Source: Bacillota bacterium
GTDB lineage: Bacteria; Bacillota; Sulfobacillia; JAJYWN01; JAJZPE01
NCBI GenBank assembly: GCA_021787335.1
Contig: JAJYMC010000065.1
Span: 122,414 to 186,413, forward strand
Direction: 5' to 3'
DNA length: 64,000 nucleotides
Shown here: positions 1 through 64,000 of the stretch, piece by piece
Numbering within the stretch: position 1 is the stretch's first letter
Layout: each line of letters starts with the position of its first letter
Made by a program: the position numbers and the translations under genes
The notes under the pieces: generated by a model
Database searches by the model: none
Seen by the model: the letters and a program-made list of their open reading frames with translations, nothing else
Told to the model about the DNA's origin: nothing

Positions 1-689
1 CCCACGGCCTGACCGCCCCGGGACACTATTCGACCGCCTTTGACCTGGCCCTGATGGCCCGGGCGGCCCTGGCCAACCCGGCCTTCGCGGACATCGTGGC
101 GACGCGGGAGAAGCTCTTCGTCACCGCGGAGGAGGAGCGCCAGGTCACCCTGAGGAACACCAATCGCCTGCTGTGGAGCTTCGAAGGGGCGGACGGGGTG
201 AAGACCGGCACGACTTCCGCGGCCGGCAAGTGTCTGGTCGCCTCGGCCACCCGCGGGGACGAGAAGCTCATCGCCGTCGTCCTCCACAGCTCGGACCGAT
301 ACGGCGACGCGGCCAAGCTCTTGAGCTACGGGTTCGACCACTATCGGGTCGTCCGCCTGGCCGGGGCCGGTGAGGTCGTGCGGACGCTGCGGGTCAGCGG
401 CGGGATAGCGCTACGGGCGGCGATCGTCGCCGTCGATCAGTACGCCGCCGCCCTGAGCGAGGAGGAGATGGCCCGGTCCCGCGTGGAGTGGGACCTGCCG
501 GCGACGCTCCGCGCGCCGCTCGACGCGGGTGAGCTGGTCGGGGAGGTCCGCGTCTATGTCGACGGGGAGATCCGCGAGACCTACCCGCTGGTCACCCGGG
601 ATGAGAACCCGCGCCGGACGCTGTGGCTAGTCTTCCTTCGCGGCTTCCTGCCTCTGGTGAGGTGGCTGGCCGGGGTCGGCATCGGTTAG
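1..689 (+). CDS. D-alanyl-D-alanine carboxypeptidase (PBP5/DacF family), C-terminal part
   Basis: The 5' end lies outside the window; the reading frame is open from base 3, so about 228 C-terminal residues are visible. These enzymes remove the terminal D-Ala of peptidoglycan stem peptides outside the membrane. The conserved KTG triad appears at about 201-209 in the context GVKTGTTSAAG, followed by the family pattern GKCLVASATR and the beta-sandwich C-terminal domain typical of PBP5-type enzymes. The end (FLPLVRWLAGVGIG) is hydrophobic/amphipathic, as expected for the C-terminal membrane anchor of this family. The SxxK and SxN motifs would be upstream and cannot be checked. The next gene begins 17 bases after the stop. 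In Bacillus dacF precedes spoIIA; here it does not, so dacA versus dacF cannot be decided. Confidence 0.9.
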   Translation, partial: HGLTAPGHYSTAFDLALMARAALANPAFADIVATREKLFVTAEEERQVTLRNTNRLLWSFEGADGVKTGTTSAAGKCLVASATRGDEKLIAVVLHSSDRYGDAAKLLSYGFDHYRVVRLAGAGEVVRTLRVSGGIALRAAIVAVDQYAAALSEEEMARSRVEWDLPATLRAPLDAGELVGEVRVYVDGEIRETYPLVTRDENPRRTLWLVFLRGFLPLVRWLAGVGIG

Positions 690-706
690 GCGACGGCAGG
701 GTTTCG

Positions 707-3451
707 GTGACCGTCCAGGGAATAGAGTGGGATGACCGATGGGCGGCCCAGAGCCGCCCGGAGGTCAGACCGTCCGGGAAGGCGGGGAACGGCTTGCCGG
801 TGACCCTTTCGGAACTGGCCTTCGATTTGACGACCAAAGATGGACAGGCCCTCGAAGAGACCGTCGTCCGGCTGCTGCAGCGCGGGGGAGCGGGCCTCCA
901 GACCGTGCTCCGGGCCTGTTCCGAGCCCGCTTCGGAGAAGCGGGTGAAGGCGGCCGTGGCCGGCGCTTCGGCCCGGGTGGCCGAGGCCTTTGCCTCGTTG
1001 CCGACCAAGGCGCGCGAGGGGGCGGGCCTCCGACTGCTCGACCTGCTGCGCCCGGAGGTCCTCGAGGCCAAGGGCCACGAGATCCTCAGCCGGGGGGCGG
1101 AAGAACCGGCCCGGCAGTTCGCCAAGGTCCTCGCGGGCACGGCGGGCTTCGCCGGAGCCGCCAGAAGGCTGGAGACGGCCTGCGCGATGTGGGCCGGGAA
1201 TCTGGGCGAGGCGCTGTCGCTGGCCCGCGGGGGTGGGCCGGAGGTAGCCCCGGCCCTCGTGCCGATGCTCCTGGCCCAGGGGCGTCGCTTCAGTGAGGCG
1301 GCCGACGAACTGAACGGGGCGACCGGGGCCCCGGACGACGCCGCGCGGGTTATCGCGGCCATCCTGGACATGGTCCCGGCGGGCGACCCCGACGGGGTCG
1401 TGGCGGGCGTCGTCGATCGGCTGACGTCATCCGGCGCGTTCGACAGGGCCGCCATCGGCGCCGCCGTGGAGGAGTACCTCAGCCTCCAATCGGGTGAGGC
1501 GGGCGCCGCGGTGGAAGCCATCATTGGAGCGCTGAGGGCCCTGGGCGAGACCTTCGGGCACGTCGAGGAAGCCGGGCGCCAAGCGGGCGCGGCCAACTGG
1601 ATCGACGGCGTCGGGGCGGCCGGACTGCCCGGAGCCCTCACGGAGTCGGTGGACCGCCTGCGAGAGGCGGTGGCCCCCTACACTTCGGTGGCCGGCGAAC
1701 CGGTCGACCTTCTTTCGGCGATGGAGCGGGCAGCGGAAGGCCTTGCCGTGCGCACGGCCGGCTCTGACCAGGCGCCGGCGTATGCCGACCGGTGGATGGC
1801 CACGACCGCGCTGCGGCGGGTGCTGACTGAGGCGGCCGTCCTCGCCGGGCGGTGCCGCCTGGTCCTGGCCACCAGGGCGACTGAAGGTGGTAGGAGCGTT
1901 GTTCAGGTCACCGCTGAGCCGGGCGACGAGACTGATCCGCGAGAGATACGGGCCTTCCACCCGACCCTGACCGGTCCGGGCGATGGCCTGCCGGCCGGGT
2001 CCGCGCGTTCCTTGAGACCGGCCAGAAGACTGCTCACGGTCTTCGGCGGCGACATCCACTGGCTGCCGACCGGGCAGGGGGAGGGGCCTGAACCGTTCGA
2101 ACGTTGGGCGGTCGAGGTGGTCTTCCCGGCGCGGCCCGAGCCCAGGTCTGGGGCGGCTCCTTCAGCGGCCGGGCCTCAGGGCCGGAAGGTTGACGTGCCG
2201 GTCATGGCCGCGGAGGTGGCCGCTTCTCTGAGTTCTCCGGAACCCGGGACGGCCTTCGTCGCCGCGCTTGGCCAGGAGACCTCCGCGTTGGCCGGTGCGA
2301 TCACCGGCGATGTCGTCGGCGTGGTCAACGGTGAGCTCATGGGGCTGGGGGAGGCGGCGCGGGCGCTCTCCGACGCGCTCCGCGGACCTGCCGGGACCGA
2401 ACCCGGAGGGCCCGAAGCGGTGTCCCGGGCGGCCGGGTCGGCTCGAAGACGGCTCGCGGCCGCCCTGACCCGCCTGGGCCGTGGCGACGAGCAGCCCGAC
2501 GCCTACGGCGACCTCAACGGGACAGTCTCGATGGCCCTCGGGGACGTGGAATCGGTGGCCCGCGGCCTTGGGGCCGGGTTGGTCTTCCTCCCGGCCGCCG
2601 ACCTGCCGCGCCTGCAGCTCGACCGCGGGCTGGTCGCGGCCGCCCTGGGGACGCTGGCGGAGGAAGCCGTCAGGACGGCGGCTCGCGGCGGGGAGGTCAG
2701 GGTCACCGTGGTCTACCGCGGCGACGAAGCCGTCGCCGAGTTGCGGCTGGAGAGCCCGATGGTCACGTCCTTCAGCCCTCTGGCGAAGGAACTGGCCGAG
2801 CAGACGGCCACCCGTCACGGCGGCGGCTTGGCCTTCGGTCCCCACGGCACCGATGTCACGATCACCTTCACCGTCAGCGACGAGGAGCGCCGGCTGGCCC
2901 GCGACCTGCCCGGGTACGCGCGGTTGTCGGCCGAGGCGCGGCGGGCTCTGCGGACGGCGGAAGCCGTAGCCGCCGCGTCTTCCTCGACCGACCCCGGGCT
3001 CCGGCCCTTTCTCTGGTTCAAGGCGGCGGAGATGGAGACGAAGATGCGGTTGGCCGCCGGTCTCAAACGTCACCGCTACCTACCGGTGGCGCTGGACGCC
3101 CTCGAGGGCGGGAAGGGCCGGCTGAGCCGGGCCGGCGAGGCACGGCTGGCGGCCGTCGCGGTGGCCTTCCCCGAGGAGGACCCACGACTCCTGCGTGGCC
3201 GGCTGGTCACCGTGACCGAGGCCGTGACCGGCGACCGCTTCGAACGGGTCACCGGCGACCTCAGGTCCCTGGGTGTCTTCGTCGCCGCTTACGGCCTGCC
3301 GGGGGTCCCCGCGGAGGCCTCGGCCGCCCTCGGGCGCAGCCTGTTCCGCCTCGGTGGGTTCGACCCCGCCGGGGGGCCTGACCCCGAGGTCTCGCGAGCC
3401 GTCCTTCAGGCCCTGCTGGCTCTGGGAAACGCCCTTGAGTCTCTGACGTGA
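707..3451 (+). CDS. Large conserved-unknown protein with degenerate GHKL-like segments
   Basis: About 914 residues if the GTG at 707 is used (GGCAGG lies a few bases upstream; an ATG at 623 would overlap the preceding gene by 67 bases without a ribosome site). I recognise no named family. No signal peptide or membrane segment is evident, so it is probably cytoplasmic; the N-terminal half is mostly predicted alpha-helical and rich in Ala, Gly, Glu and Arg. Two regions recall the GHKL/histidine-kinase ATPase fold: about residues 364-477, ending ARRLLTVFGGDIHWLP...WAVEVVFP, and about 636-728, with LVAAALGTLAEEAVRTAARGG (an N-box-like helix without the Asn), then TRHGGGLAFGPHGTDVTITF. Both lack clear ATP-binding N and G boxes, so ATPase or kinase activity is doubtful. 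It follows the carboxypeptidase gene and ends at a strong terminator. Confidence 0.65.
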   Translation: MTVQGIEWDDRWAAQSRPEVRPSGKAGNGLPVTLSELAFDLTTKDGQALEETVVRLLQRGGAGLQTVLRACSEPASEKRVKAAVAGASARVAEAFASLPTKAREGAGLRLLDLLRPEVLEAKGHEILSRGAEEPARQFAKVLAGTAGFAGAARRLETACAMWAGNLGEALSLARGGGPEVAPALVPMLLAQGRRFSEAADELNGATGAPDDAARVIAAILDMVPAGDPDGVVAGVVDRLTSSGAFDRAAIGAAVEEYLSLQSGEAGAAVEAIIGALRALGETFGHVEEAGRQAGAANWIDGVGAAGLPGALTESVDRLREAVAPYTSVAGEPVDLLSAMERAAEGLAVRTAGSDQAPAYADRWMATTALRRVLTEAAVLAGRCRLVLATRATEGGRSVVQVTAEPGDETDPREIRAFHPTLTGPGDGLPAGSARSLRPARRLLTVFGGDIHWLPTGQGEGPEPFERWAVEVVFPARPEPRSGAAPSAAGPQGRKVDVPVMAAEVAASLSSPEPGTAFVAALGQETSALAGAITGDVVGVVNGELMGLGEAARALSDALRGPAGTEPGGPEAVSRAAGSARRRLAAALTRLGRGDEQPDAYGDLNGTVSMALGDVESVARGLGAGLVFLPAADLPRLQLDRGLVAAALGTLAEEAVRTAARGGEVRVTVVYRGDEAVAELRLESPMVTSFSPLAKELAEQTATRHGGGLAFGPHGTDVTITFTVSDEERRLARDLPGYARLSAEARRALRTAEAVAAASSSTDPGLRPFLWFKAAEMETKMRLAAGLKRHRYLPVALDALEGGKGRLSRAGEARLAAVAVAFPEEDPRLLRGRLVTVTEAVTGDRFERVTGDLRSLGVFVAAYGLPGVPAEASAALGRSLFRLGGFDPAGGPDPEVSRAVLQALLALGNALESLT

Positions 3452-3480
3452 ACCGTCCTCTGGAGCGTACCGTCATCACC

Positions 3481-3521
3481 GAAACGAAAGGACGCCGGGT
3501 CTCCCGGCGTCCTTTCGTTTC
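3481..3521. terminator. Bidirectional Rho-independent terminator
   Basis: A perfect 19-bp inverted repeat (3481-3499 with 3503-3521) and a 3-base loop. The stem begins GAAACGAAAGG and ends CCTTTCGTTTC, so either strand gives a hairpin followed by T-rich sequence. It separates two convergent units: the unknown 914-residue protein and the minus-strand deacetylase. Confidence 0.85.
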
Positions 3522-3548
3522 AGCCACTCTTCTCGGCCCGGCGCCGAT

Positions 3549-4331
3549 TCACTTCTTGCCCGTCGCCACCAATTCGTCGAGGGTCAGAAGGGCGAAGCCG
3601 CGGTCGCGCAACCCCTGGATGATGGCCGGGAGGGCGAGGTGGGTCTGCTTGCAGGTGTCACTGGCGTGGAGGAGGATGACGTCGCCGTTCTGGGCGCGGT
3701 CGAGGACCCGCTTGGTGATGACGTCGACCCCGGGGTTCTTCCAGTCGAGGGAGTCCGTCCCCCAGGTGATGACGGTGTAGCCCGCGGCCGCGGCGGTCTC
3801 GATGACCGTGTCGTTGTAGTCGCCGTTGGGCGGCCGGATGTACTTGGCCTTGACCCCGGCCACCTGAGAGATGGCCGCGTCGGACTTGCGGATCTCTTCG
3901 GCGATCCGTTCCGCGGGGTACTGGCTCAGGTTGATGTGGGCGTGCCCGTGGCTCTCGATCTGATGACCGTCAGCCTTGATGGCCTGGACGAAGGCCGGCT
4001 GCCGGTTCACCCACGGCCCGGAGAGGAAGAAGGTGCCCTTGATCCCATAGGCCTTCAGGACATCGAGGACCAGCGGCGGTATCGTCTCGCCCCAGCTGAT
4101 GTCGAAGGTCAGGGCGACCGCCTTTTGCGGCGTCTCGACCTTGCGCATGGGCTGCAGACGGCCGGCGACGGGGATGTCGCGTTCGACCTCCGAAGTCGTC
4201 AGGCTGCCGCCGAGGACGACTCGGTCCCCGAAGAGCCTGAGCCCCAGGGCCCCGGCCACGAGGATGAAGAAGACCGCCAGAACCAGGAAGAAGCGTGTCG
4301 GCAGGGGTCGCTTGATGGTCACGAAAAGCAC
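3549..4331 (-). CDS. Membrane-anchored polysaccharide deacetylase, PdaB/YlxY-like
   Basis: 260 residues. The N-terminus (residues 13-31) is one hydrophobic segment, a signal anchor, and the NodB-homology domain follows on the outside. Catalytic and metal-binding motifs are readable: TFDISWG (Asp77), SHGHAH (His128, His132), RPPNG and the late LLHASD. The TFDISWG variant of motif 1 is what I associate with the sporulation deacetylases PdaB/YbaN and YlxY, so a role in cortex peptidoglycan or spore formation is the best guess, not a demonstrated one. The start is GTG at 4331, chosen because GAAGGGGGG sits 7-8 bases upstream; an overlapping ATG is out of frame. It lies 76 bases downstream of mrfB on the same strand and may be cotranscribed. 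Confidence 0.85.
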   Translation of the reverse strand: MLFVTIKRPLPTRFFLVLAVFFILVAGALGLRLFGDRVVLGGSLTTSEVERDIPVAGRLQPMRKVETPQKAVALTFDISWGETIPPLVLDVLKAYGIKGTFFLSGPWVNRQPAFVQAIKADGHQIESHGHAHINLSQYPAERIAEEIRKSDAAISQVAGVKAKYIRPPNGDYNDTVIETAAAAGYTVITWGTDSLDWKNPGVDVITKRVLDRAQNGDVILLHASDTCKQTHLALPAIIQGLRDRGFALLTLDELVATGKK

Positions 4332-4407
4332 ATCTCGTCCCCCCCTTCGTCGTCAAGAAAAGATATGTCGGGGGGGCCGGGATATGCGAGGGGACAAGTT
4401 GCGCGGC

Positions 4408-5697
4408 TCAGGCTCGGCGGGCTTTCTTGGCCCGAAGGCGGGTGAGCCGGTGGAGCAGCTCACGGCTCTCCGAGTCGTCGGGGGGATCGACCAGGCCGTG
4501 CGCCAGGGGTGAGTGGGCGCCGATACCGGCGAGGGCGGCCCCCGTCGCCAGCCGGTCCAGGGCCGCTTGGACGACGGCGATGGCCTGATCGTAGTCCCGC
4601 GTCCGGTGCTCGTAGTACTTGGCCAGTTCGACGTGGGCGTGGACGGTCCAACCCGGCTCCTGGACCAGGCGCCGCCAGACGCCGACCGCTTGCTCGAAGC
4701 GCCCGACGCGCTTGTACAGCCGGGCCAGGTGACGGGCGGCCTTCTCACGCGTGGTCGGGGCCGGACCGGCCGCCAAGGCCAATTCGTAACAGGCCAGGCT
4801 GTCCTCGAGGCGATTGAGCCGCTCCAGGAGGCGAGCCACCGAGAAGCGGTCGGCCGGGTCACTGGCGGCGTCGCCCAACGGGTCGGCGACCACGGCGACC
4901 GCCTTGACCGTCAGGGCGGTGAGGGAGAGGATGTCCGCGCGGTTGTGGGTGAAGACCGGCTCGATGATCCTCGCGTCGCCGCTGTGGAGGTAGTCGAAGT
5001 ACAGGAGGGGGATGAGTTCCCCGGGCACGTCGCCCTCCCGGGCGAAGCCGAGGATGCCGCTTTCCAGGCTGGACAGGCTGCAACTGGTCAGGCGCTCGCG
5101 CCAGAGGCGGGCGGCGGCGTGGCGGAGGTCGAGGTGGCGGTCGTCCGGAAGCCGGGGGCGGCGGCGCGAGAGGACGAAACGGTTCTCGAGGAGCGGAAGG
5201 TCGAAGGCCTTGCCGTTGAAGGTGACGATGGCCTCGAACCGGTCCAGGTCGGCCTGCAGGGCGGTCAGGAAGGCCGGCTCCTCGTCCAGGTCGCGGAGGA
5301 AATACTGGCGGGTGACGTAGTCGCCGCCTTCGAAGAAGCCCAGGCCGACGAGGAAGACGTAGGTTCCCGTGCCCAGACCCAGGCCGGTGGTCTCGGTATC
5401 GATGAAGACCGCCCGAGACAGGTCCAGGTCGCCAAGGCCGTCATCGAGGGCCAGTGTTGCCAGGTGGCGTCGGTCAAGGCTGAGAGCCTCGGCCAGGGGC
5501 ACCCCGCCATGGGCAGCGTCCGCGGGGCGGCGGTCTTCGCCCACGAAGACCGGGCCGTGGGCGGTGGTGAGGACCCGCCCGGGCACGACCGAATCGATGC
5601 CGTGCGCCGAGCGGCGTGGCGCCTCCCGGAGGTCGGCCGGGCCCACCTTGATCAGGCCGGCCTGGACGAGTTCGCCCAGTTTATCCTTGAGCTGCAC
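4408..5697 (-). CDS. mrfB: MrfB-type DEDD exonuclease (YprB family) with TPR tail
   Basis: 429 residues. The central part is an RNase H-like 3'-5' exonuclease domain: FIDTETTGL (Asp100, Glu102) is the first DEDD motif, IVTFNGKAFDLPLL the second, and FTHNRADILSL carries the late acidic residue. The C-terminal third is helical with repeats that look like TPRs. In Bacillus subtilis the YprA/YprB pair was named MrfA/MrfB for its role in repair of mitomycin C lesions independent of UvrABC. Here the gene overlaps the 3' end of mrfA by 17 bases, so translational coupling is likely. The start is GTG at 5697, with GGGAGG 12 bases upstream. Confidence 0.9.
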   Translation of the reverse strand: MQLKDKLGELVQAGLIKVGPADLREAPRRSAHGIDSVVPGRVLTTAHGPVFVGEDRRPADAAHGGVPLAEALSLDRRHLATLALDDGLGDLDLSRAVFIDTETTGLGLGTGTYVFLVGLGFFEGGDYVTRQYFLRDLDEEPAFLTALQADLDRFEAIVTFNGKAFDLPLLENRFVLSRRRPRLPDDRHLDLRHAAARLWRERLTSCSLSSLESGILGFAREGDVPGELIPLLYFDYLHSGDARIIEPVFTHNRADILSLTALTVKAVAVVADPLGDAASDPADRFSVARLLERLNRLEDSLACYELALAAGPAPTTREKAARHLARLYKRVGRFEQAVGVWRRLVQEPGWTVHAHVELAKYYEHRTRDYDQAIAVVQAALDRLATGAALAGIGAHSPLAHGLVDPPDDSESRELLHRLTRLRAKKARRA

Positions 5698-7960
5698 GGC
5701 TTCGGATGGCCTCCCTGAGGAGACTGACAGCGGCCGCCTTGCCGCGCGGTCCGACCTCGTCGACCGGGCCGACGCAGGCCGGGCAACCGTTCTCGCAGGA
5801 GCAGCCGCTGATGAGGTCGAGGGCGGTCTTGAGGAAGAGCGGGCTGACGTCGTAGAGCTTCTCGGCCAGACCGACGCCCCCTGGGTAGCGGTCGTACAGG
5901 TAGATGGTGGGCAGGCCGGTGAAGGGCGACTTCACCTCGGCCACCACCTGCACGTCGCGGGGGTCGCAGAGGAGAAAGAGCGGGGCCACGTTGACGAGGA
6001 CGTTGGCCAGGCCGACCAGTCCGCTCTGGAGGTCGTCGGAAGGGAAGGCGCCGGCCGCGGTCTCGGGCACGCTGAGCCAGTAGGCCGTGGTGTGCATCTG
6101 CTCCTCGGGCAGGTGGATGCGGCCGGACCCGATGTTCTCATGGGAGAAGAGCTTTATCTTCTTGAACATGGTGGCCATCGCCGCCACCAGCACCTCGCCG
6201 TAAGCGGTCGGGAAATCCCCGTCCGACCGGCTCTTGAAGACGTCGAGGACCTGGATCCGGACGGCGAGGTTGGCGTCGGTGTAGTAATCGACGTCGACCT
6301 TGCGGACGTACGCCTTCTTTTCCCCCCAATCCAGGCGATCGACGTGGTGCTGCTGACCCTCGTGGATATAGATGGCTTCCTCGTGGATGAGCATCGGGGC
6401 GGAGATCCGGTCGACCTCGCCGATGACGCGGGTCTGACCGTCGGTCGTGTCGATGATGACGAAGTTCTCGGCGGCCGCGGACCGGAGGCTGATCTCCTCG
6501 GCCGGGAAGTCTTCGGCCATCCAGTGGTAGCGGCCGTCGACCCGGCGCAGCAGCTTCTGCTCGGCCAGGAAGTCGAGGACCTGCTCGGTGGACTCGACCC
6601 CGAACTCCTCGCCGGCCTCGAAGGGAAGCTCGAAGGCGGCGCACTTGACGTGAGACAGGAGGATGAGGAGGTTGTCCGGGTTGACCAGCCCGCTTTCAGG
6701 CGGCTGGCCGAAGAAGTAGTCAGGGTGGGCCATCAGGTACTGGTCGAGCGGGTTCGAGCTGCCGACCAGGACGACCACCGAGGTCCCGGCGCGCCGCCCG
6801 ACGCGGCCCGCCTGCTGCCAGGTACTGGAGACGCTACCCGGGTAACCGACGATGACGCAGGCGTCGAGCCGTCCGATATCGATCCCGAGCTCCAGGGCGT
6901 TGGTCGCGACCACCCCGCGGACGCTCCCGTCGCGCAGGCCGCGTTCGATGGCCCGCCGCTGCAGGGGAAGATAGCCGCCGCGGTAGCCGTGGACCTTCTC
7001 GGCCAGCCCGGGGTGGCGGGCCAGGTTCTCGCGGAGGTAGGTGAGGAGCAGTTCGGTGGTCACCCGGCTGCGGGCGAAGACGATGGTCTGGACGTCATTG
7101 CGGAGGAAGTTGGCCGCCAGGGCCTGGGCCTCCAGGGCGGAACTGCGCCTGATGCCGAGCTCGCGGTTGACCACCGGCGGGTTGTAGAGGATGAACTCCT
7201 TGGCCCCGCTTGGCGCCCCGTTGTCGTCGATGAGCTGGAGGGGCCCGCCGACCAGCCGCTCGGCGAGGTCGAGGGGGTTGGCGATGGTGGCCGAGGCGCA
7301 TATGAAGATGGGGTCCGAGCCGTAGAACCGGCAGACCCGCCGCAGGCGCCGGATGACGTTGGCCACATGGCTGCCGAAGACCCCACGGTAGTGGTGGACC
7401 TCGTCGATGACCACGTAGCGGAGGTTCTCGAAGAGCTTCACCCAACGCGTGTGATGCGGCAGGATGCCCGTGTGAAGCATGTCCGGGTTGGTCACGACGA
7501 CGTGACCCGCGGTGCGGATGGCTTTCCTGGCCGAGGTCGGGGTGTCTCCGTCGTAGGTGTAGGTCTTGATGTCCGCGCCGAGTTCGGTGATGAGCCCGTG
7601 CAACTCCGTCATCTGGTCCTGGGAAAGGGCCTTGGTGGGGAAGAGGTAGAGGGCGCGGGCGTCCTCGTCCTTGAGGATGGCATCGAGGACGGGCAGGTTG
7701 TAGCACATCGTCTTGCCCGAGGCGGTCGGGGTGACGACGACGACGCTCCGGCCGTCGTGGACGGCGTTTAGGGCCGCGCCCTGATGCGTGAACGGCCGTT
7801 CGATGCCGCGCCCCCGCAGGACCTGAGTCAGCCTCGGGTCGAGCCACTCGGGGAAGTCGCCATGCCGCGCGGCCCGCGGCGGGACGTGGTGCCACCCGGC
7901 GATGCAGCCCCGGAAGCGTTCGGACTGCTTGAGGTCCTCGAGGACCTGCTCCAGTTTCAT
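5681..7960 (-). CDS. mrfA: MrfA-type DEAD/DEAH helicase (YprA family)
   Basis: About 759 residues. Superfamily 2 helicase motifs are clear: a Q-motif region (FTHQGAALNAV), Walker A TPTASGKT, VIDEVHHYRG (DEVH box), SATIANP (motif III), ATNALELGIDIG and QQAGRVGRRAG (motif VI). The C-terminal region ends in four cysteines (CSCENGCPAC), the DUF1998-type metal-binding cluster of this family. Known role of the family: ATP-dependent 3'-5' DNA translocase acting with MrfB in mitomycin repair. I place the start at ATG 7960; a TTG at 7972 lies one base after GGAGG and only about 9 bases from the likely transcription start. The promoter contains a LexA-type box, so SOS control is inferred. Confidence 0.93.
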   Translation of the reverse strand: MKLEQVLEDLKQSERFRGCIAGWHHVPPRAARHGDFPEWLDPRLTQVLRGRGIERPFTHQGAALNAVHDGRSVVVVTPTASGKTMCYNLPVLDAILKDEDARALYLFPTKALSQDQMTELHGLITELGADIKTYTYDGDTPTSARKAIRTAGHVVVTNPDMLHTGILPHHTRWVKLFENLRYVVIDEVHHYRGVFGSHVANVIRRLRRVCRFYGSDPIFICASATIANPLDLAERLVGGPLQLIDDNGAPSGAKEFILYNPPVVNRELGIRRSSALEAQALAANFLRNDVQTIVFARSRVTTELLLTYLRENLARHPGLAEKVHGYRGGYLPLQRRAIERGLRDGSVRGVVATNALELGIDIGRLDACVIVGYPGSVSSTWQQAGRVGRRAGTSVVVLVGSSNPLDQYLMAHPDYFFGQPPESGLVNPDNLLILLSHVKCAAFELPFEAGEEFGVESTEQVLDFLAEQKLLRRVDGRYHWMAEDFPAEEISLRSAAAENFVIIDTTDGQTRVIGEVDRISAPMLIHEEAIYIHEGQQHHVDRLDWGEKKAYVRKVDVDYYTDANLAVRIQVLDVFKSRSDGDFPTAYGEVLVAAMATMFKKIKLFSHENIGSGRIHLPEEQMHTTAYWLSVPETAAGAFPSDDLQSGLVGLANVLVNVAPLFLLCDPRDVQVVAEVKSPFTGLPTIYLYDRYPGGVGLAEKLYDVSPLFLKTALDLISGCSCENGCPACVGPVDEVGPRGKAAAVSLLREAIRSRAAQG

Positions 7961-7987
7961 CGGTTGGGTCAAGCCTCCTCGGCTTCG

Positions 7988-8017
7988 ATTCTAACACGAA
8001 CACGCGTTCCGGGTAAA
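7988..8017 (-). promoter_or_regulatory. mrfA promoter with embedded LexA (SOS) box
   Basis: On the minus strand TTTACC (8017-8012) is followed after 18 bases by TAGAAT (7993-7988). Between them, at 7997-8010, the plus strand reads CGAACACGCGTTCC, one mismatch from the Gram-positive SOS consensus CGAAC-N4-GTTCG. The box fills the spacer, the classical position for repression by LexA, which is encoded in this window. The leader to ATG 7960 is only about 20 bases. Confidence 0.7.
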
Positions 8018-8113
8018 GGCCCCCAGGCCGCTGGTTGAAGAAAGGCAAATGGTGTACAATGATGATGTCTATGCGGGTGGGGGACGAGCCTCCGCCGCGA
8101 GGGAGAGGGATGA

Positions 8114-8842
8114 ATGGCTAGGATTCTGGCCATCGGGGCGCACCCCGACGACGTGGAGATCGGCATGGCCGGCACGGTCGCGGCCCACACCGCGGCCGGG
8201 CACGAGGTGACCATCGTCGACCTGACCAGGGGCGAGCTCTCGACCAACGGGACGCCCGCTGAACGGGCGACGGAGGCCCTGGAGGCGGCGCGCATCCTCG
8301 GCGCGGAGCGGGAGAACGTGGGCCTGCCGGACCTCGGCTTCGCCGTCGACACCGACTCGATCCGGGCGCTGGTCGAGGTCATCAGGCGCCGCCGCCCGGC
8401 CGTCATCCTCGGTCCCTACTGGGAGGACCGCCACCCGGACCACGTCCGCTGCAGCCGCCTGGTCACCGAGGCGAGCTTTGCCGCGGGCGTCGCCAAGTTC
8501 GCTCCGGGCCTGCCTCCGCACCGTCCCGCGTTGGTCGCCTATTACTTCATCAACACCGAGGCCGTTCCTTCTTTCGTCATCGACGTGAGCGCCCACTACG
8601 AACGGAAACTGGCCGCCCTGACGGTCCATCGGACCCAGTTCCTCCGGCCCGAGGGCGGCGCCGGGACGCCCTTGAACGACCCCAACTTCCTCAGCTTCGT
8701 TCAGAGCCGGGACCGGCTTTTCGGGGCCAAGACCGGGGTCACCTTCGCCGAAGGCTTCGTCCGGCGCGGCCTGCATCGCCTGGCCGGCTTCGACGATCTG
8801 CTCGGGCCGGCGGCGGGAGGCGGTCAGGACGAGCCGGAATGA
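8114..8842 (+). CDS. bshB1: Bacillithiol biosynthesis deacetylase BshB1 (PIG-L/LmbE family)
   Basis: 242 residues. It begins ILAIGAHPDDVEIGMAG, with the zinc ligands of the LmbE fold in AHPDDVE, and has the late HPDH motif (DRHPDHVRCSRLV). BshB1 hydrolyses the N-acetyl group of GlcNAc-malate to GlcN-malate, the second step of bacillithiol synthesis, in the cytoplasm. The neighbour 16 bases downstream is bshA, the first step, which supports the assignment against other LmbE enzymes. ATG 8114 follows GGGAGAGGG by 4 bases. It is transcribed divergently from mrfA; TACAAT at 8055-8060 is a possible -10 without a good -35. bshC is not in the window. Confidence 0.92.
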   Translation: MARILAIGAHPDDVEIGMAGTVAAHTAAGHEVTIVDLTRGELSTNGTPAERATEALEAARILGAERENVGLPDLGFAVDTDSIRALVEVIRRRRPAVILGPYWEDRHPDHVRCSRLVTEASFAAGVAKFAPGLPPHRPALVAYYFINTEAVPSFVIDVSAHYERKLAALTVHRTQFLRPEGGAGTPLNDPNFLSFVQSRDRLFGAKTGVTFAEGFVRRGLHRLAGFDDLLGPAAGGGQDEPE

Positions 8843-8858
8843 CGGGGAGGGAAGCGGC

Positions 8859-10010
8859 TTGAGGATCGGCATGACCTGTTACCCGTCAGCCGGGGGGAGT
8901 GGCGTGGTCGCCACGGAACTCGGCCGTCAGCTGGAGCGACGAGGCCACGTCATCCACTTCATCAGCTACGATCAACCCTTCCGGTTGCACGACTTCACCC
9001 GCAACGTGTCCTACCATCAGGTGGAGGTGCCCACCTACCCTCTGTTCAAGTACCCGCCGTACCTTCTGGCCCTGGCCAACAAGATGGCCGAGGTGGCCCT
9101 CTACGAGCAGCTCGACATCCTCCACGTCCACTACGCCATCCCCCACGCCGCCAGCGCCTATCTGGCCCGTCAGATGCTCGCCTCGCGGAACAAGGGGCGG
9201 GCTCGACGCCTTCGTTTTGTGACCACCCTGCACGGGACCGACATCACCCTGGTCGGCTCGGAGCCGTCCTTCTCCGAGATGGTCGCCTTCACCATCAACC
9301 AGTCCGACGGGGTCACGGCGGTGTCCGAGTCGCTGCGCCTGGAGACCATGGAGACCTTCAGCCTGACCCGTGAGATAGTGACCATCCCGAACTTCATCGA
9401 CCCCGACGAATACCGCCGCGAGGCGTCGCCCGAGGATCGGCGGGCGCTGGCGGACGACGACGAGAAGCTCATCCTACACGTCTCGAACTTTCGCCCGGTG
9501 AAGCGAGTGGACGCCGTCGTCCAGATCTTCGCGCGGGTGGCGCGGGAGATCAAGGCGCGGCTGCTGATGGTCGGGGACGGTCCCGACCTGCCCTTGGCCC
9601 GCCGCGAGGCGGAGCGGCTGGGGGTCGCCGACCGGGTCACCTTCCTCGGCCAACAGGAAGAGGTGGCCGGGCTCTTTTCGGTGGCCGACCTCCTCCTGCT
9701 GCCCTCAGAAAAGGAGAGCTTCGGGCTGGTCGCCCTGGAGGCCATGGCTTGCGGCGTGCCGGTCATCGCCTCGCGGGTCGGCGGTCTCCCGGAGGTCGTC
9801 GGGGACAAACAGGCGGGGTTCCTCTATCCGCCGGAGCGGGTCGACCGGATGGCGAAGAAGGCGGCCCAACTCCTCCGCGATGAGTCCAAGCACCGGAAGG
9901 CGGCCATCGCCGCCAGGCGGCGGGCCATCGGTCAGTTCAGCGCCAGCCGCATCGTGCCACAGTATGAAGAGTTCTACCGGCGCGTCCTGGCGCGTCCCCC
10001 GGAGGTCTGA
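8859..10010 (+). CDS. bshA: N-acetyl-alpha-D-glucosaminyl L-malate synthase BshA
   Basis: 383 residues, a GT-B fold glycosyltransferase of family 4. The N-terminus MRIGMTCYPSAGGSGVVATE and the segment HVHYAIPHAASAYLARQM are characteristic of BshA. The C-terminal donor domain has the E-x7-E type motif (PSEKESFGLVALEAMACGVP). The enzyme joins UDP-GlcNAc and L-malate, the first step of bacillithiol synthesis. The start is TTG at 8859, decided by GGGGAGGG 8 bases upstream. The ribosome site of the next gene (GGAGG at 10001-10005) lies inside the last codons of this one, so bshB1-bshA-rimO are probably one operon. Confidence 0.95.
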   Translation: MRIGMTCYPSAGGSGVVATELGRQLERRGHVIHFISYDQPFRLHDFTRNVSYHQVEVPTYPLFKYPPYLLALANKMAEVALYEQLDILHVHYAIPHAASAYLARQMLASRNKGRARRLRFVTTLHGTDITLVGSEPSFSEMVAFTINQSDGVTAVSESLRLETMETFSLTREIVTIPNFIDPDEYRREASPEDRRALADDDEKLILHVSNFRPVKRVDAVVQIFARVAREIKARLLMVGDGPDLPLARREAERLGVADRVTFLGQQEEVAGLFSVADLLLLPSEKESFGLVALEAMACGVPVIASRVGGLPEVVGDKQAGFLYPPERVDRMAKKAAQLLRDESKHRKAAIAARRRAIGQFSASRIVPQYEEFYRRVLARPPEV

Positions 10011-10011
10011 C

Positions 10012-11378
<1,367 letters not shown>

Positions 11379-11382
<4 letters not shown>

Positions 11383-11876
11383 TCAAGTTAAGGACGATGG
11401 CCGCCGCTTTCTTGATGAATGACGGTGAATTCTTGCTGATGAAGAGGTCGGCCGGCCGAGTACTGTCGCCCGGCCTTTGGGCGGGCGTCGGAGGTCATTT
11501 CGAGCCCGCCGAGCTCAATCACCCGCAGGCGGCCTGCCTGCGAGAAGTGCTCGAGGAGACCGGGATCAGTGAAAAAGACATCTCGGATCTCGGATTGAAA
11601 TACATCACTCTGCGCCGAAAGGCAGACGAGATCCGCGTCCAGTACATCTTCTTCGGCGATTCATCGGTAAGAGACGTGATTCAGACCGATGAAGGCGAGT
11701 TGCGCTGGATAAGCGAGAGTGACCTCCTCAACCGTGAGTTGTCCTTCGCGACCAGGTCCTTCCTCGAGCACTACCTAGAAGTCGGACGCAAGATCGATAC
11801 AATCATGGTCGGAACAATCGATGCCGTTGACGGTAGTCCGGTGATTCACTGGGATCCATTGAGAGATTGGGAATGA
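11379..11876 (+). CDS. Nudix hydrolase
   Basis: 165 residues from ATG 11379, which shares ATGA with the rimO stop. The Nudix signature is recognisable as GHFEPAE...REVLEETGI, but nine residues rather than the usual seven lie between the first Glu and the Arg, so the loop is two residues longer than the standard GX5EX7REUXEEXGU. Nudix enzymes hydrolyse nucleoside diphosphates linked to another moiety; the substrate cannot be read from sequence. Codon third positions are visibly less G+C-rich than in rimO (for example TTGAAATACATCACTCTG), which may indicate a more recent acquisition or weak selection. A terminator follows directly. Confidence 0.85.
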
Positions 11877-11885
11877 AAGTCTGCG

Positions 11886-11915
11886 GCCCGGCTCTGGGAT
11901 GAGCCGGGCTGTTTG
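11886..11915 (+). terminator. Rho-independent terminator after the Nudix gene
   Basis: GCCCGGCTC (11886-11894) pairs with GAGCCGGGC (11901-11909) around a 6-base loop, followed by TGTTTGGTT. The T-run is short, so efficiency is uncertain. Confidence 0.65.
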
Positions 11916-11952
11916 GTTAATGATGGCCCTCGTTAAGCTGGCCTTATTGTGC

Positions 11953-11977
11953 TATACTCGGATGTTGAACTAACATC
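11953..11977 (+). promoter_or_regulatory. Possible -10 element and adjoining small palindrome
   Basis: TATACT at 11953-11958 is a good -10 hexamer, but I cannot find a convincing -35 at 16-18 bases. Directly after it GATGTT (11961-11966) and AACATC (11972-11977) form an inverted repeat with a 5-base centre at the likely transcription start. This position suits a repressor operator. It precedes the membrane protein/FtsH-like pair by about 90 bases. Confidence 0.35.
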
Positions 11978-12063
11978 GGCGCCGTGTGACCACGCTTGCA
12001 TTCAGACGCGGATGGCGATGTTGTTGATGCCATCAGAACGATGAGCAGGAGGAGGCGAGGCCG

Positions 12064-12618
12064 TTGGATTTCAAAGGCATGCGCTGGCAGGTTGCCGTTC
12101 TATCGCTCCTCGCCGTTCTGGCTGTGCTCTTCGGCGGCTACTTCGTCTATCATCAACTTGGCCTCGACCGCCCCTTGGTCAAGGCCTTGAAGGCTGACCC
12201 CGCGGTGCAGTCCGTGCGCGTGGACGACGGCTCGCAGGGCCGTGTGATCAAGGTGGCTCTGAACCGCGTTGACAACCTCCAGACCGTCTACGAGCGCTTG
12301 GAGCAGACCACCGACCGCTACCTCAAGGACGGAAGCTACGAGCTCAAGGTGACCGACCATCGCGACCCGTTGCTTCAGGAGACCTACGACCGGATGAGCT
12401 TCCTGGTCGAAGAGGCGTTGGTCCGCGGCAACTACGAGGACATGTACGCCGGCCTGCAGAAGCAGGCGGCCGACCGCGGCCTCGACGTCTTCAAGGTGTA
12501 CGTCGGGGCGCACGACGTCTTCCTGCAACTCGGCAAGGGCACTGACTATCTGTATGCCGTGGTCCCGCGCGGTTCGGTCGCGACGGCCTCGGCCACTGCG
12601 GGGGGTGCGGGCCGGTGA
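12064..12618 (+). CDS. Single-pass membrane protein paired with the FtsH-like protease
   Basis: 184 residues from TTG 12064, chosen because GGAGGAGG lies 8 bases upstream. Residues 7-29 are a single hydrophobic segment (WQVAVLSLLAVLAVLFGGYFVY); the remainder is a soluble alpha/beta-looking domain that should lie outside if the N-terminus is inside. I do not recognise a named family. The stop overlaps the GTG start of the FtsH-like gene (GTGA), so the two are translationally coupled. FtsH normally has an extracytoplasmic domain between two membrane helices; the partner here has almost none, so this protein could supply it in trans. That is inference. Confidence 0.75.
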   Translation: MDFKGMRWQVAVLSLLAVLAVLFGGYFVYHQLGLDRPLVKALKADPAVQSVRVDDGSQGRVIKVALNRVDNLQTVYERLEQTTDRYLKDGSYELKVTDHRDPLLQETYDRMSFLVEEALVRGNYEDMYAGLQKQAADRGLDVFKVYVGAHDVFLQLGKGTDYLYAVVPRGSVATASATAGGAGR

Positions 12619-14105
12619 AACGCGAGATCATCCTGGGCGCGGCCGCCGCGGCCCTCATCTTCCTGCTCTTTCTCGGCTACAACATCCTGCCCGTCCTCTT
12701 CCTGGGCGCCTTGGTCTTCGTCCTGGCTCAGAACGGCGGGCTGCGCGGGTTCCAGCGGCGCTTCGTGGCCGTCGGGGCTCCGGTTGCTTCGGCGGCCGTC
12801 ACCTTCAGCGACATCGGCGGCCAGCCGACGGCGAAGAAGGAACTCGTCGAGGCCCTCGACTTCATCGTCCACCGCGAGACCATCAGCAAGATGGGCATCC
12901 GTCCGCTCAAGGGCATCCTCCTGACCGGGCCTCCGGGGACGGGCAAGACCCTCCTGGCCAAGGCGGCCGCGAACTACACCGATTCAGTCTTCCTCTCGTC
13001 GTCGGGCTCGGAGTTCATCGAGGTCTACGCCGGGGTCGGGGCTCAGCGCATCCGGCAGCTGTTCACCCAGGCCAGGGAGAGCGCGGCCAAGGAGGGGAAG
13101 GGGACGGCGATCATCTTCATCGATGAGATCGAAGTCCTCGGCGGGAAGCGCGGGCAGCACACCAGCCACCTCGAGTACGATCAGACCCTCAACCAGCTCC
13201 TCGTGGAGATGGATGGACTGACGGCGGACGATTCAACGAAGCTCCTCCTCATCGGGGCGACCAACCGGTTCGACCTCCTCGACTCGGCCCTTCTGCGGCC
13301 GGGGCGGTTCGACCGGATCGTCAACGTCGACCTGCCGGACCGCGAGGGCCGGCTGCAGATCCTTCGCCTGCACGCGCGGAACAAGCCGATGGATGACTCC
13401 GTCGACCTCGAGAAGCTGGCCCAGGAGACCTTCGGTTTCTCCGGAGCCCACCTCGAGAGCCTGACCAACGAGGCGGCCATCCTGGCCCTGAGGGAGAATG
13501 CCGAGAAGGTCCTCCAGCGTCACCTGGAGGAAGCCATCGATAAGGTGATCATGGGGGAGAAGCTCGAGCGCCGGCCGACCGACGAGGAACGCCGGCGGGT
13601 GGCGTGTCATGAGACCGGCCACGCCCTGGTGGCGGAGGACGTCCGCCCGGGTTCGGTCTCGACCATCAGCGTGACGTCGCGCGGCGGCAGCCTCGGGCAC
13701 GTCAGGCATACCCCCGAGGATGACTTCTACCTGTCAACGCGGGACTACCTCGAGGGGCAGATCCGGATCGCCCTCGCCGGCGCCGTCGCCGAGGAACTCA
13801 TCTTCGGCAGCCGGAGCACCGGCTCAGTCAACGACCTCGAGCAGGCCGTCGAGAGCGCCCGGCGGATCATCCGGGCCGGCCTGTCCGACCTTGGCATCGT
13901 CGCTACCGACACTCTCCCCGAGCGCACCGAGCACCGAGCGGTGAACGTCATCATCCGTCAGCAGGAGGACAAAGTGCGCGAGTTCCTCGGCGGGCATCGG
14001 GCCATCCTCGTGGAGGCCTCGACCGTCGTCCTCGAGCGGGAGACGCTCGACGGCGACCAGCTGCGAGGACTCCTGTTCGGGACCGAAGAGGTCCGCACCG
14101 CTTGA
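12615..14105 (+). CDS. FtsH-like membrane AAA+ zinc metalloprotease lacking the external domain
   Basis: 496 residues. Two membrane helices (about 5-21 and 25-38) are separated by only a few residues, so the external domain of classical FtsH is missing. The AAA domain has Walker A GPPGTGKT, Walker B IIFIDEIEVLGG and the second region of homology ending RPGRFDR. The peptidase domain has HETGH (zinc ligands and catalytic Glu) and the third-ligand region SVNDLEQAVESARR. The pore loop reads EVYAGVG where FtsH has MFVG, so the aromatic is a Tyr. It is a diverged FtsH paralogue that should degrade membrane or soluble proteins; its substrates are unknown. Coupled to the membrane protein upstream and followed by a terminator. 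Confidence 0.88.
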   Translation: MKREIILGAAAAALIFLLFLGYNILPVLFLGALVFVLAQNGGLRGFQRRFVAVGAPVASAAVTFSDIGGQPTAKKELVEALDFIVHRETISKMGIRPLKGILLTGPPGTGKTLLAKAAANYTDSVFLSSSGSEFIEVYAGVGAQRIRQLFTQARESAAKEGKGTAIIFIDEIEVLGGKRGQHTSHLEYDQTLNQLLVEMDGLTADDSTKLLLIGATNRFDLLDSALLRPGRFDRIVNVDLPDREGRLQILRLHARNKPMDDSVDLEKLAQETFGFSGAHLESLTNEAAILALRENAEKVLQRHLEEAIDKVIMGEKLERRPTDEERRRVACHETGHALVAEDVRPGSVSTISVTSRGGSLGHVRHTPEDDFYLSTRDYLEGQIRIALAGAVAEELIFGSRSTGSVNDLEQAVESARRIIRAGLSDLGIVATDTLPERTEHRAVNVIIRQQEDKVREFLGGHRAILVEASTVVLERETLDGDQLRGLLFGTEEVRTA

Positions 14106-14121
14106 TAAGACCGTCAGACGA

Positions 14122-14152
14122 GCCCTCGGGCCTTTGCCCGGGGGCTTCTTTG
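14122..14152 (+). terminator. Rho-independent terminator after the FtsH-like gene
   Basis: GCCCTCGGGC (14122-14131) pairs with GCCCGGGGGC (14136-14145) with one G-U pair and a CTTT loop, followed by TTCTTTGT. Confidence 0.8.
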
Positions 14153-14295
14153 TATCGCCGTCGCCGGCCGGGGCGGGCCCCATGGGTCGCCGGCCGCCGC
14201 TCGGGTCAGACTGTGGTGGAGGGATTGACGGCCCACCGCCGAATCTGTCGGAGGACCCCATCGGCCCGGCTTGAAGAAGCCGCGGCCCGGAAAGG

Positions 14296-15609
14296 ATGGC
14301 GACCCCGGTGCCAACGGTCGAAGTGATCTCGGTCGGAACGGAGCTCTTGCTCGGTCAGATCCTCAACACCCACGGGCAGTATCTCGGACGCGAGTTGGCC
14401 GCCCTTGGCCTCGACCTCTACTACCAGACCTCGGTCGGCGACAACCGCGCCCGCGTCATTCAGGCTTTCGCCCGGGCATGGGAACGGTCCGACGTGGTCA
14501 TCCTGACCGGCGGGCTCGGCCCCACGGATGATGACCTGACCAAGGAGGCCGTCGCCGGTTTTCTCGGGCTCGAATTGATCGAGGACGCGGCCTCACGGCG
14601 TTGGCTCGATAAGTTCTTCGCCCGCCGAGGACGGCGGATGACCCCGAACAACCTGAAGCAGGCCACGCTGCCCCAGGGGGCCAAGGCCCTGCCGAACCCC
14701 AACGGGACGGCACCCGGCGTGCTGCTGGAGACGGGCGGCAAGGCCGCCATCATGCTTCCCGGGCCTCCGGCCGAACTGCTGCCGATGTTCGCCGACCACG
14801 TCCGCCCGTATCTCATCGAGCGCTGGGGCGGCGGTCGGACGGTCATCGTCTCCCGGGTGCTCCGGCTATGCGGCATCGGCGAATCCGACGCCGAGACGAG
14901 GGTCAAGGACATCCTCACCCGCCAGGGCAACCCGACCATCGCCCCGCTGGCCTCGGGGGGCGAGGTGACCTTCCGGCTGACGGCCAAGGCGACCACGCCG
15001 GCGGAAGGATCGGTCCTCCTGGACCAGGCTGAGGCGGAGATGCGTGGGCGCCTTGGTCAGCACATCTACGGCCTCGACCAGCAGACACTGAGCGATGTCG
15101 TCGGCGACCAGATGACCCGGGCCAGCCTGACCATCGCTCTGGCCGAGTCGTGCACCGGCGGGCTCATCGGGCACCAGTTGACCCAGCGCCCGGGCAGTTC
15201 GGACTACTTCCGCCTGGGCGTGATCGCCTACGCCAACGAGGCCAAGACGGCCGCGCTCGGCGTGCCGGCCGAGGTCATCCGTGACCACGGCGCGGTGAGC
15301 GAGGAGACGGCACTGGCCATGGCCCTGGGTGTCCGGCGCGTGGCCGGGACGGACATGGCCCTGGCGACGACGGGCATCGCCGGACCCGGGGGCGGAACCC
15401 CGGACAAGCCGGTCGGGCTGGTGTACGGCGCCCTCGTTTGGCCGGGCGGCGAGGACGTCCGACGCTGGGACTTCATCGGCGGACGCCAGCACATCAAGGA
15501 GCGGGCGGCCTTCGCCGCCTTGACGATGCTGTGGGACCACCTGAAGGGCCTGCGGCAGACCGGCGGGGTCGCCGGGAAGGATGGGACGGGGGCCGGCGCA
15601 GGAGTTTGA
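14296..15609 (+). CDS. cinA: CinA: competence/damage-inducible protein, nicotinamide-nucleotide amidase
   Basis: 437 residues with two domains. The N-terminal MoeA-like domain (about 1-170) begins VEVISVGTELLLGQILNTH and contains VILTGGLGPTDDDLT; the C-terminal PncC domain contains LAESCTGGLIGHQLTQRPGSS and ALATTGIAGPGGGTPDKPVG. The family has ADP-ribose/CoA pyrophosphatase and NMN deamidase activities. The classical order cinA-thpR-recA-recX follows. ATG 14296 directly abuts GGAAAGG, which is too close for a ribosome site, so the in-frame GTG at 14308 may be the real start. Confidence 0.95.
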   Translation: MATPVPTVEVISVGTELLLGQILNTHGQYLGRELAALGLDLYYQTSVGDNRARVIQAFARAWERSDVVILTGGLGPTDDDLTKEAVAGFLGLELIEDAASRRWLDKFFARRGRRMTPNNLKQATLPQGAKALPNPNGTAPGVLLETGGKAAIMLPGPPAELLPMFADHVRPYLIERWGGGRTVIVSRVLRLCGIGESDAETRVKDILTRQGNPTIAPLASGGEVTFRLTAKATTPAEGSVLLDQAEAEMRGRLGQHIYGLDQQTLSDVVGDQMTRASLTIALAESCTGGLIGHQLTQRPGSSDYFRLGVIAYANEAKTAALGVPAEVIRDHGAVSEETALAMALGVRRVAGTDMALATTGIAGPGGGTPDKPVGLVYGALVWPGGEDVRRWDFIGGRQHIKERAAFAALTMLWDHLKGLRQTGGVAGKDGTGAGAGV

Positions 15610-15648
15610 GCGAGCCCGTCGAAGCAGGCAGAAAGGGGTTTTGACGGG

Positions 15649-16230
15649 ATGTCTGAAGCTTCCTGGCGTCTTTTCGTGGCCGTCCATCTGCCGTCGGATC
15701 TCGTCTCCGGCGTGACGCGGGTCCAGACTCAGCTCAGCCGGTCCCGGGCCGACGTGAAGTGGGTCGAGGAGGAGAACCTCCACCTGACCCTCAAGTTCCT
15801 GGGTGAGCTGCCCGAAGGCCGGGCGCTGGACGTTCGTGAGGCTCTGGGCTCCGTCGCCGGGGTCGCTCCCTTCCAGGTGTCCCTGCGAGGCGTGGGGGCT
15901 TTCCCCGGGCACGGTGGCCCGAAGGTGGTCTGGGTCGGGCTGTCCGAAGGAGCCTCGGAGTTCGTCCGCCTCGCCGGTGCCGTCGATCAGGCACTGGCCG
16001 CCCGGGGCTTCGCCGCGGAAAGGCGTCCGGCCTCCCCGCACCTGACCATCGGTCGCGTGCGCGGGGCATCCAACCTGGAGGCCCTGCGGCGCGGGATGGA
16101 CGAGGTCGGGCCGGTCGCCCTTGGCTCCTTCGAATGCCGGGAGGTGCGCCTCTACCGGAGCGTCCTGGGGGCTGGGGGGCCGGTCTACACGGCCCTGGAG
16201 ACCATCCCGCTAAAACCATCCCAGGTCTGA
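15649..16230 (+). CDS. thpR: RNA 2',3'-cyclic phosphodiesterase (2H family)
   Basis: 193 residues. The two catalytic HxT/Sx motifs of the 2H phosphoesterase fold are HLTLKFLG (about residue 46) and HLTIGRVRG (about 132). The opening WRLFVAVHLPSDL matches the LigT/ThpR family, which opens 2',3'-cyclic phosphate ends of RNA in the cytoplasm. ATG 15649 is preceded by AAAGGGG. It lies 40 bases after cinA and upstream of recA. Confidence 0.92.
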   Translation: MSEASWRLFVAVHLPSDLVSGVTRVQTQLSRSRADVKWVEEENLHLTLKFLGELPEGRALDVREALGSVAGVAPFQVSLRGVGAFPGHGGPKVVWVGLSEGASEFVRLAGAVDQALAARGFAAERRPASPHLTIGRVRGASNLEALRRGMDEVGPVALGSFECREVRLYRSVLGAGGPVYTALETIPLKPSQV

Positions 16231-16231
16231 G

Positions 16232-16278
16232 GGACGACGCGATTCGTCCTTGTCACCCACCGGTCGACATGGTATACT
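16232..16278 (+). promoter_or_regulatory. recA promoter with adjacent inverted repeat
   Basis: TTGTCA (16250-16255) and TATACT (16273-16278) are separated by exactly 17 bases, a strong sigma-A-type promoter 65 bases upstream of recA. Immediately before the -35 a perfect inverted repeat GGACGA-N6-TCGTCC occupies 16232-16249. I find no good CGAAC-N4-GTTCG box here, unlike the lexA, yneA-like and mrfA promoters. The repeat could be an operator or a weak terminator of thpR. Confidence 0.75.
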
Positions 16279-16343
16279 TTTAGCCGGCAGGAAGATATTC
16301 CCAAACGGCGGCCGTTCCGCCGCCGGAGGAGGAAGCACGTCCA

Positions 16344-17372
16344 ATGGATAAGCAAAAGGCCCTCGACGCGGCCCTGGCCCAGATCGAGAAGCAGTTCGGC
16401 AAGGGGTCGATCATGAAGCTCGGTGAGGCCTCGGCGAGGATGACGGTCGAAGTCATCCCGACCGGGGCGCTGTCGCTCGACGTGGCCCTCGGCGTCGGCG
16501 GACTACCCCGTGGCCGAGTGGCCGAGATCTTCGGGCCGGAGTCCTCGGGCAAGACGACGGTGGCCCTCCATCTGGTGGCCGAGGCCCAGAAGACGGGCGG
16601 CGTGGCTGCCTTCATCGACGCCGAGCACGCCCTCGACCCGCTCTACGCGAAGAACCTCGGGGTCGACGTGGACAACCTCCTCATCTCCCAGCCGGACACC
16701 GGCGAGCAGGCCCTGGAAATCGCCGAGGCCCTCGTGCGGTCGGGGGCCGTCGACATCGTCGTCGTCGACTCGGTGGCCGCCCTCGTCCCCCGGGCCGAGA
16801 TCGAGGGGGAAATGGGGGACTCTCATGTCGGCCTGCAGGCCCGCCTGATGTCACAGGCCCTCCGGAAGTTGACCGGGGCCATCTCCAAATCCAAGACCTC
16901 GGCGGTCTTCATCAACCAGATAAGGGAGAAGGTCGGGGTCATGTTCGGCAACCCCGAGGTCACCCCGGGCGGACGGGCCCTCAAGTTCTATGCTTCCGTG
17001 CGGCTCGACGTACGCAAGATCGAGACCCTCAAGCAAGGCAACGACGTCGTCGGAACGCGGGTCCGGGTGAAGGTGGTCAAGAACAAGGTGGCCCCGCCGT
17101 TCAAACAGGCTGAGTTCGACCTGATGTACGGCCAGGGCATCTCCCGCGAGGGGAGCATCGTCGACATGGCCACGGAGCTTGGCATCATCGTCAAGAGCGG
17201 GGCTTGGTACTCGTATGGCGAGAGCCGTCTTGGACAAGGCCGTGAGAACACTCGCGATTTCCTGAAGCAGAACCCGGCCGTCTGCGCCGAAATCGAGGCC
17301 AAGGTCCGCGAAGGCCTCGTCCGCGGTTCGGTGAAGGCCGTCGGGGCGGCCGATGACGACGCCGGTGAGTGA
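16344..17372 (+). CDS. recA: Recombinase RecA
   Basis: 342 residues, full length. Walker A is GPESSGKTT, and [53 protein letters not shown] and [33 protein letters not shown] are the expected conserved stretches. RecA forms the ATP-dependent strand-exchange filament and acts as co-protease for LexA self-cleavage. ATG 16344 is preceded by GGAGGAGG. recX follows 12 bases after the stop, and lexA is in the same window at 51 kb. Confidence 0.99.
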
Positions 17373-17384
17373 GTTCGAACGACC

Positions 17385-18062
17385 ATGTTCGTGGTGACGG
17401 GGTTCGAACCTGACCGCTCACGGCGCGGGCGGATCCTGATTCTGTCTGAGGCCGGGCCCATCGCCTCGGTCCAACGCCGGGCGTTGAAGCCGCTCGGCCT
17501 TCGGGAAGGCGCGGACGTCGATGCGGAAGAGCTCGCCGTCCGTATCGGCGAGGCCGAGAAAGAAGCTGCCCACGCCGTGGCCCTGGATCTCCTGAGCAAG
17601 CAGGATTACAGCGTCGCGGAGGTCAAACGACGCCTGACGGCCCGCGGGTTCCCGGACGACATGGCCAAGGCCGAGTGCGGCCGACTGGTCGCGGCCGGGT
17701 TGCTCGATGATGGGCGCCTGGCGCGTGGTTACGTCGATGCCCGCCTGGCGGCGCGGCCGTCGGGGAAGCGGTTGCTCCAAGCGGAACTCGCCCGGCGGGG
17801 TCTTGACCGGAACGCCATTCAGGCGGCTCTGGCCGCGGCGCCGCGCGGCGGCTCGACCGAAGAGCTGGAGCTGGCCCGTCGGGCTGCCGACGAGCGGCTG
17901 CGCCGGCGGCCGGCGACCGACGACCGGGACGTCCTTCAGCGAGAACACCGCCTCCTCGTCGACTTCCTGCTCCGGCGGGGATTCGGTTATCAGACGGCTG
18001 AGCGGGCGGCTCGGGAGGCGCTGCGTCCCCGCGGGTTCGACCATTCCGAGAGGTCCGACTGA
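17385..18062 (+). CDS. recX: RecA regulator RecX
   Basis: 225 residues. The family consists of tandem three-helix repeats, seen here as ALDLLSKQDYSVAEVKRRLTARGF, CGRLVAAGLLDDGRLARGYVDAR and the C-terminal LVDFLLRRGFGYQTAERAAREAL. RecX binds RecA filaments and modulates their activity. Twelve bases separate it from recA, so the two are cotranscribed. The first ~50 residues (FVVTGFEPDRSRRGRILILS) form a beta-rich N-terminal extension often found in Firmicute RecX. Confidence 0.93.
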   Translation: MFVVTGFEPDRSRRGRILILSEAGPIASVQRRALKPLGLREGADVDAEELAVRIGEAEKEAAHAVALDLLSKQDYSVAEVKRRLTARGFPDDMAKAECGRLVAAGLLDDGRLARGYVDARLAARPSGKRLLQAELARRGLDRNAIQAALAAAPRGGSTEELELARRAADERLRRRPATDDRDVLQREHRLLVDFLLRRGFGYQTAERAAREALRPRGFDHSERSD

Positions 18063-18120
18063 GGGGGCGCGGGTGGGCTGATACCCAGGCCACGGGCCTA
18101 ATTGACGGAAAAATTTCAAC

Positions 18121-18149
18121 TTGACATAGACCTGGAAAAAGTTTAAAAT
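18121..18149 (+). promoter_or_regulatory. Consensus promoter for the RNA upstream of rny
   Basis: TTGACA (18121-18126), 17 bases, TAAAAT (18144-18149): one of the best sigma-A-type promoters in the window. Expected transcription start is about 18155-18157 (GGG). Confidence 0.8.
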
Positions 18150-18155
18150 CAAGTG

Positions 18156-18350
18156 GGACAAGGCTTAGGCGTAAGCACCACTTTTACATAGATTCCAGTT
18201 GACTTGCGAGCGACCGGAGCGGTGCTTGATGTTTTGTCAGTCGCAGTGGCGGGCAAAAACACGGGTTCACGTATTGCCGGGCCGTTCCAGGCATGGTCAG
18301 CCGGTGGTGTACGCGTCCAAAAAGCCGATTCCCATCGGCTTTTTTGTTTT
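18156..18350 (+). ncRNA. Unassigned structured RNA of about 195 nt, or an attenuating leader of rny
   Basis: The interval between recX and rny has a consensus promoter and ends in a strong terminator, with no protein frame I can support. Pairings visible by eye: GACAA (18157-18161) with TTGTC (18234-18238) and AAGCACC (18173-18179) with GGTGCTT (18221-18227) make one long arm with internal loops; GGCAA (18252-18256) with TTGCC (18274-18278) makes a second hairpin. I compared it mentally with common riboswitches, T-box, SRP and RNase P signatures and found no match; 6S RNA cannot be excluded. No second good promoter for rny is seen after the terminator, so control of rny by attenuation is an alternative. 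Confidence 0.5.
18319..18350 (+). terminator. Strong Rho-independent terminator between recX and rny
   Basis: AAAAGCCGAT (18319 onward, core 18323-18329) pairs with ATCGGCTTTT (18334-18344) around a TCCC loop, followed by TTTTTGTTTT. I see no obvious upstream sequence complementary to the 5' arm that would act as an anti-terminator. Confidence 0.85.
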
Positions 18351-18434
18351 CCGGGAAGCTGAAGAGAAGACTGTAACGTCCCGCCCCATATCAGGGGCAC
18401 CGTCACACTTCGAACTGGAGGAGGTGTACTTGAG

Positions 18435-19976
18435 ATCGCCCCAACCGTAGTCATCATCGTTGCCGCCGCCGCTCTAGTGCTCGGATTCGGGCTGGGGTTC
18501 GTCATTCGAAAGGTCATCGCGGAAGCCCGTATCGCCTCCGCCGAAGAGGCCGCCCGCAAGATCCTCGACGAAGCTCGGAAGGATGCCGAGGGCAAGAGGC
18601 GGGAGGCGGTCCTGGAAGCCAAAGAGGACGTCCATCGGCTGCGAGCCGAGTTCGAACGGGATGTCCGTGAACGGCGGACCGAGACGCAGCGTGTTGAGCG
18701 TCGTCTGGTCCAGAAAGAGGAGATGCTCGACCGGAAGGTTGAGTCTCTGGAGAAGAAAGAAGAGAACCTTCGCCGCAAGGAAACTGAACTGGACACCCTC
18801 CGCGAATCCATCGCCGAGTTGCATCAGAAGGAAGTCGCCGAACTGGAGCGGGTCTCGAACATGAGCTCCCAGGAAGCCAAGCAGTTGCTCCTGGCGAACG
18901 TGGAAGAGGAGATCCGCCACGAAGCGGCGATCATGATCAAGGACATCGAGGCGAAGGCCAAGGAAGAAGCGGACAAGAAGGCCCGGGACATCATCTCCCT
19001 GGCCATCCAGAGATGCGCCGCCGACCATGTGGCGGAGAGCACCGTATCGGTGGTCGCCCTGCCGAACGACGAGATGAAGGGCCGGATCATCGGTCGCGAG
19101 GGCCGCAACATCAGGACCCTCGAGACCCTCACCGGCATCGACCTTATCATCGACGACACTCCGGAAGCGGTCATCCTTTCCGGTTTCGACCCGGTCCGCC
19201 GCGAGGTCGCTCGCGTGGCCTTGGAGAAGCTCATCGTTGACGGGCGCATCCACCCGGCCCGCATCGAGGAGATGGTCGAGAAGGCCCAGAAAGAAGTGGA
19301 TACCAAGATCCGCGAGGAAGGCGAGGCGGCCACGTTCGAGGCCGGCGTCCATGGTCTGCACCCCGAGATCGTCAAGCTCCTCGGCCGTCTCAAGTTCCGT
19401 ACCAGCTACGGTCAGAACGTCCTGAAGCACTCCCTGGAAGTGGCCCACCTGGCCGGGGCGATGGCCTCCGAACTCGGGGCCGACGTCCAGGTGGCCAAGC
19501 GCGCGGGTCTCATCCACGACCTGGGCAAGGCCGTGGACCACGAAGTCGAAGGGACTCACGTCGCCATCGGCGTCGACCTGGCCAAGAAGTACCATGAGGT
19601 CGACGCGGTCGTCCACGCCATCGCCGCCCATCACGGCGACACCGAGCCCAACTCGATTGAAGCCGTCCTGGTCCAGGCGGCCGACGCCGTCTCGGCGGCC
19701 CGGCCGGGGGCCCGGCGGGAGACCCTCGAGGCCTATATCAAGCGCCTCGAGAAGCTCGAGGAAATCGCCGACTCCTTCGAAGGGGTCGACAAGGCCTACG
19801 CCATCCAGGCCGGACGGGAAGTCCGGATCATGGTCAAGCCGGAGAAGATCGATGACTTGGCCGCCATCAGGCTGGCTCGGGACATCACGAAGAAGGTCGA
19901 GAGCGAGTTGGAGTACCCCGGCCAGATCAAGGTCACGGTCATCCGTGAGACCAGGGCCGTGGAATACGCCAAGTGA
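18435..19976 (+). CDS. rny: Ribonuclease Y
   Basis: RNase Y is the membrane-bound endoribonuclease that starts mRNA decay in Firmicutes. In order: N-terminal membrane helix, long charged coiled coil (about residues 30-180), KH domain ([19 protein letters not shown]), HD domain ([15 protein letters not shown] ... [12 protein letters not shown]) and a C-terminal domain. The start is problematic. The first conventional in-frame start, GTG 18477, has no ribosome site and removes most of the membrane helix. The frame is open upstream and encodes [20 protein letters not shown], but contains no ATG, GTG or TTG. GGAGGAGG at 18417-18424 is 5 bases from a TTG (18430) that is out of frame and stops after six codons, and 10 bases from an in-frame ATC at 18435. 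I use the ATC (513 residues); a one-base sequence error is the alternative. Confidence 0.93.
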
Positions 19977-20023
19977 TGCGCCCCGGCCTTCCGGTCCGAT
20001 AGGAATAAGCTTCGCTCACCGAA

Positions 20024-20058
20024 GGGCCTCGGGAAGAACCTCCCGGGGCCCTTATCTG
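20024..20058 (+). terminator. Terminator-like hairpin after rny
   Basis: GGGCCTCGGG (20024-20033) pairs with CCCGGGGCCC (20042-20051) with one mismatch-type pair, 8-base loop, followed by TTATCTGT. The T-run is poor. Confidence 0.6.
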
Positions 20059-20197
20059 TCTGCGGCGCCGACGATTTGCCTGCTAGGAAGGGCCAAATTT
20101 GCCCCCCCGAGGGCAGGATTTGGGCGCCGACCGCCGAAGTCATGCCTGCGAGGTCGCCATCAGAACGATACGACGGCGGTCCGCGGGGGGCGAGGGC

Positions 20198-20716
20198 GTG
20201 CAGGGTTTGAACCGTGAGGGTGAACAGGCCAACAACAGTGTCAGTCTCCTAATCTCGATGCTCGTCCGGTACCCCGAGCTGGCGACGATCAACTTCGACC
20301 CGCGTCGCCAGAGCCTGAAGTTCACCTTTCTCCTGACCCGAGTGCTGTCGGAGGAAGAGTTCGGGGCCTTTCGCGCCCGGCTGCTCGATAGCCTCAGTGC
20401 CTACGCGTGGTTGGAGGGGCTCGACGTGTCGACCACCGAGGTGGGCCTGACCAAGTACGGCGACGTCAGCGTGGTCGAGGTGGTCCGGGACGTCCGGTCG
20501 CTCAGCCAGGGCGAGGTTTCGCTGACCATCGACCTAATCCGCGGCCTGTTCGCGTCGACCCTGGTGGTCGACCGCGGTGAATCGGTGCAGGAGGACGAGT
20601 TGGCCGCCCAGGAGGAGCTGATCGAGCAGATGCTCGAGGACCTTCGGGAGTCCCGTTCGGACAAGAACCTCATCGCCTTCCGCGAGGAGGGCCGGGTGCT
20701 CGTCTTCAACAAGTGA
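20198..20716 (+). CDS. Conserved protein of unknown function
   Basis: 172 residues from GTG 20198, with GGGGGGCGAGGG upstream. An earlier in-frame ATG at 20099 gives a basic, low-complexity extension that looks non-coding. The protein appears to be soluble alpha/beta: LISMLVRYPELATINFDPRRQSLKFTFLL is followed by helices and an acidic helical segment (QEDELAAQEELIEQMLEDL), then a final strand (EGRVLVFNK). I recognise no catalytic motif. Its position between rny and the ymdB-type gene is suggestive, because in Bacillus rny (ymdA) and ymdB are adjacent, but no function follows from this. A terminator comes directly after. Confidence 0.75.
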   Translation: MQGLNREGEQANNSVSLLISMLVRYPELATINFDPRRQSLKFTFLLTRVLSEEEFGAFRARLLDSLSAYAWLEGLDVSTTEVGLTKYGDVSVVEVVRDVRSLSQGEVSLTIDLIRGLFASTLVVDRGESVQEDELAAQEELIEQMLEDLRESRSDKNLIAFREEGRVLVFNK

Positions 20717-20739
20717 CCGCGGTCCCATGAAGGTCGAAC

Positions 20740-20766
20740 CGCCCCGCCTGGCGCGGGGCGTTTTTG
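20740..20766 (+). terminator. Rho-independent terminator
   Basis: CGCCCCGC (20740-20747) pairs with GCGGGGCG (20753-20760) with loop CTGGC, followed by TTTTTGT. Confidence 0.85.
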
Positions 20767-20802
20767 TGCCGGAGGCGGCTGGGAATACTATCCTGGCTGG
20801 GG

Positions 20803-21597
20803 GTGGATGATCTGCGGATCCTCTTCATCGGCGACGTCATCGGCCGGCCTGGTCGCGACACGCTGGCCAAGCTGCTCCCGGGGCTGCGCCAACGCGAGCG
20901 CCCCGACCTCGTCCTGGCCAATGGCGAGAACGTGGCGGGCGGCAAGGGAATCACCCCGGAGACCGGGGACGACCTCCTTAGCGCCGGGGTGGATTTCCTC
21001 ACCCTGGGCAATCACGCCTGGGCCAAGCGGGAGGGGTACGACTACCTCGACCTCGAGTCCCGCGTCGTCCGTCCCCTCAACTTCCCCGGCCGGCCGCCAG
21101 GCAAGGGGATGGGGGTGGCGGCGACGGCCGATGGGCGGGAAGTGGCCGTGCTCAACCTGTGCGGCCGTGTCTTCCTGGACGTGAATGTCGACTGCCCTTT
21201 CCGCGCGGCCACTCGGGCGCTGGAGGAACTGGGCGGCCGGACACCCTTCGTCCTGGTGGACTTCCATGCCGAGGCGACCTCTGAGAAGGCCGCCTTTGGG
21301 CATTACGTTGACGGTCGGGTGTCCGCCGTGGTCGGCACGCACACCCACGTCCAGACGGCCGACGAAAGGGTCCTGCCGAAAGGGACGGCCTTCATCACCG
21401 ACGTCGGGATGACCGGGCCGGTGAACTCGGTCATCGGGGTCGACCGCGACCAGGCCCTCCAGCGCTTCCTGACCCAGTTGCCGACCCGCCTGGAGGTGGC
21501 GCCACCGCCGGCGCGGCTCGAGGCGGTGGTCATCGATCTCGACGATGACACGGGGCTGGCCAAAGGCATCCGCCGCCTGCGCGAGGACGACGTCTGA
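20803..21597 (+). CDS. ymdB: YmdB-type metallophosphoesterase (TIGR00282 family)
   Basis: 264 residues from GTG 20803; upstream codons run into the terminator, so this is the first sensible start. Family motifs: RILFIGDVIGRPGRD (first metal-binding Asp), ANGENVAGGKG, LGNHAW, DFHAEATSEK and GTHTHVQTAD. YmdB is a dinuclear-metal phosphodiesterase acting on 2',3'-cyclic nucleotides and affecting biofilm decisions in Bacillus. In Bacillus it lies next to rny and spoVS, as here (rny, unknown gene, ymdB, HD gene, spoVS). Confidence 0.93.
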   Translation: MDDLRILFIGDVIGRPGRDTLAKLLPGLRQRERPDLVLANGENVAGGKGITPETGDDLLSAGVDFLTLGNHAWAKREGYDYLDLESRVVRPLNFPGRPPGKGMGVAATADGREVAVLNLCGRVFLDVNVDCPFRAATRALEELGGRTPFVLVDFHAEATSEKAAFGHYVDGRVSAVVGTHTHVQTADERVLPKGTAFITDVGMTGPVNSVIGVDRDQALQRFLTQLPTRLEVAPPPARLEAVVIDLDDDTGLAKGIRRLREDDV

Positions 21598-21641
21598 GGC
21601 GATGGACGGGGGCCGCTGATGCATGACTGGATGGGGAGGCG

Positions 21642-22184
21642 TTGCTCATCGTCCCGACCGAGGCCGAGTGCCTGAGACTGTTGGCCGAATACCGGTTCCC
21701 GGAGGGCGCCTGGACGCACGTGACGACGGTCGCGGCGGTGGCCGTCTTTCTCTCCGAGGAACTCAAACGGGCGGGGCTCCCGGTCCAGACGGAGGTCGTC
21801 CGGGCGGCGGCGCTCCTCCATGACCTGGGGAAGGCTCCGGGCCTTCCGCGCGACGTCGACCACGCGACCTCGTCGGCCCGCGTCGTCGCCGGATTGGGTT
21901 ACACCGAACTCGTGGAGCCCATCCGTCGGCACATCGTCCACTCGGTCCTGGACCCCGAGACCGCTCCCCGGACGCTGGAGGAGAAGCTCGTCTATTACGC
22001 CGACAAGCTCGTCGCCCGCGACTACGTCGGGCTCGCCGCCCGCTTCAGCGACCTGAAGCGTCGGTACCCGCAGGACGCGACGACTTTTGACCGGTGCTGG
22101 CCGCTGGCAGAGTCAATGGAGGAAAGCCTTTTCGCCCCCCTGGGCTTCGGGCCGGTTGATTTACCTAGGTTGTTAGGCATCTGA
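21642..22184 (+). CDS. HD-domain phosphohydrolase-like protein
   Basis: 180 residues from TTG 21642, with GGGGAGGCG upstream. The HD fold residues are present: His26 in WTHVTTVA, His60-Asp61 in LLHDLGK, His74 in VDHATSSA and the late RHIVH. HD proteins of this size hydrolyse phosphate esters of nucleotides or similar compounds; the substrate is unknown. The phrase EGAWTHVTTVAAVAVFL and the DKLV region resemble HDIG-type proteins. It lies 44 bases after ymdB and may share its transcript. Confidence 0.85.
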   Translation: MLIVPTEAECLRLLAEYRFPEGAWTHVTTVAAVAVFLSEELKRAGLPVQTEVVRAAALLHDLGKAPGLPRDVDHATSSARVVAGLGYTELVEPIRRHIVHSVLDPETAPRTLEEKLVYYADKLVARDYVGLAARFSDLKRRYPQDATTFDRCWPLAESMEESLFAPLGFGPVDLPRLLGI

Positions 22185-22220
22185 CAAGTGCCAAAAGGCA
22201 GGTTTTTTGGGCCTTGACGC

Positions 22221-22245
22221 AGGTTTTTGTCGACCAAGGGAGAAT
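22221..22245 (+). promoter_or_regulatory. Candidate sigma-H promoter of spoVS
   Basis: AGGTTT (22221-22226) and GAAT (22242-22245) are separated by 15 bases, close to the sigma-H pattern AGGA(A/T)(A/T)T and GAAT. spoVS of Bacillus subtilis is sigma-H dependent. A second copy of the -35-like string, GCAGGTTTTTT, lies about 20 bases upstream. The same area holds TTGACG at about 22214, so a vegetative promoter is not excluded. Confidence 0.45.
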
Positions 22246-22294
22246 ATTGGTACTACCGAGCAGAAATTACCAAGCGGAGGAGGTTTTTCCCAAG

Positions 22295-22558
22295 TTGGTC
22301 GACGTCCTCAAAGTGTCGTCGAAGTCCAACCCCAACTCGGTCGCGGGGGCTTTGGCAGGGGTCCTGCGCGAACGGGGGAACGCCGAGATCCAGGCGGTCG
22401 GCGCCGGTGCTCTCAATCAGGCCGTCAAAGCGGTAGCCATCGCCCGTGGTTTCGTCGCTCCGAGTGGCATGGACCTGGTCTGCGTCCCGGCCTTCACGGA
22501 TATCCAGATCGATGGCCAGGAGCGGACAGCCATCAAACTGATTGTCACACCCAGGTAA
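22295..22558 (+). CDS. spoVS: Stage V sporulation protein S
   Basis: 87 residues from TTG 22295, giving VDVLKVSSKSNPNSVAGALA and then RGNAEIQAVGAGALNQAVKA, almost the consensus SpoVS sequence. The TTG start matches the usual 86-residue length; an open frame continues upstream, but GGAGGAGG at about 22276-22283 sits 11 bases before this TTG and would lie inside a longer gene. SpoVS is an Alba-fold protein; loss blocks spore coat and cortex formation in Bacillus. Followed by a very strong terminator, so it is monocistronic. Confidence 0.96.
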   Translation: MVDVLKVSSKSNPNSVAGALAGVLRERGNAEIQAVGAGALNQAVKAVAIARGFVAPSGMDLVCVPAFTDIQIDGQERTAIKLIVTPR

Positions 22559-22588
22559 CCAAACGAGGGCAACCTCAGAAGCGAAGCC

Positions 22589-22618
22589 CCGCCCCCGGTC
22601 ACGGGGGCGGTTTTTTTC
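22589..22618 (+). terminator. Rho-independent terminator after spoVS
   Basis: CCGCCCCCG (22589-22597) pairs perfectly with CGGGGGCGG (22602-22610), loop GTCA, followed by seven T residues. Confidence 0.92.
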
Positions 22619-22735
22619 CGGGAGGATGATTCGAGTCCGGAAGGGAACTGAGGTAGGGTGTGGAAAGTGTAGCCCGGCGGTCGGCGATGGGAGCGGCCGA
22701 CGGCTGGGGATAATGCGGGGGGGAGGGGAAGGACC

Positions 22736-23773
22736 ATCGACGACCAGCAGGTCAGGGACCATGCCCAGGAACTGCATCGACGAGCCCTGGTCGTCGACGC
22801 CCACGCCGACACCCTCCTGCGCATCTGGTCGGGGGAGCGGACCCTGAGGGAAAAGTCGAGCAAGGGCCATATCGACCTGCCTCGTCTGGCCGAGGGCGAG
22901 GTCGATGTCCAGTTCTTCGCCTGCTTCATCGAGGCTGAGCACAAACCGGAGCGGGGTCTGCGCCGGGCGATGCAGCTGGTCGACCTCTTCCATCGCGAAC
23001 TGGCGGCCAACGCGGACCTGATGATGCCCGTCCTGAAGGCCTCCGACTGCGAGGCCGCTCAGGCGGCGGGCAAGGTCGGGGCGGTCCTGAGCATCGAGGG
23101 CGGAGAGGCCATCGGCGACGATCTGAGCGCCCTGCGCAATCTGCACCGCCTCGGGCTGCGCAGCCTCGGGTTGGTCTGGAACCAGCGCAACCTGATCGCC
23201 GACGGGGTCGGAGAGGCCAGGACGCACGGCGGCTTGACCAATTTCGGGGTCGAAGTGGTCAGGGAGTGCAATCGCCTCGGGATCCTGGTCGATGTCTCCC
23301 ACCTGAGCGACGAGGGCTTTTGGGACGTCCTGGCGACGAGCACGAAGCCCATCGTCGCCACTCATTCGAACTCGCGGGCCGTCTGCCATCACCCGCGCAA
23401 CCTGTCCGATGACCAGGTGAGGGCGCTGGCGAAGAACGGCGGGGTCATGGGGATGAACTTCGCCCCGGGCTTCTTGACGGATCTTGACATCAAGGCCGAG
23501 TCGATCGAGGAGTATCGTCGCCTGGTGGCCGGCAAGACGTCCGTGGAATCGGTCGTCAGGCATATCGACCACCTGGTCGGTCTTGTCGGGCCGGACCACA
23601 TCGGCTTGGGCTCCGACTTTGACGGTACCGGGGCGGTGCCGGACGGGCTGAACGACGCCTCGTGCCTGCCCGCCCTGACGGAGGCCCTCGTCGCGCGGGG
23701 GTATAGCGACGAGGTCATCGAGAAGGTCCTGGGCCGAAACTTCCGGCGGGTGTTCGAGGCGGTCGTGGGCTGA
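22736..23773 (+). CDS. Membrane-dipeptidase (renal dipeptidase, peptidase M19) family
   Basis: About 345 residues. M19 signatures: LVVDAHADTLL (first zinc ligands His-x-Asp), SIEGGEAIG (bridging Glu), RSLGLVWNQRNLIADG, VDVSHLSDEGFWD, IVATHSNSRAVCHHPRNL and IGLGSDFDG. The family cleaves dipeptides with low specificity. The start is unusual: homology begins around 22790, yet no ATG, GTG or TTG exists in frame between the upstream stop (22670) and an internal ATG at 22970, which would delete the zinc site. An ATC at 22736 lies 7 bases after GGAGGGG and is the best start. The leucyl aminopeptidase gene follows 57 bases later, suggesting a peptide-degradation unit. Confidence 0.92.
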   Translation: MDDQQVRDHAQELHRRALVVDAHADTLLRIWSGERTLREKSSKGHIDLPRLAEGEVDVQFFACFIEAEHKPERGLRRAMQLVDLFHRELAANADLMMPVLKASDCEAAQAAGKVGAVLSIEGGEAIGDDLSALRNLHRLGLRSLGLVWNQRNLIADGVGEARTHGGLTNFGVEVVRECNRLGILVDVSHLSDEGFWDVLATSTKPIVATHSNSRAVCHHPRNLSDDQVRALAKNGGVMGMNFAPGFLTDLDIKAESIEEYRRLVAGKTSVESVVRHIDHLVGLVGPDHIGLGSDFDGTGAVPDGLNDASCLPALTEALVARGYSDEVIEKVLGRNFRRVFEAVVG

Positions 23774-23830
23774 AGCCAATCGACGGGGGGCGCCTTGCGG
23801 GCGACCCTCGACAAGGAGATGCGCACAAAG

Positions 23831-25324
23831 ATGAAGGTCACTGTCTGGCGGGGTTCCATCACCGAGGTCAAGGCCGACGCGGTGGTCGTCAACCTGTTCG
23901 AAGGGGTCAAGTCGCCCGGCGGAGCCACCGGAGCCGTCGACCAGGGCCTTGGCGGGGCCATCTCGCGGCTCATCGAAGCCGGCGAGGTCAACGGCAAGGC
24001 GGGACCGGCGACCGTGGTCTACACCCTCGGGAAGCTACCGGCGCGGAAGGTCGTTGTCGCCGGGCTCGGTGCGCCGGCCGGGTTCGACCCGGACGGGGTC
24101 CGGGCGGCGGCCGGATGGGCCATGCGGGCCGCGGCCAAGGGCGCCAGGACGGTGGCCACCATCGTCCACGGCGCGGGCGTCGGCGGATTGGAGCCGGAGG
24201 CGGCCGCCGCGGCCACGGTCGAGGGGAGCCTGCTCGCCGCATACGCCTTCAAGGAACTCAAGCCGGCCGAGGAAAGCGGCGGGATCGAGGAACTCATCCT
24301 CGTCGACCGGGATGAGGCGAAGCTGGCCAAGATCGAGGCCGGGGCCAGGCGTGGTGAGGCCCTGGCCAAGGCGACGATGTTGACCCGGGACCTGGTCAAT
24401 CGGCCGGCCAACCTGGTCACCCCGACGGCGATGGCCCAGGCGGCCGCGGACATCGCCCGCCGCGGAGGGCTCTCCCTCGAGGTCCTCGAGCGCGCCGACT
24501 TCGAACGTTTCGGGATGGGGGCCCTGGTCTCGGTGGCCAAGGGCAGCGATGAACCGGCCAAGCTCATCGTCCTGCGGTACCAGCCCGGCGCCCCCCGCGG
24601 TGGCGAGCCGGTGGCCCTGGTCGGCAAGGGCCTGACCTTTGACAGCGGCGGCATCTCCCTGAAGCCCGGCGACGGGATGGAGGGGATGAAGTCGGACATG
24701 GCCGGTGGGGCGGCGGTCCTCGGGGCCATGGAAGCGGTGGTCGTTCTGAAACCGGCGGTCGAGGTCATCGGGGTCATCCCGGCCACGGAGAACATGCCCT
24801 CAGGTCACGCCTCGCGGCCGGGCGACGTGGTCCGGGCGATGAACGGGAAGACCATCGAGATCATCAGCACCGACGCCGAGGGTCGGATGATCCTGGCCGA
24901 CGCCATCTGCTACGCGAAGAAACTGGGCGCCGCCCGGATCGTCGACCTGGCCACGCTGACGGGCGCCTGCGTCGTCGCCCTGGGGAACGTGCGGGCCGGC
25001 CTCTTCAGCAACGATGACGGCCTGGCCGCGGCGGTCGAGCAGGCGGCCGCTGAAGCGGGAGAGAAGGTCTGGCGGATGCCCGTCGACCCGGAGTACCGAG
25101 AGCAGATCAAGAGCGACGTCGCCGAGATCAAGAACACCGGCGGACGCCCCGCCGGGGCCATCACGGGGGCGCTTTTCCTGAAGGAGTTCGCCGGCGACAC
25201 GCCCTGGGTCCACCTGGACATCGCCGGAGTGGCCATGAGCCAGCGCGACCTGCCGTTCACCCCCAAGGGGGCGACGGGGTTCGGGGTGCGGACTCTGGCT
25301 CGCCTGGTTGAGTCGATGAAGTGA
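23831..25324 (+). CDS. Leucyl aminopeptidase (peptidase M17)
   Basis: 497 residues from ATG 23831 (AAGGAG 9 bases upstream). The N-terminal macro-like domain (about 1-170) is followed by the catalytic domain. Two-metal ligands and the catalytic Lys/Arg are in VGKGLTFDSGGISLKPG, MKSDMAGGAAVLGAM and STDAEGRMILADA; the last is usually NTDAEGR, so the Asn is replaced by Ser, which is not itself a metal ligand. M17 enzymes release N-terminal residues and act as hexamers in the cytoplasm. The stop touches the next gene's ATG. Confidence 0.95.
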   Translation: MKVTVWRGSITEVKADAVVVNLFEGVKSPGGATGAVDQGLGGAISRLIEAGEVNGKAGPATVVYTLGKLPARKVVVAGLGAPAGFDPDGVRAAAGWAMRAAAKGARTVATIVHGAGVGGLEPEAAAAATVEGSLLAAYAFKELKPAEESGGIEELILVDRDEAKLAKIEAGARRGEALAKATMLTRDLVNRPANLVTPTAMAQAAADIARRGGLSLEVLERADFERFGMGALVSVAKGSDEPAKLIVLRYQPGAPRGGEPVALVGKGLTFDSGGISLKPGDGMEGMKSDMAGGAAVLGAMEAVVVLKPAVEVIGVIPATENMPSGHASRPGDVVRAMNGKTIEIISTDAEGRMILADAICYAKKLGAARIVDLATLTGACVVALGNVRAGLFSNDDGLAAAVEQAAAEAGEKVWRMPVDPEYREQIKSDVAEIKNTGGRPAGAITGALFLKEFAGDTPWVHLDIAGVAMSQRDLPFTPKGATGFGVRTLARLVESMK

Positions 25325-26169
25325 TGGCGGTCGACCTGCACGTGCACACGACGACCTCCGACGGGACACTGTCGCCGGCGGAGGCGGTCGAAGCGGCGGT
25401 TCGGGCCGGGCTCACGGGCATCGCCATCACCGACCATGACACCGTCTCCGGGGTCGCCGAGGCCGTGAAGACGGCCGGCGGTCGCCTCAGGGTCGTGCCC
25501 GGCGTGGAGATCAACACTGACACTCAGATCGACGGTCGATGGCGGGAGGTCCACATCCTGGGCTATCTGCTGGACCCCGCTTCGCCGGCCCTCGACACCG
25601 AGTTGCAGCGACTGCGGGTGGCGCGTTATGAACGGGCCCAGCGGATCGTCGATCGTCTCGCGCAACTGAACCTGCCGGTCTCCTTCGCCAAGGTCGAGGA
25701 GTTCGCGGGCGGCAGCCCGCTCGGGCGGCCCCACATCGCCCAGGCCATGGTCGACGCGGGGCTGGTCGGTTCGGTCCTCGAGGCCTTTCGTCTGTACCTG
25801 GGCCTGGGCCGCCCCGCGTACGTCGAGCGCTACAAGCTGTCGCCGGAAGAAGCGGTCCGCCTGATTCACGCCGCCGGCGGGGCGGCCGTCTTGGCCCACC
25901 CGGGGCTGATCGGGGACGACTCCATCATCGCGCCGCTCATCGCCGTCGGGCTCGACGGCATCGAGGCCCGTTACCCGGAACACGGGCGCCGGGAGGCGCG
26001 ACGGTATGCGGCCATGGCCCGACGTTACGGGTTGGTCGTCACGGGCGGCTCGGACGCCCACGGCCCCGGATTCCCGGGGCGGGCGACGATCGGGGAGGTC
26101 CGAGTGCCGGACAAGGCCATCGACGAACTGGACGCCCGGCGACCGTTGGGAGAGCCGGCCAGCGTCTGA
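25324..26169 (+). CDS. PHP-domain phosphoesterase
   Basis: 281 residues from ATG 25324 (GTG 25321 is also possible). The PHP motifs are DLHVHTTTSDGTLSP, AITDHDT, VPGVEIN, AHPGLIGDD and TGGSDAHGP. The domain pattern resembles the YciV/TrpH family, whose members hydrolyse 3',5'-nucleoside bisphosphates or short RNA ends. The substrate here is not known. It sits between the aminopeptidase and tldD with almost no spacing, so it belongs to the same operon. Confidence 0.88.
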   Translation: MAVDLHVHTTTSDGTLSPAEAVEAAVRAGLTGIAITDHDTVSGVAEAVKTAGGRLRVVPGVEINTDTQIDGRWREVHILGYLLDPASPALDTELQRLRVARYERAQRIVDRLAQLNLPVSFAKVEEFAGGSPLGRPHIAQAMVDAGLVGSVLEAFRLYLGLGRPAYVERYKLSPEEAVRLIHAAGGAAVLAHPGLIGDDSIIAPLIAVGLDGIEARYPEHGRREARRYAAMARRYGLVVTGGSDAHGPGFPGRATIGEVRVPDKAIDELDARRPLGEPASV

Positions 26170-26202
26170 CGATATAGTGGACTGCCGAAGGGAGGAAGCC
26201 CT

Positions 26203-27648
26203 TTGCCCGATCTGCATGAGACGGTCCTTGAGGCCATTCGCCGGCGCGGGGCCGAGTATGGCGACGTCCGCTTCACCGAGCGGAAGGATGAGACCGTCCG
26301 GGTCAAGAACGGTTCGGTGGAAGCCGTCACCGCCATGGAGAGCGCCGGGTTTGGCGTGCGGGTCCTCTGTGACGGGGCCTGGGGGTTCTGCGCCAGCTCG
26401 GAGGTTAGCGCGGAAGAGGTGGTGCGGGTCGCCGAGGAGGCCGTGGCCATCGCCCGGGCGAGCGCCAGGGAGCGCCATGAGGCCGTCCAGCTGGCCCCGG
26501 TGAAGCCGACGGTGGACACCTACCGGACCCCGGTCCGCCAGGACCCCTTTGAGGTCAAGCTGGAGGACCGCATCGCCCTACTGCTCGAGGCGGAGCGCCG
26601 GATGCACGCCGGCGGCCCGATCAGGGTCGGCGAGGCGGAGGTCTCGGTGAGGCAGGAACGGAAACGGTTCTACTCGACCGAGGGCAGCGCCATCGACCAG
26701 GTCATCACCCAGGCCGGCGGGGGGATGTCGGCGACCGCCATCGGGAACGGGGAGATGCAGCGGCGGGGCTACCCGAACGCCCATCGCGGTCACTTCGCCA
26801 GCCGAGGCTGGGAGTTCATCGAGGACATGGACCTCATCGGCCAGGCCGAGCGGGTCGGCCGCGAGGCGGTCGAGCTGCTCTCGGCGAAGCAGTGCCCGTC
26901 AGGCCGCAGCGACATCATCCTCGATGGGCGGCAGCTGGCCCTCCAGATCCACGAGTCCTGCGGGCATCCGGTCGAGCTGGACCGAGCCCTTGGGACCGAG
27001 GCCAGCCTGGCCGGGACCAGTTTCCTGACCCCGGACAAGCTCGGGAAGTTCCAGTACGGGTCGGCGGCCGTGAACATCGTCGCCGACGCCACCATCGAAG
27101 GCGGGCTCGGCACCTTCGGCTACGACGACGAAGGGGTGCCGGCCCAACGGACGATGGTCATCGATCACGGCCGCTTCGTCAACTACCTGACCTCTCGGGA
27201 GACGGCCCCTGCGCTGGGACGAGCTGCCAATGGGACGATGCGGGCCGATGGTTGGAGCCGTCAACCGCTCATCCGGATGACCAACATCAACCTCCTCCCG
27301 GGCGATTGGGACGTGGACGAACTGATCCGCGACACCAAGGACGGGTTGTACCTTGAGATCAACCGCAGTTGGTCGATTGACGACAAGCGCCTGAACTTCC
27401 AGTTCGGCACGGAGGTCGGTTGGGAGATCAAGGACGGAGCCCTCGGGGCGATGGTCAAGAACCCGACTTACACCGGGATCACCCCGGAGTTCTGGAACTC
27501 CTGCGACGCCGTGACCGACCGCCGCTCATGGAACCTGTGGGGGACACCGAACTGCGGCAAGGGTGAGCCGGGACAGGTCGCCCGCGTGGGCCACGGGGCC
27601 GCGCCGGCGAGATTCCGCAACGTGAGGGTAGGTGTTGGGCGATGGTAG
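26203..27648 (+). CDS. tldD: TldD metalloprotease subunit
   Basis: 481 residues from TTG 26203 (GGGAGG upstream). The zinc motif HExxxH is visible as IHESCGHPVE, and LGTEASLAGTSFL and GYDDEGVPAQRTMVI are typical of TldD. TldD and PmbA/TldE form a heterodimeric protease that digests unfolded peptides and matures some RiPPs such as microcin B17. The stop overlaps the start of pmbA by 7 bases, the expected arrangement for two subunits. No RiPP precursor is adjacent. Confidence 0.95.
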   Translation: MPDLHETVLEAIRRRGAEYGDVRFTERKDETVRVKNGSVEAVTAMESAGFGVRVLCDGAWGFCASSEVSAEEVVRVAEEAVAIARASARERHEAVQLAPVKPTVDTYRTPVRQDPFEVKLEDRIALLLEAERRMHAGGPIRVGEAEVSVRQERKRFYSTEGSAIDQVITQAGGGMSATAIGNGEMQRRGYPNAHRGHFASRGWEFIEDMDLIGQAERVGREAVELLSAKQCPSGRSDIILDGRQLALQIHESCGHPVELDRALGTEASLAGTSFLTPDKLGKFQYGSAAVNIVADATIEGGLGTFGYDDEGVPAQRTMVIDHGRFVNYLTSRETAPALGRAANGTMRADGWSRQPLIRMTNINLLPGDWDVDELIRDTKDGLYLEINRSWSIDDKRLNFQFGTEVGWEIKDGALGAMVKNPTYTGITPEFWNSCDAVTDRRSWNLWGTPNCGKGEPGQVARVGHGAAPARFRNVRVGVGRW

Positions 27649-28982
27649 GAAGGGAAGAGGTCCTCAGGGCGGCCAAGACGGCCCTGGCGGCCTGTCGGGC
27701 CGACCAGGCCGAGGTCGTCATGATGCTTCAGGACTCGTATCTGACGCGCTTCGCCGAGAACCACATCCACCAGAACGTCGGCGAGAGGAACGTCACCGTC
27801 AACGTCCGGGCGGTGGTCGGCAAGAAGATCGGCGTGGCCTTGACCAACGACCTCTCGGATGAGGCCCTGCGCCGGACGAGCGAAAGGGCCTCGGAGATAG
27901 CGCGGCTCCAGCGCGAGGACCCCCGCTTCGTCTCGCTGCCGGGGCCGGAACCGGTCCCGTCGCTGCCGGCCGAGATCACCGCCGTCCACGAATACAGCCC
28001 GGAGGAACGGGCCGAACGCGTGGCCAGGGTCATCGCGGCCGCCAAGAAGGCGGGGGTCCGCGCCGCCGGATCGCTCTCCACCGGCGGGCTCGGTCTGGCC
28101 GTCGTCAACTCGCTAGGCGTCGAGGCCTATTCCTCGGCGACCACGGTCGGCTTCACCACGGTGGTCATGTCCGACACGAGCTCCGGGTACGCCGATTGGG
28201 CCGGCCGCGACCTCCAGGCCCTGGACGTCGACGCCCAGACCCGGGTGGCGGTGAGGAAGTGCGTCGACAGCCGGGCACCGAAGAGCATCGAGCCAGGCGA
28301 ATACGAGGTCATCCTGGAGGCGCCGGCGGTCGCCGACATGCTATCGACCCTCGGCTTCCTTGGCCTGTCGGCCCTCGCCGTGCAGGAGGGCCGGAGCTTC
28401 ATGAACGGCCATTTCGGCGAGAAGGTCGTCGGCGAGACCATCGACCTCTGGGACGACGGGCTGGACCCGACCGGCATACCGATCCCCTTCGACTTCGAAG
28501 GGGTCCCCAAGCGCCGCGTGGAACTCATCACCGGCGGCGTGGCCAAAGGGGTGGTCTGGGACTCGTACACCGCCAACCTCGAAGCCGGGAAGCGTTCGAC
28601 CGGTCACGCCCTGCCCGCCCCGAATGTTTACGGGCCCTTGCCGATGAACCTGTTCCTCGGGGCCGGCACCGCCTCGGCCGAAGACCTCGTGGCCTCGACC
28701 AAACGGGGCATCCTGGTCACGCGTTTCCACTACACGAACCCCATCCACCCGACGAAGACCATCTTCACCGGGATGACCAGGGACGGTACCTTCCTCGTCG
28801 AGAACGGGCGGGTCACGGCGGCCCTCAAGAACCTCCGCTTCACCGAGGCCATCACCCGGGCTCTCGGCAACGTCGACCTCATCGGCCGCGAACGGCGGCT
28901 CCAGGCGGGCTTCTTCGGTGGGTCGGTCGTGCCGGCGCTCAAGGTCAAGTCCTTCAACTTCACCGGCGTGACTGAATTCTAG
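27642..28982 (+). CDS. pmbA: PmbA/TldE metalloprotease-complex subunit
   Basis: 446 residues from ATG 27642. It lacks the HExxxH zinc site, as expected for the non-catalytic partner, and shows the family segments GEYEVILEAPAVADMLSTLG, RSFMNGHFGEKV, DDGLDPTGIPIPFDFEGVPK and GILVTRFHYTNPIHPTKTIFTGMTRDGTFLVENG. It forms the TldD/TldE heterodimer. Translationally coupled to tldD. Confidence 0.94.
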   Translation: MVGREEVLRAAKTALAACRADQAEVVMMLQDSYLTRFAENHIHQNVGERNVTVNVRAVVGKKIGVALTNDLSDEALRRTSERASEIARLQREDPRFVSLPGPEPVPSLPAEITAVHEYSPEERAERVARVIAAAKKAGVRAAGSLSTGGLGLAVVNSLGVEAYSSATTVGFTTVVMSDTSSGYADWAGRDLQALDVDAQTRVAVRKCVDSRAPKSIEPGEYEVILEAPAVADMLSTLGFLGLSALAVQEGRSFMNGHFGEKVVGETIDLWDDGLDPTGIPIPFDFEGVPKRRVELITGGVAKGVVWDSYTANLEAGKRSTGHALPAPNVYGPLPMNLFLGAGTASAEDLVASTKRGILVTRFHYTNPIHPTKTIFTGMTRDGTFLVENGRVTAALKNLRFTEAITRALGNVDLIGRERRLQAGFFGGSVVPALKVKSFNFTGVTEF

Positions 28983-29073
28983 ACCGCAAGGATGGCCTTC
29001 CGGGCAGGGGGCCCCCCGTTCCCGGCTCGGGTTTTGAGTCACCGCTGCCGCATAGGCCACGCCCCCCTCGGCT

Positions 29074-29079
29074 TATAAT
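29074..29079 (+). promoter_or_regulatory. Perfect -10 hexamer before the small coiled-coil gene
   Basis: TATAAT at 29074-29079 lies 34 bases before GTG 29113. No -35 resembling TTGACA is found at 16-18 bases, so the promoter may be activator-dependent or weak. Confidence 0.4.
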
Positions 29080-29112
29080 AGGACCAGAAGGTCTTTGGAG
29101 GGGGGGAACCGG

Positions 29113-29403
29113 GTGCCCGAGGATCCGGCCGGAAGGCCGCTTTCGAGGACGGGTGGCCCGCGGCAGGAGGCGGGGGATGAACCTCTCGAGCGCCTGCTCC
29201 TGCGCTTGCGGACACTCGAGGACCAGGTTCAGAGCCTACGCTTCAGCCGGCGGGTCTTGATGGACCTCCTTGTGACGATGGACCGGGAGAACCGGTCCGT
29301 TGGGTCCCGCCTCGAGGCTGAGAACGAGCGCCTGCGCCACGACAACCGGCGAATGGCCCGCCTGCTGCAGGTGCGCGGGGGCGGGGCCGGGGGCGGGCGA
29401 TGA
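29113..29403 (+). CDS. Small coiled-coil protein of unknown function
   Basis: 96 residues from GTG 29113, chosen because GGAGGGGGGG precedes it by a few bases; an upstream in-frame TTG at 29095 overlaps that ribosome site. The sequence is very rich in Arg, Leu and Glu. Residues about 30-85 (LERLLLRLRTLEDQVQSLRF...LEAENERLRHDNRRMARLL) form a clear heptad pattern, so it is a coiled coil. No membrane segment. It has its own -10 element and terminator, which supports its being a real gene. Confidence 0.65.
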   Translation: MPEDPAGRPLSRTGGPRQEAGDEPLERLLLRLRTLEDQVQSLRFSRRVLMDLLVTMDRENRSVGSRLEAENERLRHDNRRMARLLQVRGGGAGGGR

Positions 29404-29415
29404 GACGAAATGAAA

Positions 29416-29445
29416 AGGCCGGCGCAGCGGCGCCGGTCTTTTTCT
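29416..29445. terminator. Rho-independent terminator between convergent small genes
   Basis: AGGCCGGCGC (29416-29425) pairs with GCGCCGGTCT (29430-29439) through one G-U pair, loop AGCG, then TTTTT. The opposite strand also has a T-rich end from GAAATGAAAA, so it may work both ways. Confidence 0.8.
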
Positions 29446-29460
29446 ATCTGGCAGGGGTGG

Positions 29461-29700
29461 TCAGGGGTGGTCGAGCCGGGTGTCCTCCTGGTCGATTATC
29501 CAGTCGTTCGACCACCAGCCGGAAACGGGTTCCTCGAAGAGGCCGAACTCTTCATCCTGCACCGCGTTGCGGTGCAGCTCCAGCAGAAAACGATGCTCTT
29601 TCTCGTTGAGAGGTTGGCCATCAGTCACCTTTTCCTGGGCCACGTCCGCACGGGGCGGCCGCGGGCCCGCAGACTCCTTTTCTTTACCGATCGTCGTCAT
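29461..29700 (-). CDS. Small acidic hypothetical protein
   Basis: 79 residues from ATG 29700, which follows GGAGACGGGGTG. The C-terminal half is rich in Glu, Asp and Trp (EEFGLFEEPVSGWWSNDWII). The frame continues upstream to 29931, but that part is basic, lacks a ribosome site and overlaps the pxpA gene, so I use the internal ATG. I recognise no family. The codon pattern and the shared bidirectional terminator favour a real gene. Confidence 0.5.
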   Translation of the reverse strand: MTTIGKEKESAGPRPPRADVAQEKVTDGQPLNEKEHRFLLELHRNAVQDEEFGLFEEPVSGWWSNDWIIDQEDTRLDHP

Positions 29701-29836
29701 CACCCCGTCTCCGCGCTCGTCATTTCCGCGCTCATCGTTAGTCTGGCGGTGATGGGCGCCTTGATACCTGGCAAATCCGCCAGGCAGCTGGCTAAGAAAG
29801 GGTTCTGCCAAAACGACCTTGGAGGGGGCGGCGACG

Positions 29837-30622
29837 ATCCACGTCGACATCAACTGTGACCTTGGTGAAGGTTTCGGGGTGTATCGCTTGGGTCCCGACG
29901 AACGGCTTCTGAAGGTGGTCAGCTCGGCCAACGTGGCCTGTGGCTTTCACGCCGGCGACCCGAGCATCATGCGCCGCACCGTGGGCACCGCTCGTGATTG
30001 CGGCGCGGCGGTCGGAGCCCATCCTGGGTATCTGGATCTGGTCGGGTTCGGCCGCCGGGAGATGAGGGTCGCCCCCGACGAGGTCGAGGACATGGTCATC
30101 TATCAGGTGGGGGCCCTGGCGGCGATGGCCCGGGCCGAGGGGGTGCGGCTCGCGCACGTCAAAGCGCACGGGGCGCTGTACAACCAGGCGGCCCGGGATC
30201 CCGCCTTGGCCGAAGCCCTGGCCAGGGCGGTGGCCGCGGTGGACAGAGAGCTCATCCTGGTCGGTCTGCCCGGCTCCGAGATCCTCCGCGCCGGACTGGC
30301 GGCCGGCCTGCAGGTCGCCAGCGAAGTCTTTGCCGACCGAGGTTACCTGGCTGATGGGCGGCTGGCCCCGCGGGGCGGGCCGGGGGCTCTGGTCACGGAC
30401 CCGGTGGAGGTCGCCCGGAGGGCGCTTTTGATGGTCCAGGAGGGCAAGGTGGTCGCGGTCACCGGGGAGGAGGTGGCCGTGAAGGCGGACACCATCTGCG
30501 TTCACGGCGATTCACCCGGTGCGGCCGAATCGGCGGCCGCCCTTCGCTCGGCCCTCGAAGGGGCCGGTCTAGAGGTCGCTCCGATGCGCGCGCCCGCGGC
30601 GCCGGCGGGGGGCGACGCTTGA
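29837..30622 (+). CDS. pxpA: 5-oxoprolinase subunit PxpA (LamB/YcsF family)
   Basis: About 261 residues. Opening IHVDINCDLGEGFGVYRLG is the standard PxpA N-terminus, followed by ANVACGFHAGDPSIMRRTV and HPGYLDLVGFGRR. PxpA with PxpB and PxpC cleaves 5-oxoproline (pyroglutamate) to glutamate using ATP. The start is unconventional: the in-frame TTG at 29819 overlaps the ribosome site GGAGGGGG (29821-29828), so it should not be used, and the next codons at a proper distance are ACG 29834 and ATC 29837 (8 bases). I use the ATC, which matches the homologous N-terminus. The stop shares a base with the pxpB ATG. Confidence 0.94.
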   Translation: MHVDINCDLGEGFGVYRLGPDERLLKVVSSANVACGFHAGDPSIMRRTVGTARDCGAAVGAHPGYLDLVGFGRREMRVAPDEVEDMVIYQVGALAAMARAEGVRLAHVKAHGALYNQAARDPALAEALARAVAAVDRELILVGLPGSEILRAGLAAGLQVASEVFADRGYLADGRLAPRGGPGALVTDPVEVARRALLMVQEGKVVAVTGEEVAVKADTICVHGDSPGAAESAAALRSALEGAGLEVAPMRAPAAPAGGDA

Positions 30623-31293
30623 TGTACGCCCGCCCGCGGCTGCTGCCCCTGGGTGACACGGCCCTGACGATCGAGTTCGGGACGGACATCGAGCCGGCCG
30701 CTCAGGCGGCCGTGCGGGCCTGTGATCGGGCCCTGCGGGAGACCGGTCCGTCGGGAGTGATCGAGGTCATCCCGACCTACCGCTCGGTGACGGTGCAGTT
30801 CGACCCGACGGTCATCTCCCGCCGCGGCTTGGCCGCCTGGCTCGAGGGCCGCGACTTCAGCGGGGTCGTGGCCGAGGAGGAGCGGCCGCCGGTGGTCATC
30901 CCGGTGGTCTACGGCGGGACGGACGGGCCGGACCTTGCCGACGTCGCCGTCATCACCGGCCTCACGCCTGACGAGGTCATCCGACGCCATGCCGCCGCGG
31001 TCTATACGGTCTATATGATCGGCTTCCTGGCGGGCTTTCCTTATCTCGGCGGGTTGCCGCCGGAACTGGCCGTGCCGCGGCTGGAGACGCCGCGGACAAA
31101 GGTCCCCGCCGGGTCGGTGGGCCTCGCCGGCGTGCAGACGGGCGTTTATCCGGCGGAGAGCCCGGGCGGTTGGCGGCTGATCGGCCGGACGTCGGTCCGC
31201 CTCTGGGACCCGACCCGGGACCGCCCATCCCTTCTGGAGCCTGGCGATAGGGTCCGCTTTGAGCCCATCACCCGCGAGGAGTTCGACCGATGA
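30622..31293 (+). CDS. pxpB: 5-oxoprolinase subunit PxpB (KipI family)
   Basis: 223 residues from ATG 30622. Family stretches: LLPLGDTALTIEFG, IPTYRSVTVQFDP, IPVVYGG-DGPDL, YMIGFLAGFPYLGGLP and GVQTGVYPAESPGGWRLIG. Bacillus KipI (the same family) inhibits the sporulation kinase KinA, but in a pxpABC context the enzyme role is more likely. Overlaps pxpC by four bases. Confidence 0.95.
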   Translation: MYARPRLLPLGDTALTIEFGTDIEPAAQAAVRACDRALRETGPSGVIEVIPTYRSVTVQFDPTVISRRGLAAWLEGRDFSGVVAEEERPPVVIPVVYGGTDGPDLADVAVITGLTPDEVIRRHAAAVYTVYMIGFLAGFPYLGGLPPELAVPRLETPRTKVPAGSVGLAGVQTGVYPAESPGGWRLIGRTSVRLWDPTRDRPSLLEPGDRVRFEPITREEFDR

Positions 31294-32324
31294 GCCGGAC
31301 GGTCATCGAGGTCATCGCCCCGGGGCTTTCGACGACGGTCCAAGACCTCGGCCGTCCCGGGTTCGCCCGCTACGGGCTGGCCCCCGGTGGGGCGGCCGAC
31401 GATTTCGCCCTCAGGGCGGCCAACCTGCTTGTCGACAACCCGCCCGAGGCCGCCGCGGTGGAGGTCACCCTGCTCGGCCCAACCCTCAGGTTCAACTCGG
31501 CGACCGCCATCGCCGTCACTGGGGCCGACCTGGCCGTGAGCAGCGATGGGCGAGCGCTGGAGGGCTGGCGCGGTCGCCGGGTCTCCGCCGGTCAGACCCT
31601 GACCTTCGGTCGGCCGGTCCGGGGGTGCCGGGCCTACCTGGCTGTCCACGGTGGTCTCGAGGTCTCTGTGAGCATGGGCAGTCGCGCGAGCGACCTCCGG
31701 GCCGGCCTCGGCTGGGGTGGCGGCCGCGCCCTGGTCGCCGGCGACCGCCTGCCGGTCTCCGGCGAGAATGTGCCGGCTGGCCGTCTCGATGCCCTGGCCC
31801 TGGGGCTGGAGCGCCTGCTTCCGCCGGGTGACCGGTGGCCCGGCGAGTACGTCGAGAGGGAGACGGTGGGCGCGTCGCCCGGCCCTCAGGAGGACCACTT
31901 CGCGCCGGCCGTCATCGACCGCTTTTACACCGCGAGGTTCACCGTCGGGGCGGCTTCGGACCGAATGGGGCTGAGGCTGATGGGCGCGACGGTCCCCCCC
32001 TTGAAGCCCGACATCGTCTCCGACGGGCTGGTCGCCGGGGCCGTGCAGGTGCCCGAGAGCGGCCGACCGTTGTGTCTTCTCGCGGGGCATCAGACCACCG
32101 GCGGCTATCCCAAGATCGCCGTGGTGGGGCTGGCCCACCAGCGCGTCCTGGGGCAGCGCCCGCCCCTCGCGGCGCTCTCTTTCTTTCGGACGGCCCAGGC
32201 CGACCTCGACGCCGAAGCCGCCGCCTACCTCGCGGTCGTCCGGTCCTGGGAATCCTTCCGGCTTGGCCAGACCCCGTCCCGCGTCTTCTCCTTTTCCGGC
32301 GGCCCGCTCTGCCGGATCGAGTAG
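31290..32324 (+). CDS. pxpC: 5-oxoprolinase subunit PxpC (KipA family)
   Basis: 344 residues from ATG 31290. Typical segments: GLSTTVQDLGRPGFARYGLAPGGAADDFALRAANLLV, EVTLLGPTLRF, YLAVHGGLEVSVSMGSRASD and the C-terminal ILLAGHQTTGGYPKIAVV-like LLAGHQTTGGYPKIAVVG. Last gene of the pxpABC operon; a hairpin follows 26 bases after the stop. Confidence 0.95.
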   Translation: MSRTVIEVIAPGLSTTVQDLGRPGFARYGLAPGGAADDFALRAANLLVDNPPEAAAVEVTLLGPTLRFNSATAIAVTGADLAVSSDGRALEGWRGRRVSAGQTLTFGRPVRGCRAYLAVHGGLEVSVSMGSRASDLRAGLGWGGGRALVAGDRLPVSGENVPAGRLDALALGLERLLPPGDRWPGEYVERETVGASPGPQEDHFAPAVIDRFYTARFTVGAASDRMGLRLMGATVPPLKPDIVSDGLVAGAVQVPESGRPLCLLAGHQTTGGYPKIAVVGLAHQRVLGQRPPLAALSFFRTAQADLDAEAAAYLAVVRSWESFRLGQTPSRVFSFSGGPLCRIE

Positions 32325-32350
32325 CTTCGAAGGCGTGAGAGGCATGACGA

Positions 32351-32376
32351 ACGGCGGTCGCTTCTGCGACCGCCGT
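32351..32376. terminator. Hairpin between convergent pxpC and SASP genes
   Basis: Perfect 11-bp stem: ACGGCGGTCGC (32351-32361) with GCGACCGCCGT (32366-32376), loop TTCT. T-runs are weak on both sides, so it may act mainly as a transcript end or barrier. Confidence 0.6.
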
Positions 32377-32414
32377 CATTGGTACGCCGGATGGCCAAAC
32401 CGGACGTGGCCCGG

Positions 32415-32750
32415 CTAACGCTTCCCTTGGCTGAGCTGCTGCTCGGCGAGGGTGATGAGTCGCTTGACCATGTGGCCGCCGATGGCTCCACCGACGCGCC
32501 CACCGACCTTGCCGCAGACCTTGCTGGGCATGTCGGCCCAACCGCGGCTCTGGACCTCACTCTGGATCCCCAGTTCGGAGGCCACCTCCCACTTATAGCG
32601 GTCAAGGGCCTGGCCATAGTTCTGGCCCGTGACCCCACCGGTCACGCCGCCCTTCTGGCCCACGCCCACCTCGTTGGCGATCTCGTACTTGAGGTTCTCG
32701 AGGGACTGACCCGACTGCGGGACGAGCAGGTCGCTGTTTTCATTCGCCAT
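32415..32750 (-). CDS. Alpha/beta-type small acid-soluble spore protein, enlarged with a duplicated germination-protease site
   Basis: 111 residues from ATG 32750 (GGAGGTG 6 bases upstream). Alpha/beta SASPs coat spore DNA and are cleaved by GPR on germination; they are normally 60-75 residues. The N-terminus has the conserved LENLKYEIANEVGV, and the C-terminus GGHMVKRLITLAEQQLSQG. Between them there is a second copy of the first motif, LDRYKWEVASELGI, so the protein carries two KYEIA-like GPR sites and a Gly-rich GGVTGGVTG linker. A cysteine (KVCGKVGG) is unusual in SASPs. Upstream is a near-consensus sigma-G promoter, which fits late forespore expression. Confidence 0.9.
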   Translation of the reverse strand: MANENSDLLVPQSGQSLENLKYEIANEVGVGQKGGVTGGVTGQNYGQALDRYKWEVASELGIQSEVQSRGWADMPSKVCGKVGGRVGGAIGGHMVKRLITLAEQQLSQGKR

Positions 32751-32782
32751 GGTTTTCACCTCCAGGGCTGTGACGTCAGGTT

Positions 32783-32811
32783 TAGTATGGCCCAGGGAAG
32801 AAAACCAATGC
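32783..32811 (-). promoter_or_regulatory. Sigma-G (forespore) promoter of the SASP gene
   Basis: On the minus strand CATACTA (32789-32783) matches the sigma-G -10 consensus; GCATT (32811-32807) is a -35 match to the GHATR pattern, with 17 bases between. The leader to ATG 32750 is about 27 bases. This is what is expected for an alpha/beta SASP gene. Confidence 0.75.
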
Positions 32812-32873
32812 TAGAACATTCTTCAACGGCTTCCGATGGCGACCTGTCGCCGCTTGACGGTCGTAACCGTGAT

Positions 32874-33788
32874 TCAGGGGCCGACTGGCCTGAAGGTCTG
32901 GACGAGTACGTTAGCCATCAGCTTCGCGGATTGATCGGCGTCCGCCCGCGGCGCGGTCTCGGTGCCGAATTCGAAGAGTAGGGCGGTGGCCAGGAGGTCC
33001 TGGTTGTAGCCGCCGTGGCCCATGAAGATGGCCTTGACGAGCCCGGGATAGAGGCTGTCGGCGGTGGCCTTGATCTGCTTGGCGACGAAGAGATTGGCGG
33101 CCATGGTCGGGTTCTGCTGGCCGACGACGATCATCACTTCTTGCGCCTCCTGACCGCCGACGTTGATGATGTAGTCACTGGCCGGGGCCGAGTCGCGGTG
33201 GACGTCGAAAATGGCGAACGGGTTGTACATCTGAATGTCTTGGTAGGCGGTCCGCCGGGAGCGAATGTAGGCCTGGTTGTCGTGGGGGTCATGCCTGGTC
33301 GGGTCATCGACGACGACGAACCCGCCGGTGCGCAAGGCCCCGGCGAAGGTGGTCCCGACCTCGTAGATGCTCCCGTTGCCGGGGATGACCGGGGTGCCGT
33401 CCTCAGGGGTGTAGGACTCGTCCGAATGCGTGTGATAGATCACGATGGTCATCGGGCCGGCGGTCGGTTGGGCCTGGCTGGGGACGGCGCCCGGGGCGGT
33501 GGTCGGGGCGACCAGCCGGGCGACGGCGGTCCGGCCGAAGATGCGGGAGACGACATAGTGTGCGTTCTCAGCGCCGGTGATGAACTCATCGCCTCGGGAA
33601 ACCGAGAGACCGGTCCTGAGCAGGACCTGGCGGTCCTCACCGAGGATGGTGGTGAAACCCTGTGCCCTTTCGCCTTCCGGCCGCGGGCCGGGTGCCCACG
33701 GTCCGGCCGTGACGCCGTACCAGACGGCCGAGGTCACGCTGACCGCCGCCGCCAGGGCGAGGAGGATGATCGTGTGGCGCGTCTTCAT
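32874..33788 (-). CDS. spoIIP: SpoIIP-family sporulation hydrolase
   Basis: 304 residues from ATG 33788 (GGAGGT upstream). An N-terminal membrane helix (residues 5-25) is followed by about 90 residues of low conservation and the catalytic SpoIIP domain, with IVIYHTHSDESYTP (active-site His and Glu), FDVHRDSA and the late ALLFEFGTETAP. SpoIIP is an amidase and endopeptidase that, with SpoIID and SpoIIM, degrades septal peptidoglycan for engulfment. The protein is shorter than Bacillus SpoIIP (401 residues), mainly between the anchor and the catalytic domain, so a paralogue is possible. It is upstream of the SASP gene on the same strand but the SASP has its own promoter. Confidence 0.88.
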   Translation of the reverse strand: MKTRHTIILLALAAAVSVTSAVWYGVTAGPWAPGPRPEGERAQGFTTILGEDRQVLLRTGLSVSRGDEFITGAENAHYVVSRIFGRTAVARLVAPTTAPGAVPSQAQPTAGPMTIVIYHTHSDESYTPEDGTPVIPGNGSIYEVGTTFAGALRTGGFVVVDDPTRHDPHDNQAYIRSRRTAYQDIQMYNPFAIFDVHRDSAPASDYIINVGGQEAQEVMIVVGQQNPTMAANLFVAKQIKATADSLYPGLVKAIFMGHGGYNQDLLATALLFEFGTETAPRADADQSAKLMANVLVQTFRPVGP

Positions 33789-33975
33789 GGGTGACCTCCG
33801 TTGCGGGCGGACGTGATGCCGGACGGGAGGGAAGGCCGCCGCAACAGTAGTTTTCCGTATCGCGGGTCCAGCCTATTCGGTCGGCAGGAAACGTCCGGGC
33901 AGATGTAGAAAATCCTGTCTGGACCGTGGCTCCGTCGAGATGTCGACGGGGTGGACCGGCGGGGAGGACCTGAGG

Positions 33976-34539
33976 ATGGTGTGTGGGTTGAAAGAGTTCG
34001 TTTCGTTCGAAGAGGCCTGCGTGCTCCTCAACCTGACGCCGCGGGTCTTTCGTTCGCTGCTGGCCGATTTCGAGACGGAGTTGGCGGCGGCGCAGGCCGG
34101 CATCGACGTGCCGCCGAAGCACCTGACCGTCTCGGCCTACGAGCGCCTGCAGCAAGTCCTGGAGTTGCGCAACAACGGGCGAAGCAACGAGGAGATAAGG
34201 ACCTCGCTGCAGCAATCGGCCCAGTTGGCCACGGCCGAGGCGGAGGCGACCGGCACCAGAGGCGCGGTCATCGCCTTCGGCACGCCGACGCCCGTCCCCG
34301 AGGTCCCGGCGGTCTACGACGCCGACCTGAGCGACCTGACCGGCCTCCTGGAGCGGGTCTCCGACCTGGTCAGGCAGCTCGAGGCGGTGGAGGAGAGACA
34401 GCGCGAGGACCGCGACCGGTTGCTCAACACGCTCTTGCGGACGCAACAGGAGGTCCAGGCCCTGCGGTACGAGGTGACGTCCCAGAAGAGCCGCCGGGAC
34501 CGGAAGAGAGGCCTCTGGGCCAGGCTTTGGGAGTTCTGA
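33976..34539 (+). CDS. HTH (MerR-like) protein with coiled coil and basic tail
   Basis: 187 residues from ATG 33976, with GGAGG 8 bases upstream. The N-terminal 75 residues resemble a MerR-type winged helix: FVSFEEACVLLNLTPRVFRSLL, later LTVSAYERLQQVLELRNNGRSNEEIRTSL. A linker rich in Ala, Thr and Pro is followed by a coiled coil (about 120-170; LLERVSDLVRQLEAVEERQREDRDRLLNTLLRTQQEVQAL, shown in parts) and a basic aromatic C-terminus (KSRRDRKRGLWARLWEF). The layout recalls RacA, the chromosome-anchoring protein of Bacillus (also HTH, coil and basic end, about 184 residues), but I have no sequence-level proof of homology. Divergent from spoIIP. Confidence 0.65.
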   Translation: MVCGLKEFVSFEEACVLLNLTPRVFRSLLADFETELAAAQAGIDVPPKHLTVSAYERLQQVLELRNNGRSNEEIRTSLQQSAQLATAEAEATGTRGAVIAFGTPTPVPEVPAVYDADLSDLTGLLERVSDLVRQLEAVEERQREDRDRLLNTLLRTQQEVQALRYEVTSQKSRRDRKRGLWARLWEF

Positions 34540-34578
34540 ACTTGACCGCGGCCACGGCCGGCGACAGGCACGAAAGAA

Positions 34579-34609
34579 GGGAGCCCGCGACTGGGCTCCC
34601 CTATTTTTT
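34579..34609 (+). terminator. Rho-independent terminator
   Basis: GGGAGCCC (34579-34586) pairs with GGGCTCCC (34593-34600), 6-base loop, followed by CTATTTTTT. It ends the HTH gene and lies just before the convergent CBS-ACT gene. Confidence 0.88.
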
Positions 34610-34648
34610 CCGGCGATGACTCGGCTCAGTGTTCCCGGCTCTTCTGAC

Positions 34649-35278
34649 TCACTCCCAGACCTGCGAGACGTGGACGACCTTGAACCCGGCCTTCCGCAGG
34701 TCGTCGACGACCTTCTTGACCTCGGTCGTCCTGAGGCGAAGGACGACGTTCATGAAGTGGTGGCGGGGTTCGGTCGTGGCCACACTGGCGATGCTGATGC
34801 CATTCTCCTTGACGATCCGGGTGATCTCGGCGATCTGCCCGACGCGGTCTTCGACGACGACCGAGACCCGGGTCCCCCTCTCCTTCAGGCCGAGCATCTT
34901 GACGAAGACCCGGAAGAGGTCGGACTCACTGATCACGCCGACCACGTGCTCCTGCTCATCGACCACCGGCAGGATGTCGAGGTCGTACTTATGCATGAGG
35001 TAGGCGGCCTCTTCGATGATCTCATCGCGGTTGACCGTGAAGACTTTGGCGCTCATCACCTCGCCGACCTTAGCGGTGTCGATGTAGGACGCGTCCTTGC
35101 CGACGGCCCGCATCAGGAGGTCCCACATAGTGATGACGCCGACGACGTGTTCGGCGTCCTGCACCGGAAGGCCTTCGAAGCTGTTGTTCTGCATGATGTC
35201 CAGGGCCTTGCGGAGCGTGTCCGTGGGTTTGACAGAGACGCTGTGAACGGTCATCTCATCGCGGACGAACATATCCAT
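34649..35278 (-). CDS. CBS-pair protein with C-terminal ACT domain (AcuB-like)
   Basis: 209 residues from ATG 35278 (GGGAGGAAG upstream). Two CBS motifs: residues about 7-63 (VKPTDTLRKALDIMQNNSFEGLPV ... VVGVITMWDLLM) and 75-130 (FTVNRDEIIEEAAYLMHKYDLDILPVVD ... VVGVISESDLFRVF), then an ACT domain (VSVVVEDRVGQIAEITRIVKENGISI). Such proteins sense adenylates through the CBS pair; AcuB of Bacillus is in the acetoin/acetyl-CoA synthetase locus, but that context is absent here. Ligand and target are unknown. No signal or membrane segment. Confidence 0.88.
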   Translation of the reverse strand: MDMFVRDEMTVHSVSVKPTDTLRKALDIMQNNSFEGLPVQDAEHVVGVITMWDLLMRAVGKDASYIDTAKVGEVMSAKVFTVNRDEIIEEAAYLMHKYDLDILPVVDEQEHVVGVISESDLFRVFVKMLGLKERGTRVSVVVEDRVGQIAEITRIVKENGISIASVATTEPRHHFMNVVLRLRTTEVKKVVDDLRKAGFKVVHVSQVWE

Positions 35279-35488
35279 CTTCCTCCCTCGGGGCGCGGCA
35301 TTCCGGCGCGCGGTTGTCTGACTGGTTAGATTGGCTCCGGGGGCGGGGAAATCCTTCTCGCTGTTGGGGGCGGCGCAGGATAAAGCCTCCGGGCGGTCGA
35401 AAGACTAAGTCCGAGCGCCGCAGCCTGCAGGGGGTCCGGCCGAGGCCCAGGGCCCCTGACCTGGACTCGGCGAGGAGGGGTCGGCCGG

Positions 35489-36217
35489 CTGGACAACGAG
35501 CCTATCTTTCGCCGCTGGCGGCACGTCACCAAACTCGACCCTGACCGCGGGCTACCTGGGCCGGCGCTGGAGGCAGTCCTCGAAAGCGGGACCGACGCGG
35601 TGGTCATCGGGGGGACCCAGGGCATCACCCTGGACAAGGTCCGGCGGCTGGTCGGACTCTGCCTTGGCGGACCGGCCCCGGTGGCCCTCGAGGTGACCAC
35701 GCCCGAGGCAGTCGTCCTCGGGCCGTCTTGTTTCTTCATCCCGTCGGTCCTCAACGCGGCCGACCCACGATGGATCATCGGGGCCCACGCCGAGGCGACC
35801 GAGACGTACGGCCCGCTCCTGCGGGCGCCGAACGTGGTTCCCGTCGGCTACCTGGTCCTCAACCCAGGGTCGGCGGCGGCGCGGGTGACCGGGGCGGGAC
35901 CATTGACCGCCGAGAGAGCGGCCGCCTTCGCTCGGTGCGGGGAGACCCTCTTCCGGCTGCCGATCATCTATGTCGAGTACAGCGGAACCTACGGCTCGCC
36001 CGAGGTCATCCGGGCGGTCGCCGCCGCCGTTGAGGGGGCCAGGGTCTTCTACGGCGGGGGGATCGACCGGCCTGAACTGGCGGCCGAGATGGCCGCCCTG
36101 GCCGACACAGTCGTCATCGGCAACGCCGTATATGGCAACGGGGCCGCCGCGCTTCGGGAGACCGTGGCGGCGGTGCGTGAGACGCCCGCCCCGTGTCGTT
36201 TGACGTCCTCGGGATGA
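35489..36217 (+). CDS. pcrB: Heptaprenylglyceryl phosphate synthase (PcrB/GGGPS family)
   Basis: 242 residues. TIM-barrel prenyltransferase joining sn-glycerol-1-phosphate and a polyprenyl diphosphate. Motifs: WRHVTKLDPDRG, GTDAVVIGGTQGIT (phosphate loop), VEYSGTYGSPE, FYGGGIDRPELA and DTVVIGNAVY. The start is CTG at 35489, 8 bases after GGAGGGG (35474-35480): the homologous N-terminus (FRRWRHVTKLDPD) is encoded upstream of the first ATG/GTG/TTG in frame, and no conventional start fits. Together with the ether-lipid head role known in Firmicutes, it would act at the membrane interface. The miaB TTG follows 25 bases after the stop. Confidence 0.92.
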   Translation: MDNEPIFRRWRHVTKLDPDRGLPGPALEAVLESGTDAVVIGGTQGITLDKVRRLVGLCLGGPAPVALEVTTPEAVVLGPSCFFIPSVLNAADPRWIIGAHAEATETYGPLLRAPNVVPVGYLVLNPGSAAARVTGAGPLTAERAAAFARCGETLFRLPIIYVEYSGTYGSPEVIRAVAAAVEGARVFYGGGIDRPELAAEMAALADTVVIGNAVYGNGAAALRETVAAVRETPAPCRLTSSG

Positions 36218-36242
36218 CCCCGGAAGGATCGGTGGATGGCGG

Positions 36243-37568
36243 TTGAGATACCACGTGATGACCTTCGGCTGCCAGATGAACGAGCATGACTCCGAACGGC
36301 TGGCCGGGATGCTCGAGGACCTGGGCTATCAGCCGGTCGATGACCCAGCGCAGGCCGATGTGGTCGTCCTGAACACCTGCACCGTCCGGGAAACCGCGGA
36401 GACGCGGGTGTACGGGCGGTTGGGTGAACTGAAACGGCTGAAGAGCGAGCGCCCCGGGATGATCATCGGCGTCTGCGGCTGCATGCCCCAACGGGAAGGG
36501 GCGGCGGGCGAAGTGCGCCGCCGGGCTCCCCATGTCGATCTGGTCTTCGGCACCCACAACCTGGACGCGTTCCCCGCCTTGCTGCGAGAGGTGGTCGAGG
36601 AACGGCGCCCGGTCGTCGCCGTCAGCGATGAGGAGGGCGACATCGTCGAAGGGCTTCCTCGCCGGCCCGGCGACGACCTGAAGGCCTGGGTGACCATCAC
36701 CCACGGGTGTGACAACTTCTGCTCCTACTGCATCGTCCCATACGTCCGCGGACGCGAGCGCAGCCGCCGGCCGGAGGCCATCGTCGGCGAGGTCGAGAGG
36801 CTGGTCGCCGCGGGTTGCCGTGAGGTGACCCTCCTCGGACAGAACGTCAACTCGTACGGGCAGGACCTCGTGGAGGCGCGCGGCGGCGCCGGCTTCGCCC
36901 GGCTCCTCCGGATGATCGACGGGGTCGACGGGCTGTGGCGCGTTCGTTACATGACCTCACACCCGCGGGACTTCGGGCCGGAGGTCATTCAAGCCGTGGC
37001 CGACTGCGGGAAGGTCTGCGAACACGTCCACCTGCCGGTCCAGTCGGGCAGCGACGCCATTCTGGACCTGATGAACCGGGGTTACACCACCGCCCGCTAC
37101 CGGGAGGTGGTCGCCGCCATCCGGCAGGCCGTCCCGGGCGTGGCCCTGACCACCGACATCATCGTCGGGTTCCCCGGCGAGACCGAGGACGACTTTCGGC
37201 AGACCCTGGACCTCGTCCGCGAGGTCCGCTTCGACGCGGCCTTCACCTTCGTCTACTCACCCCGTAGCGGCACGCCCGCCGCGGGGTTTCCGGACCAGGT
37301 GCCGCAGGAGGTCAAGAAGGAAAGGATCGCGCGGCTCATCGAGCTCCAGAACGGGATCACCCGCGAGGAGAACCAGAAGGACGTCGGCCGGGAGGTCGAG
37401 GTCCTGGTGGAGGGGGCGAGCCCGAAGAACCCCGGGAAGGCCGAAGGCCGGACCCGCACCAACAAGCTCGTCCTCTTCCCGGGCGGCCAGGAGAACCGCG
37501 GCGAGCTGGTCACCGTGAGCGTCCAACGGGCCGGCACCTGGGTCCTCCATGGGGAGGTGGTCCGTTGA
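36243..37568 (+). CDS. miaB: tRNA-2-methylthio-N6-dimethylallyladenosine synthase MiaB
   Basis: 441 residues from TTG 36243 (GGTGGATGG upstream). UPF0004 domain with MTFGCQMNEHDSE, VVLNTCTVRETAE and GVCGCMPQREG; radical SAM domain with CDNFCSYCIVPYVRGRERSR; C-terminal TRAM domain. MiaB methylthiolates i6A37 of tRNA, the product of MiaA, also encoded in this cluster (42006). The stop overlaps the mutS start. Confidence 0.96.
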   Translation: MRYHVMTFGCQMNEHDSERLAGMLEDLGYQPVDDPAQADVVVLNTCTVRETAETRVYGRLGELKRLKSERPGMIIGVCGCMPQREGAAGEVRRRAPHVDLVFGTHNLDAFPALLREVVEERRPVVAVSDEEGDIVEGLPRRPGDDLKAWVTITHGCDNFCSYCIVPYVRGRERSRRPEAIVGEVERLVAAGCREVTLLGQNVNSYGQDLVEARGGAGFARLLRMIDGVDGLWRVRYMTSHPRDFGPEVIQAVADCGKVCEHVHLPVQSGSDAILDLMNRGYTTARYREVVAAIRQAVPGVALTTDIIVGFPGETEDDFRQTLDLVREVRFDAAFTFVYSPRSGTPAAGFPDQVPQEVKKERIARLIELQNGITREENQKDVGREVEVLVEGASPKNPGKAEGRTRTNKLVLFPGGQENRGELVTVSVQRAGTWVLHGEVVR

Positions 37569-40207
37569 CCGAGCCTGTCACCCCGATGATGCGGCAGTAC
37601 CGCCTGGTCAAGGACGAGCACCGGGATAAGGTGCTGTTCTTCCGACTGGGTGATTTCTACGAGACCTTCTATGAGGACGCGGAGCTCGTCTCGCGCGAGC
37701 TCGACCTCGTCCTGACCGGTCGCGACGCCGGCGAAGGTCAGCGGGCGCCGATGGCCGGGATTCCGTATCACGCCGCCGAAGGCTACATCGCCCGCCTGAT
37801 CGAGAAGGGTTACAAGGTCGCCCTGTGCGACCAGGTGGAGGACCCGAAGATCGCCAAGGGGCTGGTCAGGCGGGAGGTCACCCGGGTCATCACGCCGGGC
37901 ACGGTGACCGAGGAGAGCCTCCTTGACGAGCGGCGGAACAACTTCCTCATCGCCGTGGCCAGGGGCAGCGGCGCGACACCGGCCTATGGCCTGGCCGTCG
38001 TGGATTCGTCCACCGGCGAGTTCTCCGTCACCCAGGTCGACGGGCCGTCGGCCGAACAGGAGCTCCTCGACGAGATCGGGCGCATCGCCCCGGCTGAGTG
38101 CCTCCTGCCCATGGCCATGTCGGGGTCGTCGCGAGTGGCCGTCGAGGCCCGCGGCCGGCTGGGCATCACCTTGACGCCGCGGCCGGATGCCGACTTCGAC
38201 CCGGCGACGGCCGGGTCCGACCTGCGACGCCATTTCCGCGTGGCCACCCTCGAAGGCTACGGGTGCGGCCATCTGCCTTCCGCCGTCGGCGCGGCCGGCG
38301 CGGCGCTCGCCTATCTCCGCGAGACGCAGCGGAGCGAGCTCAGCCATCTCACCCGTCTGGTCACTTACCAGCGTTCGGAGTTCATGGTCCTGGATGCAAC
38401 CACCCGCCGCAACCTGGAACTCACCCAGAGTCTGCGCCACGGCAACCGCCGCGGGACGCTCCTTGAACTCCTTGACCTGACGATGACAGCGATGGGGGCG
38501 CGGCTCATCCGGGACTGGCTGGAACGGCCCCTCCGGCGGGTGGAGGCCATCAGCGAGCGGCACGCCGCGGTGGCCGACCTGTTCGACCAGGCGTTCCTCC
38601 GCAATGACGTCCGAGAGCATCTGAAAGAAGTGCGCGACCTGGAGCGGCTGGCTTCGCGCGTGGCCTACGGGACGGCCAACGCCCGCGACCTCCTGGCCCT
38701 GCGGGCCTCGCTCGAGGCCCTGCCGCGGCTGGCCGAGACGCTGAGAGGGGCGGGCGACCTGAGCCCCGGCCTGGCGCGGCTGGCGACCGCCCTCGACCCG
38801 CTGTCCGGCGAGGCCGAACTGCTGGCCCGAGCCATCGATGAGGACGCGCCGACCACCCTCAGGGATGGCGGCCTGATCCGGCGCGGGTACGACGAGCGGG
38901 TCGACGAGCTGCGCGGCGCCGGTCGGGACGGCCGGTCGTGGATCGCCGCCCTCGAGGCGTCCGAACGGGAGCGGACGGGCATCCGCTCGCTGAAGGTCGG
39001 GTTCAACAAGGTCTTCGGCTACTACATCGAGGTGACCAAGCCCAACCTGGCCAACGTTCCCCCGGACTACGAGCGCCGTCAGACCCTGGTCAACGCCGAG
39101 CGCTTCGTGACCCCCGGGCTGAAAGAGAAGGAGGCCCTGGTCCTCGGGGCCGAGGAGCGCCTGGCCGCCCTGGAGTATGAACTCTTCCAGGAGGTCCGGG
39201 CGGAGGTGGCCGAGCACGTCCCGGCCATCCTGGGCGACGCACGCGCCCTGGCCGGGATGGATGCCCTTGGCGCGCTGGCGGAGGCCGCGTCCCGGTACGG
39301 GTACGTGCGTCCGGTGATGCGGGAGCCCGGGCGGATCGACCTCGCGGCCGGGCGCCATCCGGTGGTTGAGCGGGCCCTGAGCGATTCGGCCTTCGTCCCC
39401 AACGATGCCCTCCTCGACCGGGAGACGAGCAGGCTGCAGATCATCACCGGGCCGAACATGGCCGGCAAGTCCACCTATATGCGGCAGGTGGCGCTGATCG
39501 TCCTGATGGCCCAGGCGGGGAGCTTTGTCCCGGCCGAACGGGCCGAGATCGGGGTGGTCGACCGGATCTTCACCCGCGTCGGGGCCACCGACGACCTGGC
39601 CATGGGGCAGTCCACGTTCCTCGTCGAGATGATCGAGACGGCCAACATCCTCCATCACGCCACCCAGGAGAGTCTGGTCATCCTGGATGAAATCGGGCGT
39701 GGGACGAGCACCTTTGACGGGCTGTCGATCGCCTGGGCGGTGGCCGAATACGTGGCCGACCCGGCCAGGTGCGGGGCCCTGGCCCTGTTCGCCACCCACT
39801 ACCATGAACTCACCGAACTCGAGGGCCTGATGCCGGGGGTCACCAACCTCTCGGTGGCGGTGGCCGAGAAGGGGGACGAGGTCGTCTTCCTGCGCCGGAT
39901 CGTCCGCGGTGGAACGGACCGCAGTTACGGGTTGCATGTCGCCCGACTGGCCGGCCTGCCCCGCGAGGTCATCGAGCGTGGGCGGGAGATCCTCGCTTCG
40001 ATCGAGGCCGACGAGGAGGTCCGCCGCAGCCGCCGGGAGGTGGCCGCCGCCCGCCGCCCGCGGTACATCACTCAGCTGGCCCTGTTCGAAGCGAAAGAGG
40101 ACCCGTTGGTCGAGGAACTCCGGCAGCTGCGCCTGATGGAGATGACCCCGCTGGAGGCCCTCAACAAGCTTCACGAGCTGCAGGACAAGGCCCGGAAGGG
40201 CAGGTGA
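37565..40207 (+). CDS. mutS: DNA mismatch repair protein MutS
   Basis: 880 residues from TTG 37565, coupled to miaB (TTGA) with GGGGAGG upstream. Domain I mismatch-binding motif FFRLGDFYETF (Phe-x-Glu) is present; the clamp and lever domains follow; the ATPase has GPNMAGKSTYMRQVALIVLMAQAG (Walker A), LVILDEIGRGTSTFDGLSIAWA (Walker B and signature) and ALFATHYHELTELE. Recognises mismatches and recruits MutL, encoded 5 bases later. Confidence 0.98.
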   Translation: MTEPVTPMMRQYRLVKDEHRDKVLFFRLGDFYETFYEDAELVSRELDLVLTGRDAGEGQRAPMAGIPYHAAEGYIARLIEKGYKVALCDQVEDPKIAKGLVRREVTRVITPGTVTEESLLDERRNNFLIAVARGSGATPAYGLAVVDSSTGEFSVTQVDGPSAEQELLDEIGRIAPAECLLPMAMSGSSRVAVEARGRLGITLTPRPDADFDPATAGSDLRRHFRVATLEGYGCGHLPSAVGAAGAALAYLRETQRSELSHLTRLVTYQRSEFMVLDATTRRNLELTQSLRHGNRRGTLLELLDLTMTAMGARLIRDWLERPLRRVEAISERHAAVADLFDQAFLRNDVREHLKEVRDLERLASRVAYGTANARDLLALRASLEALPRLAETLRGAGDLSPGLARLATALDPLSGEAELLARAIDEDAPTTLRDGGLIRRGYDERVDELRGAGRDGRSWIAALEASERERTGIRSLKVGFNKVFGYYIEVTKPNLANVPPDYERRQTLVNAERFVTPGLKEKEALVLGAEERLAALEYELFQEVRAEVAEHVPAILGDARALAGMDALGALAEAASRYGYVRPVMREPGRIDLAAGRHPVVERALSDSAFVPNDALLDRETSRLQIITGPNMAGKSTYMRQVALIVLMAQAGSFVPAERAEIGVVDRIFTRVGATDDLAMGQSTFLVEMIETANILHHATQESLVILDEIGRGTSTFDGLSIAWAVAEYVADPARCGALALFATHYHELTELEGLMPGVTNLSVAVAEKGDEVVFLRRIVRGGTDRSYGLHVARLAGLPREVIERGREILASIEADEEVRRSRREVAAARRPRYITQLALFEAKEDPLVEELRQLRLMEMTPLEALNKLHELQDKARKGR

Positions 40208-40212
40208 CGCCG

Positions 40213-42009
40213 ATGGGCCGGATTCGCCTTCTGGACCCCAAGACCATCAGCCAGATCGCCGCCGGCGAGGTCATCGAGCGGCCGGCCTCGGTGGTCAAGG
40301 AACTCGTCGAGAACGCCATCGACGCTGGCGCTCGTCGCATCCGGGTCGAGCTGGAGGAGGGTGGTCGCACCCTCATCCGGGTCAGCGATGACGGCTGCGG
40401 GATGGCCGCCGAAGACGCCGAACTCGCCTTCGTCCGGCATGCCACGAGCAAGATAAGGACCCTCGATGACCTGACCGGCGTGCGCACCCTGGGCTTTCGC
40501 GGCGAGGCCCTGCCGAGTATGGCCGCCGTGGCCCTGGTCCAGATGGTCACGCGGGAAGCTGGCACTCAGGCGGCGACGATGGTCCGTTACGAGGGCGGGC
40601 GCCTGGTGGGGACGGAGGTCGCCGCCGGCCCGCCGGGGACCCAGGTGACCGTCCGCAACCTCTTCTACAACGTGCCTGCCCGGCTCAAGTTCCTGCGGGC
40701 AGAGGACACCGAGACCGGCGCGACGGTCGAGGTCGTCACCAGGGCCGCCCTGGCTCATCCGGACGTGGCGTTGACCGTCGAGGTCGACGGACGGGTCACC
40801 CTCCAAACCGATGGCCGCGGGGACCTTCTGGCGACCATCCTCGCGGTCTGGGGCCGGGACCTGGCCGGCCGGTTGGAGCCCGTCTCCATGCATGACGGGG
40901 AACTCAGCCTGCGCGGCTATGCCGGGCGTCCTGAAGCCCACCGGGCCAACCGGTCCAGGCAGCTCTTCTTCATCAATCAGCGGCCCGTCCATTCACCGGC
41001 CATGATCAGGGCCGTCGAGGCCGCCTATGCCGGCCTGGTTCCGGCCGGCCGGCGTCCGGTCGGGGTGCTCTTCCTCGACCTGCCGGGGGAGGCCGTGGAC
41101 GTCAATGTCCATCCGGCGAAGACCGAGGTCCGGCTGGCCCGGGAACGGGAGGCCTTCAGCTTCGTCAGGGCGGCTGTCGCGCAGCGCCTGCGCGGCGGCG
41201 GGATGATCGGAGAAGTCGCCGTGGCCGGTGCTCCCGCCGGTACGCAGGTGGTCCGGGAGACGGCCGGAGGCCTGTCGTTGTTCGGCCGGGCAGGGGTGGG
41301 GGCGGGCACGACCGCAGGCGGCCTCGGTCTCGACGCCCGCGGGGCAGGGCCGGCCCTCGGGTCTGAAGGGCTTTCGGTCCCCGTCCGGGATTGGCCTGAA
41401 CTGCGTCCGCTCGGCCAGCTCCACCAGCTGTACCTGTTGGCCGAAGGGCCTGACGGCCTGTACCTCATCGATCAGCACGCCGCTCATGAGCGGATCATCT
41501 TCGACCGCTTGCGGGCCATGGAAGCGGGTCCGGTGCAGGAACTCCTCGTCCCGATCACGGTCGAGCTGTCGGCCGCCGAAGGGGAGGTCTACCGTCGCCA
41601 CCAGGAGGCCCTGGCCGCGGCCGGTTTTGTGGCTGAACCGTTCGGTCCACGGTCCCTGCTGGTCAGAGGGGTGCCGGCGGCCTTCGGCGAGGGCTGCGGC
41701 CCCCAAGACGTCCGCGACATTCTCGACGCCATCCCGCCTGTCGCCGCCTCCGGAGCGGCGCCCGAGGCGTCCTTTGCCGAGGACGCGGGGCCGCGTCTCG
41801 ACGATGTGCGGCGGGCCGTGGCCGCCTGCCGGGCGGCGGTGAAGGCGAGGAACCCTCTCTTCCGGTCGGAGATGGAGGCCCTCCTGCGGGACCTGGCCTC
41901 GACGACCAACCCCCTGACCTGCCCGCATGGCCGGCCGACCGTGGTCAAGATAACCCTGGATGAACTGAACCGCCGGTTCGGACGGACCTCCGGGGGAATG
42001 AGCGGATGA
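40213..42009 (+). CDS. mutL: DNA mismatch repair protein MutL
   Basis: 598 residues from ATG 40213 (AGGTGA just upstream; GTG 40204 would also be open). N-terminal GHKL ATPase: IAAGEVIERPASVVKELVENAIDAG, DDGCGM, TLGFRGEAL. The C-terminal endonuclease domain has the metal-binding motif DQHAAHERIIFD, where the last Glu of DQHA-x2-E-x4-E is replaced by Asp, and the later ACRAAVKA and CPHGRPT. This places it with endonuclease-proficient MutL of organisms lacking MutH. Overlaps miaA by four bases. Confidence 0.97.
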   Translation: MGRIRLLDPKTISQIAAGEVIERPASVVKELVENAIDAGARRIRVELEEGGRTLIRVSDDGCGMAAEDAELAFVRHATSKIRTLDDLTGVRTLGFRGEALPSMAAVALVQMVTREAGTQAATMVRYEGGRLVGTEVAAGPPGTQVTVRNLFYNVPARLKFLRAEDTETGATVEVVTRAALAHPDVALTVEVDGRVTLQTDGRGDLLATILAVWGRDLAGRLEPVSMHDGELSLRGYAGRPEAHRANRSRQLFFINQRPVHSPAMIRAVEAAYAGLVPAGRRPVGVLFLDLPGEAVDVNVHPAKTEVRLAREREAFSFVRAAVAQRLRGGGMIGEVAVAGAPAGTQVVRETAGGLSLFGRAGVGAGTTAGGLGLDARGAGPALGSEGLSVPVRDWPELRPLGQLHQLYLLAEGPDGLYLIDQHAAHERIIFDRLRAMEAGPVQELLVPITVELSAAEGEVYRRHQEALAAAGFVAEPFGPRSLLVRGVPAAFGEGCGPQDVRDILDAIPPVAASGAAPEASFAEDAGPRLDDVRRAVAACRAAVKARNPLFRSEMEALLRDLASTTNPLTCPHGRPTVVKITLDELNRRFGRTSGGMSG

Positions 42010-42983
42010 CCATCCCCCTCTTCGTCCTGGTCGGCCCGACCGCGGTGGGGAAGACGCAACTCGCCATCGACCTGGCCCTGCATGGGCGCAAGCCAGGCGA
42101 CCCCGCGGGAGAGGTCATCTCCGGCGACTCGATGCAGGTCTACCGAGGGATGGACATCGGCACGGCCAAGCCCACGCCGGCCGAGCGGCGCGGTGTGCCG
42201 CACCACCTCATCGACGTCCTCGAACCCACCGAGGAGTTCAGCGTGGCCAAGTTCCAGGAGATGGTCCTTCGCGCGGCCATGGACATCCATGCCCGCGGCC
42301 GCCTGCCGATGCTGGTCGGCGGCACCGGCCTCTACGTGCGGGCGGTGGTCGACAATTACGCCTTTCCGCCGGAGCAGGCCGACTGGGGACTGCGGGCCCG
42401 GCTGATGGAGGAGGCCCGGCGAGAGGGCAGCGAGGCCCTCCACGTCCGGCTGGCCCAGGCCGACCCGGCAGCGGCGGCCCGCATCCATCCGCGGGACACG
42501 CGGCGCATCGTCAGGGCCCTGGAGGTGGCCAGCGTCGCCGGCCGGCCCATCTCCCAGGACATCGAGCTGACGGCCGCGCGGCCAAGCCTCTATGACCCCC
42601 TCATGGTCGGCCTGGACATGGAGCGCGCCGCGCTCTATGGACGGATCGAGACCAGGGTGGACCGGATGGTCGAGGGCGGCCTGGTCGAGGAGGTCGCCCG
42701 CCTGTCAGGCGGACGTGGCTTCGGGCGGACGGCGGGGCAGGCCCTTGGTTACCGAGAGGTCCTTGGCCACCTGGAAGGCCGGGCAACGCGGCCGGAGGCG
42801 GTGGGCGAGCTGAAGCGTGACACACGGCGTTTCGCCAAGCGGCAACTGACCTGGTTCCGCCACGACTCTAGGGTTGTCTGGTTCGCCGCGCCGGTCCGCG
42901 GAGCGGATTCTCCCGAATACGGTCACTTGGTGGAAGGAATTGTTAGTCTGATTGCCCAAAAGTGGAAATGGGTGTATAATTAG
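42006..42983 (+). CDS. miaA: tRNA dimethylallyltransferase MiaA
   Basis: 325 residues from ATG 42006. P-loop [58 protein letters not shown], and the C-terminal [18 protein letters not shown]. Transfers dimethylallyl to A37 of tRNAs reading UNN codons; MiaB acts next. The hfq promoter lies in the last codons of this gene. Confidence 0.97.
42952..42980 (+). promoter_or_regulatory. hfq promoter within the 3' end of miaA
   Basis: TTGCCC (42952-42957), 17 bases, TATAAT (42975-42980), a strong sigma-A-type promoter. The miaA stop is at 42981-42983, directly after the -10. hfq can therefore be transcribed independently of the mutSL-miaA operon. Confidence 0.75.
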
Positions 42984-43024
42984 GTTCCGGCGGGATATAT
43001 CTACTCATGCGGAGGGCGATGCCG

Positions 43025-43279
43025 ATGACCAAATCCCCAATCAACCTTCAGGACGCGTTCCTCAACCAGGTGCGGAAGGACAACGTCCCGATCACCATGT
43101 ACCTGGTCAACGGGGTCCAGTTGAAGGGCATGGTCAAGGGGTTCGACAACTTCACCGTGATCCTGGAGAGTGATGGCAAGCAGTCACTCGTCTACAAGCA
43201 CGCGGTGTCGACGATAACCCCGGCCCGCCCCATCAACAACTTCCTGAACGAGCTGCGCAAAGAGGCCGAACAGGCCTGA
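43025..43279 (+). CDS. hfq: RNA chaperone Hfq
   Basis: 84 residues from ATG 43025, chosen because GGAGG lies 9 bases upstream; ATGs at 43007 and 43019 are before or too close to it. Sm1 motif [41 protein letters not shown] (in parts) and Sm2 [11 protein letters not shown] are intact. Hfq hexamers bind sRNA and A-rich mRNA. Located after miaA, as in most bacteria. Confidence 0.98.
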
Positions 43280-43340
43280 GCCGGTCCGGCGGTCGCTGAC
43301 GCGACCCCGCCGTCCGGAGCGGAATCGAGAAGGCGACACC

Positions 43341-43375
43341 AGGCCCCCGGATACCCGGGGGCCTGTCCGTTTGTC
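43341..43375 (+). terminator. Rho-independent terminator after hfq
   Basis: AGGCCCCCGG (43341-43350) pairs with CCGGGGGCCT (43355-43364), 4-base loop, followed by GTCCGTTTGT. The T-run is modest. Confidence 0.7.
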
Positions 43376-43404
43376 CCGGCGAGGCACGCTGTCGCGCCGG
43401 GGCG

Positions 43405-43410
43405 TATAAT
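43405..43410 (+). promoter_or_regulatory. -10 element of the spoVK unit
   Basis: TATAAT (43405-43410) lies 40 bases before ATG 43450. The candidate -35 position is occupied by an inverted repeat CCCGGCG (43375-43381) with CGCCGGG (43395-43401), which might be an operator or part of the hfq terminator region. No good -35 is seen. Confidence 0.4.
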
Positions 43411-43449
43411 GTCGTGCTGCCTCATCGACGAACGGACAGGGGCGGGAGG

Positions 43450-44469
43450 ATGGACGGACAAGGCACGGCGCCGCGGCCCGAGCGCGACCGGCGGCTCGAT
43501 GACGTGGCGTCCCTGATCGAACAGGGCAAGATCAGCGCGGCCAGGGGACTGCTCATGCTCGGGGGCCCCCCGGCCGAGGGCGTCCGCCCGGCCGCGGCGA
43601 CGCCGGCGGGGAGCCAGCGCGAGTTGGAAGCGGCTCTTCAGGAACTCGACGCGCTGATCGGTCTGGGCAAGGTCAAACGGCTCGTCCACGGGATCAAGGC
43701 CTTCATCGAGATCCAGCGGCTGCGCCGGCAGGAGCGCCTGGCCGCCGAACCCCTCGTCCTGCACATGGTGTTCAAGGGAAATCCGGGGACCGGCAAGACG
43801 ACGGTGGCCCGCATCCTCGGGAGGATCTTCAAGGAGATGGGCGTCCTCCAGAAGGGGCACCTCTGCGAGGTCGAACGGGCCGACCTGGTCGGGGAGTATA
43901 TCGGGCACACCGCCCAGAAGACCCGGGACCAGATCAAGCGGGCCCTCGGCGGCATCCTCTTCATCGACGAGGCCTACTCGCTGGCCCGCGGGGGCGAGAA
44001 GGACTTCGGCAAAGAGGCCATCGACACCCTGGTCAAGGCGATGGAGGACAACAAGGACGACCTCGTCGTCATTCTCGCGGGGTACCTGCGGGAGATGGAT
44101 TACTTCCTGCGGACCAACCCGGGGTTGAAGTCGCGCTTCCCGATCCATATCGAGTTTCCCGACTTCAACCTCGAGGAGCTGCTCAAGATCGCCGAGACGA
44201 TGCTGGAGAAGCGCGAGTACGTCGCCTCGCCGGAAGCCATCGAGTCCTTGGCGGCCCACCTGCGAGCCCGGGTCGAGCGCGGCGAGGAGAACGCCGGCAA
44301 CGCCCGCCTGGTGAGGAACCTCATCGAACGAGCGATCCGCCTCCACGCCGTCCGCCTGACCACGCGACAGCCCGTTCCCACCGACCCCTTCACGCGGAAA
44401 GAACTCATGCTCATCGTCAGGGACGACATCACGGCGGCCATCGCCGAGGACGAGGGGACAGGGGCATGA
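43450..44469 (+). CDS. spoVK: Stage V sporulation protein K-like AAA+ ATPase (CbbX/SpoVK family)
   Basis: 339 residues from ATG 43450. After a variable N-terminus, ELDALIGLGKVKRLVHGIKAFIEIQ begins the AAA domain, with Walker A FKGNPGTGKTTVARILG, VERADLVGEYIGHTAQKT, Walker B GGILFIDEAYSLARGGEKDFGKEAID and AGYLREMDYFLRTNPGLKSRF. SpoVK is needed for spore maturation in Bacillus; related CbbX remodels Rubisco. Synteny with hfq upstream and hflX-ynbB-glnA downstream equals the Bacillus order and supports spoVK. Overlaps the GTPase gene by four bases. Confidence 0.93.
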   Translation: MDGQGTAPRPERDRRLDDVASLIEQGKISAARGLLMLGGPPAEGVRPAAATPAGSQRELEAALQELDALIGLGKVKRLVHGIKAFIEIQRLRRQERLAAEPLVLHMVFKGNPGTGKTTVARILGRIFKEMGVLQKGHLCEVERADLVGEYIGHTAQKTRDQIKRALGGILFIDEAYSLARGGEKDFGKEAIDTLVKAMEDNKDDLVVILAGYLREMDYFLRTNPGLKSRFPIHIEFPDFNLEELLKIAETMLEKREYVASPEAIESLAAHLRARVERGEENAGNARLVRNLIERAIRLHAVRLTTRQPVPTDPFTRKELMLIVRDDITAAIAEDEGTGA

Positions 44470-45107
44470 CCGCGGTCAGAGGCTCCAAGGCCAAACGCTG
44501 TGTGGTCGTCGGCAAGACCAACGTCGGCAAGACGCTCTTCGCCATCAACTTCGCCGAGCACCTCGGGGCGAAGACGGTGCTGCTGCGCCGAGCCGGCTCG
44601 GGGAGGCCGGACGGCGCCGGCTACCGGATCAGCTACTCGCCGGAGGACGCGCGCGGGGAGATGGTCTCCGCCGAGCCTCACCGGACGCTGACCCCCCAGG
44701 TCCTCGTGGTCGAGATGCGGGCCGGCAAGGTGCGCCGTGAGGCTGATGTGGTGGACACGCCGGGGCTCGGAGACCACATCGACGAGCGCCTCGAGGTGCG
44801 CCAGGGGATGGCCGCCGCCCTGCGGGCGGTCTACGAGGCGGACCTCGTCCTTCACGTGGTCGACGCGAGCCGTGTGGGGGACCCCGCGGCCGAGGAGGCG
44901 CCTGGGGAGGTCGACCAGCAACTGGCCCGTTTCGCCCGTTTCAAGGCGGGCTATGCCATTCTCGCCAACAAGATGGACCTGCCTGGCGCGGATGCCGGGC
45001 TCAGGGCCATCCGCCAACTCTTTCCGGGGGAGTACGTCATCCCCATGTCGGCCCTGAGGTCGACCGGGTTCGATGAGGTGAGAGCCTTTGTCCGACGCCA
45101 TCTCTAG
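44466..45107 (+). CDS. Small P-loop GTPase of unknown role
   Basis: 213 residues from ATG 44466. G1 VVVGKTNVGKTLF, G3 DVVDTPGLGDHI, G4 ANKMD are present, plus PMSALRSTGFDEV (G5-like). The G2 region is unclear. It is coupled to spoVK by a four-base overlap and followed by the membrane protein gene overlapping it by 20 bases, so the three proteins may function together, perhaps in sporulation. No close named family comes to mind. Confidence 0.82.
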   Translation: MTAVRGSKAKRCVVVGKTNVGKTLFAINFAEHLGAKTVLLRRAGSGRPDGAGYRISYSPEDARGEMVSAEPHRTLTPQVLVVEMRAGKVRREADVVDTPGLGDHIDERLEVRQGMAAALRAVYEADLVLHVVDASRVGDPAAEEAPGEVDQQLARFARFKAGYAILANKMDLPGADAGLRAIRQLFPGEYVIPMSALRSTGFDEVRAFVRRHL

Positions 45108-45723
45108 CCTCCTGGGCCCTCTCTTCGACGGCGGCGCGGCGGGCCTCCTGGCTGCCGGCCGGCAGGTCGCCGCGATCACCCTTTCGGGCGTGGCCATCAA
45201 GCTACTCGACGACTACCTGGACCGCCAGGAGGCGGACGAACTGCGGTCACTCCCGGCCTATGCCCTTCTGGCCCTGAGCGTCGCCGTAGCCCTGGCCCCG
45301 GGCCCGGCCCTCTCGCTCTTCCTGGCGGCCTATGCCGTCGGGATGCTCAAGGACCTGGCCGTGCCCTTTCCGGCCGGCCTTGTGGGCTGGCAGGAGGTCG
45401 CCCTGGTGCTCCTGGGCGGCCTGTGCCTGACCGGTTGGCGCGAGATGCTCGGGTCGGTGGCCCTCATGGTGGCCGCCCAGAGTGCGGACGACCTGCTCGA
45501 CTGGGGGCTCGACCGCGCCCAGGGACGCCCCTCCTTGGTCGGCCGCCTCGGGCCGGGGGAGTGCGCTTTCCTTCTGTTGTTCAGCGCCACCCTGGGCTGG
45601 TCGCTCGCCCCCGGTAAGGCGGCTCTGGTGGCCTGCACGGCCGCCGGCATCTGGTGGGGCGAGCGAGCCCTGCTCGGCTCGCGGCACGGCGTGGCCGAAC
45701 ACGCCACCGTCGGGAAGAGGTGA
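45088..45723 (+). CDS. Polytopic membrane protein with UbiA-like Asp motifs
   Basis: 211 residues from TTG 45088 (AGGTGAGAG upstream, inside the GTPase gene). About seven short hydrophobic helices. Two acidic motifs stand out: LDDYLDRQEAD (Asp41, Asp42, Asp45, Asp50) after the first helix, and SADDLLDWGLDRAQGRPSLV (Asp134-Asp142, Arg143) after the fifth. These resemble the NDxxDxxxD and DxxxD-GDR..GR-TL motifs of UbiA prenyltransferases, yet the protein is much shorter than the ~290 residues usual there. The relation is inference. Cotranscribed with spoVK and the GTPase. Confidence 0.75.
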   Translation: MSDAISSLLGPLFDGGAAGLLAAGRQVAAITLSGVAIKLLDDYLDRQEADELRSLPAYALLALSVAVALAPGPALSLFLAAYAVGMLKDLAVPFPAGLVGWQEVALVLLGGLCLTGWREMLGSVALMVAAQSADDLLDWGLDRAQGRPSLVGRLGPGECAFLLLFSATLGWSLAPGKAALVACTAAGIWWGERALLGSRHGVAEHATVGKR

Positions 45724-45727
45724 GACG

Positions 45728-45976
45728 GTGACCACGGCAGAGTGGTTCTTCCTCGTCGCCCTCGCGGCGGCGGCCGCCGGTTATGCCCTGGGTCGCCGCG
45801 TCGGGCTGAGCGAAGGGCGAGCCGAGGGCTTGGCCTCGGCGCCGCTGGCCCTGCGAACACGGGCCCTCGAGGCCGGGCGGTGTCCCATCTGCGGCCGCGT
45901 CGCCCAGGACCCCGGGGACCTCGGCGCCGCGGGGCCGCCGGGCGAGACGCCGTCGCCGCCGGCAACATCGGAATGA
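45728..45976 (+). CDS. Small membrane protein with a CPxCG zinc knuckle
   Basis: 82 residues from GTG 45728 (GAGGTGAGAC upstream), four bases after the preceding stop. Residues 5-22 (EWFFLVALAAAAAGYALG) form a membrane helix; then a basic linker and a single CPICGRV knuckle near residue 54, followed by a Pro/Gly-rich end. One CxxC could bind metal only as a dimer. Function unknown. Probably the last gene of the spoVK-GTPase-membrane protein unit. Confidence 0.65.
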   Translation: MTTAEWFFLVALAAAAAGYALGRRVGLSEGRAEGLASAPLALRTRALEAGRCPICGRVAQDPGDLGAAGPPGETPSPPATSE

Positions 45977-46013
45977 GCACGGCCACCCCTCGTCCATACT
46001 AGCTTGGCGGGGG

Positions 46014-46802
46014 GTGGCCTTCACGTTTCCAAGTCGGAGGACGGTCAAGGACAGACAGCGACCGTTTCGTCGAGTCATGACCGCGGCCGGGAGGAGCGCC
46101 TCCCGGACGGCCAGGGCCGCGCGACCGGCCATCGTCTTCATCGGGGCACTGGTCGCGGTCGGCCTGGGGGCGACGGCCGTGGTCCAGCGCGACATCGCCG
46201 GGGTCTTCGCGGTGGTCGCCCTGGTCTTTCTGTGCGCCCTGGCCGGCGACGCTTTCGGGCTGCGACGTCGTTTGCCGGGCCTCGGCCCCGGCGGGCTGTG
46301 GGGCACCCTGGCCACCGTGGCCCTCTACACGTTGGCCATCGGTCTGGCCTACGGCGTCGTCGCCCAGAACGTGCCGAGGCCTGACCAGCTGGGCGCGAGC
46401 GGCGGGGCGGCCAAGGAGCCCAAAGCGGCCGGCTCGAGCGAGCCTCAATCATCGCGGCCTTCGCTGTCGGTGATCAGCCCCGAGGAGCCCGTCTTCCTGG
46501 CTACGGTCGTCAGGGTGCTCGCGCCGACGACCGTGGTCCTGGACGGCGATGAGGCCGTCGACCTGGCGGGCGTGCCGGAGTTGGGCTCCACGGATCCTGC
46601 CTATGAGCCCGCCCTGCGGGCCCTCGAGGACCTCGTTCTCGGCCGGGTCGTGACCGTGGAGACCAGGGGACCCGGGCCCGACGGGACCGGACTTCGCCGC
46701 CTGGTGGCGACCCTGACCGTGCCCACCGGCCGGGGCCGCCCGGTCGTCGTCAACGACGCTATTATCCGAATTGTCGAGTCCACCCGCCGCCAGGTCCCCT
46801 GA
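46014..46802 (+). CDS. Membrane protein with a nuclease-like (SNase-fold) C-terminal domain
   Basis: 262 residues from GTG 46014 (GGCGGGGG directly upstream). The N-terminal 35 residues are highly basic; two or three helices follow ([56 protein letters not shown]). After an Ala/Ser/Pro linker, the last ~95 residues ([27 protein letters not shown] ... [14 protein letters not shown] ... LVATLTV ... VNDAIIRI) have the strand and helix order of staphylococcal nuclease domains, but the Arg/Asp/Glu active-site set is not conserved. Probably a non-catalytic OB-fold domain. Sits before hflX. Confidence 0.65.
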
Positions 46803-46825
46803 CCGGTGGGCCGAGCCGGTTGTGG

Positions 46826-46831
46826 TATAAT
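46826..46831 (+). promoter_or_regulatory. -10 element of hflX
   Basis: TATAAT (46826-46831) with no clear -35 at 16-18 bases. A transcription start near 46838 would leave a leader of 12 bases to the TTG at 46850. Confidence 0.45.
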
Positions 46832-46849
46832 GGGGACATACGTGAAGAC

Positions 46850-48109
46850 TTGACTGGTGGTGCTGGAATCATCGAAAGAGCCATCCTGGTGGCCCTGGAG
46901 CAACCGGGCCCGGAACCCTGGACGACTGAAGAGTCCCTGGACGAACTGGACCTCTTGGCCGGTTCGGCGGGGGCTCTCGTTGTGTCCCGCGCCGTCCAGC
47001 GCCGCGAAGCGCCCACCTCGAGCCACTACATCGGCCCGGGTAAGGCCGCTGAACTGCGGGGGGTGGCCGAGGAGAACCGGGCCGACCTGATCATCTTTGA
47101 CGATGAGCTGAGCCCGACCCAGCAGCGGAACCTGGAAGAGGCGATCGGGGTCCGGGTCATCGACCGGGCGCAGCTCATCCTGGACATCTTCACCCGGCGC
47201 GCGCGGACCAAGGAGGGTCAACTCCAGGTGGAGCTGGCCCAGTTGAAATACATGCTCCCCCGGCTGGCCGGACAGGGCACCTCCCTGACCAGGTTGGGCG
47301 GCGGCATCGGGACCCGTGGCCCAGGCGAGACCAAGCTCGAGGTCGACCGGCGTCGCGTCCGCCGCCGCCTGGCCGAGTTGGAGCGGGGCATCGAGGAACT
47401 CCGGCAGCGTCGCCGCCTGCATCGCGAGAGCCGCAACCAGATCCCATACCCGGTCGCCTCGCTGGTCGGTTACACCAACGCCGGCAAATCCACCTTGTTC
47501 AACACCCTGACCGCGGCCGGCGTCAGGGCGGAGGACCGCCTCTTCGCCACCCTCGACCCGACCACCCGGCGGATAACCCTGCCTGACTATGGGGAGGTGC
47601 TCCTCTCCGACACCGTCGGGTTCATCCACAAGCTCCCGCACCACCTGGTGGCGGCCTTTCGCGCCACCCTCGAAGAGGTGGCCGAAGCCGACCTCCTGGT
47701 GCAGGTGGTCGACGCCAGCCACCCGCAGGCCAGGGGGCAGATGACCGTCGTCGGCCGAGTCCTTTCGGAGATCGGGGCGGGGGAGAAGCCCATGGTCACC
47801 GCCCTCAACAAGGCCGACCGGTGCGACCCAGAGGTCGTCGAGCTGCTCGCCCACGAGGTCCGGCCGGCGGTGGTCATCTCGGCCCTGCGTCGGACGGGGT
47901 TGGACGACCTGCAGAAGGCCATGGCCGAGGCCTTCCGCGGTCGCCTCGAGCCGCTTCGCCTGGTCATCCCGTACGACCGCCAGGGAATCCTCTCCCTGAT
48001 CCACCAGAAAGGCCGAGTGACCAAGGTGGAGTACGGTCAGTCCGGGATCATCGTCGAGGCCGAGATCGAAGGGGTCTGGGCCAGACGCCTGCGGGGGGAG
48101 TTGGCATGA
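46850..48109 (+). CDS. hflX: GTPase HflX
   Basis: About 419 residues. N-terminal HflX domain ([47 protein letters not shown]), Gly-rich [23 protein letters not shown], then the G domain: [13 protein letters not shown] (G1), [15 protein letters not shown] (G3), ALNKAD (G4). HflX splits stalled or stressed ribosomes. The start is ambiguous: TTG 46850 has no good ribosome site, while an ATC at 46868 is 7 bases after GGTGG; an upstream TTG at 46820 overlaps the -10 element. Overlaps the next gene by four bases; Bacillus has the same order hflX-ynbB-glnRA. Confidence 0.95.
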
Positions 48110-49410
48110 GCGGGGGGCAGGTCTCCGCGCGAGACATCCTGACCGGCACCTACGGGGTCGACCCGGCCCTGGCCGCCCTGGCTTCCGAGGTCTGGGCGGC
48201 CCGCCCGGCGCGGCCCCGCTCCCTGGATGCGGCCGGCGCCGTGAACCTGGCTCGGGTCCTGGCGGCGGCCAGGCGCCTGGGCATCCACGAGAGCGACCTC
48301 CGGGATTCGACCGGCTACGGCTACGGCGACCGCGCCCGTGACCTGGTCGAGTCCCTCTACGCGGCGACCTTCCAGGCCGAGCGGGCCCTGGTCAGGCAGC
48401 AGGTGGTCTCGGGGACTCACGCGTTGGCCCTGGCCCTGTTCGGCTGCCTGCGCCCGGGCGATGAACTCCTCGCCGCCACCGGGACACCTTACGACACCCT
48501 TCTTCCGGTCGTCTCAGGCGCGCCGGGGTCGCTCAGTGAATTCGGGGTAAGCTACCGTGAGGTACCGCTGGCCGGTGGGCGCCCCGACCCCAAGGCCGTC
48601 GCGGCCGCCGTCGGGCCGGCCACGCGGGTCGTCCTCATCCAGCGGTCGCGGGGCTACGACTGGCGAGACTCGCTCTCCGTGGAGGCCGTCGGCCGGCTGA
48701 TCGCCGCGGTCAAGGCGGCCCGCCCGGAAGTCATCTGTCTCGTCGACAACTGCTACGGGGAACTGGTCGAGGACCGCGAGCCTACGGCGGTCGGGGCTGA
48801 CCTCATCGCCGGTTCGCTGATCAAGAACCCGGGCGCGGGCCTGCCGACGACCGGCGGTTACGTCGCCGGCCGGACCCGCCTGATCGAACTGGCGGCGTCG
48901 CGCCTGACCGCCCCCGGCATCGGCGCGAAGGTCGGGGCGAGCACCGGCTTCAGCCGCCTCGCCGCCCAGGGCCTCTTCATGGCCCCCGGGACGGTGGCCC
49001 GCAGTCTCGAAGGCATGCGCTTCGCCGCCGCCTTCTTCAGCCGGCTCGGGTTCGCGGTCTCGCCTGGACCGGACGACTTCAGGACCGACATCATCCAGGC
49101 CATCCGACTGGGCTCCGAGGAGGCCATGGCCGCCTTCTGCCGGGGCTTACAGAAGGCTTCACCGGTGGACGCCGACGTCATCCCTGAACCGGCGGCCACC
49201 CCAGGGTACGGCGACCGGCTGGTCATGGCCGGCGGCACCTTCGTCCAGGGCTCTTCGATGGAGCTGTCGGCCGACGGCCCGTTGCGCCCGCCTTTCGCCA
49301 TCTACCTGCAGGGGGGCCTGGACCCCGAGCACGTCGTCCTGGCCTGCGCGGTAGCGGCGCAGGAATTGGCGAACATTGGCCTCTTGGACCCAAATAGACT
49401 TCGGGAATAG
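48106..49410 (+). CDS. ynbB: Methionine gamma-lyase/aluminium-resistance family PLP enzyme (YnbB)
   Basis: 434 residues from ATG 48106, coupled to hflX (ATGA). Fold-type I PLP enzyme of the YnbB group: [66 protein letters not shown], and the PLP lysine in [21 protein letters not shown]. The true reaction of this group is not established; the aluminium-resistance and gamma-lyase names are inherited annotations. The following gene is glnA; glnR, which separates them in Bacillus, is absent. Confidence 0.92.
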
Positions 49411-49505
49411 AGAGGAATCGAGGCCCGGTAGGGCGAAGGAGAGGTCAATCCCGGGTGGCCGACCGCGGTCCCCGGCGCCACGGCTAAGCGAGGAGGAATC
49501 GTCAG

Positions 49506-50840
49506 TTGCCCGTCCTCACTGAAGAAGATATCCTGCGCAAGGCGAAGGACCTGGACGTCAAGTTCATCCGGCTCCAGTTCGTCGACATCCTCGGGATCGT
49601 CAAGAACGTCGCCATCCCCGTCGACCAGCTCCCAAAGGCGCTGGAAGGCGAGGTCATGTTCGACGGCTCCTCGGTCGAAGGGTTCGTCCGTATCGAGGAA
49701 TCCGACATGTACCTCCGGCCGGACCCAAACACCTTCGCCGTCTTCCCCTGGCGGTCCCCGGGTCAGGCGGTCACGGCCCGTCTCATCTGCGACGTGTTCA
49801 ATGCCGACGGTACGCCGTTCGATGGCTGCCCCAGGAACACCCTGAAGCGAGTCCTGGCCTCCGCCCAGGAGATGGGCTACGCCATGTACGCCGGTCCCGA
49901 GGCTGAGTTCTTCCTCTTCCACCGGGACCAGGAGGGCCGGCCGACCACCCGGACCCATGATCAGGGCAGTTATTTCGACCTCGGCCCGATCGACATGGCC
50001 GAAGAAGCCCGCGAGGACATGGTCAAGGCCCTCGAGGAGATGGGCTTCGAGATCGAACGGTCGCAGCACGAAGCGGCCCCGGCCCAGCAGGAGATCGACT
50101 TCCGTTACACCGACGCGCTGACGACGGCGGACAACGTGGCCACCTTCCGGATCGTGGTCCGGACCATCGCTCAGCACCACAACCTCCATGCGACCTTCAT
50201 GCCCAAGCCGTTGCACGGGGTGAACGGTTCGGGTATGCACACTCACATGTCATTGTTCAAGAACGACAAGAACGCCTTCTTCGACCAGAAAGCCCCGTAC
50301 CAACTGAGCAAGGTGGCCATGTGGTACCTCGGCGGGTTGATGACCCACGCCCGCGGCCTGACCGCCATCTGCAACCCCCTGGTGAACTCATACAAGCGGC
50401 TGGTCCCGGGTTACGAGGCCCCGGTCTACATCGCCTGGTCGGAACAGAACCGCAGCCCGTTGATTCGTGTCCCGGCCCGCCGCGGAGTCGGCACCCGGCT
50501 CGAGCTCCGCAGCCCAGACCCGTCCTGCAACCCGTACCTGGCCATGGCGGTGATGCTCCAGGCCGGCCTGGACGGCATCAAGAAGAAGATCGAGCCGCCC
50601 GAGCCGGTCAACCGCAACATCTACCACATGACCGCGGAAGAACGGGTCGAGGCCGGCATCGGCAGCCTGCCTGGCAGCCTCGAGGAGGCCCTCGAGGAGC
50701 TGAGCCGCGACGAGGTCATCCGGGCGGCCCTCGGCGACCACGTCTACACGCACTTCATGGAAGCCAAGCAGATCGAGTGGGACATCTACCGCACGCAGAT
50801 CCATCAGTGGGAGGTCGACCAGTACCTGGCCGTCTTCTGA
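49506..50840 (+). CDS. glnA: Glutamine synthetase type I (GSI-alpha)
   Basis: 444 residues from TTG 49506 (GGAGG 9 bases upstream). [47 protein letters not shown] (metal Glu), [27 protein letters not shown] and [34 protein letters not shown] (in parts) are all standard. The adenylylation loop Tyr typical of GSI-beta is not evident, as expected for alpha-type enzymes regulated by feedback. The 95-base leader contains no glnR-type operator that I can recognise. Confidence 0.97.
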
Positions 50841-50918
50841 GCCCTCAGGAGCGCTCGGGCAGGTGGGCCAAACCCCCGGGGCAGGCGGGCGAGAAGTGGG
50901 GGACCTGAGAACAGGGAA

Positions 50919-50951
50919 GGGGCGAGTCGCTTGAGCGACCCGCCCCTTTTT
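50919..50951 (+). terminator. Rho-independent terminator after glnA
   Basis: GGGGCG-A-GTCGCT (50919-50931) pairs with AGCGAC-C-CGCCCC (50934-50946), two-base loop and one internal mismatch, followed by TTTTTGCG. It also separates glnA from the convergent lexA. Confidence 0.88.
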
Positions 50952-51000
50952 GCGTTCAGTCAGGATGGCTTCAGTCTGGGAGAAGGCCCTGGCCTGGACC

Positions 51001-51627
51001 TCAGTGGAGCCGCCGGAACAGGCCGATGACCTTGCCCAGGATGGCGACCTCGTTGACGATGATCGGGGCCATCGTCGGGTTCTCCGGCTGGAGCCGGTAG
51101 TGACCGTTCTCCTTGAAGAAACGCTTGACCGTGGCCTCGTCGCCAATCATGGCCACGACGACATCGCCGTTCTGAGCCGATTCCTGCTTCTTGACGAGGA
51201 CGTAATCGCCGTCGAAGATGCCCGCCTCGATCATGCTTTCGCCGCGAACGGTGAGCATGAACACGTCTTCGGCTCGGACCAGGTCGAAGGGCAGGGGATA
51301 GCTCTCCTCGATGTTCTCCACGGCCAGAATGGGCTCGCCGGCCGTGACCCGGCCGACCACCGGCACCTGGATGAGCCGACGCGTCCGCATCTCTCGGTCA
51401 TCGACCACCTCGATGGCCCTGGGCTTGGTGGGGTCGCGCCGGATCAGTCCCTTCTCCTCGAGACGGTCAAGATGGCCGTGCACCGTCGAACTGGAGCTCA
51501 GCCCGATGGCCTCGCCGATCTCGCGGACCGAAGGGGGGTAACCCCGTTCCCGAACCACCCTTCGGATGAACTCCAGGATCTCTTGCTGACGCTTGGTCAG
51601 GATATCCGGCAATGCCGACACCTCCAT
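51001..51627 (-). CDS. lexA: SOS repressor LexA
   Basis: 208 residues from ATG 51627 (AGGAAGAGGG upstream). Winged HTH ([44 protein letters not shown], in parts) and S24 peptidase domain with the cleavage bond Ala96-Gly97 (VTAGEPI), Ser131 (GESMIEAGI) and Lys168 (ATVKRFF). It should repress SOS genes until RecA filaments stimulate self-cleavage. Its own promoter carries a LexA box, and it is divergent from a yneA-like gene, as in Bacillus. Confidence 0.98.
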
Positions 51628-51674
51628 GCCCTCTTCCTACCGGCGGGACGGCTGTCGCGCCCTCACCTGGAAGC

Positions 51675-51714
51675 ATTATACCACTCCTCTCTTCAAAAGG
51701 CAAACAGTTGTTCG
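51675..51714 (-). promoter_or_regulatory. lexA promoter with SOS box
   Basis: Minus strand: TTGCCT (51703-51698), 17 bases, TATAAT (51680-51675). The SOS box CAAACAGTTGTTCG at 51701-51714 (one mismatch to CGAAC-N4-GTTCG) overlaps the -35, giving autoregulation. Confidence 0.8.
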
Positions 51715-51723
51715 TAAAACCTC

Positions 51724-51753
51724 TTGACGGGAGAACGGCTGTTCGCTTATACT
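51724..51753 (+). promoter_or_regulatory. yneA-like gene promoter with SOS box in the spacer
   Basis: TTGACG (51724-51729), 18 bases, TATACT (51748-51753). The box AGAACGGCTGTTCG (51732-51745; one mismatch, both half-sites GAAC/GTTC perfect) lies between the two hexamers. Confidence 0.85.
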
Positions 51754-51767
51754 GAGGGCAAGGATAC

Positions 51768-51781
51768 CGAACGGCTGTGCG
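51768..51781 (+). promoter_or_regulatory. Third SOS box in the leader of the yneA-like gene
   Basis: CGAACGGCTGTGCG, one mismatch (T to G) from CGAAC-N4-GTTCG, just downstream of the expected transcription start. It shares GAACGGCTGT with the box at 51732-51745; the two are 36 bases apart. Confidence 0.65.
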
Positions 51782-51806
51782 GGACCTTCACCGGAGGTGG
51801 ACGAGC

Positions 51807-52253
51807 ATGGGCAGTACATCAACTAGTGGGCTCAGGGTAACGAGGCGCACTTGGCGCCTGAGGAATCCCGCCCGGCTCGGGTTGCTTCTTGCGGGGCTGG
51901 TCCTGCTTGTCTTCGGCGTGTTCGGCGTGACTCCAGTGCCGGGGCATGAAGAAGCTCTGGCCGGCGGGGTGGCCGGAGGCGGAAGCGCGGCCCAGAGCAA
52001 GGTGGATCAGGTCGTCATCGAAGTCATCGCTCAGCCTGGGGACACGCTCTGGACGCTGGCTTCGAGATTCTATCCGAAAAGCGACCCGCGCTCAGGCGTG
52101 GCCAGGCTGCGCCGGATCAACGGTCTGACCTCCGGCTCGATCCAATCGGGCCAGACCCTCAAGGTGGAGTTGACGACCGAAGCCGCCCTTAACCTCGGCC
52201 TCGTCGCCTTGGAGCCATCCAATGCTCTGCGCGCGGCCGCTTCCGGCAAGTAG
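51807..52253 (+). CDS. YneA-like SOS-induced LysM protein (probable cell-division suppressor)
   Basis: 148 residues from ATG 51807 (GGAGGTGG upstream). Basic N-terminus, membrane helix at about 24-44 (LGLLLAGLVLLVFGVFGV), linker, and a C-terminal LysM domain (VIAQPGDTLWTLASRFYP ... VARLRRINGLTSGSIQSGQTLKV). Bacillus YneA has the same layout (helix plus LysM), is divergent from lexA and delays division under SOS. Position and promoter boxes agree, so I infer the same role. Sequence similarity outside the LysM domain is not evident. Confidence 0.85.
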   Translation: MGSTSTSGLRVTRRTWRLRNPARLGLLLAGLVLLVFGVFGVTPVPGHEEALAGGVAGGGSAAQSKVDQVVIEVIAQPGDTLWTLASRFYPKSDPRSGVARLRRINGLTSGSIQSGQTLKVELTTEAALNLGLVALEPSNALRAAASGK

Positions 52254-52362
52254 GCACAGCGACGCGCCGCCGGCAGTCGCCACAGACCATTGACAAGTGA
52301 ATGTTAGCTGGCGGGACGGGCAGAATATGGTCGCGAGGCCTTCTGAAAGGAGAGGGTTAGCC

Positions 52363-52581
52363 GTGACCGGTCGAAAGACCCCCGTTCCGCGGAGGCGAGC
52401 TTTCCCCGACATCACCGACGACTTTGCCCTGGACGAACTGATCTACGACGAGACCGATGTGGATACCCCGTATCCTGAGATGTCCACGCCTGACCAGGAG
52501 AACCACCCGGACGACTGGTTGCCCGCGTACCCGAGCAAGGATGAACCACCACCGAGCCCCCTCGACGTGCCCGAACCATAA
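52363..52581 (+). CDS. Small acidic protein of unknown function
   Basis: 72 residues from GTG 52363, with AAGGAGAGGG 8 bases upstream. After a basic start (TGRKTPVPRRRAFP) the protein is strongly acidic and Pro-rich (DITDDFALDELIYDETDVD; PSPLDVPEP), probably unstructured. I recognise no family. The good ribosome site and the following terminator support it. Confidence 0.6.
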   Translation: MTGRKTPVPRRRAFPDITDDFALDELIYDETDVDTPYPEMSTPDQENHPDDWLPAYPSKDEPPPSPLDVPEP

Positions 52582-52662
52582 AACAGAAAGACAGAGGAAC
52601 CGGCGGGGAAGCCCGGCGGGGGTGCCGCCGACACCCAACCGCTAGGCTAAAGATAGACCAAA

Positions 52663-52708
52663 AGGCAAGGCTGAGGCCGGTTCGGCGGTCAGGCCTTGCC
52701 CTATTTTT
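52663..52708 (+). terminator. Rho-independent terminator
   Basis: GGCAAGGC (from 52663) pairs with GGCCTTGCC (ending 52700), with TGA/TCA and CCG/CGG extending the stem across small internal loops; CTATTTTT follows. Confidence 0.7.
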
Positions 52709-52750
52709 GGCTGTCATGTTCCATGCCGGCCCCGATATCCTGATAACGCT

Positions 52751-53008
52751 ATGGACCGCTATGTGCTGACCATGACCCTGATCCGGCTCCTCTCGGGGAG
52801 CATCGAGATCACTGCCGCGCTCCTGATGCTGAAGTTCGGGAACGTGGCCACGGCCGTCAGGATAAACGCGCTCCTGGGCCTGACCGGCCCGATCATCTTC
52901 CTGTCGGCAAGCGCGGTTGGCCTCCTCGGCCTGGCCGGCAAGATTTCCTTCGGGCGGCTGGTCCTCGTGCTCTCCGGCGTCTTTCTGGTCCTGCTGGGAG
53001 TCTGGTGA
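52751..53008 (+). CDS. yqhV: YqhV family (DUF2619) small membrane protein
   Basis: 85 residues from ATG 52751. Three hydrophobic helices and the family phrases LTMTLIRLLSGSIEITAALLML, VRINALLGLTGPIIFL and LAGKISFGRLVLVLSGVFLVLLG. In Bacillus yqhV is next to the spoIIIA operon and is a sporulation-linked gene of unknown function; here it stands alone. No clear ribosome site is seen in the short upstream stretch, so the start is less certain. Confidence 0.82.
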   Translation: MDRYVLTMTLIRLLSGSIEITAALLMLKFGNVATAVRINALLGLTGPIIFLSASAVGLLGLAGKISFGRLVLVLSGVFLVLLGVW

Positions 53009-53678
53009 AGGGTCCTCTCGGCGGCCAGCCGTAAGAAGGGGAGGGGTGCCCTACAAGCACTAGCGTCCGCCGGCGCCGGCCTCCACCATGTCGCGTGGTC
53101 GCCGAATCGCCACGTCTCCATGCCCGGTTCTCCAACGGATGAGGTCGCGACCCGAGGAGACGAAAAAACCAACGACGTAGGCCCAGTCGCACGGTCAAGG
53201 CACCCGGCAGGCAGAAGACCCGCGATTGTTGAGGAGAAGCAGGCCCCGTCCGCACCCGCGCGAATGGGGCCTGCTTCTCTGTGCGACCGACCTCGCCCTC
53301 CAGAAACAACGTCCGATAATATAGGTTATGTAGTGTAAGAGGCGGGAGAGCCCGATGTTGCCGTCGGTCCGGGCTTTGCGGGCCTCCCCCCGCACGCGGT
53401 CAGTCCGGGACCGGCAGCGATTCCGTGTCGGTGCGTCTTGACGGGCGCTCTGCTTTCTGGTCAGGCGTCGCCCAACCCCGGACCCGCCCCTGGACGTCTC
53501 TTCCGACCGGTGCGCCGCCGTCTTTCGGCCGAGTTTCGGTCATGTCCCGCCGGCGCTGCCCGAAAGCAGGTCTGGCCACCAAAACCGGGCCCCGACCGCC
53601 CGGGACCGGGTACACGGATGCCTACCGGGTCCCGAAAGGCCCTTCCTAGGGCCTCCTAGCGTGCCGTCTAGCTGCGCT
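53009..53678. other. 670-base intergenic region between convergent yqhV and the radical SAM gene
   Basis: No reading frame here has convincing codon usage, a ribosome site and family resemblance. Visible structure: a 14-bp stem with a 28-base loop, GAGAAGCAGGCCCC (53234-53247) with GGGGCCTGCTTCTC (53276-53289); a locally A+T-rich patch around 53310-53340 (ATAATATAGGTTATGTAG), which stands out in this genome; and several short G+C palindromes near 53600-53660 (for example GGCCCTTCCTAGGGCC). An unannotated small RNA or degraded gene is possible. Confidence 0.4.
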
Positions 53679-54983
53679 TTAGCACGAAGCCGCCCGGGAG
53701 GACATTTCGGTCCGCCCAGCGTGCTCCAGCGGACATCCGCCGCCACACAGGCCGACTTCGTCGCATTCCCGGCACCGGTCCGGCAGGTGGTCCCGGTTGC
53801 GCAGGGACACGGCCAGCGGGTGTCGCCACATCTTGGCGAACGAGTCGCGCCGGGCGTTGCCCAGCGACTGAAAGTATGACTGGCATGGCATGACGTTTCC
53901 GTCCGGTTCGATGGCCAACACTGTCCGTGCCGCCGTGCACGTCTTGACCCCGGCTCCGAGGTCGACCGGATGGACATCGTGGTAGCATGTGGGCGTGTAC
54001 CAGATGAAGTCAAGCTCGAGCTCGTGCGCCAGGGCGGTGGCCTGGGCCAGGATCTGGTTCAGGTCCGACGGGGCGACGCCGGCGGCGTCCCAGCCGCGGC
54101 CGGCTCGGATGATGGCGTTCAGCCCGAAACGGCTCACGCCCAGCCCCTTGAGGAAACGGATGGTGTCGAGGATGGTTCCGGCATTAGCCGCCATGATGGT
54201 CGTGTTCGTCGTCGTGTACAGCCGGGCCACGCTGTTGCGGATGCCGGCGACCGTTTGCTCCCAAGAGGCCCGGTCGCGCCCGACCATGGCCGCGTGGACC
54301 GCGGGGTCGACCGACTCCAGGGTGATCTGGACGAAGTCCAGGCCGGCCCCGGCCAGCCGCGTGACGGCCTCCGGGGTCATGAGCCGGCCGTTGGTGATCA
54401 ACCCCGTGACTGCCCCGCGGGCCTGGGCGTGCGCCACCAGGTCGGGAAGGTCCGGCCGGAGGATCGATTCCCCGCCCGTGAAGACGAGCGTCGGCACGTC
54501 AAAGGCGACGGCCCGGTCGATGATCCGGCGCCACTGGTTCGTGGTCAGCTCCTCGCCTTTCCGGGAGCCCCCGGCGTAGCAGTGTCCGCAATCATTGTTG
54601 CAGCGGTAAGTCAGGGCCAGGTCGATGCGGAACGGGGCCCGCGGCGTCTGGCTGAAAGGCTCGACCCGGGACACGCCCAGGTCCGAGAACGGGCAGGTGC
54701 CACCCCCGGCCACGGAGGTGATGGTCGACCAGACCCGGCGCCAATCGGTCAGGGCCACATCACCCTTGACCCGGAAACGTCGCCTGACCCGCGAGGTCAC
54801 CGCCGCCTCGACCGCTGGGTCGTCGCCCGAGCGCCCCCGGGCCACGGCCAAGTAGGCCCGGACGAAGGCCGCGGCCACCCGGTCGAGGTAGAGCAGGTAA
54901 TTCGCATTGACGGTCAGGACGGCTTGGCCGCCGTCCTCCGCCCTGAGATGGAGCTTCAGACCAGCGGCTCGAATGCTCTTCAT
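53679..54983 (-). CDS. Radical SAM/SPASM protein, putative peptide-modifying enzyme
   Basis: 434 residues from ATG 54983 (GAGGGGG 8 bases upstream). The first ~95 residues (VNANYLLYLDRVAAAFVRAYL ... VRRRFRVKGDVALTDWRRVW) look like a PqqD-type RiPP recognition element. The radical SAM core has YRCNNDCGHCYAGG (Cys128, Cys132, Cys135), the GGE motif FTGGESILRPDLP and GLITNGRLM. The C-terminal SPASM region holds many cysteines (PTCYHD, VKTCTAAR, GNVMPCQSYF, DRCRECDEVGLCGGGC), expected to bind one or two extra [4Fe-4S] clusters. SPASM enzymes usually modify peptides. The gene is 44 bases after the DUF2207-type gene whose product ends in a Cys-Ala tail, the obvious candidate substrate. Confidence 0.88.
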   Translation of the reverse strand: MKSIRAAGLKLHLRAEDGGQAVLTVNANYLLYLDRVAAAFVRAYLAVARGRSGDDPAVEAAVTSRVRRRFRVKGDVALTDWRRVWSTITSVAGGGTCPFSDLGVSRVEPFSQTPRAPFRIDLALTYRCNNDCGHCYAGGSRKGEELTTNQWRRIIDRAVAFDVPTLVFTGGESILRPDLPDLVAHAQARGAVTGLITNGRLMTPEAVTRLAGAGLDFVQITLESVDPAVHAAMVGRDRASWEQTVAGIRNSVARLYTTTNTTIMAANAGTILDTIRFLKGLGVSRFGLNAIIRAGRGWDAAGVAPSDLNQILAQATALAHELELDFIWYTPTCYHDVHPVDLGAGVKTCTAARTVLAIEPDGNVMPCQSYFQSLGNARRDSFAKMWRHPLAVSLRNRDHLPDRCRECDEVGLCGGGCPLEHAGRTEMSSRAASC

Positions 54984-55027
54984 CACTGCGGCCCCCTCTT
55001 GTCGTTCGTGTCTCCATGCGTGCTCGC

Positions 55028-56626
55028 TTAGGTGCAGCCGCCGCCTCCGGCGCAGGCACAGGCACACGCACAGGAGACACAGGCGCAGGCGCACGACCCG
55101 GTGGTTGAGCCGCTTGGCCCAGAGCTGGTGGGCGGTCTCCAAGCCAGCCTTTCAGCGTGGTGGAAATCGTTCGGTGCCGGCACCAGCCCTTCGCCCAGAC
55201 GCCTGTTCAGAGCCCCCCAGCCCGGCGAGAGCCAGCCGCGGGGACCGGCCGGGCCGGGTAGACCATAGGGTTCGTAAAGATCCGTCCACATCCAGTAGTC
55301 GGTCGGGAACGGGCTATCAGCCGAGGCCAGCTGGCCTTCCACCTTATCGGCCACGGCCGGGTCGAGGAAGAACCAGCCGAGGTCCTTCTCCCAAAGGGCA
55401 AGCTTGCCATGCGGGGCGGTGGCCGCCTCGAGCTCCTTCCAGGCCTCCTGGACCCGTTCCCGGTAGTACTCCTCGCTGTCCTTCCGGCAGTAGGGTCTGC
55501 TCCGCTGGACCAGACCGCGGACCAGTTTCTTGTAGGCCTTCAACAGGAGGGCCCGGTCGAGGGAGCCGTCGACCCGGTTGATGGCGGCGAGGAAGTTGTG
55601 CACGTAACCCGGGGCCTTGCCATCGGCCTCGCCGAGGACCTCCAAGGCCATTGGGCCCGCGCCCTTCACCCTGACCAGCCGCTTCTGGACCAGCCCCATG
55701 AGGATCAGCGAGAGGACCTTCTCCGGCGGCGTCCTGAGCAGGACGGCGGCCTCGACCGGGTCCAGACCCTTGAGGACCCCCACCCCGTCCATGGCGATCC
55801 GTGGCGACGAGTACTGGTCAAGCCCGAAGAGCCTGATGATCAGGTAAACGAGGACGACACCGAGTATCAGGCCGGCCTTGACGGGGGTCGAGCCCGTGAC
55901 GGCCAGGATCATCTTCCACAAGCTCGGAGCCTGGGAAGACCCGCCGGACCGGGACGGGGCGCTCGAGAGCAGGCTGGCCGGGAACCCCAGGGTTACTGCC
56001 GCCCGCTGGCCGGCCGCCAGCTTTCCGAAGTCCCAGCTGGCCACGAGCCTACCATCGGCTCTCTCGATCAGTTCGGTCCAGCTGGAACCCACGCCATAGC
56101 GCAGGCTGTCCCGGGTCGCGCCGGGCGGAGCCACGACCGAGACCGTCTCTTTGCCGACCGGGGCGCTCCACCACCCGGGATAGTAGTTCATCGTCGCGTA
56201 GGCGCTGTCCCGGGCGTCCTGGTAGATGAAATTGGTGATGGTCGCCTGCACCCTGAAGCCCCGTGACGACCCGGGCTTGATGGGGTCGAAGCCGGTCAGG
56301 ATGACGACGATCTCCCCGTCGTTCGAAGACGTCCGGAAACGGACGTCCTTCCCCTGCGAGTCGGTCACCGCCGTGACCTTGGTGTAGGCCGTCGGTAGGC
56401 CGGCCCAGATCTCTGTGCCGTTGTCTGACGACGAGGAGTTGACAGCGAAGATGAAGGTGCGATCCATCGACACTGTCCCGTCAGTCCCGACCGTCAACGT
56501 GTCAGACTGCTCAGGGACCTGGTACGAGAACGAGGCGGCGGCCGGCCCCGGCCGGCCGCTCAAGACCAGAACCAGTAACAGCAAGGCTAAGAACCAGCGA
56601 TCAAGTCGCAACCCACAAAGCCTCAT
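55028..56626 (-). CDS. DUF2207-like membrane protein with cytoplasmic Cys-Ala-rich C-terminal tail
   Basis: 532 residues from ATG 56626 (GGGGAGGT 6 bases upstream). Signal peptide (residues 9-31, ending AAASFS); external beta-rich DUF2207-type domain (about 33-225, with FNYQ-like FIYQDARDSAYATMNYYPGWW); one membrane helix near 240-262 (AGLILGVVLVYLIIRLFGL); then a cytoplasmic part with a winged-helix-like segment (LDPVEAAVLLRTPPEKVLSLILMGLVQKRLVRV, in parts). The last residues read SCACACVSCACACACAGG, then GGCT: eight cysteines, mostly alternating with Ala. Topology puts the tail in the cytoplasm with the radical SAM enzyme encoded next. Cys codons mix TGC and TGT, arguing against a recent repeat slippage. 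Function unknown. Confidence 0.85.
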   Translation of the reverse strand: MRLCGLRLDRWFLALLLLVLVLSGRPGPAAASFSYQVPEQSDTLTVGTDGTVSMDRTFIFAVNSSSSDNGTEIWAGLPTAYTKVTAVTDSQGKDVRFRTSSNDGEIVVILTGFDPIKPGSSRGFRVQATITNFIYQDARDSAYATMNYYPGWWSAPVGKETVSVVAPPGATRDSLRYGVGSSWTELIERADGRLVASWDFGKLAAGQRAAVTLGFPASLLSSAPSRSGGSSQAPSLWKMILAVTGSTPVKAGLILGVVLVYLIIRLFGLDQYSSPRIAMDGVGVLKGLDPVEAAVLLRTPPEKVLSLILMGLVQKRLVRVKGAGPMALEVLGEADGKAPGYVHNFLAAINRVDGSLDRALLLKAYKKLVRGLVQRSRPYCRKDSEEYYRERVQEAWKELEAATAPHGKLALWEKDLGWFFLDPAVADKVEGQLASADSPFPTDYWMWTDLYEPYGLPGPAGPRGWLSPGWGALNRRLGEGLVPAPNDFHHAERLAWRPPTSSGPSGSTTGSCACACVSCACACACAGGGGCT

Positions 56627-56653
56627 CCCCGGACCTCCCCAGAATCTTCTCTG

Positions 56654-56673
56654 GTCGGGCTCCCCCGCCCGAC
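56654..56673. other. Hairpin in the leader of the DUF2207-type gene
   Basis: GTCGGGC (56654-56660) and GCCCGAC (56667-56673) pair perfectly around TCCCCC, 28 bases before the ATG on the minus strand. With TAAAAT upstream on the minus strand (about 56690) it may mark a separate promoter and leader for the DUF2207-radical SAM pair. Confidence 0.4.
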
Positions 56674-56740
56674 TTCCCCATTTTACGTGACATAACCCGG
56701 CTCCGTTGAGGAAGACCCCTCCGGCCTTCCCCTGCCGGCC

Positions 56741-57193
56741 CTACAGCCGCCCTCTTTCCATCAGCTCCTGCAGGAACGCCCGAACTCCTATCGTCAAATC
56801 CAGCTCCATGGCCTCTTGGCCGGTCGCCCAACGGAGGTCGTTGGCATCGCTGCCGGCCTGTAGGTGCCCCCCGACGGGCCGGGCGAAGAAGTCGATGAGG
56901 ACATAATGAAACCGGACCCGCCCATCGGCGTCAGGGGTGATGGCCTCAGCGATGGTGGCCATCTCGCCCGGCTCGATGACCAGACCGGTCTCCTCGCTGG
57001 TCTCCCGTTTGACCGCCGTGGCCAGGGTCTCACCGGCCTCCACCAGGCCGCCCGGGACGCTCCACTTCCCCCGGTCAGGGTCATGGTCCCGCTTGACCAA
57101 GAGGAGCCGGCCGTTCTCGATGACGATGGCGGCCACGCCGACAATCGGGTGCTCAGGGTATTCCCTTCCCACGGTCCCGCCCTCCCCACTCAT
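56741..57193 (-). CDS. Nudix hydrolase
   Basis: 150 residues from ATG 57193. Perfect Nudix box GGLVEAGETLATAVKRETSEETGL (G-x5-E-x7-RE-x2-EE-x-G-L; shown here beyond its core). The N-terminus HPIVGVAAIVIENGRLLLVKRDHDPDRGKWSVPGG and the DFFARPVGG region resemble MutT/ADP-ribose pyrophosphatase-like members; the substrate is not determined. It follows the MBL gene by 24 bases and is probably the last gene of the AOR operon. Confidence 0.9.
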   Translation of the reverse strand: MSGEGGTVGREYPEHPIVGVAAIVIENGRLLLVKRDHDPDRGKWSVPGGLVEAGETLATAVKRETSEETGLVIEPGEMATIAEAITPDADGRVRFHYVLIDFFARPVGGHLQAGSDANDLRWATGQEAMELDLTIGVRAFLQELMERGRL

Positions 57194-57217
57194 TTCCCAG
57201 CAAATGGCAGTCCGCGG

Positions 57218-58126
57218 TCAGGCCGCCGCCCAGCGTAGGAGGGTGCCGCCGACAACGGGCGACACCAGGCTCCGCCGTTCGAGGTCCGTCAAAAGGGCTG
57301 TCAAGGCCGCCCGAGCCAGGTAGTACTGGCCACAGCCGCCGTAGCTCAACCCCAGCCGCCGGCTGATGATGTCAATCAGGTCGTCCTGAGAGCGCGGCTG
57401 GTCAAGGGCACTCAGCACCTCGCCCCTCAAGCTGTCCAAGTATGAGAGATTGGCGGCGACTTGAGCCTCCAGCTCCTCACGACCTAGCCACGGCCCATGC
57501 CCAGGGACGAAGGTGCTCCAACGGCCTGACTGCTCTCGAACCTCAGCCAGGCTGCGCTCGGCAGCAGCCAGGTCGACGAAATAGGGCAGTCCATGTTTCT
57601 CCAGCGTGGCCGGGGGGAAGAAGGTGTCCGCGGTGAAAAGGACGCCGTCGTAGGCCACGCCAACTTGGGCATGGGCGTGACCGGGCAGAGGAACGATCTG
57701 GACCACGAAGCCAGCGCCCAGGTCGAGCTCGCCCGCGGTGGGAAGCTCGGCCACCTGTGGGGTCGGCTCCGCCATGAAGAACTTGCCGGTCCCTCCCGGT
57801 CCGGGCATGGCCCCGCCGGCGAGGTACAGCGGTTCCCACACGGGGTGCCTTATCGCCGTGGCCTCAAAGGCCGAGGCGTAGACCGTGGCCCCGCTCCGGC
57901 CCACGATGAAGCGGTTGCCGCCGATGTGGTCGGCGTGGGAATGAGTATTGACGACCGCCACCAGCCGCAGTCCTTTCTCCTCGACCAGGCGCCAGGCCTT
58001 GCGGGCCGCGCTCTCATCAAGCCCGGTATCAACCAGGGCGGCCTGGTCACCGGGTCCCACGAGCAGGCCGATGTTGTTCGGCCCGGTCAGGGCCCAGACC
58101 CGCTCGGAGAGTTGCTCAGCGGGCAT
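57218..58126 (-). CDS. Metallo-beta-lactamase-fold hydrolase
   Basis: 302 residues from ATG 58126 (GAGGTCACG upstream). Metal-binding motif THSHADHIGG, later PLPGHAHAQVGVAY, FTADTFFP and VPGHGP supply the remaining ligands. The C-terminal 80 residues form a helical winged-type domain (QPRSQDDLIDIISRRLGLS ... YLARAALTALLTDLERRSLV). Substrate unknown; thioester or lactone hydrolysis is common in the family. Seven bases separate it from the MoaD-like gene. Confidence 0.88.
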   Translation of the reverse strand: MPAEQLSERVWALTGPNNIGLLVGPGDQAALVDTGLDESAARKAWRLVEEKGLRLVAVVNTHSHADHIGGNRFIVGRSGATVYASAFEATAIRHPVWEPLYLAGGAMPGPGGTGKFFMAEPTPQVAELPTAGELDLGAGFVVQIVPLPGHAHAQVGVAYDGVLFTADTFFPPATLEKHGLPYFVDLAAAERSLAEVREQSGRWSTFVPGHGPWLGREELEAQVAANLSYLDSLRGEVLSALDQPRSQDDLIDIISRRLGLSYGGCGQYYLARAALTALLTDLERRSLVSPVVGGTLLRWAAA

Positions 58127-58133
58127 CGTGACC

Positions 58134-58409
58134 TCACCCCTCTACGTCGCCCTCTCCCCCGGCGATGGGTGAGAGGATGACCAGTTCGCCGTCGCCCTCG
58201 ACAAGCTCGTCGCGACCGACCCGCCGCCCGTTGAAGAGGGCGCCGATGGCCAGTTGCGGCCGCAGGCCGATTATCTCCATCAGGTCCCGCAGGGTGAGCG
58301 GGCCTTCGACGGTCATGTTGAAGTCGCCGGCCTCCCCGCCGGACTTCTCGTAGACCTCTTTTGGCACGTATTCCTTGAGGTGTCCCGGAACCCTGACCCT
58401 CAGCCGCAT
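58134..58409 (-). CDS. MoaD/ThiS-like sulfur-carrier protein with residues after the GG
   Basis: 91 residues from ATG 58409 (GGAGG 9 bases upstream). Beta-grasp ubiquitin-like fold: MRLRVRVPGHLKEYVP, LRDLMEIIGL, IGALFNGRRVGRDELVEGDGELVILSPIAGG. MoaD normally ends with GG, which is adenylated and thiocarboxylated; here six residues, EGDVEG, follow the GG, so maturation would need proteolysis or the protein is not a sulfur donor. Neighbouring AOR needs a molybdopterin-type cofactor, which fits a role in its synthesis. Confidence 0.82.
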   Translation of the reverse strand: MRLRVRVPGHLKEYVPKEVYEKSGGEAGDFNMTVEGPLTLRDLMEIIGLRPQLAIGALFNGRRVGRDELVEGDGELVILSPIAGGEGDVEG

Positions 58410-58422
58410 CGTCGCCCGCCTC

Positions 58423-60288
58423 CTACAGGCGTCCCAGACTGGCCAGCTCATCGGCGACCGCCCCGAGGCCGAGCCGCCGCAGGGTCGCCTCGCTGGGGCG
58501 TCCATCCTTTGTCCAGCCACGCTTGGCGTAGTATTCATCCAGCATGATGTCCAGTTTCTCGCGGGGGATGTACTTCCCCTTGGCCGGGCCGTCCGGCACC
58601 GGTTCCTCGGCGAAGCGGGCCGGCGGGTAGTCGGCTGACCGCCCGAAGCCCTTGATGTGCTTGATGTTGAAGGCCCGGGTCAGGTTCCAGACCCGCTCCG
58701 AGGCGGTCATGAGGTCCTGCCAGGTGTACTTCCACCCGGTCACGAGCGGGAAGACGTCCTCGTAGTAGTGGAGGTCGAAGCCGATCTCCACCCACTGCAG
58801 GCGGCAGACGCCCAGAAGGTCGAAGAGCGGCCTGGTGTGCTGCAGCTCGATGACCTTGTCGACCTTGCCCTCGAGGCTGTCGCGCCCGGTGGCCACGTCA
58901 TGGGTGATGGCCCACGACCGGTTGTGGTGGCCGCCGACGTCGGCGGTCATATAGGAGAGCATCATCGCCGGGGCCCAGCGCGGCTCGTAACCGCTGATCT
59001 CCAGGCCCTTGACGTGGATGGCGAAGCGCTCCGACCCACCACCAAGCTTGGCCGCGGCGGCCCTGACCCCGTCGGCCAACAGGTCGCCGAGGCCATCGCG
59101 CCGGGCGACCTTCTCGAGCAGGTAGGCCACCGAACCCGGGTCGCCGAAGCTCAGCTCCCGCCCGACCCTGGCCCGGTCGATGATCCCCCGCTCGTAGCAC
59201 TCGATGGCGAAGCCGGCCACGTTTCCGCCGGAGATGGTGTCCAGGCCGAGTTGGTCGCACAGGTGGTTCAGGTAGGCGACGTCCTCAATGTCCTTGATCC
59301 CGCAGTTGCCGCCGAGGAGGGCGATGGTCTCGTACTCAGGCCCCTCGACCCGGATGTCCTCCTTCTCCCGGCCGGAGCCGGCGAACCCCCGGGTCCGCGA
59401 GTACTTGCCGCATGGGATGGGGCAGCCGAAGCAGCCCTTGTCGGTGACCAGGATCTTCTCCTTGAGGCGCTGGCCGTTGATGCCCTTGTGCCCTTCGAAG
59501 AAGGAGCCCTGGAAGTTCCGCGTCGGGAACGCCCCGACCTCGTTAACCCAGTCGGTGACCCCGGCCGTCCCGTAGGGGGTCCACTCCTTGAAGCCGGGCT
59601 TGCTAAAGCAGGCCTGGTACATCTCCTTGCCCAGGGCCAGGACGCCCTTGGGGTCGGCCAGGGGGATGGTCTTCGTGCCGCGGACGGCGATGGCCTTGAT
59701 CCTCTTCGACCCCAGGACGGCCCCGATGCCGGTCCGCCCGGCCTGGCGGCCGAAGTCGTGGGAGACGCAGGCGAAGCGGACCAGCTTCTCACCGGCCGGC
59801 CCGATGGTCGCCACCCGGAAGTCCTCGCCCAGATCGTCGAGGAGCATCCGCTCGGCTTCGAGGGCCCCGCGCCCCCAGTACTTGGAGGCGTCGCGGACCT
59901 CCACCCGGTCGTCGTCGATAAAGATGTAGCTGGGCTTATCGGCCGCCCCGCCGATGACGACGGCGTCATAGCCGGCGTACTTGAGCTCAGAGGCGAGGTG
60001 GCCGCCCATGTTCGAGTCGCCGTAGCCGCCGGTGGCCGGAGACTTCGAAGCCAGGGTGACCTTGCCGCTACCGGGCAGGAAGACGCCGGACAGCGGCCCC
60101 GGGGCGATGACCACCAGGTTGGCCGGGGACAGCGGCTCGGTGCCCGGCTTGAGCTCATCGAAGAGGAGCTTGGCCGCGAAGCCACGACCGCCGAGGAACT
60201 TCCGGGCCATCTCTTCGGGCAGGGGCTCGGTCCGGGCGCGGCCCGTGGTGACATCGATCCTGAGGATGCTGCCGCCGTATCCGTTCAT
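58423..60288 (-). CDS. Aldehyde ferredoxin oxidoreductase (tungsten-bis-pterin family)
   Basis: 621 residues from ATG 60288; GGAGGTG lies 6 bases upstream, and the GTG at 60297 is part of that site. N-terminal pterin-binding segments (YGGSILRIDVTTGRARTEPLP, FLGGRGFAAKLLFDEL, APGPLSG) and the [4Fe-4S] cysteines CFGCPIPCGKYS plus the later LLGVCRLQW are present. AORs oxidise aldehydes to acids and reduce ferredoxin; substrate specificity cannot be read. The adjacent four-cluster ferredoxin is the likely electron acceptor and MoaD-like protein a cofactor factor. Confidence 0.94.
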   Translation of the reverse strand: MNGYGGSILRIDVTTGRARTEPLPEEMARKFLGGRGFAAKLLFDELKPGTEPLSPANLVVIAPGPLSGVFLPGSGKVTLASKSPATGGYGDSNMGGHLASELKYAGYDAVVIGGAADKPSYIFIDDDRVEVRDASKYWGRGALEAERMLLDDLGEDFRVATIGPAGEKLVRFACVSHDFGRQAGRTGIGAVLGSKRIKAIAVRGTKTIPLADPKGVLALGKEMYQACFSKPGFKEWTPYGTAGVTDWVNEVGAFPTRNFQGSFFEGHKGINGQRLKEKILVTDKGCFGCPIPCGKYSRTRGFAGSGREKEDIRVEGPEYETIALLGGNCGIKDIEDVAYLNHLCDQLGLDTISGGNVAGFAIECYERGIIDRARVGRELSFGDPGSVAYLLEKVARRDGLGDLLADGVRAAAAKLGGGSERFAIHVKGLEISGYEPRWAPAMMLSYMTADVGGHHNRSWAITHDVATGRDSLEGKVDKVIELQHTRPLFDLLGVCRLQWVEIGFDLHYYEDVFPLVTGWKYTWQDLMTASERVWNLTRAFNIKHIKGFGRSADYPPARFAEEPVPDGPAKGKYIPREKLDIMLDEYYAKRGWTKDGRPSEATLRRLGLGAVADELASLGRL

Positions 60289-60303
60289 CGTCTTCACCTC
60301 CGC

Positions 60304-60708
60304 TTACTTGGTGGCCACGACTTCGCCATCCGCGTCGACGATGGCGTTCCGCGGGCAGAGCCGGATGCATTCCCCGCACAGCTCACACTTGATCGGGGGG
60401 ATCTCGGCGGCGTGGGTGAACATCGTCTTCCCGTCGCAGATCTCCACGCACAGGCCGCAGCCGGTGCACTCCTCCCGGTCCAGGACGTAGGCCTTGCCCT
60501 TCAAGGAGATGGCCCCGGTCGGGCAGACCTCGGCGCACTTCCCGCACTGGTCGCAGACCTGGATGTGGTAACGGCCCGGGGCCGGGAACTCGCCGCGGAT
60601 GCGGATGGCCGCCTTCTTCGGGTTCTGCTCGCCCCGGTTGTGCAGGGCGCAGACCATCTCGCAGACCCGGCAACCGGAACACCGCTCCTCGACCAGCTGA
60701 AGCTTCAA
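60304..60708 (-). CDS. Ferredoxin-like protein with four 4Fe-4S motifs
   Basis: 134 residues from TTG 60708 (GGGAGGG 7 bases upstream). Four CxxCxxCxxxC motifs: CSGCRVCEMVC, CDQCGKCAEVC, CTGCGLCVEIC, CELCGECIRLC. It resembles the HycB/AorA-type electron-transfer subunits. It lies 15 bases before the AOR gene and 40 bases after the FAD oxidoreductase, so it could connect either with the cellular ferredoxin pool. Confidence 0.93.
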   Translation of the reverse strand: MKLQLVEERCSGCRVCEMVCALHNRGEQNPKKAAIRIRGEFPAPGRYHIQVCDQCGKCAEVCPTGAISLKGKAYVLDREECTGCGLCVEICDGKTMFTHAAEIPPIKCELCGECIRLCPRNAIVDADGEVVATK

Positions 60709-60748
60709 GACAGGGCCCTCCCTTCTCTCCTCGGGGGCGGATCGGTTC

Positions 60749-61900
60749 TCAGACCACCGACGGCTCGCGGATGAGCTCGCCGCGGGCGAAACGCCCGACG
60801 TTCAGCATGGAGACGTCCATCGTCGGCGCCAGGCCCAGGATCATCTCCGCCAGGAGCACGCCGGTCATCGGGGCCAGCATGAAGCCGTGGCCGGAGAAGC
60901 CGACGGCGACGAAGTAACCGGGGACCTCCGGGATCTCGCCCAGGATGGGCTGCGCGTCCGGGGTCATGTTGTAGAGGCCGGACCACTGCCGGACCACCCG
61001 GACCTCCTTCAGGGCCGGCATCATCGTGGTGACCTTGGAGGCCACGTCCTCGAGGAACTGCCAGGAGTGGCCGGTGTCGAAGCCGCGCGGCTCGTGCGGG
61101 TCGCCGATCCCCATGATGAAGCTGCCATGGGGGGTCTGCTGGCAGTACAGGCCATGGGCGAAGGACATGACCATCGGTCCCTGCTTCGGGGCCACCGGTT
61201 CGGTCACCAGGATCTGATGGCGCTCCGAATGGACGGGTAGCGCGACCCCAGCCATCTCCCCGACCAGCTGGGAGTAAGGGCCGGCGGCGTTGACCACGAC
61301 GGGGGTCTCGATGACCTCGCCGTCGGCCAGGGTGACCCGCTGGACACGACCGGCGGCGTCCTTCCCGATGGCTACTGTCTCAGTGAACTTCCTTATCTCG
61401 ACGCCCAGCCGCGCCGCCGCTTCCGCGTATGCCTGGGTCGCCTTGAACGGGTTGATGTGGCCGTCCTTGGGGCAGAAGGTACCGCCGATGAGGTCCCCCA
61501 CCTCGAGGTGCGGGACGATCCGGCGGGCCTCGGCCGGACTGACCAGCCGCGACGGGATGCCCAGGCTGTTCTGCAGGGCCACGTTCTTCTGAAACTGCTC
61601 CCACTGCCGTTGGTGGAAGGCCAGGATGAGGTAGCCACCCTGTTTGAACTCGATGTCCCCGTCGTACTCGAGCTCCTGGTTCAGGCGCTCGAAGCGGAGG
61701 ATGCTATCGCGGGCCAGACGACAGTTCATCTCGGTGCCCCACTGCATCCGCACGCCGGCCCCGCAACGGCCGGTGGACCCGCTGGCCAGGGTCTTCCGCT
61801 CGAGGAGGACGACCCGGCGGCAGCCGCGTACGGCCAGGTTGTAGGCGATGGAGACCCCGTTGATCCCGCCGCCGATGATGACGATATCCGCGGTCTTCAC
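60749..61900 (-). CDS. FAD-dependent amine/amino-acid dehydrogenase subunit (HcnC/DAO-like)
   Basis: 383 residues from GTG 61900, overlapping the preceding stop (GTGA) with GGAGG upstream. Rossmann motif DIVIIGGGINGVSIAYNLAVRG, STGRCGAGVRMQWGTEMNCRLA, VVNAAGPYSQLV and late TPDAQPILGEIPEVPGYFVAVGFSGHGF are typical of the DAO family (sarcosine oxidase beta, HcnC, opine oxidase). With HcnA- and HcnB-like partners it likely oxidises a small amino acid, amine or opine; substrate not known. Confidence 0.9.
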   Translation of the reverse strand: MKTADIVIIGGGINGVSIAYNLAVRGCRRVVLLERKTLASGSTGRCGAGVRMQWGTEMNCRLARDSILRFERLNQELEYDGDIEFKQGGYLILAFHQRQWEQFQKNVALQNSLGIPSRLVSPAEARRIVPHLEVGDLIGGTFCPKDGHINPFKATQAYAEAAARLGVEIRKFTETVAIGKDAAGRVQRVTLADGEVIETPVVVNAAGPYSQLVGEMAGVALPVHSERHQILVTEPVAPKQGPMVMSFAHGLYCQQTPHGSFIMGIGDPHEPRGFDTGHSWQFLEDVASKVTTMMPALKEVRVVRQWSGLYNMTPDAQPILGEIPEVPGYFVAVGFSGHGFMLAPMTGVLLAEMILGLAPTMDVSMLNVGRFARGELIREPSVV

Positions 61901-62211
61901 CGGTCCCCGCCTCCCTCCGCCGCGGACTCCGCCCTGGCCTTGGCGAAGAGGCCCAGCTTGACCGGTTTGGTCGGGGGCCGGAAGGTGGCCATCGGGATGT
62001 CCTTGACCTCCTGGCCGGTGGCCGCACTGATCTCCTGGAGGACCAGGTTGCGACAGGTCCGGCCCTGGCACTGGCCCATCCCGCAGCGGGAGAACCGCTT
62101 TACCTCATCCGGCGTCCGGTAGCCCTTGGTGATGAGCTTCCGGACCTCAGCGGCGGTGATGTCCTCACAGCGGCAGATGATGATTTCGGGGCTCTTCTCA
62201 CTGGGCTCCAT
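61897..62211 (-). CDS. BFD-like [2Fe-2S] protein
   Basis: 104 residues from ATG 62211. CRCEDITAAEV and CGMGQCQGRTC supply the CxC...CxxxxC ligands of the BFD-like [2Fe-2S] domain; the C-terminal part (FRPPTKPVKLGLFAKARAESA) is characteristic of the domain at the end of HcnB and sarcosine-oxidase alpha subunits, where it is usually fused. Here it is a separate gene, overlapping those on both sides. Confidence 0.9.
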   Translation of the reverse strand: MEPSEKSPEIIICRCEDITAAEVRKLITKGYRTPDEVKRFSRCGMGQCQGRTCRNLVLQEISAATGQEVKDIPMATFRPPTKPVKLGLFAKARAESAAEGGGDR

Positions 62212-62737
62212 GGTTTCCCTCCACCCTGATGTTCCTGACCGTCCAGGCCAGGTCCTTCGGGACGCTGATCCAGACGACCGGGGTCTCGGCCTTGTCCCTC
62301 GGCCTCTGGACTCGAATCACCCGGGCCCGGCCGACCTCCCGTCCCTCGCGGTCGAGGGCCGCCACCACCTGGTCTTTCTCCGGTAGCGGGAGGAACTCGT
62401 AGGCCAGCTTGATCAGGGCCTCCTCCGGCGAATGGTTCAGGTCGATGACGAAGATGGCCAACCCGGGGCAGCGCGCGACGCACAGCGCGCAGCCGTTGCA
62501 CTTGTCGGCCTCGAGCATCGACGGGAGGTCATTGATGTCGGCGAACGGGGCGATCGCCCCGCGGCGGCAGGATGAGGCGCATGGGTCGCACGGGATGCGC
62601 TGGAAGCACTCCAGCACGGCCAACGCCCCCCGGGCCAGCCGCTCGTCGCTGGGGCGGACGACGGCCAGGTCTTCGGCCGCCGGCAGACCCGTCCGCAGCA
62701 AGCTGTCACTGGGCCGGCGCTCCTTCTCGGCGCTCAT
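62198..62737 (-). CDS. 4Fe-4S ferredoxin-type subunit
   Basis: 179 residues from ATG 62737, which overlaps the HcnB-like gene (ATGA). Two cluster regions: CFQRIPCDPCASSCRRGAI and DKCNGCALCVARCPGLAI, followed by a beta-rich C-terminal domain. Similar subunits occur in archaeal/clostridial dye-linked proline or hydroxyproline dehydrogenase clusters. Overlaps the BFD gene by 14 bases. Confidence 0.88.
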   Translation of the reverse strand: MSAEKERRPSDSLLRTGLPAAEDLAVVRPSDERLARGALAVLECFQRIPCDPCASSCRRGAIAPFADINDLPSMLEADKCNGCALCVARCPGLAIFVIDLNHSPEEALIKLAYEFLPLPEKDQVVAALDREGREVGRARVIRVQRPRDKAETPVVWISVPKDLAWTVRNIRVEGNHGAQ

Positions 62738-63822
62738 CGTCCCTCACCCCCTTGCTGAAGCCGCTCCAGGCCGCGGCGGATCTTCTCCCCGGTCGGACCG
62801 GCGCGGAGGGCCGCCAGTTCCCGGCGGGCCTCGGCCAGCCTCTCCTCGACCCCTTCAGAATGACCCAGGCTGCGTGCGGCGGCCAGGCCGGCGATGCGTC
62901 CTCCGACCATGGCGGCCGACGCCTCCTCGACCCCCGAAGCGTCGCCGGCCACGTAGATGTCCTCGACGCTGGTCCGCAGGTCGTCATCGTGCCAGGGGAC
63001 GTGCCCGCCGAGTTCAGGGACGAAGGCCATCCGGCACCCGGCCTGCCACATCAGCTCGGTCAGCGGGCTGAGTCCGGTGGCCAGGCAGATGACATCACAG
63101 TCGATCCGCTCTTCGGTCCCCGGCACCGGCCGCCACTTCTCGTCGAGGCGCCAGATGACCGCGCCCTCGACCGACTCCTCGCCGACGGCCTCCTTGACCG
63201 TGTAGCCCGTTCGGATGGGCACCCCGGCGCGGCGCACCTTGGCCGCGTGGACGAGGTACCCGCCGATGCGCGGGGCGGCCTCGACGATCGCCGCGACCTC
63301 CTCCCCGGCCTGCATCAACTGGTAGCTGACGATGAGACCGATGTTCCCGGCGCCGACCATGAGCACCCGACGCCCGGGGCGGACACCGTGGACGTTCATC
63401 AGCGTCTGGACCGCGCCCGCGCCGTACACGCCCGGGCGGTCATTGTTGCCGAAGGTCAGCATGCGCTCGGCGGCCCCGGTCGCGAAGATGGTCCGCTCGG
63501 CCTTGAGCTTGCTGAGGCGATCCGGCTCCTCCAGGTAAAGCACGCGATCCGAGTAGTACCCGAGGACGGTCGAGCCCAGGCGGACGTCGATGCCGGCGTT
63601 TCCGCGGACGGCCTCGCTGAGCCGGCCGGCGATGACCATGCCGCGCGTGCCGGCCTCCTGCCTGGAGGAACCGAAGAACTTGTGGGTCTGCTTGATCAGT
63701 TGCCCGCCGAGGTGCTCGTCCCGCTCGACGATGGCCACCGAAGCCCCCTGGCCGGCCGCGCTGAGGGCCGCCGACAACCCGGCCGGGCCGGCCCCGACGA
63801 CGGCTATCTCGACTGACCTCAC
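62734..63822 (-). CDS. FAD/NAD(P)-dependent oxidoreductase (HcnB/SoxA-like)
   Basis: 362 residues from GTG 63822, overlapping the preceding stop (GTGA). FAD-binding IAVVGAGPAGLSAALSAAGQG, NAD-binding VLMVGAGNIGLIVSYQLMQAGEEV and late VEDIYVAGDASGVEEAS are present. It corresponds to the central part of HcnB; its BFD domain is encoded separately. Together with the 2Fe-2S, ferredoxin and HcnC-like subunits it forms a predicted multi-subunit dehydrogenase. Confidence 0.92.
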   Translation of the reverse strand: MRSVEIAVVGAGPAGLSAALSAAGQGASVAIVERDEHLGGQLIKQTHKFFGSSRQEAGTRGMVIAGRLSEAVRGNAGIDVRLGSTVLGYYSDRVLYLEEPDRLSKLKAERTIFATGAAERMLTFGNNDRPGVYGAGAVQTLMNVHGVRPGRRVLMVGAGNIGLIVSYQLMQAGEEVAAIVEAAPRIGGYLVHAAKVRRAGVPIRTGYTVKEAVGEESVEGAVIWRLDEKWRPVPGTEERIDCDVICLATGLSPLTELMWQAGCRMAFVPELGGHVPWHDDDLRTSVEDIYVAGDASGVEEASAAMVGGRIAGLAAARSLGHSEGVEERLAEARRELAALRAGPTGEKIRRGLERLQQGGEGR

Positions 63823-64000
63823 TTCAGCTCACCGTGCCCTTCCTGGCGCTCGACCCGTATCCCCGGGCGAAGCTTCTCGACACAGACGCGGACGTTCGGG
63901 ACCCCGTCCACGACCATCAGGCAGGAAGAGCAGTTGCCGATGGCGCAAAAGAAGCCCCTCGGTCGGTGCAGCTTGGCACTTCTCCGCAGGACCCTGACCC
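63819..64000 (-). CDS. HcnA-like [2Fe-2S] subunit, partial
   Basis: The gene enters from the right edge; about 60 C-terminal residues are visible. HRPRGFFCAIGNCSSCLMVV and PNVRVCVEK supply the plant-type [2Fe-2S] cysteines (C-x4-C-x2-C ... C). It matches the small N-terminal subunit/domain of HcnA and sarcosine-oxidase alpha. The start is outside the window. Confidence 0.85.
   Translation of the reverse strand, partial: VRVLRRSAKLHRPRGFFCAIGNCSSCLMVVDGVPNVRVCVEKLRPGIRVERQEGHGELK

Follow-up and report, generated by a model that had tools for sequence, protein, structure and literature searches.

Radical SAM peptide maturases have been recognised for their part in the production of small secreted peptides and of cofactors, and SPASM enzymes of the build considered here often link the sulfur of a cysteine to a carbon of another residue. 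QhpD, a SPASM enzyme, introduces thioether bridges into a protein subunit; like the enzyme proposed here, it is a radical SAM protein that acts on a protein and not on a free peptide, but its substrate is a soluble enzyme subunit that has no Cys-Ala tail. SkfB, SuiB, ChlB, and PqqE share with the present enzyme a PqqD-like domain (fused, or separate in the case of PqqE), a radical SAM barrel, and SPASM clusters, whereas their substrates are short precursor peptides and the candidate substrate here is a membrane protein of 490–620 residues.

Membrane proteins entered this field in 2025, when it was proposed that the Cys-rich tails of some TIGR04222 membrane proteins are modified by MNIO enzymes (PMC12452194). 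The likeness to the locus studied here consists of a disordered, Gly/Cys-rich C-terminal tail, a gene located beside that of a peptide-modifying metalloenzyme, and a modification proposed to occur in place (PMC12452194). The two systems differ in their enzyme (an MNIO there, a radical SAM protein here), in the predicted location of the tail (periplasmic there, cytoplasmic here), and in tail composition, which is Gly/Ser-rich with scattered cysteines there and a strict Cys-Ala alternation here. TIGR04222 had no match in our membrane protein and matched three of its relatives weakly (L013, L037, and L041; 16–23 bits against a cut-off of 43). MNIO (PF05114) matches were found in 4 of 12 genomes, all on other contigs, and with no MNIO gene beside the tail gene an MNIO partnership was ruled out by position. 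A further model, TIGR04117, describes a radical SAM target with Cys-Xaa-Xaa-Xaa repeats, a pattern to which the CHSA tails of the L046 type also conform; it scored 11.8 bits on the L046 tail, below its cut-off of 50 bits, and differs in that its 98 positions do not encompass a membrane protein as long as the present one, and in that Cys-Ala is a CX repeat.

The proteins of the DUF2207, TPM, and LemA families resemble the present one in having an outside domain, a membrane helix, a cytoplasmic part, and a Gly-rich end, and TPM and LemA genes occur in one family of loci described below (f89). Ordinary DUF2207 proteins, in contrast, have cysteine-free tails and lie in loci without such an enzyme. 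The sequence-only reading of this DNA had called the membrane protein DUF2207-like, a label that we rejected, as the Pfam model (PF09972) gave no match to it at E ≤ 1 nor in the genome search; only the distant relative L041 passes the gathering cut-off, at 25.4 versus 24.4 bits. Ranthipeptides (SCIFF) are characterised by a non-alpha-carbon thioether in their precursor peptide. No SCIFF maturase model was present among the best 25 of the enzyme's 79 NCBIfam matches, and the equivalog models among them all scored far below their cut-offs, which places the enzyme outside every named maturase family among the matches listed. On these tests, the pair should not be classed as DUF2207, TIGR04222, or ranthipeptide.

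In the open-access literature, we found no paper on DUF2207 together with radical SAM enzymes, and searches for the tail strings, CXXX repeats, and maturases returned nothing on the present pair; none of the family models searched describes it. The earlier statement that no system of this architecture had been described therefore holds for the pair itself, which was found nowhere, and has to be qualified by the existence of the TIGR04222/MNIO proposal and the TIGR04117 model. The proposed chemical alteration of a membrane protein by such a pair appears not to have been described before. Here we present a comparative analysis of two adjacent genes from the window, the whole 64,000-nucleotide stretch of DNA that was analysed, and argue from sequence comparison that they probably form an enzyme-substrate pair in which a Cys-Ala tail is modified in place on the membrane protein that bears it.

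The two genes and their products

Rereading the sequence returned both genes in the order, on the strand, and with the 44-base gap reported earlier (Table 1). The membrane protein has 532 amino acids, of which the C-terminal end is TGSCACACVSCACACACAGGGGCT; the enzyme has 434, its gene starting with an ATG at 54983 preceded by a good ribosome-binding site.

Table 1 Features of the locus, in window coordinates
Feature	Position	Strand	Basis
Tailed single-pass membrane protein, proposed substrate	55028..56626	-	ORF, three-phylum homologues, AlphaFold model
Signal peptide, about residues 1-31	56534..56626	-	Hydrophobic helix 5-23, small-residue stretch after it
Outside all-beta domain, residues 31-218	55973..56536	-	AlphaFold model, fold search
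Membrane helix, about residues 248-270	55817..55885	-	AlphaFold model, hydropathy, positive-inside test
Cytoplasmic domain, about residues 280-440, winged-helix-like start followed by helices	55307..55789	-	Alignment, model
C-terminal tail CACACVSCACACACAGGGGCT, residues 512-532, proposed modification site	55031..55093	-	Sequence, conservation
44-base intergenic gap with ribosome-binding site AAGAGGGGG at 54992-55000	54984..55027	-	Sequence
RRE-radical SAM-SPASM enzyme, proposed tail maturase	53679..54983	-	Pfam, motifs, model, structural matches
N-terminal PqqD-like recognition domain (predicted), residues 8-92	54708..54962	-	Model; Pfam PqqD in relatives
CNNDCGHC radical SAM cluster motif, residues 128-135	54579..54602	-	Alignment, motif
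SPASM auxiliary-cluster region, residues 349-417	53733..53939	-	PF13186, motifs

An AlphaFold model of the membrane protein, with 27 relatives as input, consisted of a signal helix, an all-beta ectodomain (about residues 31–218), one membrane helix (248–266), a cytoplasmic domain made of helices (about 290–433), and a C-terminal end that is disordered. The fold search gave clear matches for the outside domain only, which resembles the membrane-proximal lumenal domain of Ost1/ribophorin I (Z 18.3, rmsd 2.5, 181 residues), and none for the cytoplasmic domain, within which E292 and Y388 are invariant. In a positive-inside test, the net charge of the 15 residues flanking the membrane helix was higher after the helix than before it in 21 of 27 relatives, with means of +3.0 and 0.0, respectively, the window protein being among the less clear cases. 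This excess of positive charge beyond the helix in the majority of relatives predicts a cytoplasmic tail, one that shares its compartment with the enzyme. The model, hydropathy, and the charge test thus agree with the signal peptide, single membrane helix (at about 248–268), and cytoplasmic part that had been claimed.

The neighbouring product had been described as a radical SAM protein with a SPASM-type Cys region, and this was borne out by matches to PF04055 (radical SAM) and PF13186 (SPASM, 44 bits) and, using the criterion CX9-15GX4C plus CX2CX5CX3C, by CX12GX4C at residue 349 and CX2CX5CX3C at residue 404. All three cysteines of CNNDCGHC are invariant among 24 enzyme sequences, as is C97, which lies after the recognition domain and ahead of the barrel. 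Residues 1–92 were modelled as a beta-sheet with three helices, and although the Pfam PqqD model (PF05402) had no match in the window enzyme itself, it scored above the curated cut-off for the same region in the relatives L002, L003, and L004; the model and the relatives together point to a PqqD-like domain in the window enzyme. The closest structural matches were SkfB and SuiB (about 400–450 alignment columns), followed by PqqE, with ChlB lower. In a scan for promoters and terminators, a terminator-like stem was observed 3′ of the enzyme gene (53588–53607); such stems occur at about chance frequency.

Pairing of enzyme and tail across genomes

Scanning contigs with the enzyme as probe revealed Chloroflexota loci in which the gene directly upstream encodes a homologous membrane protein, 26–27% identical, that ends in GGCACACACACAGCACACAGGGR or a shorter form. 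A search with the membrane-protein alignment matched 21 of 301 Chloroflexota genomes and 8 of 299 from the window's own phylum, and one further genome, belonging to the same order as the window's, carries the tail SCACACACVSCACACACAGGGGCT, a near repeat of the window tail. Every complete match with the full architecture had the Cys tail and an adjoining enzyme, and no complete tail-less homologue of the membrane protein was found among the relatives. Enzyme-probe searches, chosen for being able to reveal enzymes that have no tail gene, gave matches in 12 of 249 own-phylum genomes and 4 of 198 in the phylum of the Actinomycetota record L006. Across the roughly 40 loci with intact homologous enzymes, a Cys-tail gene adjoined the enzyme on the same strand, the exceptions being contig ends, and the pairing spans three phyla: the window's own, Chloroflexota, and Actinomycetota.

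Since no tail-less member of the family was found, ordinary DUF2207 proteins were used as the control. In two of the phyla, these proteins end in glycine-rich, cysteine-free sequence; a Cys tail, defined as at least three cysteines in the last 40 residues, was present in none of the 39 complete ORFs at their loci, a few of these frames not being the DUF2207 frame itself, and the homologous enzyme was present at none of 20 such loci, each read over 7–13 kb. Among the genomes searched, the pair was absent from the closest genus and family relatives, which marks it as dispensable.

The sequence-only reading had named two observations on which its proposal would stand or fall, namely that relatives keeping the enzyme also conserve the tail and that the two genes are neighbours in related genomes. 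In such relatives the tail is conserved and, without exception, the two genes are adjacent. Its view that the tail is the probable substrate, and that this substrate is a membrane protein, gains from the recurrence of the pairing in three phyla and from the second tailed membrane protein described below. Given an exclusive pairing in three phyla, the tail is very probably the substrate of the neighbouring enzyme.

Conservation of and selection on the tail

The window tail contains eight cysteines, seven of them in Cys-Ala alternation with one Val-Ser break, followed by four glycines, a cysteine, and a threonine; the earlier description of this C-terminus was accurate on rereading, and the feature is conserved across phyla. 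No other part of the membrane protein is as well conserved: the tail has a mean pairwise identity of 77% in an alignment of 27 sequences (outside domain, 0.27; membrane helix, 0.20; cytoplasmic domain, 0.35). The last 17 codons encode CACACAGCACACAGGGR in 23 of 23 Chloroflexota genes without a single amino-acid change, and synonymous variation was found at all 17 of them. As the codons vary synonymously and the residues are fixed, purifying selection acts on the tail as protein and not through upkeep of a DNA repeat.

A DNA pattern for CACACACA occurred once in the window's genome, and its reversed control did not occur. The same pattern was positive in 14 of the 299 own-phylum genomes, where all ten genuine protein tails lay beside the enzyme and the remaining matches were simple-repeat DNA in short spurious frames with no enzyme nearby. 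Chance or a DNA-repeat artefact was ruled out as the origin of the tail on the basis of the synonymous-only codon changes and its retention across phyla.

Four types of tail were distinguished: (a) (CA)3-5 G (CA)3 GGGR, seen in Chloroflexota and Actinomycetota; (b) (CA)n closing on GGCT and sometimes interrupted by VS, in the window's order and further own-phylum families; (c) CHSA/CHDA repeats ending in CVSGGAR, CVSSV, or CVSDF, in Chloroflexota and the window's own phylum; and (d) the CACVS type, CACVSCACACVSCACACACAGG, in family f89. The terminal GGGR or GGCT is invariant, each within its own clade. When tail types and degenerate paralogues were placed on an enzyme tree of 39 sequences, four changes were needed, the fewest possible, compared with a mean of 17 after shuffling, the deep joins of this tree involving long branches and not to be relied on.

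CxC motifs bind soft metals, and alternating cysteines in an extended strand would all point to one face, so the tail might instead be an unmodified thiolate strip for Cu(I) or another metal, with the enzyme acting elsewhere or being only co-regulated; the zinc-ribbon membrane protein encoded directly upstream in Chloroflexota would suit such a role. We consider this decidedly unlikely, as every homologous enzyme retains a Cys-tail neighbour across three phyla and two gene orders, the enzyme clade predicts the tail type, and no second candidate for a substrate recurs in the two-gene loci. An iron-sulfur or metal partner role of the tail would nonetheless give the same adjacency and co-variation.

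Proposed modification of the tail

Under the enzyme-substrate reading, the membrane protein would be exported by means of its signal peptide and anchored by its membrane helix, and because that single helix holds the protein, the C-terminal part would stay in the cytoplasm. The cytoplasmic enzyme would dock on this part through its PqqD-like recognition domain and, with three iron-sulfur cluster sites, modify the Cys-Ala tail in situ, with no peptide being released. Judging from the comparative evidence, it is highly likely that the tail is acted on by the enzyme in some way, and the thiols are the enzyme's likely targets. For the product, we tentatively propose C-S bonds of thioether or other type, which might form a ladder joining the two Cys-Ala arms over the G or VS turn; to this assignment we give a little less than an even chance. 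Judged by its sequence, a (CA)n tail is devoid of the usual thioether acceptors such as Thr, Phe, Asp, and Glu and offers only Ala and other Cys; bonds from Cys to an Ala alpha-carbon or C-S bonds between cysteines would therefore be expected, possibly paired across the break between the arms. The enzyme may alternatively carry out epimerisation or other C-H chemistry on the tail. As a weak guess, the modified tail could serve as a metal- or redox-responsive, or stiffened, cytoplasmic interaction element of a protein from the DUF2207/TPM/LemA world.

The locus matters in that it ties a radical SAM maturase to a full-length membrane protein with an extremely strongly selected tail, a link that recurs in several phyla and with two different carriers. 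Were the tail modified in place, RiPP-type chemistry would reach cytoplasmic termini that remain a permanent part of membrane proteins, and the system would give experimental access to the DUF2207/TPM/LemA proteins, which are poorly understood, and to the role of their low-complexity tails.

Second carrier protein and accessory genes

In family f89 of the window's own phylum, the tail is borne by a different membrane protein that has no large cytoplasmic domain, and the gene order is swapped; genes for a TPM-domain protein and a LemA protein lie beside the tail gene. The f89 tail is internal to a longer protein, with the TPM domain following in the same frame in two genomes. Carried on another architecture in f89, the tail follows the enzyme and not one protein architecture.

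These loci also bear on whether the membrane protein might be a mere carrier, from which a modified tail is released by a protease as a small ribosomal peptide natural product. Such a role would fit an enzyme of the peptide-maturase type, the flexible glycine-rich linker ahead of the tail, and the signal peptidase-like genes near six Chloroflexota loci; we regard it as unlikely, given that no protease or exporter gene recurs across the cassettes generally, that the extreme C-terminus (GGGR or GGCT) is invariant in each clade, and that the f89 tail sits within a longer protein, ahead of an in-frame TPM domain in two loci.

Most Chloroflexota loci are more elaborate, with genes in the order of a small membrane protein with a zinc-ribbon end, the tailed protein, the enzyme, a paralogue of the enzyme, and a class I methyltransferase; the paralogue has kept the recognition domain and lost all cluster cysteines. 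In Actinomycetota, the methyltransferase alone lies 3′ of the enzyme. Tentatively, and at odds that we place somewhat below even, these cassettes may belong to a new class of in-place modification, in which an RRE-radical SAM-SPASM enzyme dedicated to a cytoplasmic (CA)n or (CHSA)n tail would introduce multiple C-S cross-links and so turn the tail into a strip or ladder, the cluster-less paralogue sharing the work in Chloroflexota and the methyltransferase both there and in Actinomycetota. PADLOC matches were limited to generic similarity to a radical SAM protein (viperin) and a methyltransferase, and a defence system was rejected.

The methyltransferase, zinc-ribbon protein, and cluster-less paralogue of the Chloroflexota cassettes could also be taken to mean that the roles are reversed, with the tailed protein serving the enzyme as a membrane anchor, sulfur donor, or iron-sulfur carrier (Cys-rich tails being able to carry clusters or sulfur) and a third molecule being the substrate. 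This is very improbable: PqqD-type domains typically bind a peptide or protein substrate, and in the window genome, its order relative, and other own-phylum genomes just the two core genes occur together, no third gene being shared among them. Accessory genes are absent from the window genome and from the other loci of types (b)–(d), and the minimal unit accordingly consists of two genes.

Tail architectures and distribution

In the model of the Cys-Ala-tailed membrane protein, the outside domain shares its fold (Z 18.3) with Ost1/ribophorin I, namely with that protein's membrane-proximal lumenal domain, and in both proteins a single membrane helix and then a helical cytoplasmic part come next. 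A second tail grammar, built of CHSA/CHDA repeats, was found in two phyla on distant homologues (L046, L047, L048, L037, and L041), which are paired with a separate enzyme clade of their own. Elsewhere the Cys tail sits on a different membrane protein, which is joined to a downstream TPM domain in a single reading frame in L078 and L088 and encoded separately from it in L079 and L080. The distribution of the pair is patchy, as it was absent from G001 and G002, genomes of the same genus and the same family as the window genome.

Features of the pair, its relatives, and their surroundings
Feature	Location	Remarks
Outside domain (modelled)	window 55973-56536	
Cys-tail membrane protein, then TPM domain	L078:6364-8439; L088:6443-8284	
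Small membrane protein, zinc-ribbon-like	L003:5781-6179; 16 other Chloroflexota loci	immediately 5' of tailed protein
Enzyme paralogue	L004:10311-11435; equivalents in most Chloroflexota loci	PqqD domain retained
Class I methyltransferase	L003:13538-14254; L073:12448-13209; also L081, L082, L006	recurs downstream of enzyme
Signal peptidase I-like gene (cluster c9)	L003:14300-14938; five other Chloroflexota loci	
Aldehyde ferredoxin oxidoreductase-like, ferredoxin-like, and MoaD/ThiS-like genes	window 58134-60708	upstream of pair

Neighboring genes

The active radical SAM-SPASM enzyme adjoins, in a conserved arrangement, a paralogue from which the CxxxCxxC and SPASM cysteines are all missing and which is perhaps a substrate-binding partner. 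The small upstream membrane protein carries a zinc-ribbon-like pair of CxxC motifs in its C-terminal part and ends in a near-constant EEPKW. The methyltransferase recurs in Chloroflexota and Actinomycetota only where the tail is of the GGGR type, (CA)3-5 G (CA)3 GGGR. The signal peptidase I-like gene lies 3' of the Chloroflexota gene set in close relatives, at a distance of a few genes, and its placement may reflect simple synteny. The oxidoreductase genes of the window look like an ordinary tungsten enzyme operon.
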